Position numbers and translations under genes: made by a program
Notes under the pieces: generated by a model
What the model was told of the DNA's origin: nothing
Database searches by the model: none
The model's input: the letters and a program-made list of their open reading frames with translations, nothing else
Assembly: GCA_947176375.1 (NCBI GenBank)
Contig: CAMWQM010000015.1
Span: forward strand, 1-48,602
Length of the DNA: 48,602 bases
From: an uncultured Helicobacteraceae bacterium
GTDB lineage: Bacteria > Campylobacterota > Campylobacteria > Campylobacterales > Helicobacteraceae
Reading direction: 5' to 3'
Part shown: piece after piece, positions 1-48,602 of the stretch
Layout of the letters: every line of letters begins with the position of its first letter
Position numbering within the stretch: position 1 is the stretch's first letter

Positions 1-914
1 GCGCGAAACCCTAGGATTCATTTCAATAACAGTCATTCGTCCATTTCTAGGATTGATTGCAAATTGCACATTAGAACCACCTGTATCTACACCAATTTCA
101 CGTAGAATCTTAAATGAGGCATCACGCATTCGTTGATATTCTTTATCTGTAAGTGTTAGGGCTGGAGCAATAGTGATAGAATCTCCCGTATGCACTCCCA
201 TCGGGTCAAGATTTTCAATGCTGCATACAATTATACAATTATCATTTTTATCTCTAATTACTTCCATTTCATATTCTTTCCAGCCAAGGAGCGACTCTTC
301 GATTAGAATCTCATTTATTGGCGAGACATTAAGCCCAAATTGAGCTAGATTTTTAAACTCATCAATATTATACGCTACGCCACTACCACCACCTGCAAGT
401 GTAAAACTAGCCCTTATAATAAGTGGGAAACCGATATCTTGAGCAATTTTTAATGCCTGTTCTAAATCATAAGCATATCCACTCTTTGGCACATCAATGC
501 CTATCTTTATCATCGCTTCTTTAAAGACTTTTCTATCTTCACCTTTTTGTATAGCATTTGGATTTGCACCTAGGAATTTGATATTTTCTAGCATTCCTTT
601 TTTGTGCATACTCATTGCGACATTAAGTGCGGTTTGTCCACCCATGGTCGGCAAAATTGCATCGATATTTTCTTTTTGCAAAATATCTTTTATAATTTCT
701 TCATTAATCGGCTCAATATAAGTTCTATCAGCAAACTCTGGGTCTGTCATAATTGTAGCTGGATTTGAGTTAATCAAAATTACTCTATAACCTAGTTCTT
801 TTAGTGTTTTTGCTGCTTGAGTGCCAGAGTAGTCAAACTCACAAGCCTGTCCAATTACAATAGGACCAGAACCTATTAGCAAAATATTTTTTATATCTTC
901 TCTTTTTGGCATAT
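1..914 (-). CDS. carB: Carbamoyl-phosphate synthase large subunit, N-terminal part (cut by window edge)
   Basis: The reading frame starts at the ATG at 914 ([19 protein letters not shown]) and stays open for 304 codons to the window edge, so the C-terminal two thirds are missing. CarB makes carbamoyl phosphate from bicarbonate, ammonia from CarA-held glutamine and two ATP, feeding pyrimidine and arginine synthesis. Visible family motifs are the glycine-rich [17 protein letters not shown] near residues 15-31, [20 protein letters not shown] and the ATP-grasp glycine loop AGGGSG. The frame begins at the expected N-terminus with no disruption. carA is not next to it upstream. Confidence 0.95.
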
Positions 915-1098
915 TTCCTTCTTACTTTATAAAAAATTTGTAGATTCTATATAAAAGGAGTTAAAAATTTAATTATAAAATGGATTTTATAAGCATTTAT
1001 ATCAAATCTTTTAAGATAATTTTATAAGCTTTATTTTTAAAATAATCATTTAAAAAATATTGATATAAAATTTTGCTTACTAAGTTCATAAAAATTCA

Positions 1099-1446
1099 CT
1101 AGCACTTTTTATTATAAACAATCTCTATTAAGGTAATTCCTTTTGGAATAAATCTAGCCATATTTTGCATCATAAAAGCCCCATTTTTACCATTATATTT
1201 TTTGATAGCATTTTCTAAGTTACTATCAGGCTTTTTAGCTATCTCTTTTTTCCATTAGGCAATATAAACTAATTAAAGCCTTTTGCCTAGCTTTTTAAAT
1301 ATTATCTTTTCACTGGTTTTCTTCACTATCTTGTAGTGAATGGCTATCTGCAATTCTTCCACACTGCAAAGAGTTTTTGTATTTTTATCCAAATATGAGC
1401 GTAAAAATCGAATTATGCTATGCCAAAAAATGATAATATTTGCCAT
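1099..1446 (-). pseudogene. Decayed protein-coding remnant, family not recognised
   Basis: A 57-codon frame (1446-1273) starts MANIIIFWHSII. It is followed in another frame by a 52-codon open stretch (1254-1099) containing AIKKYNGKNGAFMMQNMARF and ending at a stop. A third frame reads KALISLYCLMEK across the junction. Lysine-rich, protein-like composition continuing through shifted frames suggests one gene broken by at least two indels. I do not recognise the family, and chance open frames in AT-rich DNA remain possible. Confidence 0.3.
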
Positions 1447-1470
1447 ACTTCATTATAAATATTTACTTAA

Positions 1471-1500
1471 ATCAATTTTGCTTATCAAATCAAAATTGAT
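1471..1500. repeat. Inverted repeat, 10-bp arms
   Basis: ATCAATTTTG at 1471 and CAAAATTGAT at 1491 are perfect complements separated by 10 bases. Neither side has a strong T-run, so a terminator role is uncertain. It lies just upstream (minus sense) of the decayed fragment. Confidence 0.4.
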
Positions 1501-1847
1501 AAAAATTTAGAATCAGGCAAATACGAAATACATTAACTAATTTTTTATCTATGCAAGAATCTAAAAGATGATGTAATATCTAAAAAATAAATATTAGGAT
1601 TGAATTCTCAAAGCTTTGCAAAATACCACCTCATCATCTCTTGTCATAAAAAATATAAATCTCTTACTTTTTGCATTTCACCGCTCCTTATTTTTCCTCT
1701 TTTTATTTAAAAATCTGTGATTTAATACATTCCTAATTAGCCCAAAATAAAATTATATATCAAATTTAAAATTAAAATATTTGCATTATTTTAGATTCTA
1801 AAAATTTATGTATTGTAAACAATAACTTGAATGTGAAAGTAAAAAAC

Positions 1848-2222
1848 TGGTGGAGCTGTGGGGAATTGAACCCCAGTCCAAAAATCAAACCACAAAGACC
1901 TCGACATACTTAAAAAACGAAGTTAGAATCTTTTTATACATTACAACTTCAAATAATATATAAGCAATCTAGGAAATTCTTAATCTATTTTGCCCTAAAT
2001 TGCAAAATAGAAGCATCTAGCTAAAGTTAGGGATTAAATAAATCGCTAGAATATCTACTTACTCCCGCTCCTAAAAGTTAAGTTAAACTTATGCAGCTCT
2101 CGCATAAGCTGGAGCTAGTTTATTTGTGTTTGCATTTAAATTTAATTGATAATTTTGCAGTATTATCAAACTGGTATGCAATCTTTGCCTTTTATATTCC
2201 TGTCGAACGCCAAATCAGCCCC
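1848..2222 (-). ncRNA. ssrA: tmRNA (ssrA)
   Basis: The RNA rescues stalled ribosomes, acting first as an alanyl-tRNA and then as an mRNA that adds a degradation tag. Read on the minus strand, the 5' end GGGGCTGATTTGGC and the 3' end GACTGGGGTTCAATTCCCC plus CAGCTCCACCA form the tRNA-like half, with the T-arm and an encoded CCA. The 375-nt length is normal for a one-piece tmRNA. The tag reading frame lies in the middle. No clear terminator is visible past 1848. Confidence 0.95.
2089..2133 (-). other. tmRNA tag-peptide reading frame
   Basis: Inside ssrA, GCA at 2133 opens a 14-codon frame ending in TAA at 2089 and reading ANTNKLAPAYARAA. It resembles the Campylobacter-type tag ending in APAYAKAA, with Arg in place of Lys near the end. 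The resume codon is inferred from that similarity. Confidence 0.85.
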
Positions 2223-2460
2223 AAACAAATATACTATTTGAAAGGTTAAGATTCTATCAAAGTTAGCAAATAAAAGTCAAATGGTTGCTTTTTCAAACAT
2301 TGGGCAAAAGCTTTTTGTAAAGCAAATTTTTATGTATTTTAAAAGATTATAATCAAGCTTTTTATTAAATAAATTTTTGGTTGCTTTTAAAAAAATCCTT
2401 TGTTTAAAAAATAATTAAATTTTTAATATCAATTTCACAAACTCTACACACTTAATCTAT

Positions 2461-2466
2461 TACAAT
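2461..2466 (+). promoter_or_regulatory. Candidate -10 box for the DUF1104 gene
   Basis: TACAAT lies 53 bases before the start codon in AT-rich DNA. It fits the relaxed epsilonproteobacterial -10 pattern TAnAAT only approximately. No -35 is expected in this group. Confidence 0.3.
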
Positions 2467-2519
2467 TTCACAACTTAAAAATTAAATTTAAGTTAATAAC
2501 AATTTTCAAGGAGTAAATT

Positions 2520-2921
2520 ATGAAAAAGATTCTAAAATTTAGTATAGCTACTTTAGCATTAAGTGGTATATTATTTGCGGCAGATTACAGCAAGGTTAGC
2601 AATGATGAATTAATCAAAATGTCTGGCAGTGTGCAACCAAAAGATATGCTTGATTATAAAATCGAGGTTGGCAAAAGAGTAGATGAAATGACTATGAAAG
2701 ATGCAAATGAATTCAAAAATAAAATAAGAGAGCAAGAGAAACAAGTCTATGATAATATGAAAGTAAAAGATTTCAAAGCTCGTCAAAAAGCCATTATGGA
2801 GGCAATGAAAGAGCAATGTAAAAATGATAAACCTAAATGCGCTAAAATGGACAGATTCCAAAATAAACACAATGAGCATTTCAAAAAATTTGATTGTGAT
2901 GGCAACAAACCTAAAAAATAA
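2520..2921 (+). CDS. Periplasmic DUF1104-family protein
   Basis: This 133-residue secreted protein has no assigned reaction. A signal peptide is clear: [20 protein letters not shown], then cleavage before ADYS. The mature part is charged and helical, with a conserved-looking [10 protein letters not shown] segment and three Cys near the C-terminus (CKNDKPKC and FDCDG). The pattern matches the small DUF1104 periplasmic proteins of Helicobacter and Campylobacter. The start is supported by AAGGAG about six bases upstream. It stands alone between ssrA and the nap operon, with its own upstream gap. The family call is from memory of the pattern. Confidence 0.75.
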
Positions 2922-3417
2922 TTATAATTTGCTTTAATTTTGCATATCTTGCAATTTTGAAGCACTAAATTTCCCCATTTTAATCCTAATTTTGATTATT
3001 TTAGTTATTTGACTAAATTAAATAATTAGCTTTATAATCTATTACAAAAGCAAATATATAATTTTAGTTACAGTAAAATAAAGTGCTATTTCTATTAATT
3101 TTTATAAACAAATTAAAAACTAGTAGCTTAAAGAATAAATACAAATCTTTTAAAAAATAGTTAGTTTATAAGGTAGAATCTATAATTTATTTGGATTTAG
3201 AATCATAAGACAAATATTATTCTGCAATATATATAAATAGTTTTCTTGGATTTTTATAAAGTTTATAATCTTAATAAAGGCTTTTGTAATTTTAAATAAT
3301 AATTTTAAACTAGCTTGAAAAAATCCATATAGAGATTATGCTATTGCACATAGATTCTGTTTTTACAAAAGAGGCTTAAAAAAATATAATAATATTTTTA
3401 AATTTTTTATACAAAAT
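2922..3417. other. Intergenic gap, nothing recognised
   Basis: About 500 AT-rich bases between a plus-strand gene and the 3' end of the minus-strand nap operon. I see no open frame of note and no strong hairpin. It presumably holds the termination signals of both units. Confidence 0.5.
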
Positions 3418-3765
3418 CTATTTATTTTTCATCATATAATCTACGCTTCCTGTATATCTAATATTTTTAAGCGGAATATTCTCGTCATTTAGCACTTTTG
3501 GTAGATCTTTTGACATATTTGAAATTTCATCTTTTAGCTCGTCTTCAAAATACGAGTAGTGCATAGAAGCTGAAATCACACCATTTGTACTTTCTATCTC
3601 TTTTAGCAACTTTACTTCCTCATTTACATTTTCTGCTTCAATCACTGCAATAATCGTGGAATCTTCTTTTAGTGCAATTTCCACTCCATTGATTTTAGAT
3701 AAATTTTTAGCACAAGATTCCAAATCTTTTGCTAATGTTTTTATAATTATGCTTGAAATATTCAT
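3418..3765 (-). CDS. napD: NapD, chaperone for periplasmic nitrate reductase
   Basis: NapD binds the Tat signal of NapA in the cytoplasm and holds it until cofactor loading is complete. I place the start at the ATG at 3765 (MNISSIIIKTLAK, 115 aa). An AAGGGG site lies about ten bases upstream, and the N-terminus then matches NapD. A longer frame upstream would only add a spurious hydrophobic stretch overlapping napL. The body shows the ferredoxin-like NapD pattern, with INGVEIAL and STNGVISASMHYSYFEDE. It is the last gene of the nap operon, 22 bases after napL. Confidence 0.88.
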   Translation of the reverse strand: MNISSIIIKTLAKDLESCAKNLSKINGVEIALKEDSTIIAVIEAENVNEEVKLLKEIESTNGVISASMHYSYFEDELKDEISNMSKDLPKVLNDENIPLKNIRYTGSVDYMMKNK

Positions 3766-3787
3766 TCTTAAAGCCCCTTTTTTGAAG

Positions 3788-4726
3788 TTAATTAATTTTC
3801 CAAAATAAAATACTTTTACTATCAAAACTAGCGACAATATTGCTATTATCAATAAAAATTATGCTATTTGGCAAAGCATCACCACCATTTAGTAATACGA
3901 TCTTTTTTAGATTCGCTGTATTAAAAATCAAAATATCATTATTTTCATTGAAACTAACAGCCCCTAGGGTAGAATCCTTTGATAAAGCCACAGCATAGGA
4001 TAAAAATTCAGTCTCTAGTCTTTTAAAACTAGCGCTATTTTTATAATACACACCGCAAGCCTTATCTCTACCTGCACTTAAAATCACATTAAATTTGCTA
4101 TCTAGCATATAGACATTATCAAAATTTGCCCCTTCTAACTCTTTACTTATTTTGCCATTTTTTAAATCAATTATATAGATAATTCCACCCTCCGTCGTTG
4201 AAATAGCTTCATTTTCATTTATAATTAAATCAGAAAATACCGCTTCACTAGGCTTTACTCTCCAAACTATATGATTTTGTTTTAGATTATAAAGCCAAAT
4301 TTCATTGCTTAAAAATCCAAGTAAAATATTATCATTATCAATAAAATACGCCTTTTTGATAATAGAATCTGCATTATTTATATCAAGATTTACTAGTTTC
4401 CTATCTTCATAGAGGGAGATTTTTGAGCTACCATTTGAATCTTGACTTAAGATTAGCAGTTTTTTACCATCAATTGTATGAGTTTGAAAAACTTTTGGCT
4501 CAATTTTATTACCAAAATAATCACTAATAGAATCTAGCTTTATAGAATCTAGCTTTTTTTTAGAATTGATATTATAAATCTCAACTTCCCCATTATCACT
4601 AGATACATAAAGAATATCTTTATAAATAAAAATAGAGCTTATAAAATTTTGTGTATATATTTTTGAATTCGGTTGAAGTGCATTTAAAACAATACTAAAT
4701 AATAAAAAAAGAATAATTTTTTGCAT
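3788..4726 (-). CDS. napL: NapL, periplasmic beta-propeller protein of the nap operon
   Basis: NapL is found in epsilonproteobacterial nap operons and has a poorly defined accessory role. The 312-residue product starts with a signal peptide (MQKIILFLLFSIVLNA). WD40/PQQ-like blades follow, for example LYVSSDNGEVEIYNI, AISTTEGGIIYIIDLKNGKI and ILSAGRDKACGVYY. No catalytic motif is visible. It lies 13 bases after napF and 22 before napD in the same operon, and that position is the main basis for the name. Confidence 0.85.
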   Translation of the reverse strand: MQKIILFLLFSIVLNALQPNSKIYTQNFISSIFIYKDILYVSSDNGEVEIYNINSKKKLDSIKLDSISDYFGNKIEPKVFQTHTIDGKKLLILSQDSNGSSKISLYEDRKLVNLDINNADSIIKKAYFIDNDNILLGFLSNEIWLYNLKQNHIVWRVKPSEAVFSDLIINENEAISTTEGGIIYIIDLKNGKISKELEGANFDNVYMLDSKFNVILSAGRDKACGVYYKNSASFKRLETEFLSYAVALSKDSTLGAVSFNENNDILIFNTANLKKIVLLNGGDALPNSIIFIDNSNIVASFDSKSILFWKIN

Positions 4727-4739
4727 TATAAAAGCCTTT

Positions 4740-5183
4740 TTAAAAGATATTTATACAATAAGTCGGGCATACACTTATGCAAAATCCGCATTTATTGCAA
4801 GTTTCGTTAATTTGTGGATATAAATCGCCAATAAATTTTATACTTTTTTTATCACAAATATCAAGACAATATCTACATAATGTCTTATTCCACGCTAAAC
4901 ATTTATTTTTATCAAGATTAATATTCGCAAAAATATTATCTCCTAGTCCCAAATCAAGCAGACCAAAAGACTTTTCTTTGCAAATATCAGCACATTTAGC
5001 ACAAAAAGTGCAACCACTTGAGCTAAAATCTAAAGAGATTTCACTCTCTTCTTTCTTGATAATTTTCTCATCACATATATTAATACAGGGAGAATCTTCA
5101 CATTGCAAACAAGATTCTAAAATTTTAGAATCTTTGCAATAAGGAAGAATGATATTTTTATTTTTCTTAAAAATATGCCTCAT
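4740..5183 (-). CDS. napF: NapF, iron-sulfur maturation/electron protein
   Basis: NapF is a cytoplasmic ferredoxin-like protein that helps mature NapA. The 147 residues carry several cysteine clusters: CLQCEDSPCINIC, CTFCAKCADIC, a third degenerate group (CRYCLDIC) and CNKCGFCISVC near the C-terminus. This is consistent with three to four [4Fe-4S] sites. There is no signal peptide, as expected. It lies between napB (9 bases upstream) and napL (13 bases downstream). Confidence 0.9.
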   Translation of the reverse strand: MRHIFKKNKNIILPYCKDSKILESCLQCEDSPCINICDEKIIKKEESEISLDFSSSGCTFCAKCADICKEKSFGLLDLGLGDNIFANINLDKNKCLAWNKTLCRYCLDICDKKSIKFIGDLYPQINETCNKCGFCISVCPTYCINIF

Positions 5184-5192
5184 TCTTGCCTT

Positions 5193-5702
5193 TTATTCTA
5201 CACCCTCATCAAGTATATCTAATAGATTTGATTTTTTCTTATCAATTTCGTTTCTAAAATCTGCTTTAAAATTATTCTTAACAAGTGGCATAGCATTTAC
5301 TTGCGGGGTATGGCAAGCAACACAATTAAATCTCGCATCGACAACATCATTAGTTTTTTTACCTGTAAAAGTATCAAATGTATGAGATTCTGGCACAGAA
5401 ATGATATTTGTAAGCTTTGCATTCTCTGGTGAATGGCAACTTAAGCACATATTCATATCCTGTGTAATTTCCATCATTCCCTCTGTATCGTGAGAAATCA
5501 TAGGCGGTGCATTCTCATATGAGCGCTCTATTGTTATACTCTCTCCTGCTGGAGTGGCAATATAGCTATAATCCTGCAACACTACATTTTCACTATTTAA
5601 TGGAGTGCTTCTAAAGCCCATACTATCCTCACTTATACCTGCACTTCCACAACCAATTATTACTAGCATAAAAGCCAAGAATCCAAATATCTTTTTTTTC
5701 AT
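5193..5702 (-). CDS. napB: NapB, dihaem cytochrome c subunit of nitrate reductase
   Basis: NapB passes electrons from the NapGH quinol branch to NapA in the periplasm. The 169 residues include two haem-binding motifs, CLSCH and CVACH. The likely axial histidines lie in SHDTEGM and PESHTFD. The N-terminus MKKKIFGFLAFMLVIIGCGS reads as a lipoprotein signal (IIG-C) rather than an ordinary cleavable peptide, so the protein may be membrane-anchored. The start codon overlaps the napH stop by one base, implying coupled translation. Confidence 0.93.
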   Translation of the reverse strand: MKKKIFGFLAFMLVIIGCGSAGISEDSMGFRSTPLNSENVVLQDYSYIATPAGESITIERSYENAPPMISHDTEGMMEITQDMNMCLSCHSPENAKLTNIISVPESHTFDTFTGKKTNDVVDARFNCVACHTPQVNAMPLVKNNFKADFRNEIDKKKSNLLDILDEGVE

Positions 5703-6511
5703 TATTTCTCTCCTTTAAAATCAAAAATTCCATATTTAAGTGCATTATCATTACATACTTCAATACACCTAGCACATTTTATACAATCAATATTATTGAT
5801 TGTTCCGCTTCTTACACCAATTAAATCTAATACTTGAGGCTCTGGACATATAGCAAAGCAATTTTTACAATCCGTGCAGTTATCTTTATTATGTCTTACA
5901 CGAAGCAGACTAAACTTACCAATGATAGAATAAGTCGCCCCAAGAGGACAAATATATCCACAAAATCCATTCTTTAAAAAGAATAAGTCAAATAAAAACA
6001 CACTCAAAACCCCAAAGATTCCAAATCCCATTCCAAAGATAATACCTCTATGCAACATTGAAATAGGGCTTATTAAGTCAAATGCAGCGATACTAAAAAC
6101 AAAGCTTATTATTAGGCTCAAAGCTAACACGCCATATTTGATTTTCCTGGTTATATTTAGCTTTTTTTGCATTGCATTTAGTTTGAAAATTCTACGCAAA
6201 AATGCAGAAAGATCAGTTACCATATTCATAGGACAAATATACGCACAATAACCTCTACCTAGGAAGATTCCATATATTACTAAAACAACTACAAGCCCAA
6301 TTATTGCTTCACTTGCAATGGCAGCAATCCCTCCTGCTAAAAAAATTTGCGCCATTGATAATGGATCACTCATAGGAATAATATAAAAGATTTTAGATGA
6401 ATTTAAATTACCCTCAAAAAAATGGAAAGAATAATAAGCACAGATTGCAAAAGTAGCAAGGATTCCCATTTGAAATACTCGCCTTAATATTAAAAATCCA
6501 TATTTTTTCAT
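5702..6511 (-). CDS. napH: NapH, membrane quinol dehydrogenase subunit
   Basis: NapH sits in the inner membrane and, with NapG, oxidises menaquinol for nitrate reduction, replacing NapC in this lineage. The 269 residues show about four membrane segments. There are two CxxxCP motifs (CAYICPMNM and CGYICPLGA) and two C-terminal [4Fe-4S] groups (CTDCKNCFAICP and CIKCARCIEVC). It lies two bases after napG and overlaps napB. Confidence 0.94.
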   Translation of the reverse strand: MKKYGFLILRRVFQMGILATFAICAYYSFHFFEGNLNSSKIFYIIPMSDPLSMAQIFLAGGIAAIASEAIIGLVVVLVIYGIFLGRGYCAYICPMNMVTDLSAFLRRIFKLNAMQKKLNITRKIKYGVLALSLIISFVFSIAAFDLISPISMLHRGIIFGMGFGIFGVLSVFLFDLFFLKNGFCGYICPLGATYSIIGKFSLLRVRHNKDNCTDCKNCFAICPEPQVLDLIGVRSGTINNIDCIKCARCIEVCNDNALKYGIFDFKGEK

Positions 6512-6513
6512 TT

Positions 6514-7305
6514 TTAAAATTCCCCATTATTTAGATAATCAATAGCTCCATTTATCGAAGATTTTTTCTCCTCAACTTCTAGGTTTTCTAACCTTTTTTC
6601 ATCTTCTTTATCCCAGCCTTTTATATAGTTTGTTCCTACACTTCCTAAAACTTTATCTCTAGGTAATACCATAATAGCAGCTTTTTGTGTAATACAAGCC
6701 TTTTCGCACAATCCACATCCTGTGCAAACATCACTATCCACAACAGGTAACAAATATGAGTGCTTATTAGTTCTATCATTTTGCTTGTATTCTAGCTTGA
6801 TTGCTTTATCAATTAGCGGACAAGCCCTATGACAAGCATCACACTGAATCCCCCAATAAGCAACACAAGATTTATCATCTACTATTGCCACACCCATTCT
6901 TGCCTTATTTATATCCATTGCAGATTCTTTAGAATCTAAATCATCTTTATATAATAATTTTTCATCTAAAGCATCTGTAGGACAAACAGGCACACAAGGC
7001 ACATCAACACACATATAACATGGAATCTCTCGTGGAGTGAAATAGGGAGTTCCAGTTGGCAGTGAATCTTGTGGTTCTGCAAGTTTCAATGTGTTATATG
7101 GACAAAATGTTACACATCTACCACATTTTATACAAAGTTTTAAAAACTCACTCTCCTCTCTTGCTCCTGGTGGTCTTAAGCTAAAAGCTGAAGCTTTAGC
7201 TTTAGAAATATAAGCACTCCAAATCAATGCACTGAATGCAAAGATTCCTACTCCTTGCGCAGTTTTGATTATGGCATTTCGTCTATCTTTATCTACTTGC
7301 TGCAT
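6514..7305 (-). CDS. napG: NapG, Tat-exported iron-sulfur protein
   Basis: NapG is the periplasmic-side partner of NapH. The N-terminus MQQVDKDRRNAIIKTAQ resembles a twin-arginine signal and is followed by a hydrophobic stretch to about residue 38. Four ferredoxin-type cysteine groups follow: CIKCGRCVTFCP, CYMCVDVPCVPVCP, CDACHRACP and CTGCGLCEKAC. At 263 residues it is of normal length. It follows napA after six bases. Confidence 0.94.
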   Translation of the reverse strand: MQQVDKDRRNAIIKTAQGVGIFAFSALIWSAYISKAKASAFSLRPPGAREESEFLKLCIKCGRCVTFCPYNTLKLAEPQDSLPTGTPYFTPREIPCYMCVDVPCVPVCPTDALDEKLLYKDDLDSKESAMDINKARMGVAIVDDKSCVAYWGIQCDACHRACPLIDKAIKLEYKQNDRTNKHSYLLPVVDSDVCTGCGLCEKACITQKAAIMVLPRDKVLGSVGTNYIKGWDKEDEKRLENLEVEEKKSSINGAIDYLNNGEF

Positions 7306-7311
7306 ACTAAA

Positions 7312-10074
7312 TTAAGCCTTATATATTTTTACCGCACATTTTTTAAAGTCTGTTTCTTTAGATATAGGACAAGTTGCATCTAAGCAAACTTTGTTGATTA
7401 AAACATTCTCATCAAACCAAGGCACATAAATAAGCCCTTTTGGTGGTCTATTTCGCCCTCTTATATCAATTTTTGCTTTAACTTTAGAGCGTCTGCTTTC
7501 AATCCAAATCGCATCGCCTTGTTTTAAATTATTTGCTTTTGCATCACTCTCATGCATATAACAAAGTGCTTCTGGCACTGCACGATAAAGCTCTGGCACT
7601 CTCATAGTCATTGTTCCACTATGCCAATGCTCTAGCACTCTTCCTGTGCAAAGCCATAATGGATAGTTAGAATCTGGCATTTCAACTGGATCCATATAAG
7701 GACGTAAGAAAATTTTTGCCTTGTTGTTAATATCTACTTGCTTATTACCAGGTTTTTTAACATCACCGCTAGACATTTTTTTGCCTTTATTTCCATAGAA
7801 TACAAATTCTTTTCCATTAGAGTTTTTAGCATAAGTATCATATTTGCTATTAAATCTCCATTGAGTTTCTTTTCCATCTACAACAGGCCATCTTAAGCCA
7901 CGCACTTTGTGATAAGTGTTAAAGTCTGCCAAATCGTGAGCGTGTCCAAGTCCAAATTGCCTATACTCTTCCCAAAGATATTTTTGAACAAAGAATCCAT
8001 ATCCTCCAAATACTTTTCCATCGCTTCCTACCACATTTCTACTATCGCCAAATACTTCTGTATTATCAAATTCACCCATTATAGAATCTTTTGGGCTAAA
8101 TTTCTTAGCATCACTATTTGAAAATAAAACTTCAAAAAGTGTAGAATCTTCGCTATATCCCATATCTTTTGCTTCATTTAACACATTTTTTAATTTTAGA
8201 TTTTCATAGTCTTTGCCCCAAACTTCTTTTAATTTGAATCTCTTTGAAAACTCCATAATTTGCCAAGTATCGCTCATTGCTTCGCCTTGTGGAAGCACTT
8301 GCTGTCTCCAATGTTGAGTTCTTCGCTCTGCATTTCCATAAGCTCCCCATTTTTCATAAATCATTGCAGTAGGAAGTATCAAGTCAGCCACTTTTGCGGA
8401 GATTCCTGGATAACATTCACTAACTACGATGAAATTATCTAAATTCCTTGCTGCATTTATCCAATGCTCTGCATTTGCAGAGTTATGCCAAGGATTATTT
8501 ACATGCACCCAAATCCACTTAATTTTGGAATCCTCTAAATCACGCATAATTTTCATATAATGCGCTCCAATATTTCCATTTAGTGTGCCACTAGGGAGTT
8601 TCCAAATTTTTTCTGTTACTTCTCTGTGCTTTGGATTATTTACAACCATATCTGCTGGAAGTCTGTGTGCGAAAGTTCCAACTTCTCTTGCAGTTCCACA
8701 AGCACTAGGTTGTCCTGTTAAAGAGAATGCTCCACTTCCAGGCTTGCTCTGTTTGCCTAATAATAAATGCACCATATAGCTTTGCTCATTTACCCAAGTT
8801 CCTCTTTGGTGCTGGTTCATTCCCATTGTCCAGAAACTTACGATTTTTCTATTTTTATCAATATAATAATTAGCTAGAGTTTGTAGTTTTTCTTTAAAAG
8901 ATTCTAAACTTTCATCATCATTTCCTTTTGCCAATTTCGCAACAAAATCAAGTGTATAAGGTTGTAAGCCTTTCTTAAACTCCTCAAAGCTAATCTCCCA
9001 GTGATTTCCACCATTATTAGCATTATCCATTTTCATATTATCGCCACTTTTAATACCTAAATATTGCAATGTTACACCCTCATTATCACTAACAATTTTA
9101 GATACTTCTTTTGCAACTGTGTCTTTTTCGCTAGGCTTAAAATTTGGGTGATTTGGATTATTTCTCATTCCATAGCCTATATTTACGAATCCTGTGCTAA
9201 AGACGCAGTTATCTTTTACAAATTTGTTATCAATCGCATTTCTATCAATGATTTCTTTTGCTATATAATTCCAGATAGCCAAATCTGTATGAGGTTTGAA
9301 AATTATTTCAATATCCGCTAAATCTGAAGTTCTATTTGTAAATGTACTTAAATTAATTACCTTGACATTAGGATTTGAAAGTTTTCTATTTGATACACGA
9401 CTCCATAAAATTGGATGCATTTCTGCCATATTTGCTCCCCAAGTTACAATCGTATCAGTTAATTCTATATCATCATAGCAGCCAGCGGGCTCATCGATTC
9501 CAAAAGTTTCCATAAATGCTACAACTGCACTTGCCATACAATGTCTTGCATTTGGGTCAATATTATTGCTTCTAAAACCACCCTTAATTAGCTTAACTGC
9601 AGCGTATCCCTCTTGAACTGTATATTGTCCAGAGCCAAAAACACCAATTCCTGTTGGTCCAAGCTCGTTATAAGTCTTTTTAAATTGCTTCTCCATTTCA
9701 TCAAAAGCTCTTTTCCAGCTAACAGGTTGGAATTTTCCTTTTTTGTCAAATTCTCCTTTAGAATTAACTCTAAGAAGAGGTTTTGTTATTCTATCTGCTC
9801 CATACATAATTTTTGCACAAAAATAACCTTTAATGCAGTTTAACCCACGATTTACAGGTGCTTCTGGATCTCCTTTTACCGCTACTATTTGTTTATCTTT
9901 TGTAGCTACCATTATTCCACAGCCTGTTCCGCAGAATCTACAAACAGCTTTATCCCATCTCCATCCACTCTCAGCATTGCTTTTAGCTGCACTAAGTGAG
10001 CTTGGAATAGAGATTCCAGCAGTAGCAGCAGCTGAAGCTATCGCTGCACTTTTTAAAAACTCTCTTCGCTCCAT
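7312..10074 (-). CDS. napA: NapA, periplasmic nitrate reductase catalytic subunit
   Basis: NapA reduces nitrate to nitrite using a bis-MGD molybdenum cofactor and one [4Fe-4S] cluster. The twin-arginine signal is RREFLK at residues 3-8. The cluster ligands are C45, C48, C52 and C80 (CRFCGTGCG ... NRGLNC), and the molybdenum cysteine is C179 in NARHCMAS. The 920-residue length fits epsilonproteobacterial NapA. AGGAG lies about six bases before the ATG. It is the first gene of the operon, with the promoter in the 190-bp gap shared with gmd. It likely supports anaerobic or microaerobic respiration. Confidence 0.97.
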
Positions 10075-10264
10075 ATTTACTCCTAAAATTAAATGTCTAC
10101 TTGGATATTAATCCAAAGCGTAGGCATAGTATCTTAAAAAGTTTTTTAAATCTTTGCCCTATATCAATAAACGCAATATAAGTTTTTATACAAATAGAAC
10201 AAAATTGTATAAAATTAACAAATATTTTTATATAATCCACTCTTTGATTTATTAAGGATTAACT
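10075..10264. promoter_or_regulatory. Divergent promoter region between napA and gmd
   Basis: This 190-bp AT-rich spacer must drive napA leftwards and gmd rightwards. TATAAT at 10231-10236, 29 bases before the gmd ATG, is a good -10 for gmd. For napA the -10 is less clear. An imperfect inverted repeat, ATTGT to ACAAAT at 10204-10223, might be an operator for a Crp-type regulator, but the match is weak. Confidence 0.5.
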
Positions 10265-11374
10265 ATGAAAAAGGCATTAATTACAGGCATTACAGGACAA
10301 GATGGTGCATATTTGGCAGAATTTTTGCTAAATAAGGGATATGAAGTGCATGGGATAAAGAGACGAAGCTCTTTGTTTAATACAGATAGAATTGACCATT
10401 TGTATAAAGATTTGCACGAAGAGGATTCTAGATTCTATCTTCATTACGGGGATTTGGTAGATTCTACGAATCTAATTAGAATTGTGCAAGAAGTAAAACC
10501 AGATGAGATTTATAACCTAGCAGCAATGAGTCATGTAGCAGTTAGCTTTGAGACACCAGAATACACTGCAAATGCCGATGGATTAGGCACTCTAAGATTA
10601 CTAGAAGCGATTAGGATTCTAAAACTTTATGATACAACTAAAATTTATCAAGCCTCTACAAGTGAGCTTTATGGGCTAGTGCAGGCAGTTCCACAGAATG
10701 AAAAAACTCCATTTTATCCTCGCTCTCCTTATGCTTGTGCGAAGCTTTATGCCTATTGGATTACGATAAATTATAGAGAAGCTTACAACATATTTGCAAG
10801 CAATGGAATCTTGTTTAACCACGAAAGCCCTATTCGTGGCGAGACATTTGTAACGCGTAAAATTACAAGAGCAGCGTGTAAAATCGCACTAGGATTGCAA
10901 AATAAACTCTATCTTGGGAATCTAAGTGCAAAAAGAGATTGGGGACACGCAAAAGACTATGTAGAAGCAATGTATTTAATACTCCAGCAAGATAAACCTG
11001 ATGATTTTGTGATTGCCACAGGAAAGACAACAGAAATTAGAGAATTTGTAAAACTAGCATTTAAAAAGCTGGATATTGATATAGAATTTAAAGGCAATGG
11101 AGTGGAAGAGAGAGGCTATATCTCAAAATCAAGCTCAGAGTGGAATCTCAAAGAGGGAATGGAAGTAGTTAGCGTAGACCCACGATATTTTCGGCCAACA
11201 GAAGTGGATTTATTAATAGGAGATTCTTCAAAAGCAAGAGAGATTTTAGGGTGGAATCCAAAATATAATTTAGATGATTTAATTAGTGATATGATAACTT
11301 CTGATTTGAAACTTATGCAAAAAGATAAATATTTAAATGATAATGGCTATAACATTATGAAGTATTTTGAGTAA
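10265..11374 (+). CDS. gmd: GDP-mannose 4,6-dehydratase
   Basis: Gmd converts GDP-mannose to GDP-4-keto-6-deoxymannose, the entry step to GDP-fucose and related surface sugars. The Rossmann motif is [10 protein letters not shown] (residues 7-16). The catalytic residues T132, E134, Y156 and K160 are present in STSELYG and SPYACAK. The 369 residues are close to family length. The start is fixed by AAGGA eight bases upstream. No GDP-fucose synthase (fcl) follows in this window, so the partner enzyme must lie elsewhere or a different sugar is made. Codon use is like that of neighbours. Confidence 0.95.
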
Positions 11375-11389
11375 ATTTAGGAAAGTAAA

Positions 11390-12037
11390 ATGGTGTTTAA
11401 AAAATGTAATATGTATTGTGATATGGATTTAAAAAATATTATTAGTGAAATGGAAGATTTTAAAAATATCAATAAAGACACATTTCAAAGTATTCTAGAC
11501 ATATCACATTTCAAAGAATATTCTAAAAATTCTATCATTTACTATGCAGACGATGATGTGCAATATATCTACTATTTATTTCATGGGGCAATTAAATCTT
11601 ATAAAATTAATAAATTCAATAATGAAGTGATTATGAATCTGCATGTAAATAATTGTGTAAAAGCAGATTCTCCTCCGCTTATAAACTATCACGCATTGAT
11701 CACTAACAAATCTAGCAATAATTTGTATTGCTTAGAAAACTGCAAACTACTTTCTATCAATGCAAAAGAGTTTAATGAGCTTTTAAGATTAGATATAAAT
11801 TTGGCAAATAATTTTCTAAGTCGTGCCAATAAGATTATTAGTGAGCAAGAGTATATCATAAATCTTAGTTTAGCTATGGATTCTAAAGATAAGATTTTAT
11901 CGCTCCTAGAGCGAAATCCTGATATTTTCATCAATTTTAGCAAAAAGCTAATCTCCCAAATGCTAAATATTTCTCAAGAGACGCTCTCAAGGACTTTACA
12001 TAAACTTCCAGATATTTACAATAAGCCAAAATTTTAG
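11390..12037 (+). CDS. Crp/Fnr-family transcriptional regulator
   Basis: A 215-residue protein with a cyclic-nucleotide-binding-like beta-roll (about residues 35-140, with YYLFHGAIKSYKI) and a C-terminal helix-turn-helix, KLISQMLNISQETLSRTLHKL. No cysteine cluster like that of Fnr is evident; the few cysteines are scattered. AGGA lies nine bases before the chosen ATG. Internal ATGs a few codons in are alternatives. It follows gmd by 15 bases and may be co-transcribed. The family includes NssR-type nitrosative-stress regulators, so control of the nearby nap operon is possible but unproven. Confidence 0.8.
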   Translation: MVFKKCNMYCDMDLKNIISEMEDFKNINKDTFQSILDISHFKEYSKNSIIYYADDDVQYIYYLFHGAIKSYKINKFNNEVIMNLHVNNCVKADSPPLINYHALITNKSSNNLYCLENCKLLSINAKEFNELLRLDINLANNFLSRANKIISEQEYIINLSLAMDSKDKILSLLERNPDIFINFSKKLISQMLNISQETLSRTLHKLPDIYNKPKF

Positions 12038-12707
12038 CATATAAAATAAATATGTGGATCTATATTTAGGTAAATAGAAATTCTTTTAATAATATAGTAA
12101 AACCAGCCCCTTGCACAAAAGAGTATTGGCTCCCCCATTAATCACAAATTTATTTAACATAGTGCTTGGATTACTTAAAGAATATATATATCAAAACCCT
12201 TTTTTATTTAGTCTTTGAACAGAGAAGTCGACACTGGATGCCCTATCCACATATAGCTAATCAATATTTATTAAAGCTTTGTGCTTTTTATTGCGTGATA
12301 AGTTATGATTGTGTATTGTAGCCCCACCTATGGATGAATTACCTTTATTTTAATAATAGAAAAATCTAGTAATGACACATTTTTGAAAAGTAAACTATAA
12401 ATAGAGCCATCTTTTAGAGTTAGGATAATAGTTGTATTGCCTTGTTTGAAAGCACCCTTATCTTACGCAAAGTCCAAATAACCTCTAATATAAAAATTAT
12501 CCACCACATAATCAGCACCAAAAACTATATCTATAAATATTACTTTTTCTTAATCCCACTTCTAAATGTAAAAATATTAAAGATTATAAAAATTATCTAA
12601 AGCTAAATTTGGACTTTTATAAATGTTTATGGATTTTCTATTATCAAGGAGTGTGTAAAACAATATAAAAAATAAATTTATTTGTTATTTATAGAAATAT
12701 TACAAAA
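12038..12707. other. 670-bp gap with decayed coding traces
   Basis: No intact gene lies between the convergent regulator gene and rpsO. The minus strand holds a protein-like fragment (12328-12519) and further weak traces towards 12100, for example a NGGANTL-like stretch. It looks like the site of a lost larger gene. Confidence 0.45.
12328..12519 (-). pseudogene. Fragment of a large, possibly surface-exposed, repeat protein
   Basis: Reading GADYVVDNFYIRGYLDFA, a TAA stop at 12465-12463, then GAFKQGNTTIILTLKDGSI and SLLFKNVSLLDFSIIKI to a stop at 12328. The alternating hydrophobic and Gly/Asn/Thr pattern resembles beta-rich domains of large autotransporter or adhesin-like proteins. There is no start codon context and one internal stop, so this is a relic. 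The family assignment is a guess from texture. Confidence 0.35.
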
Positions 12708-12980
12708 TTATTTATCTTTTAAATCAAGTTCTTTAATTAGTTTGATATAGCTATCATATTTTGTTTTTTTGAGATATTTTAGTAAGCTTCTTCTTTGTCC
12801 TACTAATTTTAACATTCCTAGTCTGCTTGAATGGTCTTTTTTATTCACCTTTAAATGCTCTGTTAAATTAGCAATTCTTTGACTTAATAATGCTATTTGA
12901 ATCTCACTTGAACCTGTATCTTTACTATCTCTCGCAAATTTTTTGATTATTTCTTGTTTTTTCGCCGAATCTAAAGCCAT
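12708..12980 (-). CDS. rpsO: 30S ribosomal protein S15
   Basis: A primary 16S rRNA-binding protein that bridges the small-subunit platform. The 90 residues are full length and contain the signature [33 protein letters not shown] and [12 protein letters not shown]. An AGGAG site lies about nine bases before the ATG. It is transcribed away from flhA across a 122-bp spacer, an arrangement I recall from other Helicobacter genomes. Confidence 0.97.
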
Positions 12981-13102
12981 TTGACCTTCTCCTGATTGGT
13001 ATAATTTTTAAAGTGTGTATATTACTATAAAATTCTTTAAAAAAGCAAAAATTTAATTCTAAATTGATAAAATTCTAGCTTATTTTTATTTTTTGGAGTA
13101 TT
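12981..13102. promoter_or_regulatory. Divergent rpsO/flhA promoter region
   Basis: Between the two starts, TAAAAT at 13068-13073 (30 bases before flhA) is a plausible -10 for flhA. A TATAGTAAT-type stretch near 13020-13035 on the minus strand could serve rpsO. No sigma-54 GG-N10-GC element was seen before flhA. Confidence 0.4.
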
Positions 13103-15301
13103 ATGTCTGGGACTAGAGAGCGCATCACAGGAGTAATTAGCCCTTTTGTAAAGAAAATTTTTACATCTAAAGATTTAGTTGTAGTATTTTTCTTAATTGC
13201 AATTTTGGCAATCATCATTATCCCGCTTCCTAGCTATTTTTTAGACTTTTTTTTGATTATCTCTATTGCACTTTCTGTGCTTATTATTTTAATAGGATTA
13301 TATATTAGTAAACCCACAGATTTTTCGGCATTTCCTACGCTTTTGCTTATGGTTACACTCTTTCGCCTTGCTTTAAATGTTGCCACCACAAGAATGATTT
13401 TAAGCAATGGACATTTGGGAGTTGAAAATGTAAGTGAGATTGTAAGCGCATTTGGGCAGTTTGTTGTAGGTGGGAATTATATTATTGGAATCATTGTTTT
13501 TTCAATTTTAGTAATTGTAAATTATTTGGTTATTACGAATGGCTCAACGCGTGTTGCAGAGGTTCAAGCTAGATTCACACTAGAGGCAATGCCGGGAAAA
13601 CAAATGGCAATTGATGCAGATTTAAACTCCGGACTAATAGATAAAGAAGAAGCACAAAAAAGAAGAGAGATACTAGTGCAAGAAGCAGATTTTTATGGCT
13701 CAATGGATGGAGCTTCTAAGTTTGTAAAAGGCGATGCAATTGCCGGAATAATCATTACTTTTGTAAATATTATAGGTGGATTCTTAATAGGTGTATTTGG
13801 CAATAATATGAGTATAACAGAGAGTGCAAGTACTTTTACAATCCTAACTATCGGCGATGGTTTGGTTAGTCAAATTCCAGCATTAATTGTCTCAACTGCC
13901 ACAGGTATCGTTATCACTCGTGCTACAAAAAGTGATGAGAAAGATTTTGCCTCTGGCATCGTAAATCAACTTTTAGGAAATAGCAAGATTCTTGCAATCG
14001 TTGGTGCAATCTTGCTATTTTTTGCCCTAATTCCTAATCTCCCTGCTTTATCTTTAGGTTTTGTTGGGGGATTATTTATACTAATGAGCTATCTTCTTAG
14101 TGCAGGAAGTGAAAATATTTTTAGCAAGAGAATCTTCAAAAGACAGCAAAAACCAAAGCCACAAATAAAGCAAGTAAAACAAGAAATACCAAATGAACCA
14201 CGAAGTTTAAAAAGTATTAGAGAATTAGAAGAACAGCTTGAGCTCAAACATCAAGCAAATATAGATGATAAATTAAAAGTTAATGTTTTATTACTATCCA
14301 TTGGCTATAATCTCTCAAGGCTCGCAGAACACCCAGATAGCCCACTAATCGAGCGGATTAGAGGAGTTAGAACAAATATAGCACAAACTTATGGATTTAT
14401 TATCCCTAAAATTCGTATAAAGATTAATCCTAGTCCAGATTTTTCACCAAATGGCTATGAGCTTTTATTAAAAGGTATTAAAATTGCAGGCGGCGAGGTA
14501 ATGCCAGATAAATATTTAGCTATGGATTTAACAGGATTAATCACAAAAGAAATAGAGGGAATCCCAACAAAAGAGCCAGTCTATAACTCAAATGCCCTTT
14601 GGATTGATAAACAAGACAAAGATGATGCTATGATTGCAGGATACACGGTTGTGGATTCTTCGGTTGTAATTAGCGCACATATTGATGAGATGATTAAATA
14701 CCATGCAGAAGAGATTCTAACGCGTCAAGATGTGAAGAATTTAATCGATAGATTAAAAGAGGATTTCCCTAGCCTTGTGGCAGACGCAGAGAAGATTCCA
14801 CTAGGTGTAATTCATCAAATATTAAAAGAATTATTACATGATAAGATTCCGATAAAAGATATGCTAACAATCCTAGAGACAATCATCGAAGTCGCACCAA
14901 AAACGCAAAATAATATCCCAATAATTATGGACTATGTGCGAAGCAATCTCTCTCGCGTAATTACTGATACTTTTAAGAGTGATGATGGAAAAATTAAGCT
15001 TTTCACACTGCCACAAGCAGCTGAAGATTATCTAATCTCAAAATTACAAGATACGCCTTATGGCAAGCGATTTATGCTAAATATTAATGAAATGCAACTT
15101 TTAGTCAATGCGATGAATGAAGCAGTAGAAAAGGCAAAGGCGATGCACATTATTCCTATTTTGCTTGTGGAGACAACACTTCGCAGCACTCTTGCTAAAT
15201 CAATGGAAAAGAATAATGTTCCAATTACGATTTTAGGAAATGCAGAGATTAGCACGAATGCTGAATATGAATTTTTAGGCAATTTAGATTTAAACTTTTA
15301 A
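13103..15301 (+). CDS. flhA: FlhA, flagellar export gate protein
   Basis: FlhA is the large inner-membrane component of the flagellar type III export gate. In Helicobacter and Campylobacter it also gates the flagellar sigma-54 cascade. The N-terminal half (about residues 20-330) has multiple membrane helices. The family signature lies at ARFTLEAMPGKQMAIDADLN. The cytosolic C-terminal half follows a charged linker at about 345-375. The 732 residues match the family length. GGAG lies about six bases before the ATG. It heads a plus-strand run that continues into a DHH protein. Confidence 0.97.
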   Translation: MSGTRERITGVISPFVKKIFTSKDLVVVFFLIAILAIIIIPLPSYFLDFFLIISIALSVLIILIGLYISKPTDFSAFPTLLLMVTLFRLALNVATTRMILSNGHLGVENVSEIVSAFGQFVVGGNYIIGIIVFSILVIVNYLVITNGSTRVAEVQARFTLEAMPGKQMAIDADLNSGLIDKEEAQKRREILVQEADFYGSMDGASKFVKGDAIAGIIITFVNIIGGFLIGVFGNNMSITESASTFTILTIGDGLVSQIPALIVSTATGIVITRATKSDEKDFASGIVNQLLGNSKILAIVGAILLFFALIPNLPALSLGFVGGLFILMSYLLSAGSENIFSKRIFKRQQKPKPQIKQVKQEIPNEPRSLKSIRELEEQLELKHQANIDDKLKVNVLLLSIGYNLSRLAEHPDSPLIERIRGVRTNIAQTYGFIIPKIRIKINPSPDFSPNGYELLLKGIKIAGGEVMPDKYLAMDLTGLITKEIEGIPTKEPVYNSNALWIDKQDKDDAMIAGYTVVDSSVVISAHIDEMIKYHAEEILTRQDVKNLIDRLKEDFPSLVADAEKIPLGVIHQILKELLHDKIPIKDMLTILETIIEVAPKTQNNIPIIMDYVRSNLSRVITDTFKSDDGKIKLFTLPQAAEDYLISKLQDTPYGKRFMLNINEMQLLVNAMNEAVEKAKAMHIIPILLVETTLRSTLAKSMEKNNVPITILGNAEISTNAEYEFLGNLDLNF

Positions 15302-15310
15302 GGGATAGCA

Positions 15311-16387
15311 ATGAAAGATAATTTAGAAGTACATCATCTCTCACATATTGATTTAGATGGATATGGAGCGCAATTTATCGCAAAAAAATGTTTTAGTAAT
15401 ATTAGATTCTACAATGCAAACTATGGAAAAGAAGTGTTAGTTAGAATAAATGATATTTTAAATAATATTAAAAAATCTACTCATAAAGGCTTTTTAATTT
15501 TAATAACAGATTTAAATCTAAATCTAAATGAGGCACAATTTTTGCAAAATGAAGTAAATTTGATAAATACTGCTTCTAAAAATATCAAGATACAATTACT
15601 AGACCATCATATTACAGGTAAAGATTGCGCCGATAACTATGCGTGGTATCATTTGGATTCTAGCATTTGTGCCTCAAAAATTACTTTTGAATTCTTAAAA
15701 AAACAATATGGATTTGATGATGAAGATTCTATGTGGTTAGCACCATTTAGTGAGATGATAAACGCAGCAGATACTTGGCAAGAAAACAGCAAATATTTTC
15801 CTTTTGGCAAAGTAGCAATGGGAATGATTGCTCAAAGCAAGGAATTTTCTAGATTTATGTTTGATTCTTTTGATAGAGAATTCAAATTTTCTATGCTAGA
15901 GGTTGCAAAAAAATATTTGCTAGATTCTAATAATGAATTAAAAGCTAACTCAAATGTAAATCTTGATAATAATATCTTTTTGGACAAAAAGGAGATTCTA
16001 GGTGGAGATAGTAAAACGCAAACAATGGATGATATTCTATCTATAAAGCAAAGTGAGCTTTTAGCTGAAAATAAAGATAGATACACGATTTATTACAAAG
16101 ATAAAAAAGGACTTTTAACTTATATGGTAGGTGGAATCTCTGTGTTAGCAAATCTATTTTTAAGCCAAAATCCTGAATTTGACTTTTTTATGGATATAAA
16201 TTTGAGAGGAAATGTATCTTTAAGAAGTAATGGAAAATGCGATGTTAGCACCTTATCAAAAGAGTGTTTTAATGGTGGTGGGCATAAAAATGCCTCTGGT
16301 GGCAAAATGGAAGGCTTTAAAGAGACATTTTTATACTATGAGGCAAAAGAGCAAGTATTAGATATTTTAAAGGATTATAATGACTGA
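15311..16387 (+). CDS. DHH/DHHA1-family phosphoesterase
   Basis: A 358-residue protein with the metal-dependent DHH phosphoesterase fold, related to RecJ, nano-RNases and cyclic dinucleotide phosphodiesterases. Motifs in order: HIDLDG (residues 17-22), ITDLN, LLDHH near residue 97, a downstream Asp in NAADTWQ, and the DHHA1 glycine motif GGGHKNASGG at the C-terminal end. The substrate cannot be read from the sequence. It starts nine bases after flhA and overlaps the next gene by eight bases. Confidence 0.85.
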   Translation: MKDNLEVHHLSHIDLDGYGAQFIAKKCFSNIRFYNANYGKEVLVRINDILNNIKKSTHKGFLILITDLNLNLNEAQFLQNEVNLINTASKNIKIQLLDHHITGKDCADNYAWYHLDSSICASKITFEFLKKQYGFDDEDSMWLAPFSEMINAADTWQENSKYFPFGKVAMGMIAQSKEFSRFMFDSFDREFKFSMLEVAKKYLLDSNNELKANSNVNLDNNIFLDKKEILGGDSKTQTMDDILSIKQSELLAENKDRYTIYYKDKKGLLTYMVGGISVLANLFLSQNPEFDFFMDINLRGNVSLRSNGKCDVSTLSKECFNGGGHKNASGGKMEGFKETFLYYEAKEQVLDILKDYND

Positions 16388-16598
16388 TATAAAAGAAGAA
16401 GAACTATTAGAGGAAATTGTTACACTTTTAATGGCAGCACTTAATATTGCTGGAGTAAAAGAACATAAAATGCAAGAGGCACTAGATGCTTACGAAGAGG
16501 CGATAAACAAAGAAGATGATAGTAAAGCTTATGATTACAAAGTTGTATCTAGCGTAATCTTAAATCTAAAAAATACACATAAAGAGCTTTTTAAATGA
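16380..16598 (+). CDS. Small conserved-looking protein of unknown function
   Basis: A 72-residue acidic, helical protein beginning MTDIKEEELLEEIVTLLMAA. It has no signal peptide, no membrane segment and no recognised motif. It overlaps both neighbours (8 bases with the DHH gene, 4 with purN as ATGA), which strongly suggests a real, translationally coupled gene. Confidence 0.75.
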   Translation: MTDIKEEELLEEIVTLLMAALNIAGVKEHKMQEALDAYEEAINKEDDSKAYDYKVVSSVILNLKNTHKELFK

Positions 16599-17167
16599 AA
16601 GAAGTGAGACTTGCGATATTATTTAGTGGAAATGGAAGCAATTTAGAAAATATCTATAAAAATATGAATGATAAAAATTTTGATGATTTTTTAGTAAAGA
16701 TTCCGCTTGCAATTAGTAGCCGAAAAGATGCCTATGGAATAGAGCGATGCAAAAATCTTGGGCTAAAATGTGAAATTATAGCCTCAAAAGAGCATAAAGT
16801 TGATTATGACAAAAAACTAATTTCTATTTTGGAATCTAATAATATTAATTTGGTGATTTTGGCTGGATTTATGAGAATTCTTGGCAAAGAATTTTGCTCT
16901 AAATTTATAGCTTTAAACATTCATCCTTCAATTTTGCCACTTTTTAAAGGTGCAAATGCACTGAAAGAATCCTATCAAAGTGATATGAAAATAGCAGGTG
17001 CAAGTGTGCATTATGTAAGCGATGAGCTTGATAGCGGAGAGTTAATAGAACAAGATATTATCTATAAAATTGAGGGAGAGAGTTTTAGTGATTTTGAGAG
17101 TAGAATCCACGCACTAGAACATAAAATCTATCCAAAAGCAATACTCAAGGCATTATGCAAACTTTAG
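16595..17167 (+). CDS. purN: Phosphoribosylglycinamide formyltransferase
   Basis: PurN transfers a formyl group from 10-formyl-THF to GAR in purine synthesis. The family motifs are the N-terminal FSGNGSNLENI, LAGFMRILG, NIHPSILPLFKG (with the catalytic Asn and His) and ASVHYVSDELDSGELIEQ. The Asp needed for catalysis lies in the last motif. At 190 residues it is near the usual length. It overlaps the preceding gene by four bases and the next gene by thirteen. Confidence 0.93.
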   Translation: MKEVRLAILFSGNGSNLENIYKNMNDKNFDDFLVKIPLAISSRKDAYGIERCKNLGLKCEIIASKEHKVDYDKKLISILESNNINLVILAGFMRILGKEFCSKFIALNIHPSILPLFKGANALKESYQSDMKIAGASVHYVSDELDSGELIEQDIIYKIEGESFSDFESRIHALEHKIYPKAILKALCKL

Positions 17168-18315
17168 TTTTATTTGGAATTGTTGCAGTTTTAATATTTA
17201 TAGCTCCGCTTGTTGCTAAAATCACAAGACTACCACTTGTTGTAATAGAAATTATACTCGGAGCATTTGCCTTTAATGTTGGCATAATACTTGAATCTAC
17301 AATATTAAAGGAAGTTGCACACATTGGCTTTCTATTCCTTATGTTTTTGGCTGGAATCGAAGTAGATATGAAGAGCTTTAAAATGCTAGGCAAAGCATTT
17401 CTAAAGCGAATCTTGTTTTATTTTTTTGTTCTTTATTCAGTTACAGCTATTATAGTTTTAAGCTTTGATTTATCAGTAATTTATATTGCTGCATTTCCTG
17501 TGATGTCGCTTGGTATGATTATGATTTTAATAAAAGATTATGGAAAGAATGAGCCTTGGTTAGATTTAGCCCTAAAAATTGGCATAGTAGGAGAGCTAGT
17601 TAGTATCACTATGTTGGTTTTATTAGATGGATATTACTCCTTTGGTATTGGCAGTGAGCTTTATAAATCACTTGGTACTTTATTGATATTCACACTATTA
17701 ATAGCTATTATTTTTAAATTTGCTGGATTGCTTTTTTGGTGGTTTCCAAAATTAAGATTTCTCCTAATCCCACAAGAAAAATTTGGCAATCAAGATATAA
17801 GATATAGTATGATGATTTTTTTTGTAATGATTGCGATAGTCTCTTTGCTTAAGATTGAAACAGCACTCGGAGCATTTTTATCTGGTATGATAATTTCTAG
17901 CTTTTTTAAATCACATAAAAGCCTTCATCATAAATTAAATGATATTGGATTTGGATTTTTAATTCCATTATTTTTTGTGTATATTGGCACTACACTTGAT
18001 TTTAAAGTAATTTTTGCAAATATAGATATAATAATTCACTCAATTAATATTTGTGCTACTATGATTTTTATCAGATTCTTGGCAACTAGCGTGGTATTTG
18101 GCTCTATGCTTAAAAGATTAAAAAATATCGTGCTTTTTGCTTTAAGTGATGCTATGCCACTTACATTTTTAATCGCTACGGCAACGCTTGGATTAAATAT
18201 TGGTGCAATTACAAAATCGCAGTATTATTCTTTTGTTTTAGCAGCAATGCTTGAGGGAATCTTATTTAGCATTATAATTAAAATAATTTTTAATTATAAA
18301 AACAATAAGCATTAA
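17155..18315 (+). CDS. CPA2-type cation:proton antiporter
   Basis: A 386-residue membrane protein of about 11-12 helices, matching the monovalent cation:proton antiporter-2 (KefB/NhaS3-like) transport domain. The early segment LFLMFLAGIEVDMKSFK and the later LGAFLSGMIIS fit the family. No C-terminal RCK/TrkA-N domain is present, so it is a minimal antiporter. The start lies inside purN (13-base overlap), as in compact operons. Whether the ion is Na+ or K+ cannot be told. Confidence 0.85.
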   Translation: MQTLVLFGIVAVLIFIAPLVAKITRLPLVVIEIILGAFAFNVGIILESTILKEVAHIGFLFLMFLAGIEVDMKSFKMLGKAFLKRILFYFFVLYSVTAIIVLSFDLSVIYIAAFPVMSLGMIMILIKDYGKNEPWLDLALKIGIVGELVSITMLVLLDGYYSFGIGSELYKSLGTLLIFTLLIAIIFKFAGLLFWWFPKLRFLLIPQEKFGNQDIRYSMMIFFVMIAIVSLLKIETALGAFLSGMIISSFFKSHKSLHHKLNDIGFGFLIPLFFVYIGTTLDFKVIFANIDIIIHSINICATMIFIRFLATSVVFGSMLKRLKNIVLFALSDAMPLTFLIATATLGLNIGAITKSQYYSFVLAAMLEGILFSIIIKIIFNYKNNKH

Positions 18316-18326
18316 GGAAGTAATCT

Positions 18327-19199
18327 TTGGCAAAGCAAGAGAGAGTTGTTTTAATTGTTAGCTTTTTGGCTTTCATTTTAAGCTCAATAAAATTTATAGT
18401 AGCACTAATTTCTGGCTCTGTTGTAATACTTGCTAGTGCGCTAGATTCGCTTTTTGACACGATGTTTTCAGTATTTAACTATTTTGCTTTGAAAAAATCA
18501 AAGTCTATCCCAAATAAATATTTCAACTATGGCTTTGGGAAAATCGAAGGTATGGCATCATTATTTGAGGGATTTATAATATTTATTTCTGGAATCTATA
18601 TTATCTATAAATCAATAGTGGATTTTATTAGCAATGAGGAAGTTACACATTTAAATGAAAGTATGGCGGTAATGCTTTTCTCAATCATTGCTACATTTAT
18701 ATTAGTTTTTTTGCTCAAAAATGCGCTCAAAAAATCTCCTAATTTGATATTAGAATCTGAAATTCTACACTATAAAAGTGATTTATTAAGCAATCTTGGT
18801 GTCCTTATCTCGCTTATTATCATTAGCTTTAGTGGTATTAGCAAACTAGATAGCATAATTGGCGGAGTAGTTGGAATCTACATTTGCTTTAGTGCTATAA
18901 AAATTGCTAAAAAAGGTTCTCTTATGCTACTTGATAGAACAATTGATGATAAGCTAAATAAAGAGATTCTAAACTTACTAGATAATAGAGAAGATATTAC
19001 AAGTTACCACGATTTAAGGAGCCGTATAAGCGGTAGCACGATATTTTTAGAATGCCATTTGGTTTTTAGCGAAAATATTTCACTTTTAGAGGCACATAGC
19101 ATTAGCGATAAAGTAGAATATGAAATAAAAAACCTCTCAAATGAGTATCAGTGGGTTATCTTAATCCACCTTGACCCCTATGATGATAGCTCTAAATAA
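18327..19199 (+). CDS. Cation diffusion facilitator (FieF-like metal exporter)
   Basis: A 290-residue CDF transporter exporting divalent metals (Zn, Fe or Mn) by proton exchange. Helix 2 carries D40 and D44 in ALDSLFDTMFS, and helix 5 carries HYKSDLLSN, the typical HxxxD metal site. The C-terminal cytosolic ferredoxin-like domain ends near HLDPYDD. The start is TTG at 18327 with GGAAG about six bases upstream. It is the last gene of the plus-strand run starting at flhA. Confidence 0.88.
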   Translation: MAKQERVVLIVSFLAFILSSIKFIVALISGSVVILASALDSLFDTMFSVFNYFALKKSKSIPNKYFNYGFGKIEGMASLFEGFIIFISGIYIIYKSIVDFISNEEVTHLNESMAVMLFSIIATFILVFLLKNALKKSPNLILESEILHYKSDLLSNLGVLISLIIISFSGISKLDSIIGGVVGIYICFSAIKIAKKGSLMLLDRTIDDKLNKEILNLLDNREDITSYHDLRSRISGSTIFLECHLVFSENISLLEAHSISDKVEYEIKNLSNEYQWVILIHLDPYDDSSK

Positions 19200-19542
19200 T
19201 AAATATTATAAAAATAGGAAATCTAAAAATTTATTGTTATAAAAGTTTGATATAAATTTCTAACTACACCAAATATAATTTGAATAATAATTAAATTTTG
19301 TAGTAAATAATCTACCTAAAAACTTCAATTTCTAAACCTTTATAATATCTTGCTAAGACTCTAGTCTCTAAAAAATTAAATAGTTTTTAAACTAAAACTA
19401 TCAATTTTTAAGCTCAATTTAAATGGGGGGGGCAGAATTAGATTCTTGAAAGGAGGGGGTTAAAAAATCAAAAATATTATCTAATAGATTTTGTCATATT
19501 TTATTAAGCAATAAATATAAAAGCTATGGAGGGAATAATAAT
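19200..19542. other. Intergenic region with a G8 tract
   Basis: This 343-bp gap holds G8 at 19425-19432 in the context AAATG(8)CAGAATTAG, and a second G-rich stretch (GGAGGGGG) about 20 bases on. No open frame of note crosses the tract, so it would act, if at all, through promoter spacing or a lost upstream gene end. GGAGGGAAT before 19543 is a ribosome-binding site for the next frame. Confidence 0.5.
19425..19432 (+). repeat. Homopolymeric G8 tract
   Basis: Eight consecutive G preceded by AAAT, about 110 bases upstream of the McrB-domain remnant. It resembles the slippage-prone tracts at 24234 and 40474, sharing AAT before the Gs but not AATCGCA after. Confidence 0.8.
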
Positions 19543-20097
19543 ATGGAAACTATAAGATTTAGCAAAAAAGATATAGATAGATTAAAACAGGGTTTAAAAA
19601 TATTTTTAAATAATATTATTTTAAAAAATGAAATCTCACAGATTCAAGATATAAAATTTGAAATACTGAAATATCTTAAAGTTTTAGAAGAATACGGCTT
19701 TGATATTAAAATATCATTTGGTATACGGGATTTTTCATATAAGCCTTGAATAGCAATAATGAGAAAAGATATGCCTATAATGAATCCTAACTATGGTGTA
19801 TATCCTAGAATTAGTGTTTATAAAAAAGAATTAAATAGAATCTGTTTTCATAAAAAAGAATCGAATATAATTCAAGTAAGCATAGCTCAATCTTCAGTTG
19901 TAGAATATAAATACAAAGCCAAAGATTTGATAGTTGAATATAATAGTGAAAATAAAACTAGAAGTTTTTTGCCATATCTATATTATGATTTAAATAAAAT
20001 TATTGATAAGCTGGAATCTGACTTAAACTTTTTTATAAAGATTCCAAAAAAATTGCTAGAGTATGCAGATGATTTAAAATATGAAATGAGAATCTAG
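19543..20097 (+). pseudogene. McrB N-terminal-domain-like (DUF3578) protein with in-frame TGA
   Basis: Two open stretches, 68 and 112 codons, are in the same frame and separated only by TGA at 19747-19749 and three codons. The second has no ribosome-binding site, so they read as one 184-codon gene with a nonsense codon. Around the break the text is FGIRDFSYKP-stop-IAIMRKD ... GVYPRISVYKKE. In DNA-binding domains of McrB-type restriction proteins this place reads PWIAI followed by KGxYxVYLF, so the TGA replaces an expected Trp (TGG). The GTPase part of McrB is absent. It is either a remnant or a stand-alone domain. The family call comes from motif memory. Confidence 0.55.
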
Positions 20098-20304
20098 TTT
20101 AAACTAAAATAAATAGTTTTAGATTCCACATTTTATATGTTTAATTTTTTGCACTCTTGCAATCATATAGTTTAAATTTATTTGCAGAAATATTATTAAT
20201 TTTTCAGTTTGCAAAATTACACAAAATATAAACTCTAGCAAATTTAAAGTTGATAAAGTGCTATAATTCTTATTTCTAATTTTTTTAAACTAAAGGCAAA
20301 ATTC
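20098..20304. promoter_or_regulatory. Gap with candidate promoter for the metal permease
   Basis: TATAAT at 20262-20267 lies about 38 bases before the TTG start at 20305 and is the best -10 in the gap. The rest is AT-rich without clear structure. Confidence 0.4.
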
Positions 20305-21111
20305 TTGTTTGAGCTTCTTAACTTTCAATTCATTCAAAACGCATTAATTGCCACATTATTAATTTCAATATGTGGCGGAATCATTGGCTCCCTTATTGTA
20401 TCAAATAAATTAGTATTTCTAGGTGGTGGTGTAGCTCATAGTGCTTTTGGTGGAGTTGGAATTGCGCTTTATTTTGGCTTTAGCACTATGCTTGGAGCAG
20501 CAATTACAAGCATAATTATGTCTTTAATTTTGCTTTATTTTGTAATTTCTAAAAAACAAAATATAGATTCGTTTATTGCAGCTGCTTGGGCATTTGGAAT
20601 GGCGTTAGGAGTGATTTTAATAGATATTACACCGGGTTATGGAAGTGATATGACAAGCTATCTTTTTGGCTCAATTCTTGCAATTTCAGCAAAAGATATT
20701 TTCATTATTCTAATTTATGATATTTTATTACTTATTTTTATTAGCCTATATTACAGGGAGATTTTAAGCATTTCTTATGATGAGGTTTTTTGCAAATTAA
20801 AAAAAATCAATATAAATATATTTTTATTTTTTATTTTTATTTTTATATCTCTAGGAATTGTAATGAGTATGAATATGGCAGGGCTTATCCTTGTTCTAGC
20901 CATACTTAGCATACCTGCTTATGTTGCTAGTATGTTTGTAAATTCGCTTAGAAAAATGATGATTTTTTCTTGTGTTTTATCATTTGTATTTATTTGTATA
21001 GGGTTTTTTGTCTCATATAAATATAATTTAAGTATCGGAGCTTGTGTCGTTATGAGTGCAGTTTGTGGTATGATTATAAGCTCTTTAATAAAATTTATTT
21101 TAAAAAGGTAA
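20305..21111 (+). CDS. ABC-3 family metal transporter permease (ZnuB-like)
   Basis: A 268-residue membrane protein of about eight helices belonging to the zinc/manganese/iron ABC permeases. Supporting motifs are LGGGVAHSAFGGVGIAL near residues 39-55, AAAWAFGMALGVILI, and GLILVLAILSIPA in the segment that contacts the ATPase. The start is TTG with AAGG about nine bases upstream. The ATPase and the solute-binding protein are not adjacent in this window. A small membrane protein follows after three bases. Zinc is the most likely substrate, but that is inference. Confidence 0.85.
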   Translation: MFELLNFQFIQNALIATLLISICGGIIGSLIVSNKLVFLGGGVAHSAFGGVGIALYFGFSTMLGAAITSIIMSLILLYFVISKKQNIDSFIAAAWAFGMALGVILIDITPGYGSDMTSYLFGSILAISAKDIFIILIYDILLLIFISLYYREILSISYDEVFCKLKKININIFLFFIFIFISLGIVMSMNMAGLILVLAILSIPAYVASMFVNSLRKMMIFSCVLSFVFICIGFFVSYKYNLSIGACVVMSAVCGMIISSLIKFILKR

Positions 21112-21114
21112 AAA

Positions 21115-21306
21115 ATGGAAAATGATATTAATAAAATTGAAAAAAAAGCTCTCCTTGCTATAAAAATTTCTATCGCTGCAATCTTTATATCACTAATTCT
21201 TGGGATATTTTCGCTTTGGGTAGTGCTAAATCAAGTAACAATTAGCGTTGGTATAGATAAAAAACTAAAACAAATAGAAATGCAATTAGAGACAAAAAGT
21301 AATTAA
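21115..21306 (+). CDS. Small single-helix membrane protein
   Basis: A 63-residue protein with one hydrophobic segment (about residues 15-38, KISIAAIFISLILGIFSLWV) and a charged C-terminal tail likely forming a short coiled coil (KKLKQIEMQLETKSN). It starts three bases after the ABC-3 permease stop, preceded by an AAAAGG site, so it is co-translated with it. It may be an accessory or unrelated; no family is recognised. Confidence 0.65.
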   Translation: MENDINKIEKKALLAIKISIAAIFISLILGIFSLWVVLNQVTISVGIDKKLKQIEMQLETKSN

Positions 21307-21519
21307 TTTAGATTCTAGATTATTTTAAAATTTATCATTAAAATTTTGTTCTTAAAGCATTTTAAGAGATAACTTAAGATTCATTAAACACTAGATACTA
21401 AATTGAAATTTATTTACAAAGTGGAATCTGTTAAATGCTAAAGTATTTTTTAAAAGAGTATAATTTGAATTAAGCTATTTAAATGCTAAAAATCTGATTA
21501 GTCTAAAAGTTAGATTTTT

Positions 21520-21553
21520 AAGTATCACAAGACTTAAAGCCATTGTAATACTT
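21520..21553. terminator. Bidirectional hairpin between convergent genes
   Basis: AAGTATCACAA at 21520 pairs with TTGTAATACTT at 21543 (11 positions, one mismatch, a wobble in one orientation) around a 12-base loop. It is followed on the plus strand by TTATCTTATTT and on the minus strand by AAAAATCTAAC and a second weak hairpin. It lies between the convergent small membrane protein gene and trpB. Confidence 0.5.
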
Positions 21554-21562
21554 TTATCTTAT

Positions 21563-22780
21563 TTAATCTCCATATCCATAATTTTCTACTACAAAGTCTA
21601 TATCCTTATCGCCTCTACCACTTAAATTTACTAAAATCTTTTTACCTTTGAGATCCGGAGCGACTTTTAGTGCATAGGCTAGGGCGTGGCTAGATTCGAT
21701 AGCTGGTATTATTCCCTCCATTTTGCTTAAAGTGAAAAACGCCTCAATAGCCTCTTTGTCATTTATCACATCTACTTTTGTGCGTCCTATGCTGTGTAAA
21801 TATGCGTGTTCTGGTCCCACACTTGGATAGTCTAGTCCGCTTGCTACGCTATGCACACTAGCAGGCTCACCTTTATTATCTTTTAGCATAATCGAATTAA
21901 AACCATGCATTTGTCCCTCACTTCCATAGCTTAAGCTTGCTGCGTGTTCTCCTAATTTGACATTATTAATATTTGATCTGCCTAGTGGCTCAATCCCAAC
22001 TAAATCAACATAGGAATCTTCAATAAATGCACTGAAAATTCCCATAGCATTACTTCCTCCGCCTACACAGGCAACTACCATATCTGGCATTTCTCCTGTC
22101 ATTGTGATAAATTGCTCTTTTGCCTCAATGCCTACAATATGCTGGAAATCACGCACAATCTTTGGAAATGGATGCGGTCCAACCACACTTCCAATAGCAT
22201 AAAAAGAATTAATAGGGTCTGATAAATATGCTTCAAATGCAGAATCTACTGCTTCTTTAAGTGTTTTTGCTCCAAAGCTAACAGGCACCACTTTTGCCCC
22301 TAGAATCCTCATTCTAGTCACATTTGGATGCTCTTTTTTTATATCAACCTCACCCATATGAATTTCGCATTCCATTCCAAAATATGCTGCCGCAGTCGCT
22401 AGTGCAACTCCGTGCTGTCCTGCACCTGTCTCTGCTATTAACTTCTTTTTTCCCATAAATTTTGCTAAAAGCGCCTCCCCCATACAATGATTTAGCTTGT
22501 GAGCGCCTGTGTGATTTAAATCCTCTCTTTTTAGATAGATTCCAGCTCCATTGTATTTTTTTGTAAGATTTTTTGCAAAATATAGAGGAGTAGGGCGTCC
22601 TTGAAAATCTTTTCTTATTTTTCTAAGTTCATTTATAAACTCTGCATTTTGTGCTATTAGATTATATGCTTCATTTATTTCTTTCATTTGCTTTGCTATT
22701 ACCTCTGGGACAAATGCTCCGCCAAACTTCCCAAAAAAGCCATCTTTATTTGGAAACTCTTTTAAATATGGTGTTTTCAT
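21563..22780 (-). CDS. trpB: Tryptophan synthase beta chain
   Basis: TrpB condenses indole with L-serine to give tryptophan, using PLP. I place the start at the ATG at 22780 ([21 protein letters not shown], 405 aa), with AAGGA seven bases upstream. A longer GTG-initiated frame to 22876 adds 32 residues not typical of TrpB. The PLP lysine is K95 in HTGAHKLNH, and the phosphate loop is [10 protein letters not shown]. No trpA or other trp gene is adjacent, so this is an orphan trpB here. It is preceded by a leader peptide rich in Trp codons, suggesting attenuation-type control. Confidence 0.95.
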
Positions 22781-22855
22781 TGTTTTATCCTTTAATTTTG
22801 TTTTTGATTTTTTATAATTATGAAATATTTTAAATATTGAAGTTAGTGTATGATT

Positions 22856-22872
22856 TGGTGCGTTTAGCACCA
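22856..22872 (-). promoter_or_regulatory. Leader hairpin overlapping the Trp codons
   Basis: On the minus strand TGGTGC and GCACCA are complementary with a TAAAC loop. The 5' arm contains the end of the tandem TGG codons and the leader stop codon. An alternative 7-bp pairing TTTGGTG with CACCAAA is possible. No U-run follows, so this is not a simple intrinsic terminator. Confidence 0.5.
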
Positions 22873-22920
22873 CCAAAAGAATGCGATAATAAATAAGTTT
22901 AATGAAGCTTTCTTATTCAT
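22864..22920 (-). CDS. Putative Trp leader peptide upstream of trpB
   Basis: An 18-codon frame reads [18 protein letters not shown] and stops with TAA 83 bases before the trpB ATG. Two adjacent TGG codons lie next to the end, the hallmark of trp leader peptides that sense charged tRNA-Trp. AAGGAG lies 15 bases upstream of the ATG (a long spacer), and a TACAAT promoter box is 36 bases upstream. The Trp codons run into a hairpin-forming sequence. Random placement of a WW-ended short frame exactly before trpB is unlikely. The mechanism (transcriptional or translational) is not resolved. Confidence 0.65.
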
Positions 22921-22956
22921 TATTTTTTTGTAATTCTCCTTAAAATTGATCTTAAA

Positions 22957-22962
22957 ATTGTA
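22957..22962 (-). promoter_or_regulatory. -10 box for the trpB leader transcript
   Basis: TGTGATACAAT read on the minus strand gives an extended -10 (TG-n-TACAAT-like). The implied transcript start near 22950 would place the AAGGAG and leader frame at the 5' end of the mRNA. Confidence 0.45.
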
Positions 22963-23230
22963 TCACAAAAAAATAAATTTATAGAATTTTTTAAATATTT
23001 TCAGCTTAAAGACAGCATTATTTAGATTCTAAAAATAAAATAGTGTTTAGATGGTGTTTTAAGCAAAGTAGAATCTAATAACAAAACTAACCTAGATACT
23101 ATTTTTATATAGAATCTAGATAAATATTCTAGTTTCTTAAAGAATGGATTCAAAATATAGCTTAAAATATTTTAAAATTTAAAGTTTTATAAAAAATGGA
23201 GAATTAAAATTAAATACTATGTTAATTTTA
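22963..23230. other. Intergenic gap, nothing recognised
   Basis: AT-rich spacer between the trpB promoter and the 3' end of the OpgB-like gene. It contains several copies of the TAGAATCT/AGATTCTA octamer and no visible gene. Confidence 0.5.
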
Positions 23231-24980
23231 TTATCTCCATAAACTTTCATAGAATCTAGAATCTGAGCTTATTTGTTTATTAAACTCATCAATTCCATAA
23301 ATTTCAAGCAAAGTCTTTTGATAGAGTGGATTGCGTCCTAACCCGAAATATTGAGTAGGAATATTTAGCGAATCTAAAATCAGAGCAGATATGTCAAAAT
23401 GGCTTAATTTTCTATTTTTTATCAAATCAGCACCAGGAATCTTGCTAAAAGATGGATTTATAAAAACATTATAAATAAATCTATTTTCCATATCACCCAC
23501 TCCCCACGCCAAATGGTCACCTACAATTATAATTGTGGTGTCTTTGTAAAATTCTTGCGTCTTAATCCAAGAGATAAAATCATTTAGGATTCTATTTCCG
23601 CATTCTATCGCACCGTTCAATCCATATTCTAAATTTGGGCAATAAACTTTATCTAAAAATCCCTTTGGTCCGTGTGTATCAACCGTGCTAAGGTATAGGG
23701 CAAAAGGAGCCTTAAAATCATAGTTTGATAAAAATTTTTTTGCTAGATTTAAAACTTGTGCATCTTTAATGCCCCAAAATCCAGATTCTATTTCTAATTC
23801 ATTTCTAAAATAATTTAAATCATAAGCCTCAATATTGTGCGAAGCAAAGAGGTATCTTGAGCCAACAAAATTAAAGTCATATCCAAGTATCGCCCGTTGA
23901 TTGTATCCAAGCTCATTTAGCACATCACTAATGCAAGTTGCAGATTCTAAAAATGTATTATTGATAAATAGATTTATTCCTCTAGGCAGATTTAGTGGAA
24001 TCGCACATAAATATCCCGTAGTCCCTGCGGATAGTCCAGCTAGTATTTTTGCTTTGATAGATCCCACCAAATGAATTTGTATGGCTAAAATTTATATTTT
24101 CTAAAGCTAGATTATAGAGATTTGGAATTAGATTTTTAGTTTTATTAGTATTTGAATCTAGTGTATTTAAAGTGTTAGATTCTACTTTAGATTCCAAAGA
24201 TTCTATATTTTTAGAATCTAAATTTTTGCGATTCCCCCCCCCCATTTTATTATTTGTTGTATTTGCGTAAGTGGATTCCATTGATTCTGCAATAATTAGA
24301 ATTAAATTTTTTTGTTTATTTGACTTGTTTATAGATTCTAGAGTAATGTAGTTTTGTTCCAAAAAATTGCTATATTCCTTTGGTTTTAAAAATGAAATTA
24401 TCATAAAATGTTTATCTATCACCCTAAAGCTTGATATTGCAAATATAAAAATAATGCAAAATGAGGCTATGTTTAGCATTCCTTTGTCATTTAGAAATTT
24501 TGTATTTATCAATCTAGCTTTTAGATTTTTAAATATTTTGTAGATAAAAGTAAAAGCAATAAGAATTAGTAATAATAGAGTGATAATTTTAATAATTAGC
24601 GCAAAGCTAAAGCTTTGAGTATATAAAAAAGATTCATAATAAATTTTTATGATATACAACCTAGCATTGTTTAAAGTGCTGCTAATCTCATCTAAATCAA
24701 GCACATAGCTAATCGCACAAAAAGCTAAAATCAAAGCTAGCGTAGTTCGTGGCTTGAAATGAAATAATAAAGTTAGAAAACTACTTGCTAAAAATACATT
24801 GATAAAATAGCTTATATAAAATATTGAGCTAGCTCCATCTAGTGGCATATTTAGGTGAAAAATTATTGTTTCTAAGGTGGCGTTTGAGCCATAATTATTA
24901 ATTATCCAAAATGAGCTAAAAATTATCATTGATAGGATAAAAATTAGGATAATTTTTAGTATTGCTATGGGTCTTTGCAT
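23231..24980 (-). pseudogene. OpgB/MdoB-like phosphoglycerol (sulfatase-fold) transferase, frameshifted
   Basis: The N-terminal frame (24980 to about 24030) has roughly five membrane helices, then IIAESMEST, the metal/nucleophile segment of this family, and FGGIYQSKNTSWTI. The rest continues in another frame: AGTTGYLCAIPL, STVDTHGPKGF, GDHLAWG and FGLGRNPLYQ, matching MdoB landmarks. One extra base at 24029-24030 (minus strand ATCCGCA instead of ATCGCA) breaks the gene; without it the product would be 582 aa. A Gly/Asn/Ser-rich spacer just after the active site carries a G10 tract, in frame as it stands. Such enzymes add phosphoglycerol or similar groups to periplasmic or surface glycans. A sequencing error is possible. 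Confidence 0.8.
24234..24243 (-). repeat. Homopolymeric G10 tract inside the OpgB-like gene
   Basis: On the minus strand AATG(10)AATCGCA encodes Met-Gly-Gly-Gly-Asn-Arg in a low-complexity linker. Ten Gs keep the upstream and downstream parts of the N-terminal frame together; nine or eleven would truncate the protein soon after the first catalytic motif. Confidence 0.85.
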
Positions 24981-25135
24981 TTAATGCCTCTGTATTTTTA
25001 GTAGTTTTAAGAAAAAAATTTTAATCAAAAAAATATTTATTTATCTTTAAAGCTAAAATATTTATATTTTATAAATAATTAAATAATAATTTTTATTTTT
25101 TAATAAAAATTCAAATAAATTTGATTATAATTAAA

Positions 25136-25141
25136 TTCTAA
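25136..25141 (+). promoter_or_regulatory. -10 box of katA
   Basis: TATAAT 32 bases upstream of the katA ATG within very AT-rich DNA. AAGGAG precedes the start by about five bases. Upstream ATAATTATTTA-type runs could hold a Fur/PerR-like operator, but no clean match was found. Confidence 0.5.
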
Positions 25142-25173
25142 AACTAAGATTTATAAGATTTAAAGGAGAGAAA

Positions 25174-26622
25174 ATGAAAAACTTAAAAATGACAACTTCT
25201 GCTGGAGCACCTGTTGATAACAATCAAAATTCTTTAACTATGGGTGCTAAAGGACCTATGCTTCTACAAAATGTATGGTTTTTAGAAAAATTGGCACATT
25301 TTGATAGAGAGAGGATTCCAGAGCGTGTGGTTCATGCTAAAGGAAGTGCGGCTTATGGTAAATTAACAATCACAAATGATATTACAAAATATTCTAAAGC
25401 TAAAATTTTTAGTCAAGTTGGCAAAGAAACTCCACTAATCTTGAGATTTTCAACTGTTGCAGGTGAGAGAGGTGCAGCAGATGCTGAAAGAGATGTGAGA
25501 GGATTTGCAATAAAATTTTATACTGAAGATGGAAATTGGGATTTGGTAGGAAATAATACTCCTGTATTTTTTATTCGTGATGCATTGAAATTCCCTGATT
25601 TTATCCATACACAAAAAAGAGACCCAAAAACAAATATGATAAGTGCAACTGCTAAGTGGGATTTTTGGAGTTTGCATCCCGAATCTCTTCATCAAGTAAC
25701 AATTCTTATGAGTGATAGAGGATTACCTAAAAATTATCGTCAAATGCACGGCTTTGGAAGTCATACTTATAGCTTAATAAATGATAAAGGCGAGAGATTC
25801 TGGGTTAAATTCCATTTCAAATCAATGCAAGGAATTGAAAACTACACTGATGAAGAAGCAGCAGAAATTATAGGAAAAGATAGGGAATCTTCACAAAGAG
25901 ATTTATTTGAAAATATAGAAAATGGAAATTTCCCTAAATGGAGATTCTGTATTCAAGTAATGCCAGAAAATGACGCTAAAAATTGTGGATTTCATCCATT
26001 TGATTTAACTAAAACTTGGAGTCAAAAACAATATCCACTAATTGAAGTAGGAATTATGGAGCTAAATAAAAATCCAGAGAATTATTTTGCTGAAGTAGAG
26101 CAAGCGGCATTTAATCCTGCAAATATAGTGCCTGGGATTGGCTTTAGCCCAGATAGAATGCTTCAAGGAAGACTATTTAGCTATGGCGATACTCAGCGAT
26201 ATAGACTAGGCGTAAATCACACTCAGCTTCCTGTAAATACACCAAAAACTCCTGTGCAAAATACAAACAGAGATGGCTATATGCAAAATGGACATTTTGG
26301 TGGAATGATAAACTATAATCCCAGCTCTGCTTTAGGGTATGAGGAAGATTGCTGTGCTGAAGAGTCAAAATTAGATACTTTAAAATTCCAAGATGAAGCA
26401 AATATTGCAGCTCATTTTGATTTTAGGGAATATGATGATGATTACTATACACAGCCAGGCGATTTATATAGACTTATGAGTGATTCACAAAAAGAAGTGC
26501 TTTGTCAAAATATCAAAAGAGCAATGGAAGGTGTTCCACTAGAAATTAAGAAAAAACAAATTGAGCATTTCAAAAAAGCTGACCCAGCATATGGTAAAAG
26601 GGTAGAGGAACTAGTTTTATAA
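25174..26622 (+). CDS. katA: Catalase (monofunctional haem)
   Basis: Converts hydrogen peroxide to water and oxygen. The distal histidine is H54 ([13 protein letters not shown]), the distal Asn is N127 ([11 protein letters not shown]), and the proximal haem Tyr is in [14 protein letters not shown]. The 482 residues fit the small-subunit clade. There is no signal peptide. A Cys pair (DCCAEES) in the C-terminal third is unusual but outside the core. It is monocistronic, with its own promoter and a hairpin downstream. Confidence 0.97.
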
Positions 26623-26632
26623 ATCATATTTT

Positions 26633-26654
26633 GATTCCATATTAATATGGAATC
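26633..26654. terminator. Terminator hairpin downstream of katA
   Basis: A perfect 22-bp palindrome with arms GATTCCATATT and AATATGGAATC begins ten bases after the katA stop and is followed by TATTGAATATTTTTTATAT. It sits between convergent katA and the arginase-family gene. Confidence 0.6.
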
Positions 26655-26790
26655 TATTGAATATTTTTTATATAGTTTTTAAATCATCAAAAACAAAGTT
26701 TTACTTACTTTAAAAAATAATTATTTAATATGAAATAAATTTTTAGTAGCGATTTTGCATATAAATTGACTGGTTTGGAATCCAAATTTA

Positions 26791-27783
26791 TTATCTTATA
26801 AGTGGTAATCTCCCTACTAGCTCTTTTAGCTTCAAAAGCTCTTTTGGAAAATGTTCGGCTATTGTAAGCCCTACTATCTCATATTCTTGTGAGACAGAAT
26901 CTAAAAGTTTTAAAATATGCTTTATCTTTAGTTTTCCACTATTTCCTACTGCCACATATAACTCTTTTTTATCTAGCACATCTAAATCTAAATGCACTAG
27001 CACCTTTTTTGCCTTGATTTTTTTAAGCCATTTTAATGTGTGTTTTGGATTTTTAGATTCTTTTAGAGTTAGAGATTTTAGTTCTAGCTCCTCTTGCCTT
27101 TTTGCATAAAACTTTGTTTCGTCACTATGTAGCCCGATAAAAAGCACTTTTTTAGAATCTATTTTACTAGGAAGCAAGTTTATAATATCAATATCGCCAA
27201 GCCCTAGTAAGGCAGTAACAGCCATAGCGTGAAAGCCCTTGTAGCTATCGTAAGGCAGTGTAATATCTGGGTGAGCATCAAGATAAAGCAGGGCAATCTC
27301 ATCTTTATAAATGCTATTTAGGTAGCTAAAAGGAGCGACACTACAAGAGCATTCGCCACCAAGCGTTAGAATCTTATTTGGTTTATGAACAGAGATAATC
27401 TCTAAGGCAGAGTGCATTTGGTTTAAAATAGCCTCTTTATCTAGCACACCATCTTTGACTCCTCTCTTATAGTCTAGGCTGATAGGCACTTGAGCAAAAG
27501 TGTGGGGAATATAAGTTGAATTTATCGGATTTAGATTCTGTTTATATGGATTAGGTGATATGGAATCTAATGTATTTAAATTGATTTCATTTTGCAAGTG
27601 ATTGGATTCTAAATGGATAAAATCTATAAGCATATTTAATATAAAGCTACCTATAAAATATCTCTTTACAGAATCTTTTTCTTTTAAATTATCAAACCAC
27701 GAGGAAATATTTCCTCCTTGCCATTGCGGATAGAGAAGTTTTAAGGTATTTGCTCTCTTATTTATAATTAAGTCCTCAAGCAT
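26791..27783 (-). CDS. Arginase/agmatinase-family ureohydrolase with altered metal motif
   Basis: A 330-residue protein of the ureohydrolase fold. The first metal motif reads GGECS (residues 142-146) where classical arginases have GGDHS, so a Cys replaces the first Mn-ligand His. The others, DAHPD (169-173) and HLDLDVLD (264-271), are intact, and a C-terminal TIAEHFP supplies the usual Glu. A low-complexity Asn/Ser-rich segment lies at about 66-92. It could be an arginase, an agmatinase or a relative acting on another guanidino compound. Helicobacter RocF is also divergent. No strong ribosome-binding site is visible. It stands alone. Confidence 0.7.
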   Translation of the reverse strand: MLEDLIINKRANTLKLLYPQWQGGNISSWFDNLKEKDSVKRYFIGSFILNMLIDFIHLESNHLQNEINLNTLDSISPNPYKQNLNPINSTYIPHTFAQVPISLDYKRGVKDGVLDKEAILNQMHSALEIISVHKPNKILTLGGECSCSVAPFSYLNSIYKDEIALLYLDAHPDITLPYDSYKGFHAMAVTALLGLGDIDIINLLPSKIDSKKVLFIGLHSDETKFYAKRQEELELKSLTLKESKNPKHTLKWLKKIKAKKVLVHLDLDVLDKKELYVAVGNSGKLKIKHILKLLDSVSQEYEIVGLTIAEHFPKELLKLKELVGRLPLIR

Positions 27784-27804
27784 AACATTTGGATAGAATT
27801 TTCT

Positions 27805-27963
27805 TTATGAATTGGACGCTGTCTTATCCGTTTTTGTCATACTTAGCGGACATTCCTTATTTATTTCATTATAAATTGTATCTAAAAGAAAAAATCCCTT
27901 TCCATTATATACATTTTCATCAGCAATTTTATCTAACGCGGTGAATGCTTTACAAAAAGGCTC
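27805..27963 (-). pseudogene. C-terminal fragment of an unknown gene
   Basis: An open stretch of 52 codons, without its own start, reads KAFTALDKIADENVYNGKGF and on through LLDTIYNEINKECP to a stop. It looks like ordinary protein and fills the gap between the helicase and the arginase-family gene. I do not recognise it. The preceding in-frame stop suggests a truncated relic. Confidence 0.3.
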
Positions 27964-27983
27964 TTAAAATATATTTCAAAATC

Positions 27984-30578
27984 TCACCCCAAAATTTCCC
28001 TAATTCTTCTTATTTCCTCGCTTTGTGTGGTATTTAGTCGAAGTAGTGGAATCTCATATTTCTTACAAATACTATCTTTTAATCTATCTCTTTCTTTTTG
28101 CCTTTGCTTAATATGAAAGGCAAAACCATCTATTTCTATGCACAAAACCAAACTCTTATCCATTTTGTTAAAAATAACTATATCAATATGACTTGAGCTA
28201 TTTACAAAAGCTATCTCACTTTCATTTAAAAGCGAAGTTTCACTTAAGATTCTATATAAAGGAATATGCGTGACTAAATCTAAATTGCTATATTCTTTTA
28301 GAAGTTTTTTTATCTCGTTGTATGCGATATTTTCAGAATCATACTTGCTTATTCTTTTTTTATTTTTGAGGTATTTTAGTCTTGCTTGATAGTTTGCTTT
28401 ATAAAGTAAATCAAAAATTGATTTTACCTTGCTTTGTTTGATAGAATATTCATTTTGATAGCCAATGTATTTAACTAAATCATTTAAATTATTATCACTT
28501 TGGCAAATCTCTCTTGAAACCACTACTCTTAAATACTTCTTTGCCCTACTTACTGCGACATTTAGTAGATTTTTATCATTGATAAAATCATTTATCTCAT
28601 TATCCACACTACTTAAAATAATTGCATCTTTTTCCCTACCTTGATATTTATGAATGGTATCAATTTGTATATTTTTGATAATGCTTGATAATTTTTCTTT
28701 TTGCAAATTGTATGGCGAAATAATGCCAATATCTTTAGAATCTAGCTCTAAATGTGGCAAAATCTCTTTTTCTATCACATCAATTTGCCTTTGATTGTAA
28801 TGTCCTCTTGAATGATTTCCACTTTGAGTGATAAAAGCCTCCAATACATCATCCTCACCACTATCTTTGCTTAAAATAATAAGCTCGTCATTATAAAATT
28901 TCTTATTACAGAAATTTATAATTTTAGGGTGGCAGCGATAATGCTCTTTTAGTAGGATTCTAGGGGCATTTGGCAAACTCAGAACAATAGAGCTAAGCAA
29001 ACTCTGCTTTGAAAAATCACAAGATTGTGGGATTTTATATTTTTGCGTGAGTGTATTAATGCTTTTTATTTTATCATTTGGAATGACATTTGGAAGCTGC
29101 TTTGTATCGCCCACGATAATTGCATTTTTAGCCACGCTCAAAGCCAAAAATCCTGTGATTAAATCCACTTGAGAAGATTCATCAATGATGATGTAGTCAA
29201 AAAGCTCATTTTTTAGATTTAAAGATGACTTAATAGAATGTGTGGTGCTTAAAATCACTGGATATTCCTCTAAAAATGTATTTGCATTAAAATACAAATC
29301 ATCTAGCTTAAATTTTATTCTCTGCTTTTGATTTTTATATTTCTTTGCTAAAAAATTTCTAAAAAGTTCCAAAGAATGCTTTGTTAGCCTCTCTAAAGGC
29401 TTATTTTGCTCTAAAACTAAAAGTTTAGATTCTATATCTTTTATTTTCCCCTCTAACTCTAAAAGCCTCACTTCATAATAAAGTTTATCAAATATGCTTA
29501 AAATTTCCTCTTTGCTCTTTTGATAGAATCTAAAATTTCCTATTTTATAAATAAAAATCAATTTAAGTTTTAAAAAGATTCCTAGTTTTGGCGAATCTTC
29601 TAGTTGAACTTTAGCATTAAGCAAGGTTTTAGAATCTAGTTTTGTAGTTTTTAAGTTTACTATTTTATCACTTTCTTTTATATTTTCTTGTGCATTAAAA
29701 TATTTAGATTCTAATTTTAACTCATTGTAGCTTTGAGTAAGGCTTGCTTTTTTATTGATAAGCTCAAATAGATCTAGTGCTTTTTGATTGAGCGTTTTTA
29801 TCTCATTTTCTACCTTTTTGCAATCTATTTCTTTATTATTAAAATCTGGGTAGATTCCACTTTGTGAAGCTATAAAATTTTCTTTATTCTCCTTTTTGCC
29901 TAAAGTTGCACAAAAATACTCAAAGTCATAATTTTGGAGTTTTTCATAGACATTTTCTATAGCAGAATTATTATTTGAAAGCAAGGCTACTTTTTTATTT
30001 TGATAGATTAAATTTGCAATGATATTTAAAATGCTTTGAGTTTTGCCTGTGCCTGGTGGTCCTTCTATGATACTAATTTGCGAATTTAATGCATTTTGCG
30101 TGGCGATATATTGAGATTTATTAAGATTAAAGGGAAAAATAAGTGAGCTAGTATTTTGATAGTATTTTTGCGAGGTAGCATGGTTTAGGTAGGCATACAG
30201 AGCACTTTCTTTAGAAATACCTTCTAATTTCTCAAATTCTTTAGAAAGGAAACTGAGCTTACCCTCGCTTGTGGCTATATCCATTAAAGGACAAAGATCT
30301 TTTAAGTAATTAAAAAGAGAAAAATTACTAGCTTTTGGAATAAGAGTGTAATTTTCTTTTTTATAGGTATAAATTTTTGGGCTTTGGTGACTAGTTGGAA
30401 TTGTCTTATTAGTATCAAAATCCTTTACACTTTGTGTATCTTTAGAATTAATAGATTTTGATAAATTGTTAGATTCTTCTTTAAAAATCACCTTTAAATT
30501 TTCATTTTCTAAAAAACAGCTCTCTATGTCCTTGCTTTTATCTTTGCCTTTTAGGAAAATAAGATAATCTTGTATCAA
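27984..30578 (-). CDS. SF1 helicase with C-terminal DUF2726-like nuclease domain
   Basis: An 864-residue protein of the Upf1/Dna2-like superfamily 1. Walker A is GPPGTGKT at about 173-180. The Walker B-like DESSQVD, GDTKQLPNV (motif III), HYRCHPKI (motif IV), QGREKDAIILSSV and NVAVSRAKKYL (motif VI) follow in order. The last 120 residues read DIVIFNKMDKSLVLCIEIDG and RDRLKDSICKKYEIPLLRL, the pattern of restriction-endonuclease-like DUF2726 domains. A central region of about 210-400 is coiled and charged. It starts at TTG just after a G-rich sequence. A role in DNA repair or phage defence is inference from the architecture. Confidence 0.75.
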   Translation of the reverse strand: MIQDYLIFLKGKDKSKDIESCFLENENLKVIFKEESNNLSKSINSKDTQSVKDFDTNKTIPTSHQSPKIYTYKKENYTLIPKASNFSLFNYLKDLCPLMDIATSEGKLSFLSKEFEKLEGISKESALYAYLNHATSQKYYQNTSSLIFPFNLNKSQYIATQNALNSQISIIEGPPGTGKTQSILNIIANLIYQNKKVALLSNNNSAIENVYEKLQNYDFEYFCATLGKKENKENFIASQSGIYPDFNNKEIDCKKVENEIKTLNQKALDLFELINKKASLTQSYNELKLESKYFNAQENIKESDKIVNLKTTKLDSKTLLNAKVQLEDSPKLGIFLKLKLIFIYKIGNFRFYQKSKEEILSIFDKLYYEVRLLELEGKIKDIESKLLVLEQNKPLERLTKHSLELFRNFLAKKYKNQKQRIKFKLDDLYFNANTFLEEYPVILSTTHSIKSSLNLKNELFDYIIIDESSQVDLITGFLALSVAKNAIIVGDTKQLPNVIPNDKIKSINTLTQKYKIPQSCDFSKQSLLSSIVLSLPNAPRILLKEHYRCHPKIINFCNKKFYNDELIILSKDSGEDDVLEAFITQSGNHSRGHYNQRQIDVIEKEILPHLELDSKDIGIISPYNLQKEKLSSIIKNIQIDTIHKYQGREKDAIILSSVDNEINDFINDKNLLNVAVSRAKKYLRVVVSREICQSDNNLNDLVKYIGYQNEYSIKQSKVKSIFDLLYKANYQARLKYLKNKKRISKYDSENIAYNEIKKLLKEYSNLDLVTHIPLYRILSETSLLNESEIAFVNSSSHIDIVIFNKMDKSLVLCIEIDGFAFHIKQRQKERDRLKDSICKKYEIPLLRLNTTQSEEIRRIREILG

Positions 30579-30664
30579 TATACCCCTCCCCCTTTTTTAA
30601 GTGTATCTATAAGCCAAATTCTAGTAAAAGTAAGTAAATTTTGTGTGGTGTTATCACTTAAATA

Positions 30665-31417
30665 TTAATTTAGCCTATTTTGCTTATATGATTCCAAAAG
30701 TTTTTTAGAAAACTCACTATTTGCTTTTGTAAAAACATCTTTATAATCCCCAAAATACTCAATCACACCCTGATTTAGTATCATAATTTTAGTAGCAAGC
30801 CTTAAAGCCTCCTTAATATCGTGAGTTATGAAAACTATACTAAGATTCTTCTCTTTGTGCAATATTTTAAGCTCATTTTGTAAAGAAGTTCTTGTAATTT
30901 CATCTAATGCTCCGAAAGGCTCATCCATTAAGATGAGGTTAGCGTTAGCACACATTGCTCTAGCTATGCCAACTCTCTGTCTCTGTCCCCCACTTAATTC
31001 GCTTGGATATTTATCCAAAAAATCCTTGCTTAAATGAAGCATATCTAAAAGATGTAAAATTTGATTTTCTATGCGCTTTTTATCCCATTTTAAAAGCTTT
31101 GGCACATAAGCAATATTTTCTCTTACATTTAAATGCTCAAATAATGCGTCTCCTTGTATCACATAGCCTATTTTCCTCCTTAAATCAATCAATTCTTTTT
31201 GATTTTTTAAGAAAATATTTTCATTATTTACTAATACTTCGCCACTATCTGGGCAATTAATTGCATTTATCATTCTTAAAAGCGTGGTTTTGCCAGAGCC
31301 TGATTGCCCAATAATAACTAGAAATTCGCCCCTTGCAAGACTAAAATTTATATTTTTTAGCACAGCTTTATTTTCATAACTTTTATTTATATTTTTAAAT
31401 TCAATGATATTTTGCAT
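30665..31417 (-). CDS. proV: Osmoprotectant ABC transporter ATP-binding protein
   Basis: The ATPase of a glycine betaine/choline-type importer. Walker A is GQSGSGKTT (residues 37-45), the signature is LSGGQRQRVGIARAM, Walker B is LILMDEPFGALDE, and the H-loop is ITHD. At 250 residues it lacks the C-terminal CBS domains of classical ProV. It starts one base after the proWX stop, so the two are translated together. The ProV/ProWX pair is the arrangement I recall from H. pylori. Confidence 0.88.
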   Translation of the reverse strand: MQNIIEFKNINKSYENKAVLKNINFSLARGEFLVIIGQSGSGKTTLLRMINAINCPDSGEVLVNNENIFLKNQKELIDLRRKIGYVIQGDALFEHLNVRENIAYVPKLLKWDKKRIENQILHLLDMLHLSKDFLDKYPSELSGGQRQRVGIARAMCANANLILMDEPFGALDEITRTSLQNELKILHKEKNLSIVFITHDIKEALRLATKIMILNQGVIEYFGDYKDVFTKANSEFSKKLLESYKQNRLN

Positions 31418-31418
31418 A

Positions 31419-32996
31419 TCAATCCTTTAGTAATTTCTTTTCTTTTAGAAACTCTATTCCAACGGCTTTTGGCTCTAGCTTCTCTAGCTCAACTTTTGCA
31501 TTTAACTTCTGCATAGTGCTATCATTTATGATACTTTGTAGCTTTTGTAATGTATCTAAAAGTTTTGGATATTTTTTTAAAACCTCATCTCTTGCTATAT
31601 TTATAGCTTTATATGAGGGATAAAAATTTTTATCATCACTAAGCATAACAAAATCATCATCACTAAGTCTCGCATCAGTGCTAAAGGCATTAATCACATC
31701 AACTTTTTTATTTTTAAGTGCATCATATTTTAGTCCAATATCCAAATCAAAAGTCTTCTTGAAATCCATATTATAAGCTTTTTTTAAGCCGCTTAATCCA
31801 TCTTCTCGCTCAAAAAAATCATATTCTGCACCAAAATTTAGATTCTGCGAAACCTTGATCAAATCGCTATAAGTTTTAAGATTATATTTATTTGTAATAT
31901 CTTTGTGCACAACCAAAGCAAATGTATTATTAAAGCCATAGGGAGAAATTAATTTCATATTAAAATTATTTTCAAATTCATCTTTTAGCTCTCTAAATTT
32001 AGATTCATTATAGATTCCATCTTTTTTTAGAATCGCACTCCAGATTGTGCCGCTATATTCGACATATAAATCAAAATCATTATTTTGCATTCCAGCAAAA
32101 ATATTTGCACTACCTCCACCAACCCCCAAAGTAAGATTTACATTTACTCCTAAATCTTGCTCAATTAGGGCTTTTAGAATATGAGCTAGGATATATTGCT
32201 CTGTCATAGGCTTTGAAACTATATGGATAGAATCTTTATTTTTATAAAAAAGCATATAAGCACAAAAAAGCACTATCAATGTGAGAATTAAAAGCAATAT
32301 TGTTTTGTTTAGTTTATAGAATGGATTTTTAAGTTTGTTTCGTTTTTTAATCTTATATTCTAGGCTTACTCTTTTTTCGATCAAAGCGACTAAAAAATCA
32401 AATATTAATGCTAAAAGTGCGATTAGTAAAGAACCAGCGACAATCAGTGCTTGATTATTAGTTGTAATGCCTCGATAGATTGCCACTCCAAGCCCACCAG
32501 CTCCTATAAATGCTGCAATACCAGCCAATGCGATAGTCATTACTATCATATTTCTTATACTTGAGATAATAACACTTAAAGCAAGTGGAATCTTAATCTT
32601 ATAAATAAGCTCAAATTTGGAACTACCCATAGCAGTGGCTGCATCTAGAATCTTGCTATCAATGTTTATCAAAGCTGTGTAGGAATTTCTCACCATAGGA
32701 AGCAAAGCATAAATGCAAAGTGCAATAATCGCACTTTTATTACCTATGCCAGAAAATGGAATTAGTAAGCCAAGCAAAGAAATAGAGGGAATTAGATACA
32801 AAAAATTGATAAAAGAAAGAATATATTTTGCAAATTGCCTATATTCACTAACAAAAATTGCTAATAATAAGCCCAAAATCGTTGCAATGCTAATGCTAGT
32901 GAGCGATATTGCGATATGTTCCATCGTAAGATTTAAGAAAAAATCCGCTCTAGTAATTAGAATCTCAATACTTTCTTTTAAAATATTTTCACTCAT
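31419..32996 (-). CDS. proWX: Fused permease and substrate-binding protein of osmoprotectant ABC transporter
   Basis: A 525-residue fusion. Residues 1-210 are the permease (five to six helices; the EAA-like loop is DAATAMGSSKFELIYKIKIP). After a helix at about 233-250, an OpuAC-type binding domain (about 256-525) faces the periplasm, with VSKPMTEQYILAHILKALI and GGGSANIFAGMQNNDFDLYV. Imports glycine betaine, choline or related solutes under osmotic stress. It is the first gene of the two-gene unit, separated by about 200 bases from the histidine kinase gene. Confidence 0.9.
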   Translation of the reverse strand: MSENILKESIEILITRADFFLNLTMEHIAISLTSISIATILGLLLAIFVSEYRQFAKYILSFINFLYLIPSISLLGLLIPFSGIGNKSAIIALCIYALLPMVRNSYTALINIDSKILDAATAMGSSKFELIYKIKIPLALSVIISSIRNMIVMTIALAGIAAFIGAGGLGVAIYRGITTNNQALIVAGSLLIALLALIFDFLVALIEKRVSLEYKIKKRNKLKNPFYKLNKTILLLILTLIVLFCAYMLFYKNKDSIHIVSKPMTEQYILAHILKALIEQDLGVNVNLTLGVGGGSANIFAGMQNNDFDLYVEYSGTIWSAILKKDGIYNESKFRELKDEFENNFNMKLISPYGFNNTFALVVHKDITNKYNLKTYSDLIKVSQNLNFGAEYDFFEREDGLSGLKKAYNMDFKKTFDLDIGLKYDALKNKKVDVINAFSTDARLSDDDFVMLSDDKNFYPSYKAINIARDEVLKKYPKLLDTLQKLQSIINDSTMQKLNAKVELEKLEPKAVGIEFLKEKKLLKD

Positions 32997-33192
32997 TTTA
33001 ATCCTATTTTATTCACCACCATTTAATTTTATAAAAATTACTTTTAAGATATTTTTACTCAAATGTCAATCTAAAATAAATAAATATTTAGATTCTACTT
33101 TTAAAATTTTAAAAATTTAGAATCTAAAATTTCAGAATCTAGCCAAAAAGCCTTTTTAAAGCTATTTACAAAGCTCATCTTATTTTTTATCC

Positions 33193-34368
33193 CTACCATC
33201 TTAAAATAAATTCACTACCATCTTTATTACTATTTAGTTCTATTGTGATAGTGTATTCTTCGCAGATTCGTTTAACCATACTAAGTCCTATGCCGAATCC
33301 TCCAGCATTCACATTGCACCTAGTATATCGCTCAAAAATCCTTTCTTTGTCTCTATCTTTTATCCCACATCCGCTATCTTTGATACTAAAATAATTAGGC
33401 TTTAGAGTGAGTTTTATAAATCCACCTTTTTTATTATATTTAATCGCATTATTTATTAGATTGTCAAATAGTCTTATTATTTTCTCTTTGCTTGCATTTA
33501 AGTGGCTAGATTTTATATTAGATTCCACTTTTAGCTGTTTTTGTGCAAAAAATGGTGCAAAAAATTCTAATCTCTCTTTTAATATTATTTCTAAATTAAA
33601 ATTCTCAATTTCATTTTCTAGAGTTGAGGGAAAATTATAAGCTAATAGATCTTTATAAATCTGGCTTAATTGAAGTGAGGCTAACTTTATTCTTTGGAGT
33701 TTTTTTATATTATCTTGCTTTTGTAATTTTAGCGTCTCAACACTCATTAAAATTACGCTTAAGGGAGTGTTTATTTCGTGTGTGGAATCTTTAATAAATG
33801 CATCTAACATTTCTAAATGCTCATTTAGCGGCTTTAAAAATAATCTAACCAAACTATAAGCCACCATTCCCATAGCTATACAGATTAAAATAAAATAGAT
33901 TCCTAATTTAATACGATTTAGCCAAATTTCATTTTCTATACTGCTATCTTCAATAAAAATTTGATACACCTCTTTTCTTATTTTCATTTTGGAGTGCATT
34001 GGTTTAAGGAAATTATAATGATTTATTACAACTTTATCATTTATGTGATAGATTCCTTTTTTCATCTCATCGCTTGTAGGGTTTCGGGCTAGATTTGAAA
34101 ATAGTAAATTCCTATTATCATATATCGCAAAATTTGTGTCAATATTTGCTTTTATTTCTTCTATTGATGCAGGAATATTGTGATTATTCTTTCTTATAAT
34201 ATCAATTATTGCAAATGTAGTGTCTCTAATACCCTCAATTTGTGTTAGAAAAATATTTCTGCTTTCTTTCCTCTCTAGCGAATAAAACAATATTGAAAGA
34301 AATGCAATGCTCGTGCCTAAATATAAAATTAGAATCTTTATTATGATTTTTTTATAGTTTGAGAACAT
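33193..34368 (-). CDS. Sensor histidine kinase
   Basis: A 391-residue membrane kinase. TM1 is at about 8-28, the periplasmic sensor at about 29-150 and TM2 at about 152-175. The H-box is FIKDSTHEINTPLSVIL (phospho-His), the N-box is LINNAIKYNKKGG, and the G-boxes are KDSGCGIKDRDKERIFERY and GGFGIGLSMVKRI. The signal sensed is unknown. It starts within the end of the response regulator gene (17-base overlap), indicating coupling. The HEINTPLS H-box is typical of epsilonproteobacterial kinases. Confidence 0.9.
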   Translation of the reverse strand: MFSNYKKIIIKILILYLGTSIAFLSILFYSLERKESRNIFLTQIEGIRDTTFAIIDIIRKNNHNIPASIEEIKANIDTNFAIYDNRNLLFSNLARNPTSDEMKKGIYHINDKVVINHYNFLKPMHSKMKIRKEVYQIFIEDSSIENEIWLNRIKLGIYFILICIAMGMVAYSLVRLFLKPLNEHLEMLDAFIKDSTHEINTPLSVILMSVETLKLQKQDNIKKLQRIKLASLQLSQIYKDLLAYNFPSTLENEIENFNLEIILKERLEFFAPFFAQKQLKVESNIKSSHLNASKEKIIRLFDNLINNAIKYNKKGGFIKLTLKPNYFSIKDSGCGIKDRDKERIFERYTRCNVNAGGFGIGLSMVKRICEEYTITIELNSNKDGSEFILRW

Positions 34369-35044
34369 AGCAATAACCTTTGTTATATTGATTTATTATT
34401 TTATCTTTACCTAGAATCTTACGCAGATTCTTAATATAAGCGCGCAAGCTCATCTCACTTGGTTCGCTGTTAAACTCCCATAATTCATCAAAAATTTCAT
34501 TTTGTGAAATATAAGTATTTGCATTTTTAAGAAGTAGAGATAAAAGCAGACTCTCTTTTTGCGTTAGTGAGATAATATCATCATTATGACATAAAATCTT
34601 AGAAATAAAATAGAATCTAAATCCATCGCCCAAATCTTGGTATTCCTCTTGTTTATGAGAAAATGATCGTTTGAGTAGAGTTTCGATTCTACATTTTAGT
34701 TCTATTAATTCAAAAGGTTTTTTAAGAAAATCATCGCAGCCAGAATTGTAGCCATTTTCAATATCATTGCTTGATGAAAGTGAAGTGATAAAAATGCAGG
34801 GTGTAGTTTTATTTGCCTTTCTTAAGCTTTTTAGTAATGTAAAGCCTGGTGTATTAGATTCTTTTAAATCCTCTCCTAGTGGCACTTTTACATCAAGTAG
34901 CCATAAATCAAAATTTTTTTCATAAGCAAGATTTAGCGCCTCACTTGCACTCTCACAATGTAAAACTTCATAGCCATTTTCCTGCAGAAACTCACATAAA
35001 ATTTCTGAAAGCATAAAATCATCTTCTAATAGTAAAATCCTCAT
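34352..35044 (-). CDS. OmpR-family response regulator
   Basis: A 230-residue regulator paired with the kinase. The receiver domain starts MRILLLEDDFML; the phospho-Asp is in LWLLDVKVP and the Lys switch is in FLKKPFEL. The C-terminal winged helix contains LWEFNSEPSEMSLRAYIKNL. I place the start at the ATG at 35044 (AAAGG eight bases upstream), which removes 16 extra residues before the receiver fold. The target genes are unknown. It heads the kinase operon. Confidence 0.92.
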   Translation of the reverse strand: MRILLLEDDFMLSEILCEFLQENGYEVLHCESASEALNLAYEKNFDLWLLDVKVPLGEDLKESNTPGFTLLKSLRKANKTTPCIFITSLSSSNDIENGYNSGCDDFLKKPFELIELKCRIETLLKRSFSHKQEEYQDLGDGFRFYFISKILCHNDDIISLTQKESLLLSLLLKNANTYISQNEIFDELWEFNSEPSEMSLRAYIKNLRKILGKDKIINQYNKGYCYVLKL

Positions 35045-35092
35045 ACAAGTCTGCCTTTCAAATTTTTTATCCATTTTAATATATATTGACAT

Positions 35093-35361
35093 CTCTTTTT
35101 TTAATTAATCTTACTTAAATTTTAGTGGAATCTAGATTTATTAAGTTAAAAATTATACTATTTTATTTGAAATCTATTTTTTAATTTATAGTTAAATAAA
35201 AGTCTTGCTTAGGATTATATAAAATCTTGCAACTTTCCTAAACTGTTTGTTAACATATTTTAGAGCATAGCACTAAAGCACAATTTATATACTTTAATTT
35301 AAGCTTTTAGATTCTAGAATCTTTAGAAACTAAATTTTTAATATTTAAATACGAGAGTTTT
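35093..35361. promoter_or_regulatory. Divergent promoter region, two-component system and zupT
   Basis: TATAAT boxes on the minus strand at 35152-35157 and 35214-35219 could serve the response regulator operon. On the plus strand a TATACT-like box near 35288 could serve zupT. The spacer also carries several AGATTCTA/TAGAATCT octamers. Confidence 0.4.
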
Positions 35362-36186
35362 ATGGAAATTAGCATATTTTTACAGGCATTTCTTTTGACA
35401 CTTCTTGCTGGAATTAGCACGGCAATTGGTGCATTTCTAGCATTTTTTAAGACAAAAGATGAGAGCAGAATCTTATCTTTTGGTCTTGGATTTAGTGGTG
35501 GAGTGATGATTTATCTTAGTTTTGTTGAGATAATGCCAAAGTCGATGGAATATTTTTCAAAAATAGATTCTAGTAATGCAGAAATTTTTAGCGTCATTTG
35601 CTTTTTTGTTGGGATGATAGTGGCTTTTGGTATAGATTCTTTAATTCCAAAAGATGTCAATCCCCACGAGCTAAAAACGCAAAATGAAGTGCATTGCATT
35701 CTTGATGAAAAGCATAAATATCTAAAACGAAACAAAGCCATACATAGGACGGCAATTTTTACGGCTATTGCAATTACTATTCATAATTTTCCAGAGGGAT
35801 TTGCGACTTTTGTCTCTGCACTGGACAATTTTACTTTTGGGGTTAGTATTGCCATTGCCGTTGCAATACATAATATCCCTGAGGGTTTGGCAGTCTCATT
35901 ACCGATATATTATGCCACGGGAAATAGAAAGCAAGCATTAAAACTAACATTTCTTTCAGGTTTAGCAGAACCATTGGGTGCGGTTGTGGGGTATTTTATT
36001 CTAGCACCATTTCTAGGAGATTATACTCTTGCTATTTCATTTGGTATTATTGCTGGGATTATGGTTTTTATTTCCATTGATAGTTTGCTCCCGCATTCTA
36101 AACTAAATGCAAAGGGACACGAATCTGTAGTTGGAGTGCTTTTTGGTATGGCTATAATGGCTATTAGTTTATTAGTTTTAAATTAA
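35362..36186 (+). CDS. zupT: ZIP-family metal importer ZupT
   Basis: A 274-residue ZIP transporter taking up zinc and other divalent metals. The two core helices carry HNFPEGFATFVSA (about 147-159) and HNIPEGLAVSLPIYY (about 176-190), the metal-binding HNxPEG motifs. The membrane topology matches ZupT (about eight helices with a His-poor loop after helix 3). It is followed after 16 bases by nnr. Confidence 0.93.
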   Translation: MEISIFLQAFLLTLLAGISTAIGAFLAFFKTKDESRILSFGLGFSGGVMIYLSFVEIMPKSMEYFSKIDSSNAEIFSVICFFVGMIVAFGIDSLIPKDVNPHELKTQNEVHCILDEKHKYLKRNKAIHRTAIFTAIAITIHNFPEGFATFVSALDNFTFGVSIAIAVAIHNIPEGLAVSLPIYYATGNRKQALKLTFLSGLAEPLGAVVGYFILAPFLGDYTLAISFGIIAGIMVFISIDSLLPHSKLNAKGHESVVGVLFGMAIMAISLLVLN

Positions 36187-36202
36187 ATAAAGAGGGTTAA
36201 AG

Positions 36203-37732
36203 ATGAAAAATATTTATGAGGAAGTTAGTTTTTTAGATAAAAGGGCAATTAGCAAATATAGTTTAAGTGAGGAAATTTTGATGGAGAATGCAGCCGCTAA
36301 AATGGAATGTGTTATAGATAAATATACCTCAAGTAATTCTATGATAATAATAGTTGCAGGAAGTGGGAATAATGGAGCTGATGGACTGGCTCTTGCAAGG
36401 AGACTGCATAAAAAATGTAATATCAAAGTTTATATGCCTCTAGATTCAAAAACTGAGCTAAATAAGATTCAAAAAGAGCGATTTAATGCGGTTGGTGGTA
36501 AATTTATTGATAAGCTATTTTTATGTGATATTGTGATAGATTGTCTATTTGGCAGTGGCTTTAGAGGTGAGTTAAGCCCACAAATAGGAAGTCTAATTAC
36601 TCAAATGAATGAAATTGCAAGGCTAAAAATTGCTTGTGATATGCCAAGTGGAATCTTAATAAATGGTTGTATTTCAACTAAAATTAAATCAAATGAAACT
36701 ACCTTTAAATCTTTAAGTAATGGGAATGATAGAACATTATTTGATAGTCAAAATGAAAGCCAAGATGGAAGCAAAAATAAAAGTAAGTCTAGAATCTATT
36801 CTAATAAAAATACAGAATTTTACGTTTTTAAAGCTGATATTACAATTAGTATGGGTGGATTAAAACTAGCCTATTTTAGCGATTATGCAAAGGATTTTAT
36901 AGGTGAGATTATAGAAGCAAATCTTGGAATCTCAAAAGAAATTTATGAAGAAGATTCTAAATTCAAGCTATTGGAGATAAGTGATTTGAGACTTCCTATT
37001 CGTAAAAGTAAAAATACTCATAAAGGTGATTTTGGGCATAGCTGTGTGATTGCAGGGGATAAAGAGGGTGCAGCAATTTTAAGTGCTATGGCTTCATTTG
37101 CCTTTGGTAGTGGGCTTGTTAGTATAATTGGGGAGGTTAAAAATATCCCGCCTCATATTATGAATACAAATTCATTGCCAAAAAACTGCAATGCAATCGC
37201 TTTTGGAATGGGGTTAGGAGAGTGGGTAAATAAATATGATTTTGATTTTTTAGGCACAATTCCTAGCGTGATTGATGCTGATATGTTTTATTATCCAAAA
37301 CTAAAGGAAGTGCTAGAAAAAGGCAATCTTATCCTTACACCTCATTTAAAAGAGTTTGGCTCATTGCTTACAATGCTGAGCTTTGGGAATTTTAGTATTA
37401 GTGAGATTCAAGAAAATAAGGCAAAACTTGCTTTACAATTCTCTAGCAAATACCCGCAGATTCCGCTTATTCTAAAAGGTGCAAATACTTTTATCGCACA
37501 TAATAATAGACTCTATCTTAACAATCTAGGGAAAAATAATCTCTCTAAAGGTGGTAGTGGCGATGTTTTAAGTGGATTGATAGTTTCACTTCTATCGCAG
37601 GGATATTCACTGCTAGATGCTTCAATTAACGCTTCTTTAGCACATTCTTTTGCTTCTAGAAAAATAGATTCTACTTATGGTTTAGAACCAATTGATTTAA
37701 TTAGAGAAATTAAGAGACTGGAAGCTAAGTAG
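36203..37732 (+). CDS. nnr: Bifunctional NAD(P)H-hydrate epimerase/dehydratase
   Basis: Repairs damaged NAD(P)H hydrates. The N-terminal YjeF_N epimerase domain carries AGSGNNGADGLALARRLH (about 52-69). The C-terminal ribokinase-like dehydratase domain carries AFGMGLG and the catalytic GGSGDVLSGLI (about 450). A Ser/Asn-rich linker-like insert at about 170-205 is unusual and low complexity. The 509 residues match the fused form. It lies 16 bases after zupT. Confidence 0.92.
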   Translation: MKNIYEEVSFLDKRAISKYSLSEEILMENAAAKMECVIDKYTSSNSMIIIVAGSGNNGADGLALARRLHKKCNIKVYMPLDSKTELNKIQKERFNAVGGKFIDKLFLCDIVIDCLFGSGFRGELSPQIGSLITQMNEIARLKIACDMPSGILINGCISTKIKSNETTFKSLSNGNDRTLFDSQNESQDGSKNKSKSRIYSNKNTEFYVFKADITISMGGLKLAYFSDYAKDFIGEIIEANLGISKEIYEEDSKFKLLEISDLRLPIRKSKNTHKGDFGHSCVIAGDKEGAAILSAMASFAFGSGLVSIIGEVKNIPPHIMNTNSLPKNCNAIAFGMGLGEWVNKYDFDFLGTIPSVIDADMFYYPKLKEVLEKGNLILTPHLKEFGSLLTMLSFGNFSISEIQENKAKLALQFSSKYPQIPLILKGANTFIAHNNRLYLNNLGKNNLSKGGSGDVLSGLIVSLLSQGYSLLDASINASLAHSFASRKIDSTYGLEPIDLIREIKRLEAK

Positions 37733-37946
37733 AATCTTAAAAATACTATAACTTAGTATCTGAATTAATATCAATTTTAAGCTTGAAGATTAAGTTCTAC
37801 ATCAAACTATATTAACCTTAAATAGAATGTACCAGAACTAAAATAATGTTTATATCTAACAAACATTAATATCTCATTAATATCCAAAAATATGCTTGTG
37901 CTTTAATATGCTAAATGGGGGAATAATAATAATAAACATAATTTGT

Positions 37947-37971
37947 TTTGAAAACTATTCTTTTCAAACTT
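37947..37971. repeat. Left copy of a 25-bp inverted repeat
   Basis: Reads TTTGAAAACTATTCTTTTCA then AACTT. It is the perfect reverse complement of 38064-38088 and contains an 8-bp dyad of its own around CTATTC. Confidence 0.9.
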
Positions 37972-38059
37972 CATATTATGCAATAAAGGGGTATATATTT
38001 CTGTATTATAAATTATTATAAATTATTTTTTACTTAAAATAAATGCTAATTTGCTTGTT

Positions 38060-38095
38060 ATTAAAGTTTGAAAAGAATAGTTTTCAAACTTTAAT
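38060..38095. repeat. Right copy of the inverted repeat, a strong 15-bp dyad
   Basis: ATTAAAGTTTGAAAA and TTTTCAAACTTTAAT are perfect complements around GAATAG, giving a 36-base palindromic element 33 bases before the KAS III ATG. Bases 38064-38088 match the left copy in inverted orientation. Confidence 0.9.
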
Positions 38096-38127
38096 GTTAT
38101 ATTTATTGTATTTTAGGATTATTGCTG

Positions 38128-39303
38128 ATGTTTGCTGTATTTAAAAAATGTGAAATTTCTAGTATGTCTGTTGTTATTCCACAAAAAGAAATAAATATTT
38201 ATGATGAATTACAATATTATGAAAACTCTATCAAAAAAGTTGATAGGGTTAGAAAGATCGCAGGATTTCATAAAAGACGCGTAATAGATAGCAATACTAC
38301 ATCTGCTGATTTAGCCATTGTGGCTGCAGAAACATTAATTAGAGATAAGAATATAGATAGAAATAAAATAGATTTTTTGATATTTGTTGTGCAGTCGCCA
38401 GATTATATTGCTCCATCTACTTCATATTATATTCACTCTAAACTTGGATTATCTCAAAGTTGTCCCTGCACAGATATAAATCAAGGCTGTGCTGGTTGGG
38501 TTTATGGGGTATTTATGGCTTATTCTTTGATTGAAAGTGGAATCTGTAAAAATGTTTTACTATTATGTGCAGACACTCCATCAAAAGGAATAGATGTAAG
38601 TAATAGATATACAGCTCCTATCTTTGGAGATGGTGGGGTTGCTACCTTTATACAAAGTGGAAGCAAGGAGACATATTTTAATATAGATACTCTAAGTGAT
38701 GGATTTGAATATTTGGTATCTCCATTTAGTGCAAATCGTTTTTATGATACTGATGCATTTTTTAGAGAAAAGCTTAAAAAAACTTCTTATAAAACAGAAT
38801 ATGGTAATAAATATTTTTTAAACATAGATTCCTCTTATATGGATGGAATGGAGGTATTTAACTTCACTATTAATGTAGTGCCAAAAAATATAAAAGCACT
38901 TTTGGAATATACAAAAAATGATATAGATGATATAGAATATCTTTGTTTGCATCAAGCAAATAAACAAATCATTACAGAAGTAGGTAGAATGTGTGGATTT
39001 AGCGAGGATAAAGTCCCATATTATGCTTTTGAAAATTTTGGAAATAATACAATGTGCTCCATTCCAACCACGATAGCTACACTACCAGAAAATAGCAAAA
39101 AGGATAAATTGCTTTGCTCTGGATTTGGTAATGGACTTGTATGTGCAAGTGTATTACTAGATATTAGCCATATAAAAAAGATTCCACTATATGAATATGA
39201 AGAGATGAAAGATAAATATTATGACTTTCCAGCTCATTTTAATGATAAAAATTTATATATTCAATATTGGCAAGATAAATTTAACAAGAGTAAGGAGAAT
39301 TAA
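38128..39303 (+). CDS. 3-oxoacyl-ACP synthase III-like condensing enzyme
   Basis: A KAS III (FabH-type) enzyme that condenses an acyl-CoA starter with malonyl-ACP. I place the start at the ATG at 38128 (391 aa); an earlier TTG lies too close to AGGA. The catalytic triad is C121 in NQGCAGW, His in LCLHQANKQI and Asn in FGNNTMCS. The last 60 residues extend past the usual FabH end. Housekeeping FabH has another context; this copy heads an operon with its own ACP, two reductases and an acyltransferase. Similar sets occur in flagellin glycosylation loci of Campylobacter and in viosamine islands of Pseudomonas (from memory). Confidence 0.9.
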   Translation: MFAVFKKCEISSMSVVIPQKEINIYDELQYYENSIKKVDRVRKIAGFHKRRVIDSNTTSADLAIVAAETLIRDKNIDRNKIDFLIFVVQSPDYIAPSTSYYIHSKLGLSQSCPCTDINQGCAGWVYGVFMAYSLIESGICKNVLLLCADTPSKGIDVSNRYTAPIFGDGGVATFIQSGSKETYFNIDTLSDGFEYLVSPFSANRFYDTDAFFREKLKKTSYKTEYGNKYFLNIDSSYMDGMEVFNFTINVVPKNIKALLEYTKNDIDDIEYLCLHQANKQIITEVGRMCGFSEDKVPYYAFENFGNNTMCSIPTTIATLPENSKKDKLLCSGFGNGLVCASVLLDISHIKKIPLYEYEEMKDKYYDFPAHFNDKNLYIQYWQDKFNKSKEN

Positions 39304-39531
39304 ATGACAAAACAAGATTTTTTGAAAGAATTGGAAGATTTATTACAAAGAGATGAAGTTTGTAGTGAAAATGATTTATTAGAGAAATATGAAGAGTGGG
39401 ATTCTTTGTCCAAAATGTCTTTAATAGCATTTTTTAATAAACATTTTAATATTAAGCTAACAATGCAATCATTTAAAAATATAAATAAGGTATCAGATTT
39501 AATTGCTCTGTCTAATGGCAATATACAATGA
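39304..39531 (+). CDS. Dedicated acyl carrier protein
   Basis: A 75-residue ACP carrying the growing acyl chain on a phosphopantetheine arm. The attachment Ser is S34 in EEWDSLSKMS, the DSL motif. It follows the KAS III stop codon directly, with AAGGAG eight bases upstream of its ATG. The sequence is unlike housekeeping AcpP (DSLDTVEL), so it is likely specialised for this operon. Its stop overlaps the next start as ATGA. Confidence 0.9.
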   Translation: MTKQDFLKELEDLLQRDEVCSENDLLEKYEEWDSLSKMSLIAFFNKHFNIKLTMQSFKNINKVSDLIALSNGNIQ

Positions 39532-40274
39532 TAGCCTTTAATAAAGAACAAATCTATATCGTTACAGGAGCAAGCTCTGGGATTGGAAAAGCAGTAGCAT
39601 TATTATTGAATGAATTAGGAGCTAGTGTTATTGCTATAGCTAGAGATAAAGAAAGATTAGAATCTATGAGAGCAGAATCTAAAAATCCAAATAATATTTA
39701 TATCGAGATAAAAGATTTATGCGATGATATTGAGACTTTACCTACTTACATCAAATCTCTTAAAGAAAAATATGGGAAATTATCTGGTATGGCTTATTGT
39801 GCTGGAATTGGTAATGCTACTTCAATACAATCAGTAGAAATCGATAGCATTAAAAAAGTATTTGATATAAATTATTATACTCCTGTTTTTATGACAAAGG
39901 GCGTGATTGATAAAAGAAATAATATTGGAAGTGGGACTTCTATTGTAGTTATTTCATCGATTGCTTCTGTATATTTTGATAAAGGTATGAGCATTTATTG
40001 TGGAGCAAAAGCTGCATTAAATGCTTCTATGAAAGTTATTTCAAAAGAAGTTGCAAAAAATAAAATAAGGGTAAATTGTCTTTCGCCATCTCTAATAAAC
40101 ACCCCATTATTAGAAGATTTCACTTTTGATGAAGAAAAGTCTTATTTAGATTCCTATCCATTTGGAATAGGTGAGCCAAATGATGTAGCAAATATGACTA
40201 TATTTTTATTATCAAATAAAGCTAAATATCTATCAGGTCAAAATTACATAATAGATAGTGGTGGTGTAGTATGA
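39528..40274 (+). CDS. Short-chain dehydrogenase/reductase (FabG-like), first copy
   Basis: A 248-residue NAD(P)-dependent reductase, expected to reduce the beta-keto group made by the condensing enzyme. The cofactor loop is TGASSGIG (13-20). The catalytic residues are Ser around 143, Y157 and K161 in SIYCGAK. It ends in GQNYIIDSGG, as in FabG. It overlaps the ACP gene and the second copy by four bases each. The first 190 bases and last 120 bases are identical to the following gene. Confidence 0.9.
   Translation: MIAFNKEQIYIVTGASSGIGKAVALLLNELGASVIAIARDKERLESMRAESKNPNNIYIEIKDLCDDIETLPTYIKSLKEKYGKLSGMAYCAGIGNATSIQSVEIDSIKKVFDINYYTPVFMTKGVIDKRNNIGSGTSIVVISSIASVYFDKGMSIYCGAKAALNASMKVISKEVAKNKIRVNCLSPSLINTPLLEDFTFDEEKSYLDSYPFGIGEPNDVANMTIFLLSNKAKYLSGQNYIIDSGGVV
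39535..39724 (+). repeat. 190-bp direct repeat, copy 1 (5' end of reductase 1)
   Basis: Identical base for base to 40278-40467, including the cofactor-binding loop. The one nearby difference is at the third codon of each gene. Confidence 0.9.
40155..40274 (+). repeat. 120-bp direct repeat, copy 1 (3' end of reductase 1)
   Basis: Identical to 40897-41016, covering the C-terminal 39 codons and the stop overlapping the next start. Confidence 0.9.
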
Positions 40275-40277
40275 TAA

Positions 40278-40467
40278 CCTTTAATAAAGAACAAATCTAT
40301 ATCGTTACAGGAGCAAGCTCTGGGATTGGAAAAGCAGTAGCATTATTATTGAATGAATTAGGAGCTAGTGTTATTGCTATAGCTAGAGATAAAGAAAGAT
40401 TAGAATCTATGAGAGCAGAATCTAAAAATCCAAATAATATTTATATCGAGATAAAAGATTTATGCGA
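40278..40467 (+). repeat. 190-bp direct repeat, copy 2 (5' end of reductase 2)
   Basis: Identical to 39535-39724. Identity stops seven bases before the G tract. Confidence 0.9.
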
Positions 40468-40473
40468 ATTAAT

Positions 40474-40482
40474 GGGGGGGGG
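40474..40482 (+). repeat. Homopolymeric G9 tract in the second reductase
   Basis: Context AATG(9)AATCGCAC. It marks the point where the open frame changes. The same AAT...AATCGCA context surrounds the G10 tract in the OpgB-like gene at 24234. Confidence 0.9.
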
Positions 40483-40896
40483 AATCGCACTATAGCAAAT
40501 TATTACAATTATCTCGTGAATAAATATGGGAAATTATCTGGTATGGCTTATTGTGCTGGAATAGTTGATATTTTGCCTATACAATCAATAGACTATAATC
40601 ATATAGATAACATATTTACTATAAATCATCATATTCCTCTTTTATTTATACAAACTTTTATTGATACAATAAATAGCAGTGATATATCAATAGTTATTGT
40701 TTCATCAGTAGTTGGGGTGAATCCTGCTAGTGGAATGATGGCTTATAGCGCATCTAAAGCAGCTATAACTCAATCTTGCAAAAGTATTGCTAATAATTGT
40801 AAAATTAGGATTAATACTATATCTCCATCAGATATAAACACTCCTATGACTATGAATGAGTTAGTCAAGCCATTAGTTGAGCAGAGATTAGATTCT

Positions 40897-41016
40897 TATC
40901 CATTTGGAATAGGTGAGCCAAATGATGTAGCAAATATGACTATATTTTTATTATCAAATAAAGCTAAATATCTATCAGGTCAAAATTACATAATAGATAG
41001 TGGTGGTGTAGTATGA
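40897..41016 (+). repeat. 120-bp direct repeat, copy 2 (3' end of reductase 2)
   Basis: Identical to 40155-40274. A shorter identical block of 41 bases (39768-39808 and 40522-40562) lies between the two end repeats. Confidence 0.9.
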
Positions 41017-41669
41017 AAAATATATTTATTGTTGGTGGAGATGGATTCGCTAGAGAATGTTATTTTCATTTAAAGCATTCAGTAGATTTTGGAAAAGAAG
41101 TTAATTTTGGCGGATTTTTAGGGCATGGTGGATATGGCTCTAGTGTGGATTATAAAGAAGTTCAAAAATACTATAAGGGTGAAATATTAGATTACAAATT
41201 TCAAGATAATGATTATTGCGTCATTGGTGCAGGTTATCCAGAGCTTAGGAAAAAGATATATGAAGATATAAAATCTATGGGATTGAAATTTTACACATTA
41301 AAAGCAAATATTTATTTATCAGATAGCTTTGAGTATGGAGAGGGAAATATATTCGTAGCTCCATTTGATGCTAGTGTGAATATTAAAATAGGCAATGGAA
41401 ATTTATTTAATGGTAACGTTATTATGGGGCATGATTGTAAAATTGGCGATTTTAATACTTTCTGTCCTTCGTCTCGTATTTTAGGTAATGTAAAAGTTGG
41501 AGACTCCAATACAATTGGCACTAATGCTATAATTTTGCCTAAAGCAAAAATAGGGAGCAATAATATGATAGCTCCATTAAGTGTGGTTTATAGAGGTTGT
41601 AAAGATGATTGCTATATGATTGGGAATCCTGCATTAAAAGTTGGTGAAGTAGAAAAAACTATTAAATAG
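41013..41669 (+). CDS. Left-handed beta-helix acyltransferase (NeuD/PglD-like)
   Basis: A 218-residue sugar O- or N-acyltransferase. The N-terminal Rossmann-like part begins MKNIFIVGGDGFARECYF. The C-terminal hexapeptide-repeat helix (about 108-215) reads GNLFNGNVIMGHDCKIGDFN and onward, with the catalytic-type His in MGHDCKIGD. It ends in GNPALKVGEVEK, typical of the family. It overlaps the second reductase by four bases (ATGA). Known relatives acetylate amino sugars with acetyl-CoA; here an adjacent ACP system suggests an acyl-ACP donor, which is inference. Confidence 0.85.
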   Translation: MKNIFIVGGDGFARECYFHLKHSVDFGKEVNFGGFLGHGGYGSSVDYKEVQKYYKGEILDYKFQDNDYCVIGAGYPELRKKIYEDIKSMGLKFYTLKANIYLSDSFEYGEGNIFVAPFDASVNIKIGNGNLFNGNVIMGHDCKIGDFNTFCPSSRILGNVKVGDSNTIGTNAIILPKAKIGSNNMIAPLSVVYRGCKDDCYMIGNPALKVGEVEKTIK

Positions 41670-41746
41670 AGCAAATTAGAATCTAGCTAAATAATTTTTT
41701 CTTATTTTATTTATATCGAGTATTTAGGGTGATAATGAAATTGCTT

Positions 41747-41765
41747 TTTGGAATGCCTTTTGCTT
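41747..41765 (+). promoter_or_regulatory. Sigma-54 promoter of flgI
   Basis: TTTGGAATGCCTTTTGCTT contains GG (41750-41751) and GC (41762-41763) with exactly ten bases between, matching the GG-N10-GC rule and the TTGGAA...TTGCTT consensus. It ends 34 bases before the flgI ATG. Sigma-54 control of flagellar basal body genes is established in Campylobacter and Helicobacter. Confidence 0.8.
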
Positions 41766-41799
41766 TATAAATTTATAATTTAGCATTTAAGGAAATAAA

Positions 41800-42780
41800 A
41801 TGTCAAAATGGATTTTATTATTGATTGCTTTGTTTAGCCTTTCTTATGGTGCAAAAATCAAAGATATAAGCTCGATTCTTGGTGTGAGGGAAAATGAGCT
41901 TACTGGATATGGATTGGTTATTGGGCTAAATGGCACAGGCGATAAAAGTAATTCTAAATTTACAATGCAAGCAGTCTCAAATATGCTAGAGACAATGAAT
42001 ATCAAAGTCTCTCCAAATGATATAAAGTCTAAAAATGTCGCTGCTGTGATAGTGAGTGCGAAACTTCCACCATTTGGTAGGGCAGGGGATAAGATTGATG
42101 TTTTCGTATCTTCTATTGGCGATGCGAAGTCTCTTGCAGGAGGAACTTTGGTTCTAACTCCGCTAAATGCTATTGATGGAAATGTTTATGCAATAGCACA
42201 GGGCAATATTTCGCTAAATTTTAATGCCACAAGTGCTACTATTCCACAGGCTGGAATAATTGAGCGAGAGCTTGTATATGATATTTATAATAAGCCAAAT
42301 GCAACCTTAAGCCTAAAAGATGCAGATTTTAAGAATGCCATAAATGTAGAGCGAGCGATAAATACTCATTTTAAAGATAATGCCATAGCTCTAGCCAAAG
42401 ACCCTAGGACGATTTCATTAAGCAAGCCAAAAGATATGGGAATGGTTGAATTTCTCTCTATTGTCAATGATATTGATGTGAGCTATCAAAATGGTGATAA
42501 GATAATTATTGATGAGCAAAGTGGCACGATTATTACAGGAATTGATATTACAATCCAGCCTATTACGATAAGCCACGGTGATATAACTATTGAAATAATA
42601 GATTCACTAGGAGATAATAAAAGCACTTTTGAAAGCGGGAAGTTAAAAGCAAATCGCCCTACGATTTCATCGCTTGTGGGGGCATTGCAAAAGATTGGGA
42701 CTACCCCACAAAATATTATTTCCATTTTAAATGCTATGAAAAAATCTGGTGCAATTAATGTGAATATAGAAAGCATTTAG
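41800..42780 (+). CDS. flgI: FlgI, flagellar P-ring protein
   Basis: FlgI forms the ring around the rod in the periplasm/peptidoglycan. The signal peptide is MSKWILLLIALFSLSYGA, and the mature part begins KIKDISSILGVRENELTGYG. Family motifs are VIGLNGTGDKS, NVAAVIVSAKLPPFGRAGDK and DVFVSSIGDAKSLAGGTLV. The 326 residues are slightly short of the usual length. GGAAAT lies before the ATG. It is driven by the sigma-54 promoter above; no other flagellar gene adjoins. Confidence 0.97.
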   Translation: MSKWILLLIALFSLSYGAKIKDISSILGVRENELTGYGLVIGLNGTGDKSNSKFTMQAVSNMLETMNIKVSPNDIKSKNVAAVIVSAKLPPFGRAGDKIDVFVSSIGDAKSLAGGTLVLTPLNAIDGNVYAIAQGNISLNFNATSATIPQAGIIERELVYDIYNKPNATLSLKDADFKNAINVERAINTHFKDNAIALAKDPRTISLSKPKDMGMVEFLSIVNDIDVSYQNGDKIIIDEQSGTIITGIDITIQPITISHGDITIEIIDSLGDNKSTFESGKLKANRPTISSLVGALQKIGTTPQNIISILNAMKKSGAINVNIESI

Positions 42781-43086
42781 GTTATGAAAAGAGATAATAT
42801 TAAAGTAGGAATTTTTACAATTAATTTAGATTCTAGTTTTATCAAGAATTCCACTCTAAGATTTAGATTCTATTTTAATAACATTCCAGCAGAATCTAAT
42901 TCAAAAAGATTCTAAAAACTCTATATTTAAAACAATTTAGATTCTGATTTCTAATAAAATAGCTTTAAAAGCCAATCAAAATGATTTAATGTAGAATTTT
43001 AATAATTTTCTAAAAAATACAAAATAAAAATTATTTTTGCATTATTGCTAGAATCTAAATATTTAATGTGGAATCTATATCAAAGT
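42781..43086. other. Gap after flgI with a short, doubtful frame
   Basis: A 43-codon frame (42784-42915, MKRDNIKVGIFTINLDSSF) starts three bases after the flgI stop but has no ribosome-binding site and is made largely of AGATTCTA-type octamers, so I do not call it a gene. The rest is AT-rich without clear structure. Confidence 0.45.
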
Positions 43087-44253
43087 CTATAAAATATCAT
43101 CTATCTTATAGCTACTGCTTCCTACTAATTTTCTAGTATTGCTTCCAATTAAATAAATAATATTTAAGATATGCTTTGTTTTTGCAGTTTTAAGAAAATC
43201 TAAATTAATATTTTTTATAATAAATGTCTCATCTATTTGAATTTTAAGCGGAATATTACTTTGAACTTTTAAGTTATTAAGAACTACTTTATTTGTTATG
43301 TCTGTATCTTCGTATAGAAAGCAAGATTCGATATTATATATTATTAAATCTTCTTTGCTAGAGATTGTTATTGCATCGCTTTTAATTTCAGCTTTTAGGT
43401 CGTTATTTGAATAAATTATGCACTTATTATGTGTTCCTAAAAGATTGATATTGCTAATTGTAATTGTCGCATTGACAAACATTTTCTTGTTACTATATTG
43501 CAGAAAAATAGAATTTATAAAATAATTTATTTGAAATGTTTTATTAGCAATATTAATTTCAAGTTCCTGCTCAATTAGTGGCGAGAGATTTGACTTATTA
43601 ATATATTTATTTATCATATCAATCGTAACAATTTGCTTATTATCAAGTGGAAGCTGTGAGTTGTAAATATCATTTGGAAAAATTATGTTAAATATATTTT
43701 GAGGAGTATCAAGCATATTTGTTTGTGCTATTTGCCCTATTTTTAAATTAAATTCTTTTTGAAGAGCCCATTTTAGCTCATCATTGGAATCTAAAATATT
43801 GCTTTTATCTTCTATACTTAAATTTACAATCATATCTTTTAGTTTTAGCTTGTAAATCATTTCATAATCTAACACTTTTTGCTTGAAAAATTCTATTTCA
43901 TTATAGATTTTGTTAATAATAAAATTTAGATTGCTAGAGACTATCATTTCAATAAATCTAAATGTATCTAGCTCAAAATTTTGCTTAAAAAAGTTAGAAT
44001 CTTTTGTAGCTGGATAAAAAACGAAACTATTATCATGAATCCCAAATTTCACGATCTCATCTATTTTAATATTTTTAAATTCTTTGTCAATTTTCGTAGT
44101 TATATGAAATATCTCATTTTTGATATAGTAAATGTAAAGGTATGCGTCTTTTGTATCATATATGCTAAATTCTGGAATCTTTGATGGAATTATAGTGCTT
44201 ATCAAAAATGATGATTTTTGCTTAATTTTGTTTTTTAGATTCTCATAAAACAT
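43087..44253 (-). CDS. Unrecognised 388-residue protein
   Basis: A long, uninterrupted frame from the ATG at 44253, with AAAGG about six bases upstream. It has no signal peptide, no obvious membrane helix and no motif I know. It is rich in Ile, Asn, Lys and Phe. The N-terminal half is helical (IMVSS-like and EIEFFKQKVLDYEMIYKL). The C-terminal half has repeated beta-type phrases such as ITISNINLLGTHNKCIIYSN and EDLIIYNIESCFLYED. It is probably cytoplasmic. It is convergent with flgI and divergent from tpiA, so it is its own unit. Confidence 0.7.
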   Translation of the reverse strand: MFYENLKNKIKQKSSFLISTIIPSKIPEFSIYDTKDAYLYIYYIKNEIFHITTKIDKEFKNIKIDEIVKFGIHDNSFVFYPATKDSNFFKQNFELDTFRFIEMIVSSNLNFIINKIYNEIEFFKQKVLDYEMIYKLKLKDMIVNLSIEDKSNILDSNDELKWALQKEFNLKIGQIAQTNMLDTPQNIFNIIFPNDIYNSQLPLDNKQIVTIDMINKYINKSNLSPLIEQELEINIANKTFQINYFINSIFLQYSNKKMFVNATITISNINLLGTHNKCIIYSNNDLKAEIKSDAITISSKEDLIIYNIESCFLYEDTDITNKVVLNNLKVQSNIPLKIQIDETFIIKNINLDFLKTAKTKHILNIIYLIGSNTRKLVGSSSYKIDDIL

Positions 44254-44329
44254 ATCCAACCTTTTTTTAATTTACAATTCTATAAATACTTTGATAGAAT
44301 TCTACAATATTTTTTAAAGGATTTAAATA

Positions 44330-45834
<1,505 letters not shown>

Positions 45835-45880
45835 AATTTAAAAATTTGCAATATTTTTAGAATCTAGGATTTAAATTTAC

Positions 45881-45886
45881 TATAAT
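45881..45886 (+). promoter_or_regulatory. -10 box upstream of the acidic protein gene
   Basis: TATAAT lies 31 bases before the ATG at 45918 and would drive the acidic protein, aguB and the MATE gene. Confidence 0.5.
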
Positions 45887-45917
45887 TCCTAAATTTTTTA
45901 AGGACGGGTTAATAAAT

Positions 45918-46067
45918 ATGATAGAATGCATAAGCGATGATGATTTTGAAGACAATTGGGATAGTTTTGAAGATGATTTCGATGAAGAAGAAATAGATAA
46001 TAACTTCAATTATGATGATGATGACTACGATTATAGCGATGATGAATATGATGAAGAAGAAGAATAA
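45918..46067 (+). CDS. 49-residue highly acidic protein
   Basis: Starts MIECISDDDFEDNWDSFEDD and ends YDEEEE; more than half of the residues are Asp or Glu, with aromatic residues spaced through. AAGGA lies about twelve bases upstream and TATAAT 31 bases upstream. It ends three bases before aguB starts. No lysine or arginine is present, so it resembles a disordered acidic peptide that might bind metal, polyamine or a basic partner. The neighbouring polyamine enzyme makes the polyamine idea tempting but unproven. Confidence 0.65.
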   Translation: MIECISDDDFEDNWDSFEDDFDEEEIDNNFNYDDDDYDYSDDEYDEEEE

Positions 46068-46070
46068 TAA

Positions 46071-46949
46071 ATGCTAAAAGATAAGATTAAAATTGCCCTT
46101 ATCCAGCACTCTTTTAAGGGAGATAAAAAATGGACGATTACTTATACAATTGATTTGATACAAAAGGCTTGTAAAAACAAGGTTGATTTAGTCGTTTTAC
46201 AAGAGCTTCATACGAGTGAGTATTTTTGTCAGATTGAAGATGTGAAATATTTTAAATATGCAAGAGAGTTTGAGAGGGAAATTGAAATATTTTCTAAAGT
46301 TGCTAAAAAAAATAAAGTGGTTTTGGTTAGCTCATTATTTGAGGAGAGAACAAAAGGTTTATATCACAATACCGCAGTAGTTTTTGATAAAGATGGAAGT
46401 ATTGCAGGAAAATATCGTAAAATGCATATTCCAGATGACCCTGGATTCTATGAGAAATTTTATTTCACACCTGGAGATAATGAGTTTAGCCCTATTTCCA
46501 CTTCGATAGGCAAGCTTGGAATCTTAATTTGCTGGGACCAGTGGTATCCTGAAAGTGCTAGATTAATGGCACTTAGTGGAGCTGAGATTCTGATATACCC
46601 AACAGCCATTGGCTTTGATATAAATGATACAAAAGAGGAGCAAAATAGGCAGCTTAATGCGTGGCTTGGGATTCAAAGGGGACATGCTATTGCAAATGGA
46701 GTGTATGTTGTAGCAGTAAATAGAGTAGGGTGCGAAAAAATTAAAGATAGTAAAATTAATTTTTGGGGGAATAGCTTTATTTTTGGACCACAAGGCGAAA
46801 CAATTGCATTAGCCTCAAGCAATAAAGATGAAATAATAACAAAAGAATTAGATTTTAATAGAATCTATGAGGTTAGAAATATGTGGCCATTTCTGCGAGA
46901 TAGGCGGATTGAGTTTTATAAAAATATTACAAAAAGATTCCTTACTTGA
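46071..46949 (+). CDS. aguB: N-carbamoylputrescine amidohydrolase
   Basis: A nitrilase-fold enzyme converting N-carbamoylputrescine to putrescine. The catalytic triad is E45 (LQELHTSEYF), K117 (KYRKMHIPDDPGF) and C154 (LICWDQWYPE), and the surrounding sequence is the AguB version of the family. The 292 residues match the family length. It lies three bases after the acidic protein gene and overlaps the MATE gene by four bases. Confidence 0.93.
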   Translation: MLKDKIKIALIQHSFKGDKKWTITYTIDLIQKACKNKVDLVVLQELHTSEYFCQIEDVKYFKYAREFEREIEIFSKVAKKNKVVLVSSLFEERTKGLYHNTAVVFDKDGSIAGKYRKMHIPDDPGFYEKFYFTPGDNEFSPISTSIGKLGILICWDQWYPESARLMALSGAEILIYPTAIGFDINDTKEEQNRQLNAWLGIQRGHAIANGVYVVAVNRVGCEKIKDSKINFWGNSFIFGPQGETIALASSNKDEIITKELDFNRIYEVRNMWPFLRDRRIEFYKNITKRFLT

Positions 46950-48265
46950 CTTATCACTCTACAACTTTTAAGCAAAGAAGCAGAAAGATTCTAGGAATCG
47001 CACTCCCAGCAGGGCTAAACTCCTTGCTTGATATTAGCAATATTGTAATTGGAATCTTTTTAGTTAGTAAGCTTTCAAGCTACCATATCATTGCACTTGG
47101 GCTTGGATTAAATTTCTTTATGCTTTTATATGCACTCACAAATATCTTTTATGTAGGAACAAATGCACAAATCTCGCGTCTTTATGGAAAAAGAGATTTT
47201 GAGGGGATAAAAAGAGTTCTCTCAAGTATGTTTTTTGGTGCTTTTATACTTTCATTTCCCATATATTTTATTGCAGATGGTTTGTATTCTACTTATTTTT
47301 CTTGGATTGGAGTAGATGAGACTTCACAGGCTTTAGGAGAAATTTTTGTAAATATAATATTATTTACAATCCCAGCCCTATTTACAAAAATAATCATTAT
47401 ATCTTCACTAAGTGCATTGGGTAATACCAAAACACCTTTTTTTATAAAATTAATTATAACAATCCTAAACCTAGCACTAAATTATATTTTTATTTTTGTA
47501 TTTACGCTTGATATAGTTGGAATCGCACTTTCAAATATAATTGTCTCGTATTTAGAATTAATAATTCTATTAGCCTATTTATTAAAAAAGAATATCAAAT
47601 TAAAAATGATTTATTCTTTCTCACTAAAAATTTTTAAGAATGGTGTTAGAATAGGCTTTCCTGTTGGATTAGAGCGGAGTTTTACAATCATATCTTTGAT
47701 ATTGATTTCAAAATTTGTAGCATCTTATGGAAGCGATTATTTGGCAGGATTCCAAATTGGTGCTAGGATAGAAGCATTTGCATTTATGCCTAGCTTTGGT
47801 TTTATGGTAGCATCTATGGCGCTAACTGGGCAGTATTTGGGTGCAAATAAAAAAATATTGCTCAAGCAATATATCTACACTACGATAATTCTAGCTTCTA
47901 TTTTTATGGGATTAATGGGGTTTATAATGGCTGTTTTTGGTGAAAATTTAAGTTCTATATTTGATAAAAATAGTGATATTATTTATAGTAGTGCGAATTA
48001 TTTGCTATGTGTTGGGCTATCACAGATTCCGCTTGTATTTATTTTTGTGCTTGATGGTGCGTATAGAGGTGCAGGAGCTACTAAAATTTCTTTGTATGTT
48101 AATACTATTTCTATCTGGACATTACGAATTTTGCCTATGTATTTATGTGTGCTGTATAAAATTCCTCTCCTTGCCATTTATATGATAATTTTGATTGAAA
48201 CTTTTATTCGAGGATTAGCATTTTTATATATTTTTAGAAAATATTTTGAGAAAATATTTGTATAG
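46946..48265 (+). CDS. MATE-family efflux transporter
   Basis: A 439-residue, 12-helix Na+ or H+ driven exporter. Family landmarks include the N-terminal LGIALPAGLNSLLDISNIVIG, the mid-protein IGFPVGLERSF and QYLGANKK in the second half. The start is TTG at 46946, overlapping the aguB stop (TTGA), so translation is coupled. The substrate is unknown; adjacency to a polyamine enzyme might hint at polyamine or toxic-cation export. Confidence 0.88.
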   Translation: MTYHSTTFKQRSRKILGIALPAGLNSLLDISNIVIGIFLVSKLSSYHIIALGLGLNFFMLLYALTNIFYVGTNAQISRLYGKRDFEGIKRVLSSMFFGAFILSFPIYFIADGLYSTYFSWIGVDETSQALGEIFVNIILFTIPALFTKIIIISSLSALGNTKTPFFIKLIITILNLALNYIFIFVFTLDIVGIALSNIIVSYLELIILLAYLLKKNIKLKMIYSFSLKIFKNGVRIGFPVGLERSFTIISLILISKFVASYGSDYLAGFQIGARIEAFAFMPSFGFMVASMALTGQYLGANKKILLKQYIYTTIILASIFMGLMGFIMAVFGENLSSIFDKNSDIIYSSANYLLCVGLSQIPLVFIFVLDGAYRGAGATKISLYVNTISIWTLRILPMYLCVLYKIPLLAIYMIILIETFIRGLAFLYIFRKYFEKIFV

Positions 48266-48439
48266 AAAATAACTACAATTTAGTAGAAACTAAATTTATA
48301 TTTTATATATTTTTAACGAAAGCTTTTAAATTAGACAATCACTTTTAAATATTTATAATTTTAACAAGTTTAATTAGTAAAGAAAATATACGAAGTAGGT
48401 AATAAATCGATTAAAAGGTTTGAAAGCTCCTCTGTGTTC

Positions 48440-48464
48440 AGAATTCTAATATATTTAGAATTCT
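48440..48464. terminator. Inverted repeat between convergent genes
   Basis: AGAATTCTAA and TTAGAATTCT are perfect 10-bp complements with a five-base loop TATAT. It lies between the MATE gene end and the possible minus-strand gene end. The flanks are not U-rich, so termination is only a possibility. Confidence 0.35.
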
Positions 48465-48547
48465 ATTCATATTGATACAGGATTATTTCTAAAAAAGAGC
48501 ACCAATTTCCATTTCTATGAAAAGTAAATACTCTTTTAATTTAAATT

Positions 48548-48602
48548 TTAAAACTTAACAGCCCCAGTAGTTGCTAGTGGGATAATTCTATTTGAACCGC
48601 TA
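48548..48602 (-). CDS. Possible 3' end of a minus-strand gene (cut by window edge)
   Basis: An open stretch reads SGSNRIIPLATTGAVKF then TAA at 48548. It is the only open frame reaching the window edge on this strand, and its C-terminal Phe would fit an outer-membrane protein. Seventeen codons are too few to judge. Confidence 0.25.
   Translation of the reverse strand, partial: SGSNRIIPLATTGAVKF

Follow-up and report, generated by a model that had tools for sequence, protein, structure and literature searches.

A putative tryptophan leader-peptide attenuator before a second, standalone-type trpB in a Helicobacteraceae-like genome

Within the window, by which we mean the whole stretch of 48,602 nucleotides analysed here, a short reading frame with two tandem tryptophan codons (WW) near its end lies on the minus strand before a tryptophan synthase beta-subunit gene, and we consider it probable, at roughly 0.6, that this region controls a second, standalone-type trpB as a leader-peptide attenuator of the TrpL type. 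The genome that holds the window (G000) is Helicobacteraceae-like, and the relatives retrieved for it are Helicobacter species. The gene is called trpB2 here as a name of convenience; it is not of the TIGR01415 TrpB-like class. The elements of the region, in the order in which they would be transcribed, are the following:

22957-22962, minus strand: predicted -10 hexamer TACAAT, within the extended -10 sequence TGATACAAT
22936-22941, minus strand: AAGGAG, a Shine-Dalgarno-like site of the leader frame
22864-22920, minus strand: leader frame of 18 codons, ATG at 22920 to TAA at 22864, its WW kept in G001 and G078
22870-22875, minus strand: TGG TGG, the two adjacent Trp codons and candidate sensor
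22856-22872, minus strand: hairpin UGGUGC-UAAAC-GCACCA, from the sequence and a centroid fold
22792-22855, minus strand: G-free, weakly structured stretch of 64 nt from the hairpin to the trpB2 Shine-Dalgarno, a possible Rho entry site
22788-22793, minus strand: AAAGGA, the Shine-Dalgarno of trpB2
21563-22780, minus strand: trpB2, second standalone-type tryptophan synthase beta subunit, 405 aa, TIGR00263

The original prediction had described an 18-codon frame ending FFWWC-stop, preceded by AAGGAG and a -10 box and with a hairpin overlapping the Trp codons, and the minus-strand sequence confirms this layout around what is a predicted promoter. The translated frame ends in F F W W C stop, and the 6-bp hairpin overlaps the end of this frame, from the second Trp codon through the Cys codon to the stop, with the UAA in its loop. 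The spacing from AAGGAG to the leader ATG, 15 nt, is long and constitutes a weak point; the leader stop lies 83 nt from the trpB2 start (ATG at 22780). The prediction was likewise correct that no U-run terminator follows the hairpin, where the sequence reads AAUCAUAC. Folds of the leaders yielded no convincing alternative pairing partner for the hairpin arms, only the one GC hairpin, and those of the window leader contained no mutually exclusive antiterminator and terminator hairpins. At Rfam gathering scores the window matched tmRNA only, with neither a T-box nor a Trp leader among the matches. Separately, a 12-bp AU stem (AUAAUGAAUAAG with CUUAUUUAUUAU; window 22886-22923, minus strand) encloses the leader start codon.

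The TrpB of the window scores 530.6 bits against TIGR00263, above the cut-off of 392.45, and is 50% identical to a second TrpB of the same genome, which is encoded in a complete trp operon on contig C3 in the order trpE, trpG, trpD, trpC, trpF, trpB, trpA (gene identities taken from translations together with TrpE, TrpA and TrpB searches). The earlier description of an orphan trpB with no other trp gene present therefore holds within the window and fails genome-wide, where all seven of these genes are found and the window gene is a second trpB. It is encoded away from trpA, which in G000 lies on a different contig, and trpA stood beside trpB2 at none of 80 related loci of other genomes, within flanks of up to 3 kb per side. 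A window-type trpB2 is present in 32 of 121 family genomes, and relatives at roughly 65-75% identity occur in many other phyla. We infer from sequence that its role would be to make tryptophan from indole and serine. Three genomes that carry trpB2 (G075, G078 and G115) had no trpE or trpA detectable at the thresholds used, and these would accordingly have no known way to tryptophan other than from indole through trpB2. A search of the genus for a Trp repressor (PF01371) found none, which makes leader control a natural tryptophan sensor.

In the proposed mechanism, a ribosome would translate the leader frame. When charged tRNA-Trp is scarce, this ribosome would stall on the two UGG codons and occupy the 5' arm of the hairpin, so that the sole hairpin could not form and transcription would enter trpB2. 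When tryptophan is plentiful, the ribosome would reach the UAA in the loop and depart, the hairpin would form, and the transcript would presumably end early. Since the U-run is missing, either Rho would have to end the transcript by acting on the downstream G-free stretch, or termination would be weak. Rho is encoded in the genome and is a possible terminating factor here; the 64 nt after the hairpin contain 8 C and 0 G, a C excess within the background range of G000. Canonical terminators, composed of a hairpin and a U-run, did not exceed shuffled sequence over the two 20-kb flanks scanned, and the 2.8 kb around trpB2 held 4 on the minus strand against 1.2 expected; because most of the window shows no excess of terminators over shuffles, the lack of a U-run carries less weight than it normally would, without being void. 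Convergent gene ends in G000 supplied only 6 pairs with GC hairpins, too small a set to indicate the kind of terminator that the genome employs. Points that count against an attenuator include the lack of a U-run, a stem of only 6 bp, the 15-nt Shine-Dalgarno spacing and patchy retention. A more specific form of the proposal, to be held only tentatively, is an attenuator reduced to a single hairpin made by the Trp codons themselves, with an off-state brought about by Rho or polymerase pausing in place of a U-run. It would serve an indole-salvage trpB specifically, alongside a trp operon under attenuation of its own.

The combination of WW and hairpin before trpB2 is more than chance. A layout pattern derived from the leaders of the window and of the nearest relative, G001 (TGGTGGNGCN{3,9}GCNCC), matches once in the 1.8-Mb G000 genome, at the window site, and once in the 1.9-Mb G001 genome, about 60-75 nt 5' of the same trpB2; the reversed control pattern matches neither genome. 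Because the pattern was built from both leaders, the evidence consists in its uniqueness per genome and its position at trpB2 and not in the mere existence of the matches. No other small reading frame with WW occurred among 110 sampled upstream regions of G000, which are about 21% G+C. Matches to the pattern were also checked in G117, G120, G094, G066, G083 and G085, together with one in G078; most of them overlap long frames or lie antisense to a gene, and no further Trp leader was recognised among them, with one match in G090 a possible exception.

Retention of the leader before trpB2 is genuine but patchy. In G001 the leader is MNNIFMILLNPRFLWWCFKHRILYTLH-stop with the hairpin GGUGC-UUUAA-GCACC, its stop lying 3' of the hairpin and not in the loop, and the neighbourhood differs, with a fumarase and an esterase upstream. 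G078 and Helicobacter rodentium (L048) have one and the same leader, which starts with TTG and ends in FVFAAWWGFRP-stop; in G078 it has the hairpin GGGGC-UUCC-GCCCC, a -10-like site of its own and a well-spaced Shine-Dalgarno. The WW and the hairpin are the only features common to the leader peptides of G000, G001 and G078, and a short frame with Trp codons near its end stands upstream of a trp gene in all three. Equivalent hairpins precede trpB2 in G001, G002, G078 and G083, the last of which (of group g6) keeps the promoter-like site, Shine-Dalgarno, reading frame (MDKLNQNLDIIPFLLLLYGAIAP-stop) and hairpin but has no Trp codon. In G002 the GGUGC...GCACC hairpin is kept and the frame is absent, and the G004 upstream region has neither frame nor hairpin. 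The expectation that close relatives would conserve the WW codons is thus borne out in G001, while G002 shows a bare hairpin and G004 nothing. In 22 more distant, order-level Campylobacterales trpB2 upstream regions no WW leader was found. Small Trp-rich frames reading FGWCNAWMMKL before trpB2 in other g6 genomes were set aside, since they encode the C-terminal end of a membrane protein (about 277 aa) whose gene lies upstream.

Such patchiness keeps a decayed attenuator a serious possibility, although one to which we assign a distinctly minor share of the probability: an ancestral WW leader with a terminator would have lost its U-run, and regulation would be gone. The relatives with no leader (G004), a hairpin only (G002) or no Trp codon (G083) fit such a history, as do the long Shine-Dalgarno spacing and the missing U-run of the window leader. 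However, G000 and G001 have both kept the WW and the hairpin despite changes in the remainder of the leader and in the gene neighbourhood, which argues against simple decay.

The tryptophan-leader reading, which is supported by the WW and hairpin at trpB2 of G001 and of G078, draws further support from leaders before trpE. In G000 the trpE leader, METKITLSYTLSHIISYFFILDSLSWRF-stop, ends in SWRF-stop, with one Trp codon and a hairpin on that codon. The corresponding leaders of G002 and G054 read MKTFSN...SMWWRP-stop over 30 and 49 codons and are alike mainly at both ends; a hairpin overlapping the Trp codons is followed by UUUUUUU in G002 and by UUUUU in G054, and thus plausibly forms an intrinsic terminator with the U-run that the window leader lacks. 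These two leaders read as simple one-hairpin attenuators, in which a ribosome on the Trp codons would block the 5' arm of the terminator. The trpB2 leader of the window has the same geometry as these trpE leaders, and only the U-run is missing. A leader with a C-terminal Trp codon before the trp operon, the arrangement that characterises Campylobacter TrpL, is found at trpE in G000, G002 and G054, whereas the window leader precedes trpB2 and not the operon. Upstream of trpE in 20 further family genomes, whose trpE is of a more distant type, no convincing WW leader was found. Promoter-like sequences before trpE lie as follows:

L015 (G000 contig C3), about 13705-13810, before trpE: promoter region of the trpE leader
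L123 and L124, before trpE: promoter regions of the trpE leader

As an observation in its own right, the trpE leaders look leaderless: a near-consensus TTGACA is followed after 17-18 nt by TATGAT and 6-7 nt later by the ATG, so that transcription should start at or beside the leader start codon. This promoter is almost exactly common to G002 and G054, which belong to different genera. Close to the trp operon, contig C3 also has a thioesterase-like frame, part of which (CERARSDIFFSSNVMPNTESIG...) is repeated in a second, chimeric-looking frame (L015 4826-5215 and 6442-6828).

Control of translation instead of transcription is an alternative that we judge unlikely. On this view the leader RNA would cover the ribosome-binding site of trpB2, and stalling of a ribosome at the Trp codons would expose it. 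In a fold of the 188-nt leader, UCUUUU adjoining the Trp codons does pair with the trpB2 AAAGGA, and UCCUUU or CCUUUU is found in the G078 and G083 leaders. However, the energy of the leader-Shine-Dalgarno duplex is ordinary, the fraction of shuffled sequences as good being 0.15, 0.48, 0.03 and 0.44 in four trpB2 leaders, such that the pairing does not exceed shuffles in three of the four; moreover, in none of the four does blocking the footprint of a stalled ribosome shift the predicted cost of opening the Shine-Dalgarno by more than about 0.2 kcal/mol. Sequestration of the Shine-Dalgarno, apparent in one fold, was rejected on the shuffles and on the lack of relief from a stalled ribosome.

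Translational coupling, which the original prediction had suggested, would proceed through a GTG- or TTG-initiated frame fused to trpB2 and starting within the Trp codons. Such a frame exists as described, with its TTG/GTG start inside the Trp codons at 22876; it is open in G000 and would add 32 residues to trpB2. It is, however, closed in relatives, within about 14 codons in G001 and almost at once in G078 and G083, and trpB2 is equipped with a separate AAAGGA and a separate ATG, the latter being where the conserved TrpB2 protein starts. With the frame closed elsewhere, Shine-Dalgarno pairing at the level of shuffles in three of four leaders and predicted access to the ribosome-binding site unchanged by stalling, coupling finds no support and is very improbable. 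We regard as equally implausible a TnaC-like arrest of the nascent peptide by free tryptophan, under which tryptophan would induce the gene and not repress it. A short peptide with Trp close to its end and a G-free stretch after it would suit such an arrest, yet the conserved last-codon Pro is absent from the window leader (WWC-stop), the spacing from Trp to stop varies among the leaders, and induction by tryptophan of a gene that makes tryptophan would be perverse.

Elsewhere in the window, a gene resembling membrane sulfatases or phosphoethanolamine transferases (23231-24980, minus strand) is broken near 23982-24070 and so occupies two frames. Within its N-terminal part lies a C10 tract (24234-24243); since the C-terminal frame does not stay open as far back as this tract, the tract does not by itself explain the break. 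Two further tracts are possible phase-variable switches, a G8 tract at 19425-19432 and a G9 tract at 40474-40482, the latter at the start of a short-chain dehydrogenase-like frame (40462-41016). This frame and its neighbour (39528-40274), also short-chain dehydrogenase-like, have an identical C-terminal stretch, YPFGIGEPNDVANMTIFLLSNKAKYLSGQNYIIDSGGVV, which suggests a recent duplication or gene conversion.

An attenuator at trpB2 would tie leader control to a separate, standalone-type trpB. Indole from neighbours is plentiful in the gut, and a trpB expressed while tRNA-Trp is uncharged would allow indole salvage in place of the full pathway. For H. rodentium and similar genomes, in which trpA and trpE were not found, trpB2 would be the sole tryptophan route.

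Among known systems, the E. coli trp leader comprises tandem Trp codons, a four-segment antiterminator and a U-run terminator. The window leader resembles it in having tandem Trp codons in a short leader and a hairpin whose formation would be tied to ribosome position, and differs in having neither the four-segment antiterminator nor the U-run and in placing its Trp codons inside a single hairpin. Closer in phylogeny, the C. jejuni trp operon (trpEDFBA) is preceded by TrpL, with one Trp codon and an RNA that reportedly ends just after the stop (PMC3847290, PMC11955535), and Ribo-seq later showed the TrpL start (PMC11955535). The window leader shares with this TrpL a short frame with a C-terminal Trp codon before a trp gene in the same phylum; unlike TrpL, which serves a whole operon with one Trp codon, it precedes a standalone trpB, has WW and lacks a U-run. 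Porcelli and colleagues (PMC3847290) found TrpL in no species beyond C. jejuni, C. coli and C. doylei, reporting its absence from other Epsilonproteobacteria with trp genes; the present reading would extend tryptophan leader control from these three Campylobacter species to the Helicobacteraceae, where it was reported absent (PMC3847290). In Corynebacterium diphtheriae, attenuators were predicted on both the main trp operon and the trpB2A locus (PMC1262725), and there, as here, a second trpB locus has its own Trp leader beside a regulated main operon; unlike the window, that locus includes trpA and has a classical antiterminator and a GC-rich poly-U terminator (PMC1262725). In actinobacterial ilvB leaders the regulatory codons overlap the terminator, and for mycobacterial cys leaders, which have no terminator, Rho has only been proposed (PMC1262725); the window leader resembles the former in the overlap of codons with the hairpin and the latter in the lack of a recognisable terminator, whereas those leaders concern other amino acids in another phylum. 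Given the prior TrpL, C. diphtheriae and actinobacterial leaders, the window offers a case of a known type, with the missing terminator as its distinctive feature. Finally, standalone TrpB enzymes are exemplified by Pelodictyon luteolum plTrpB and the ancestral LBCA-TrpB (PMC11917138), which the window TrpB2 resembles in being separate from trpA. The ancestral standalone LBCA-TrpB is also its nearest solved structure (PDB 5ey5), although of six residues associated with standalone activity, as read off one alignment, only three are identical in the window protein (E48, T65 and S199), whose activity is a predicted one.
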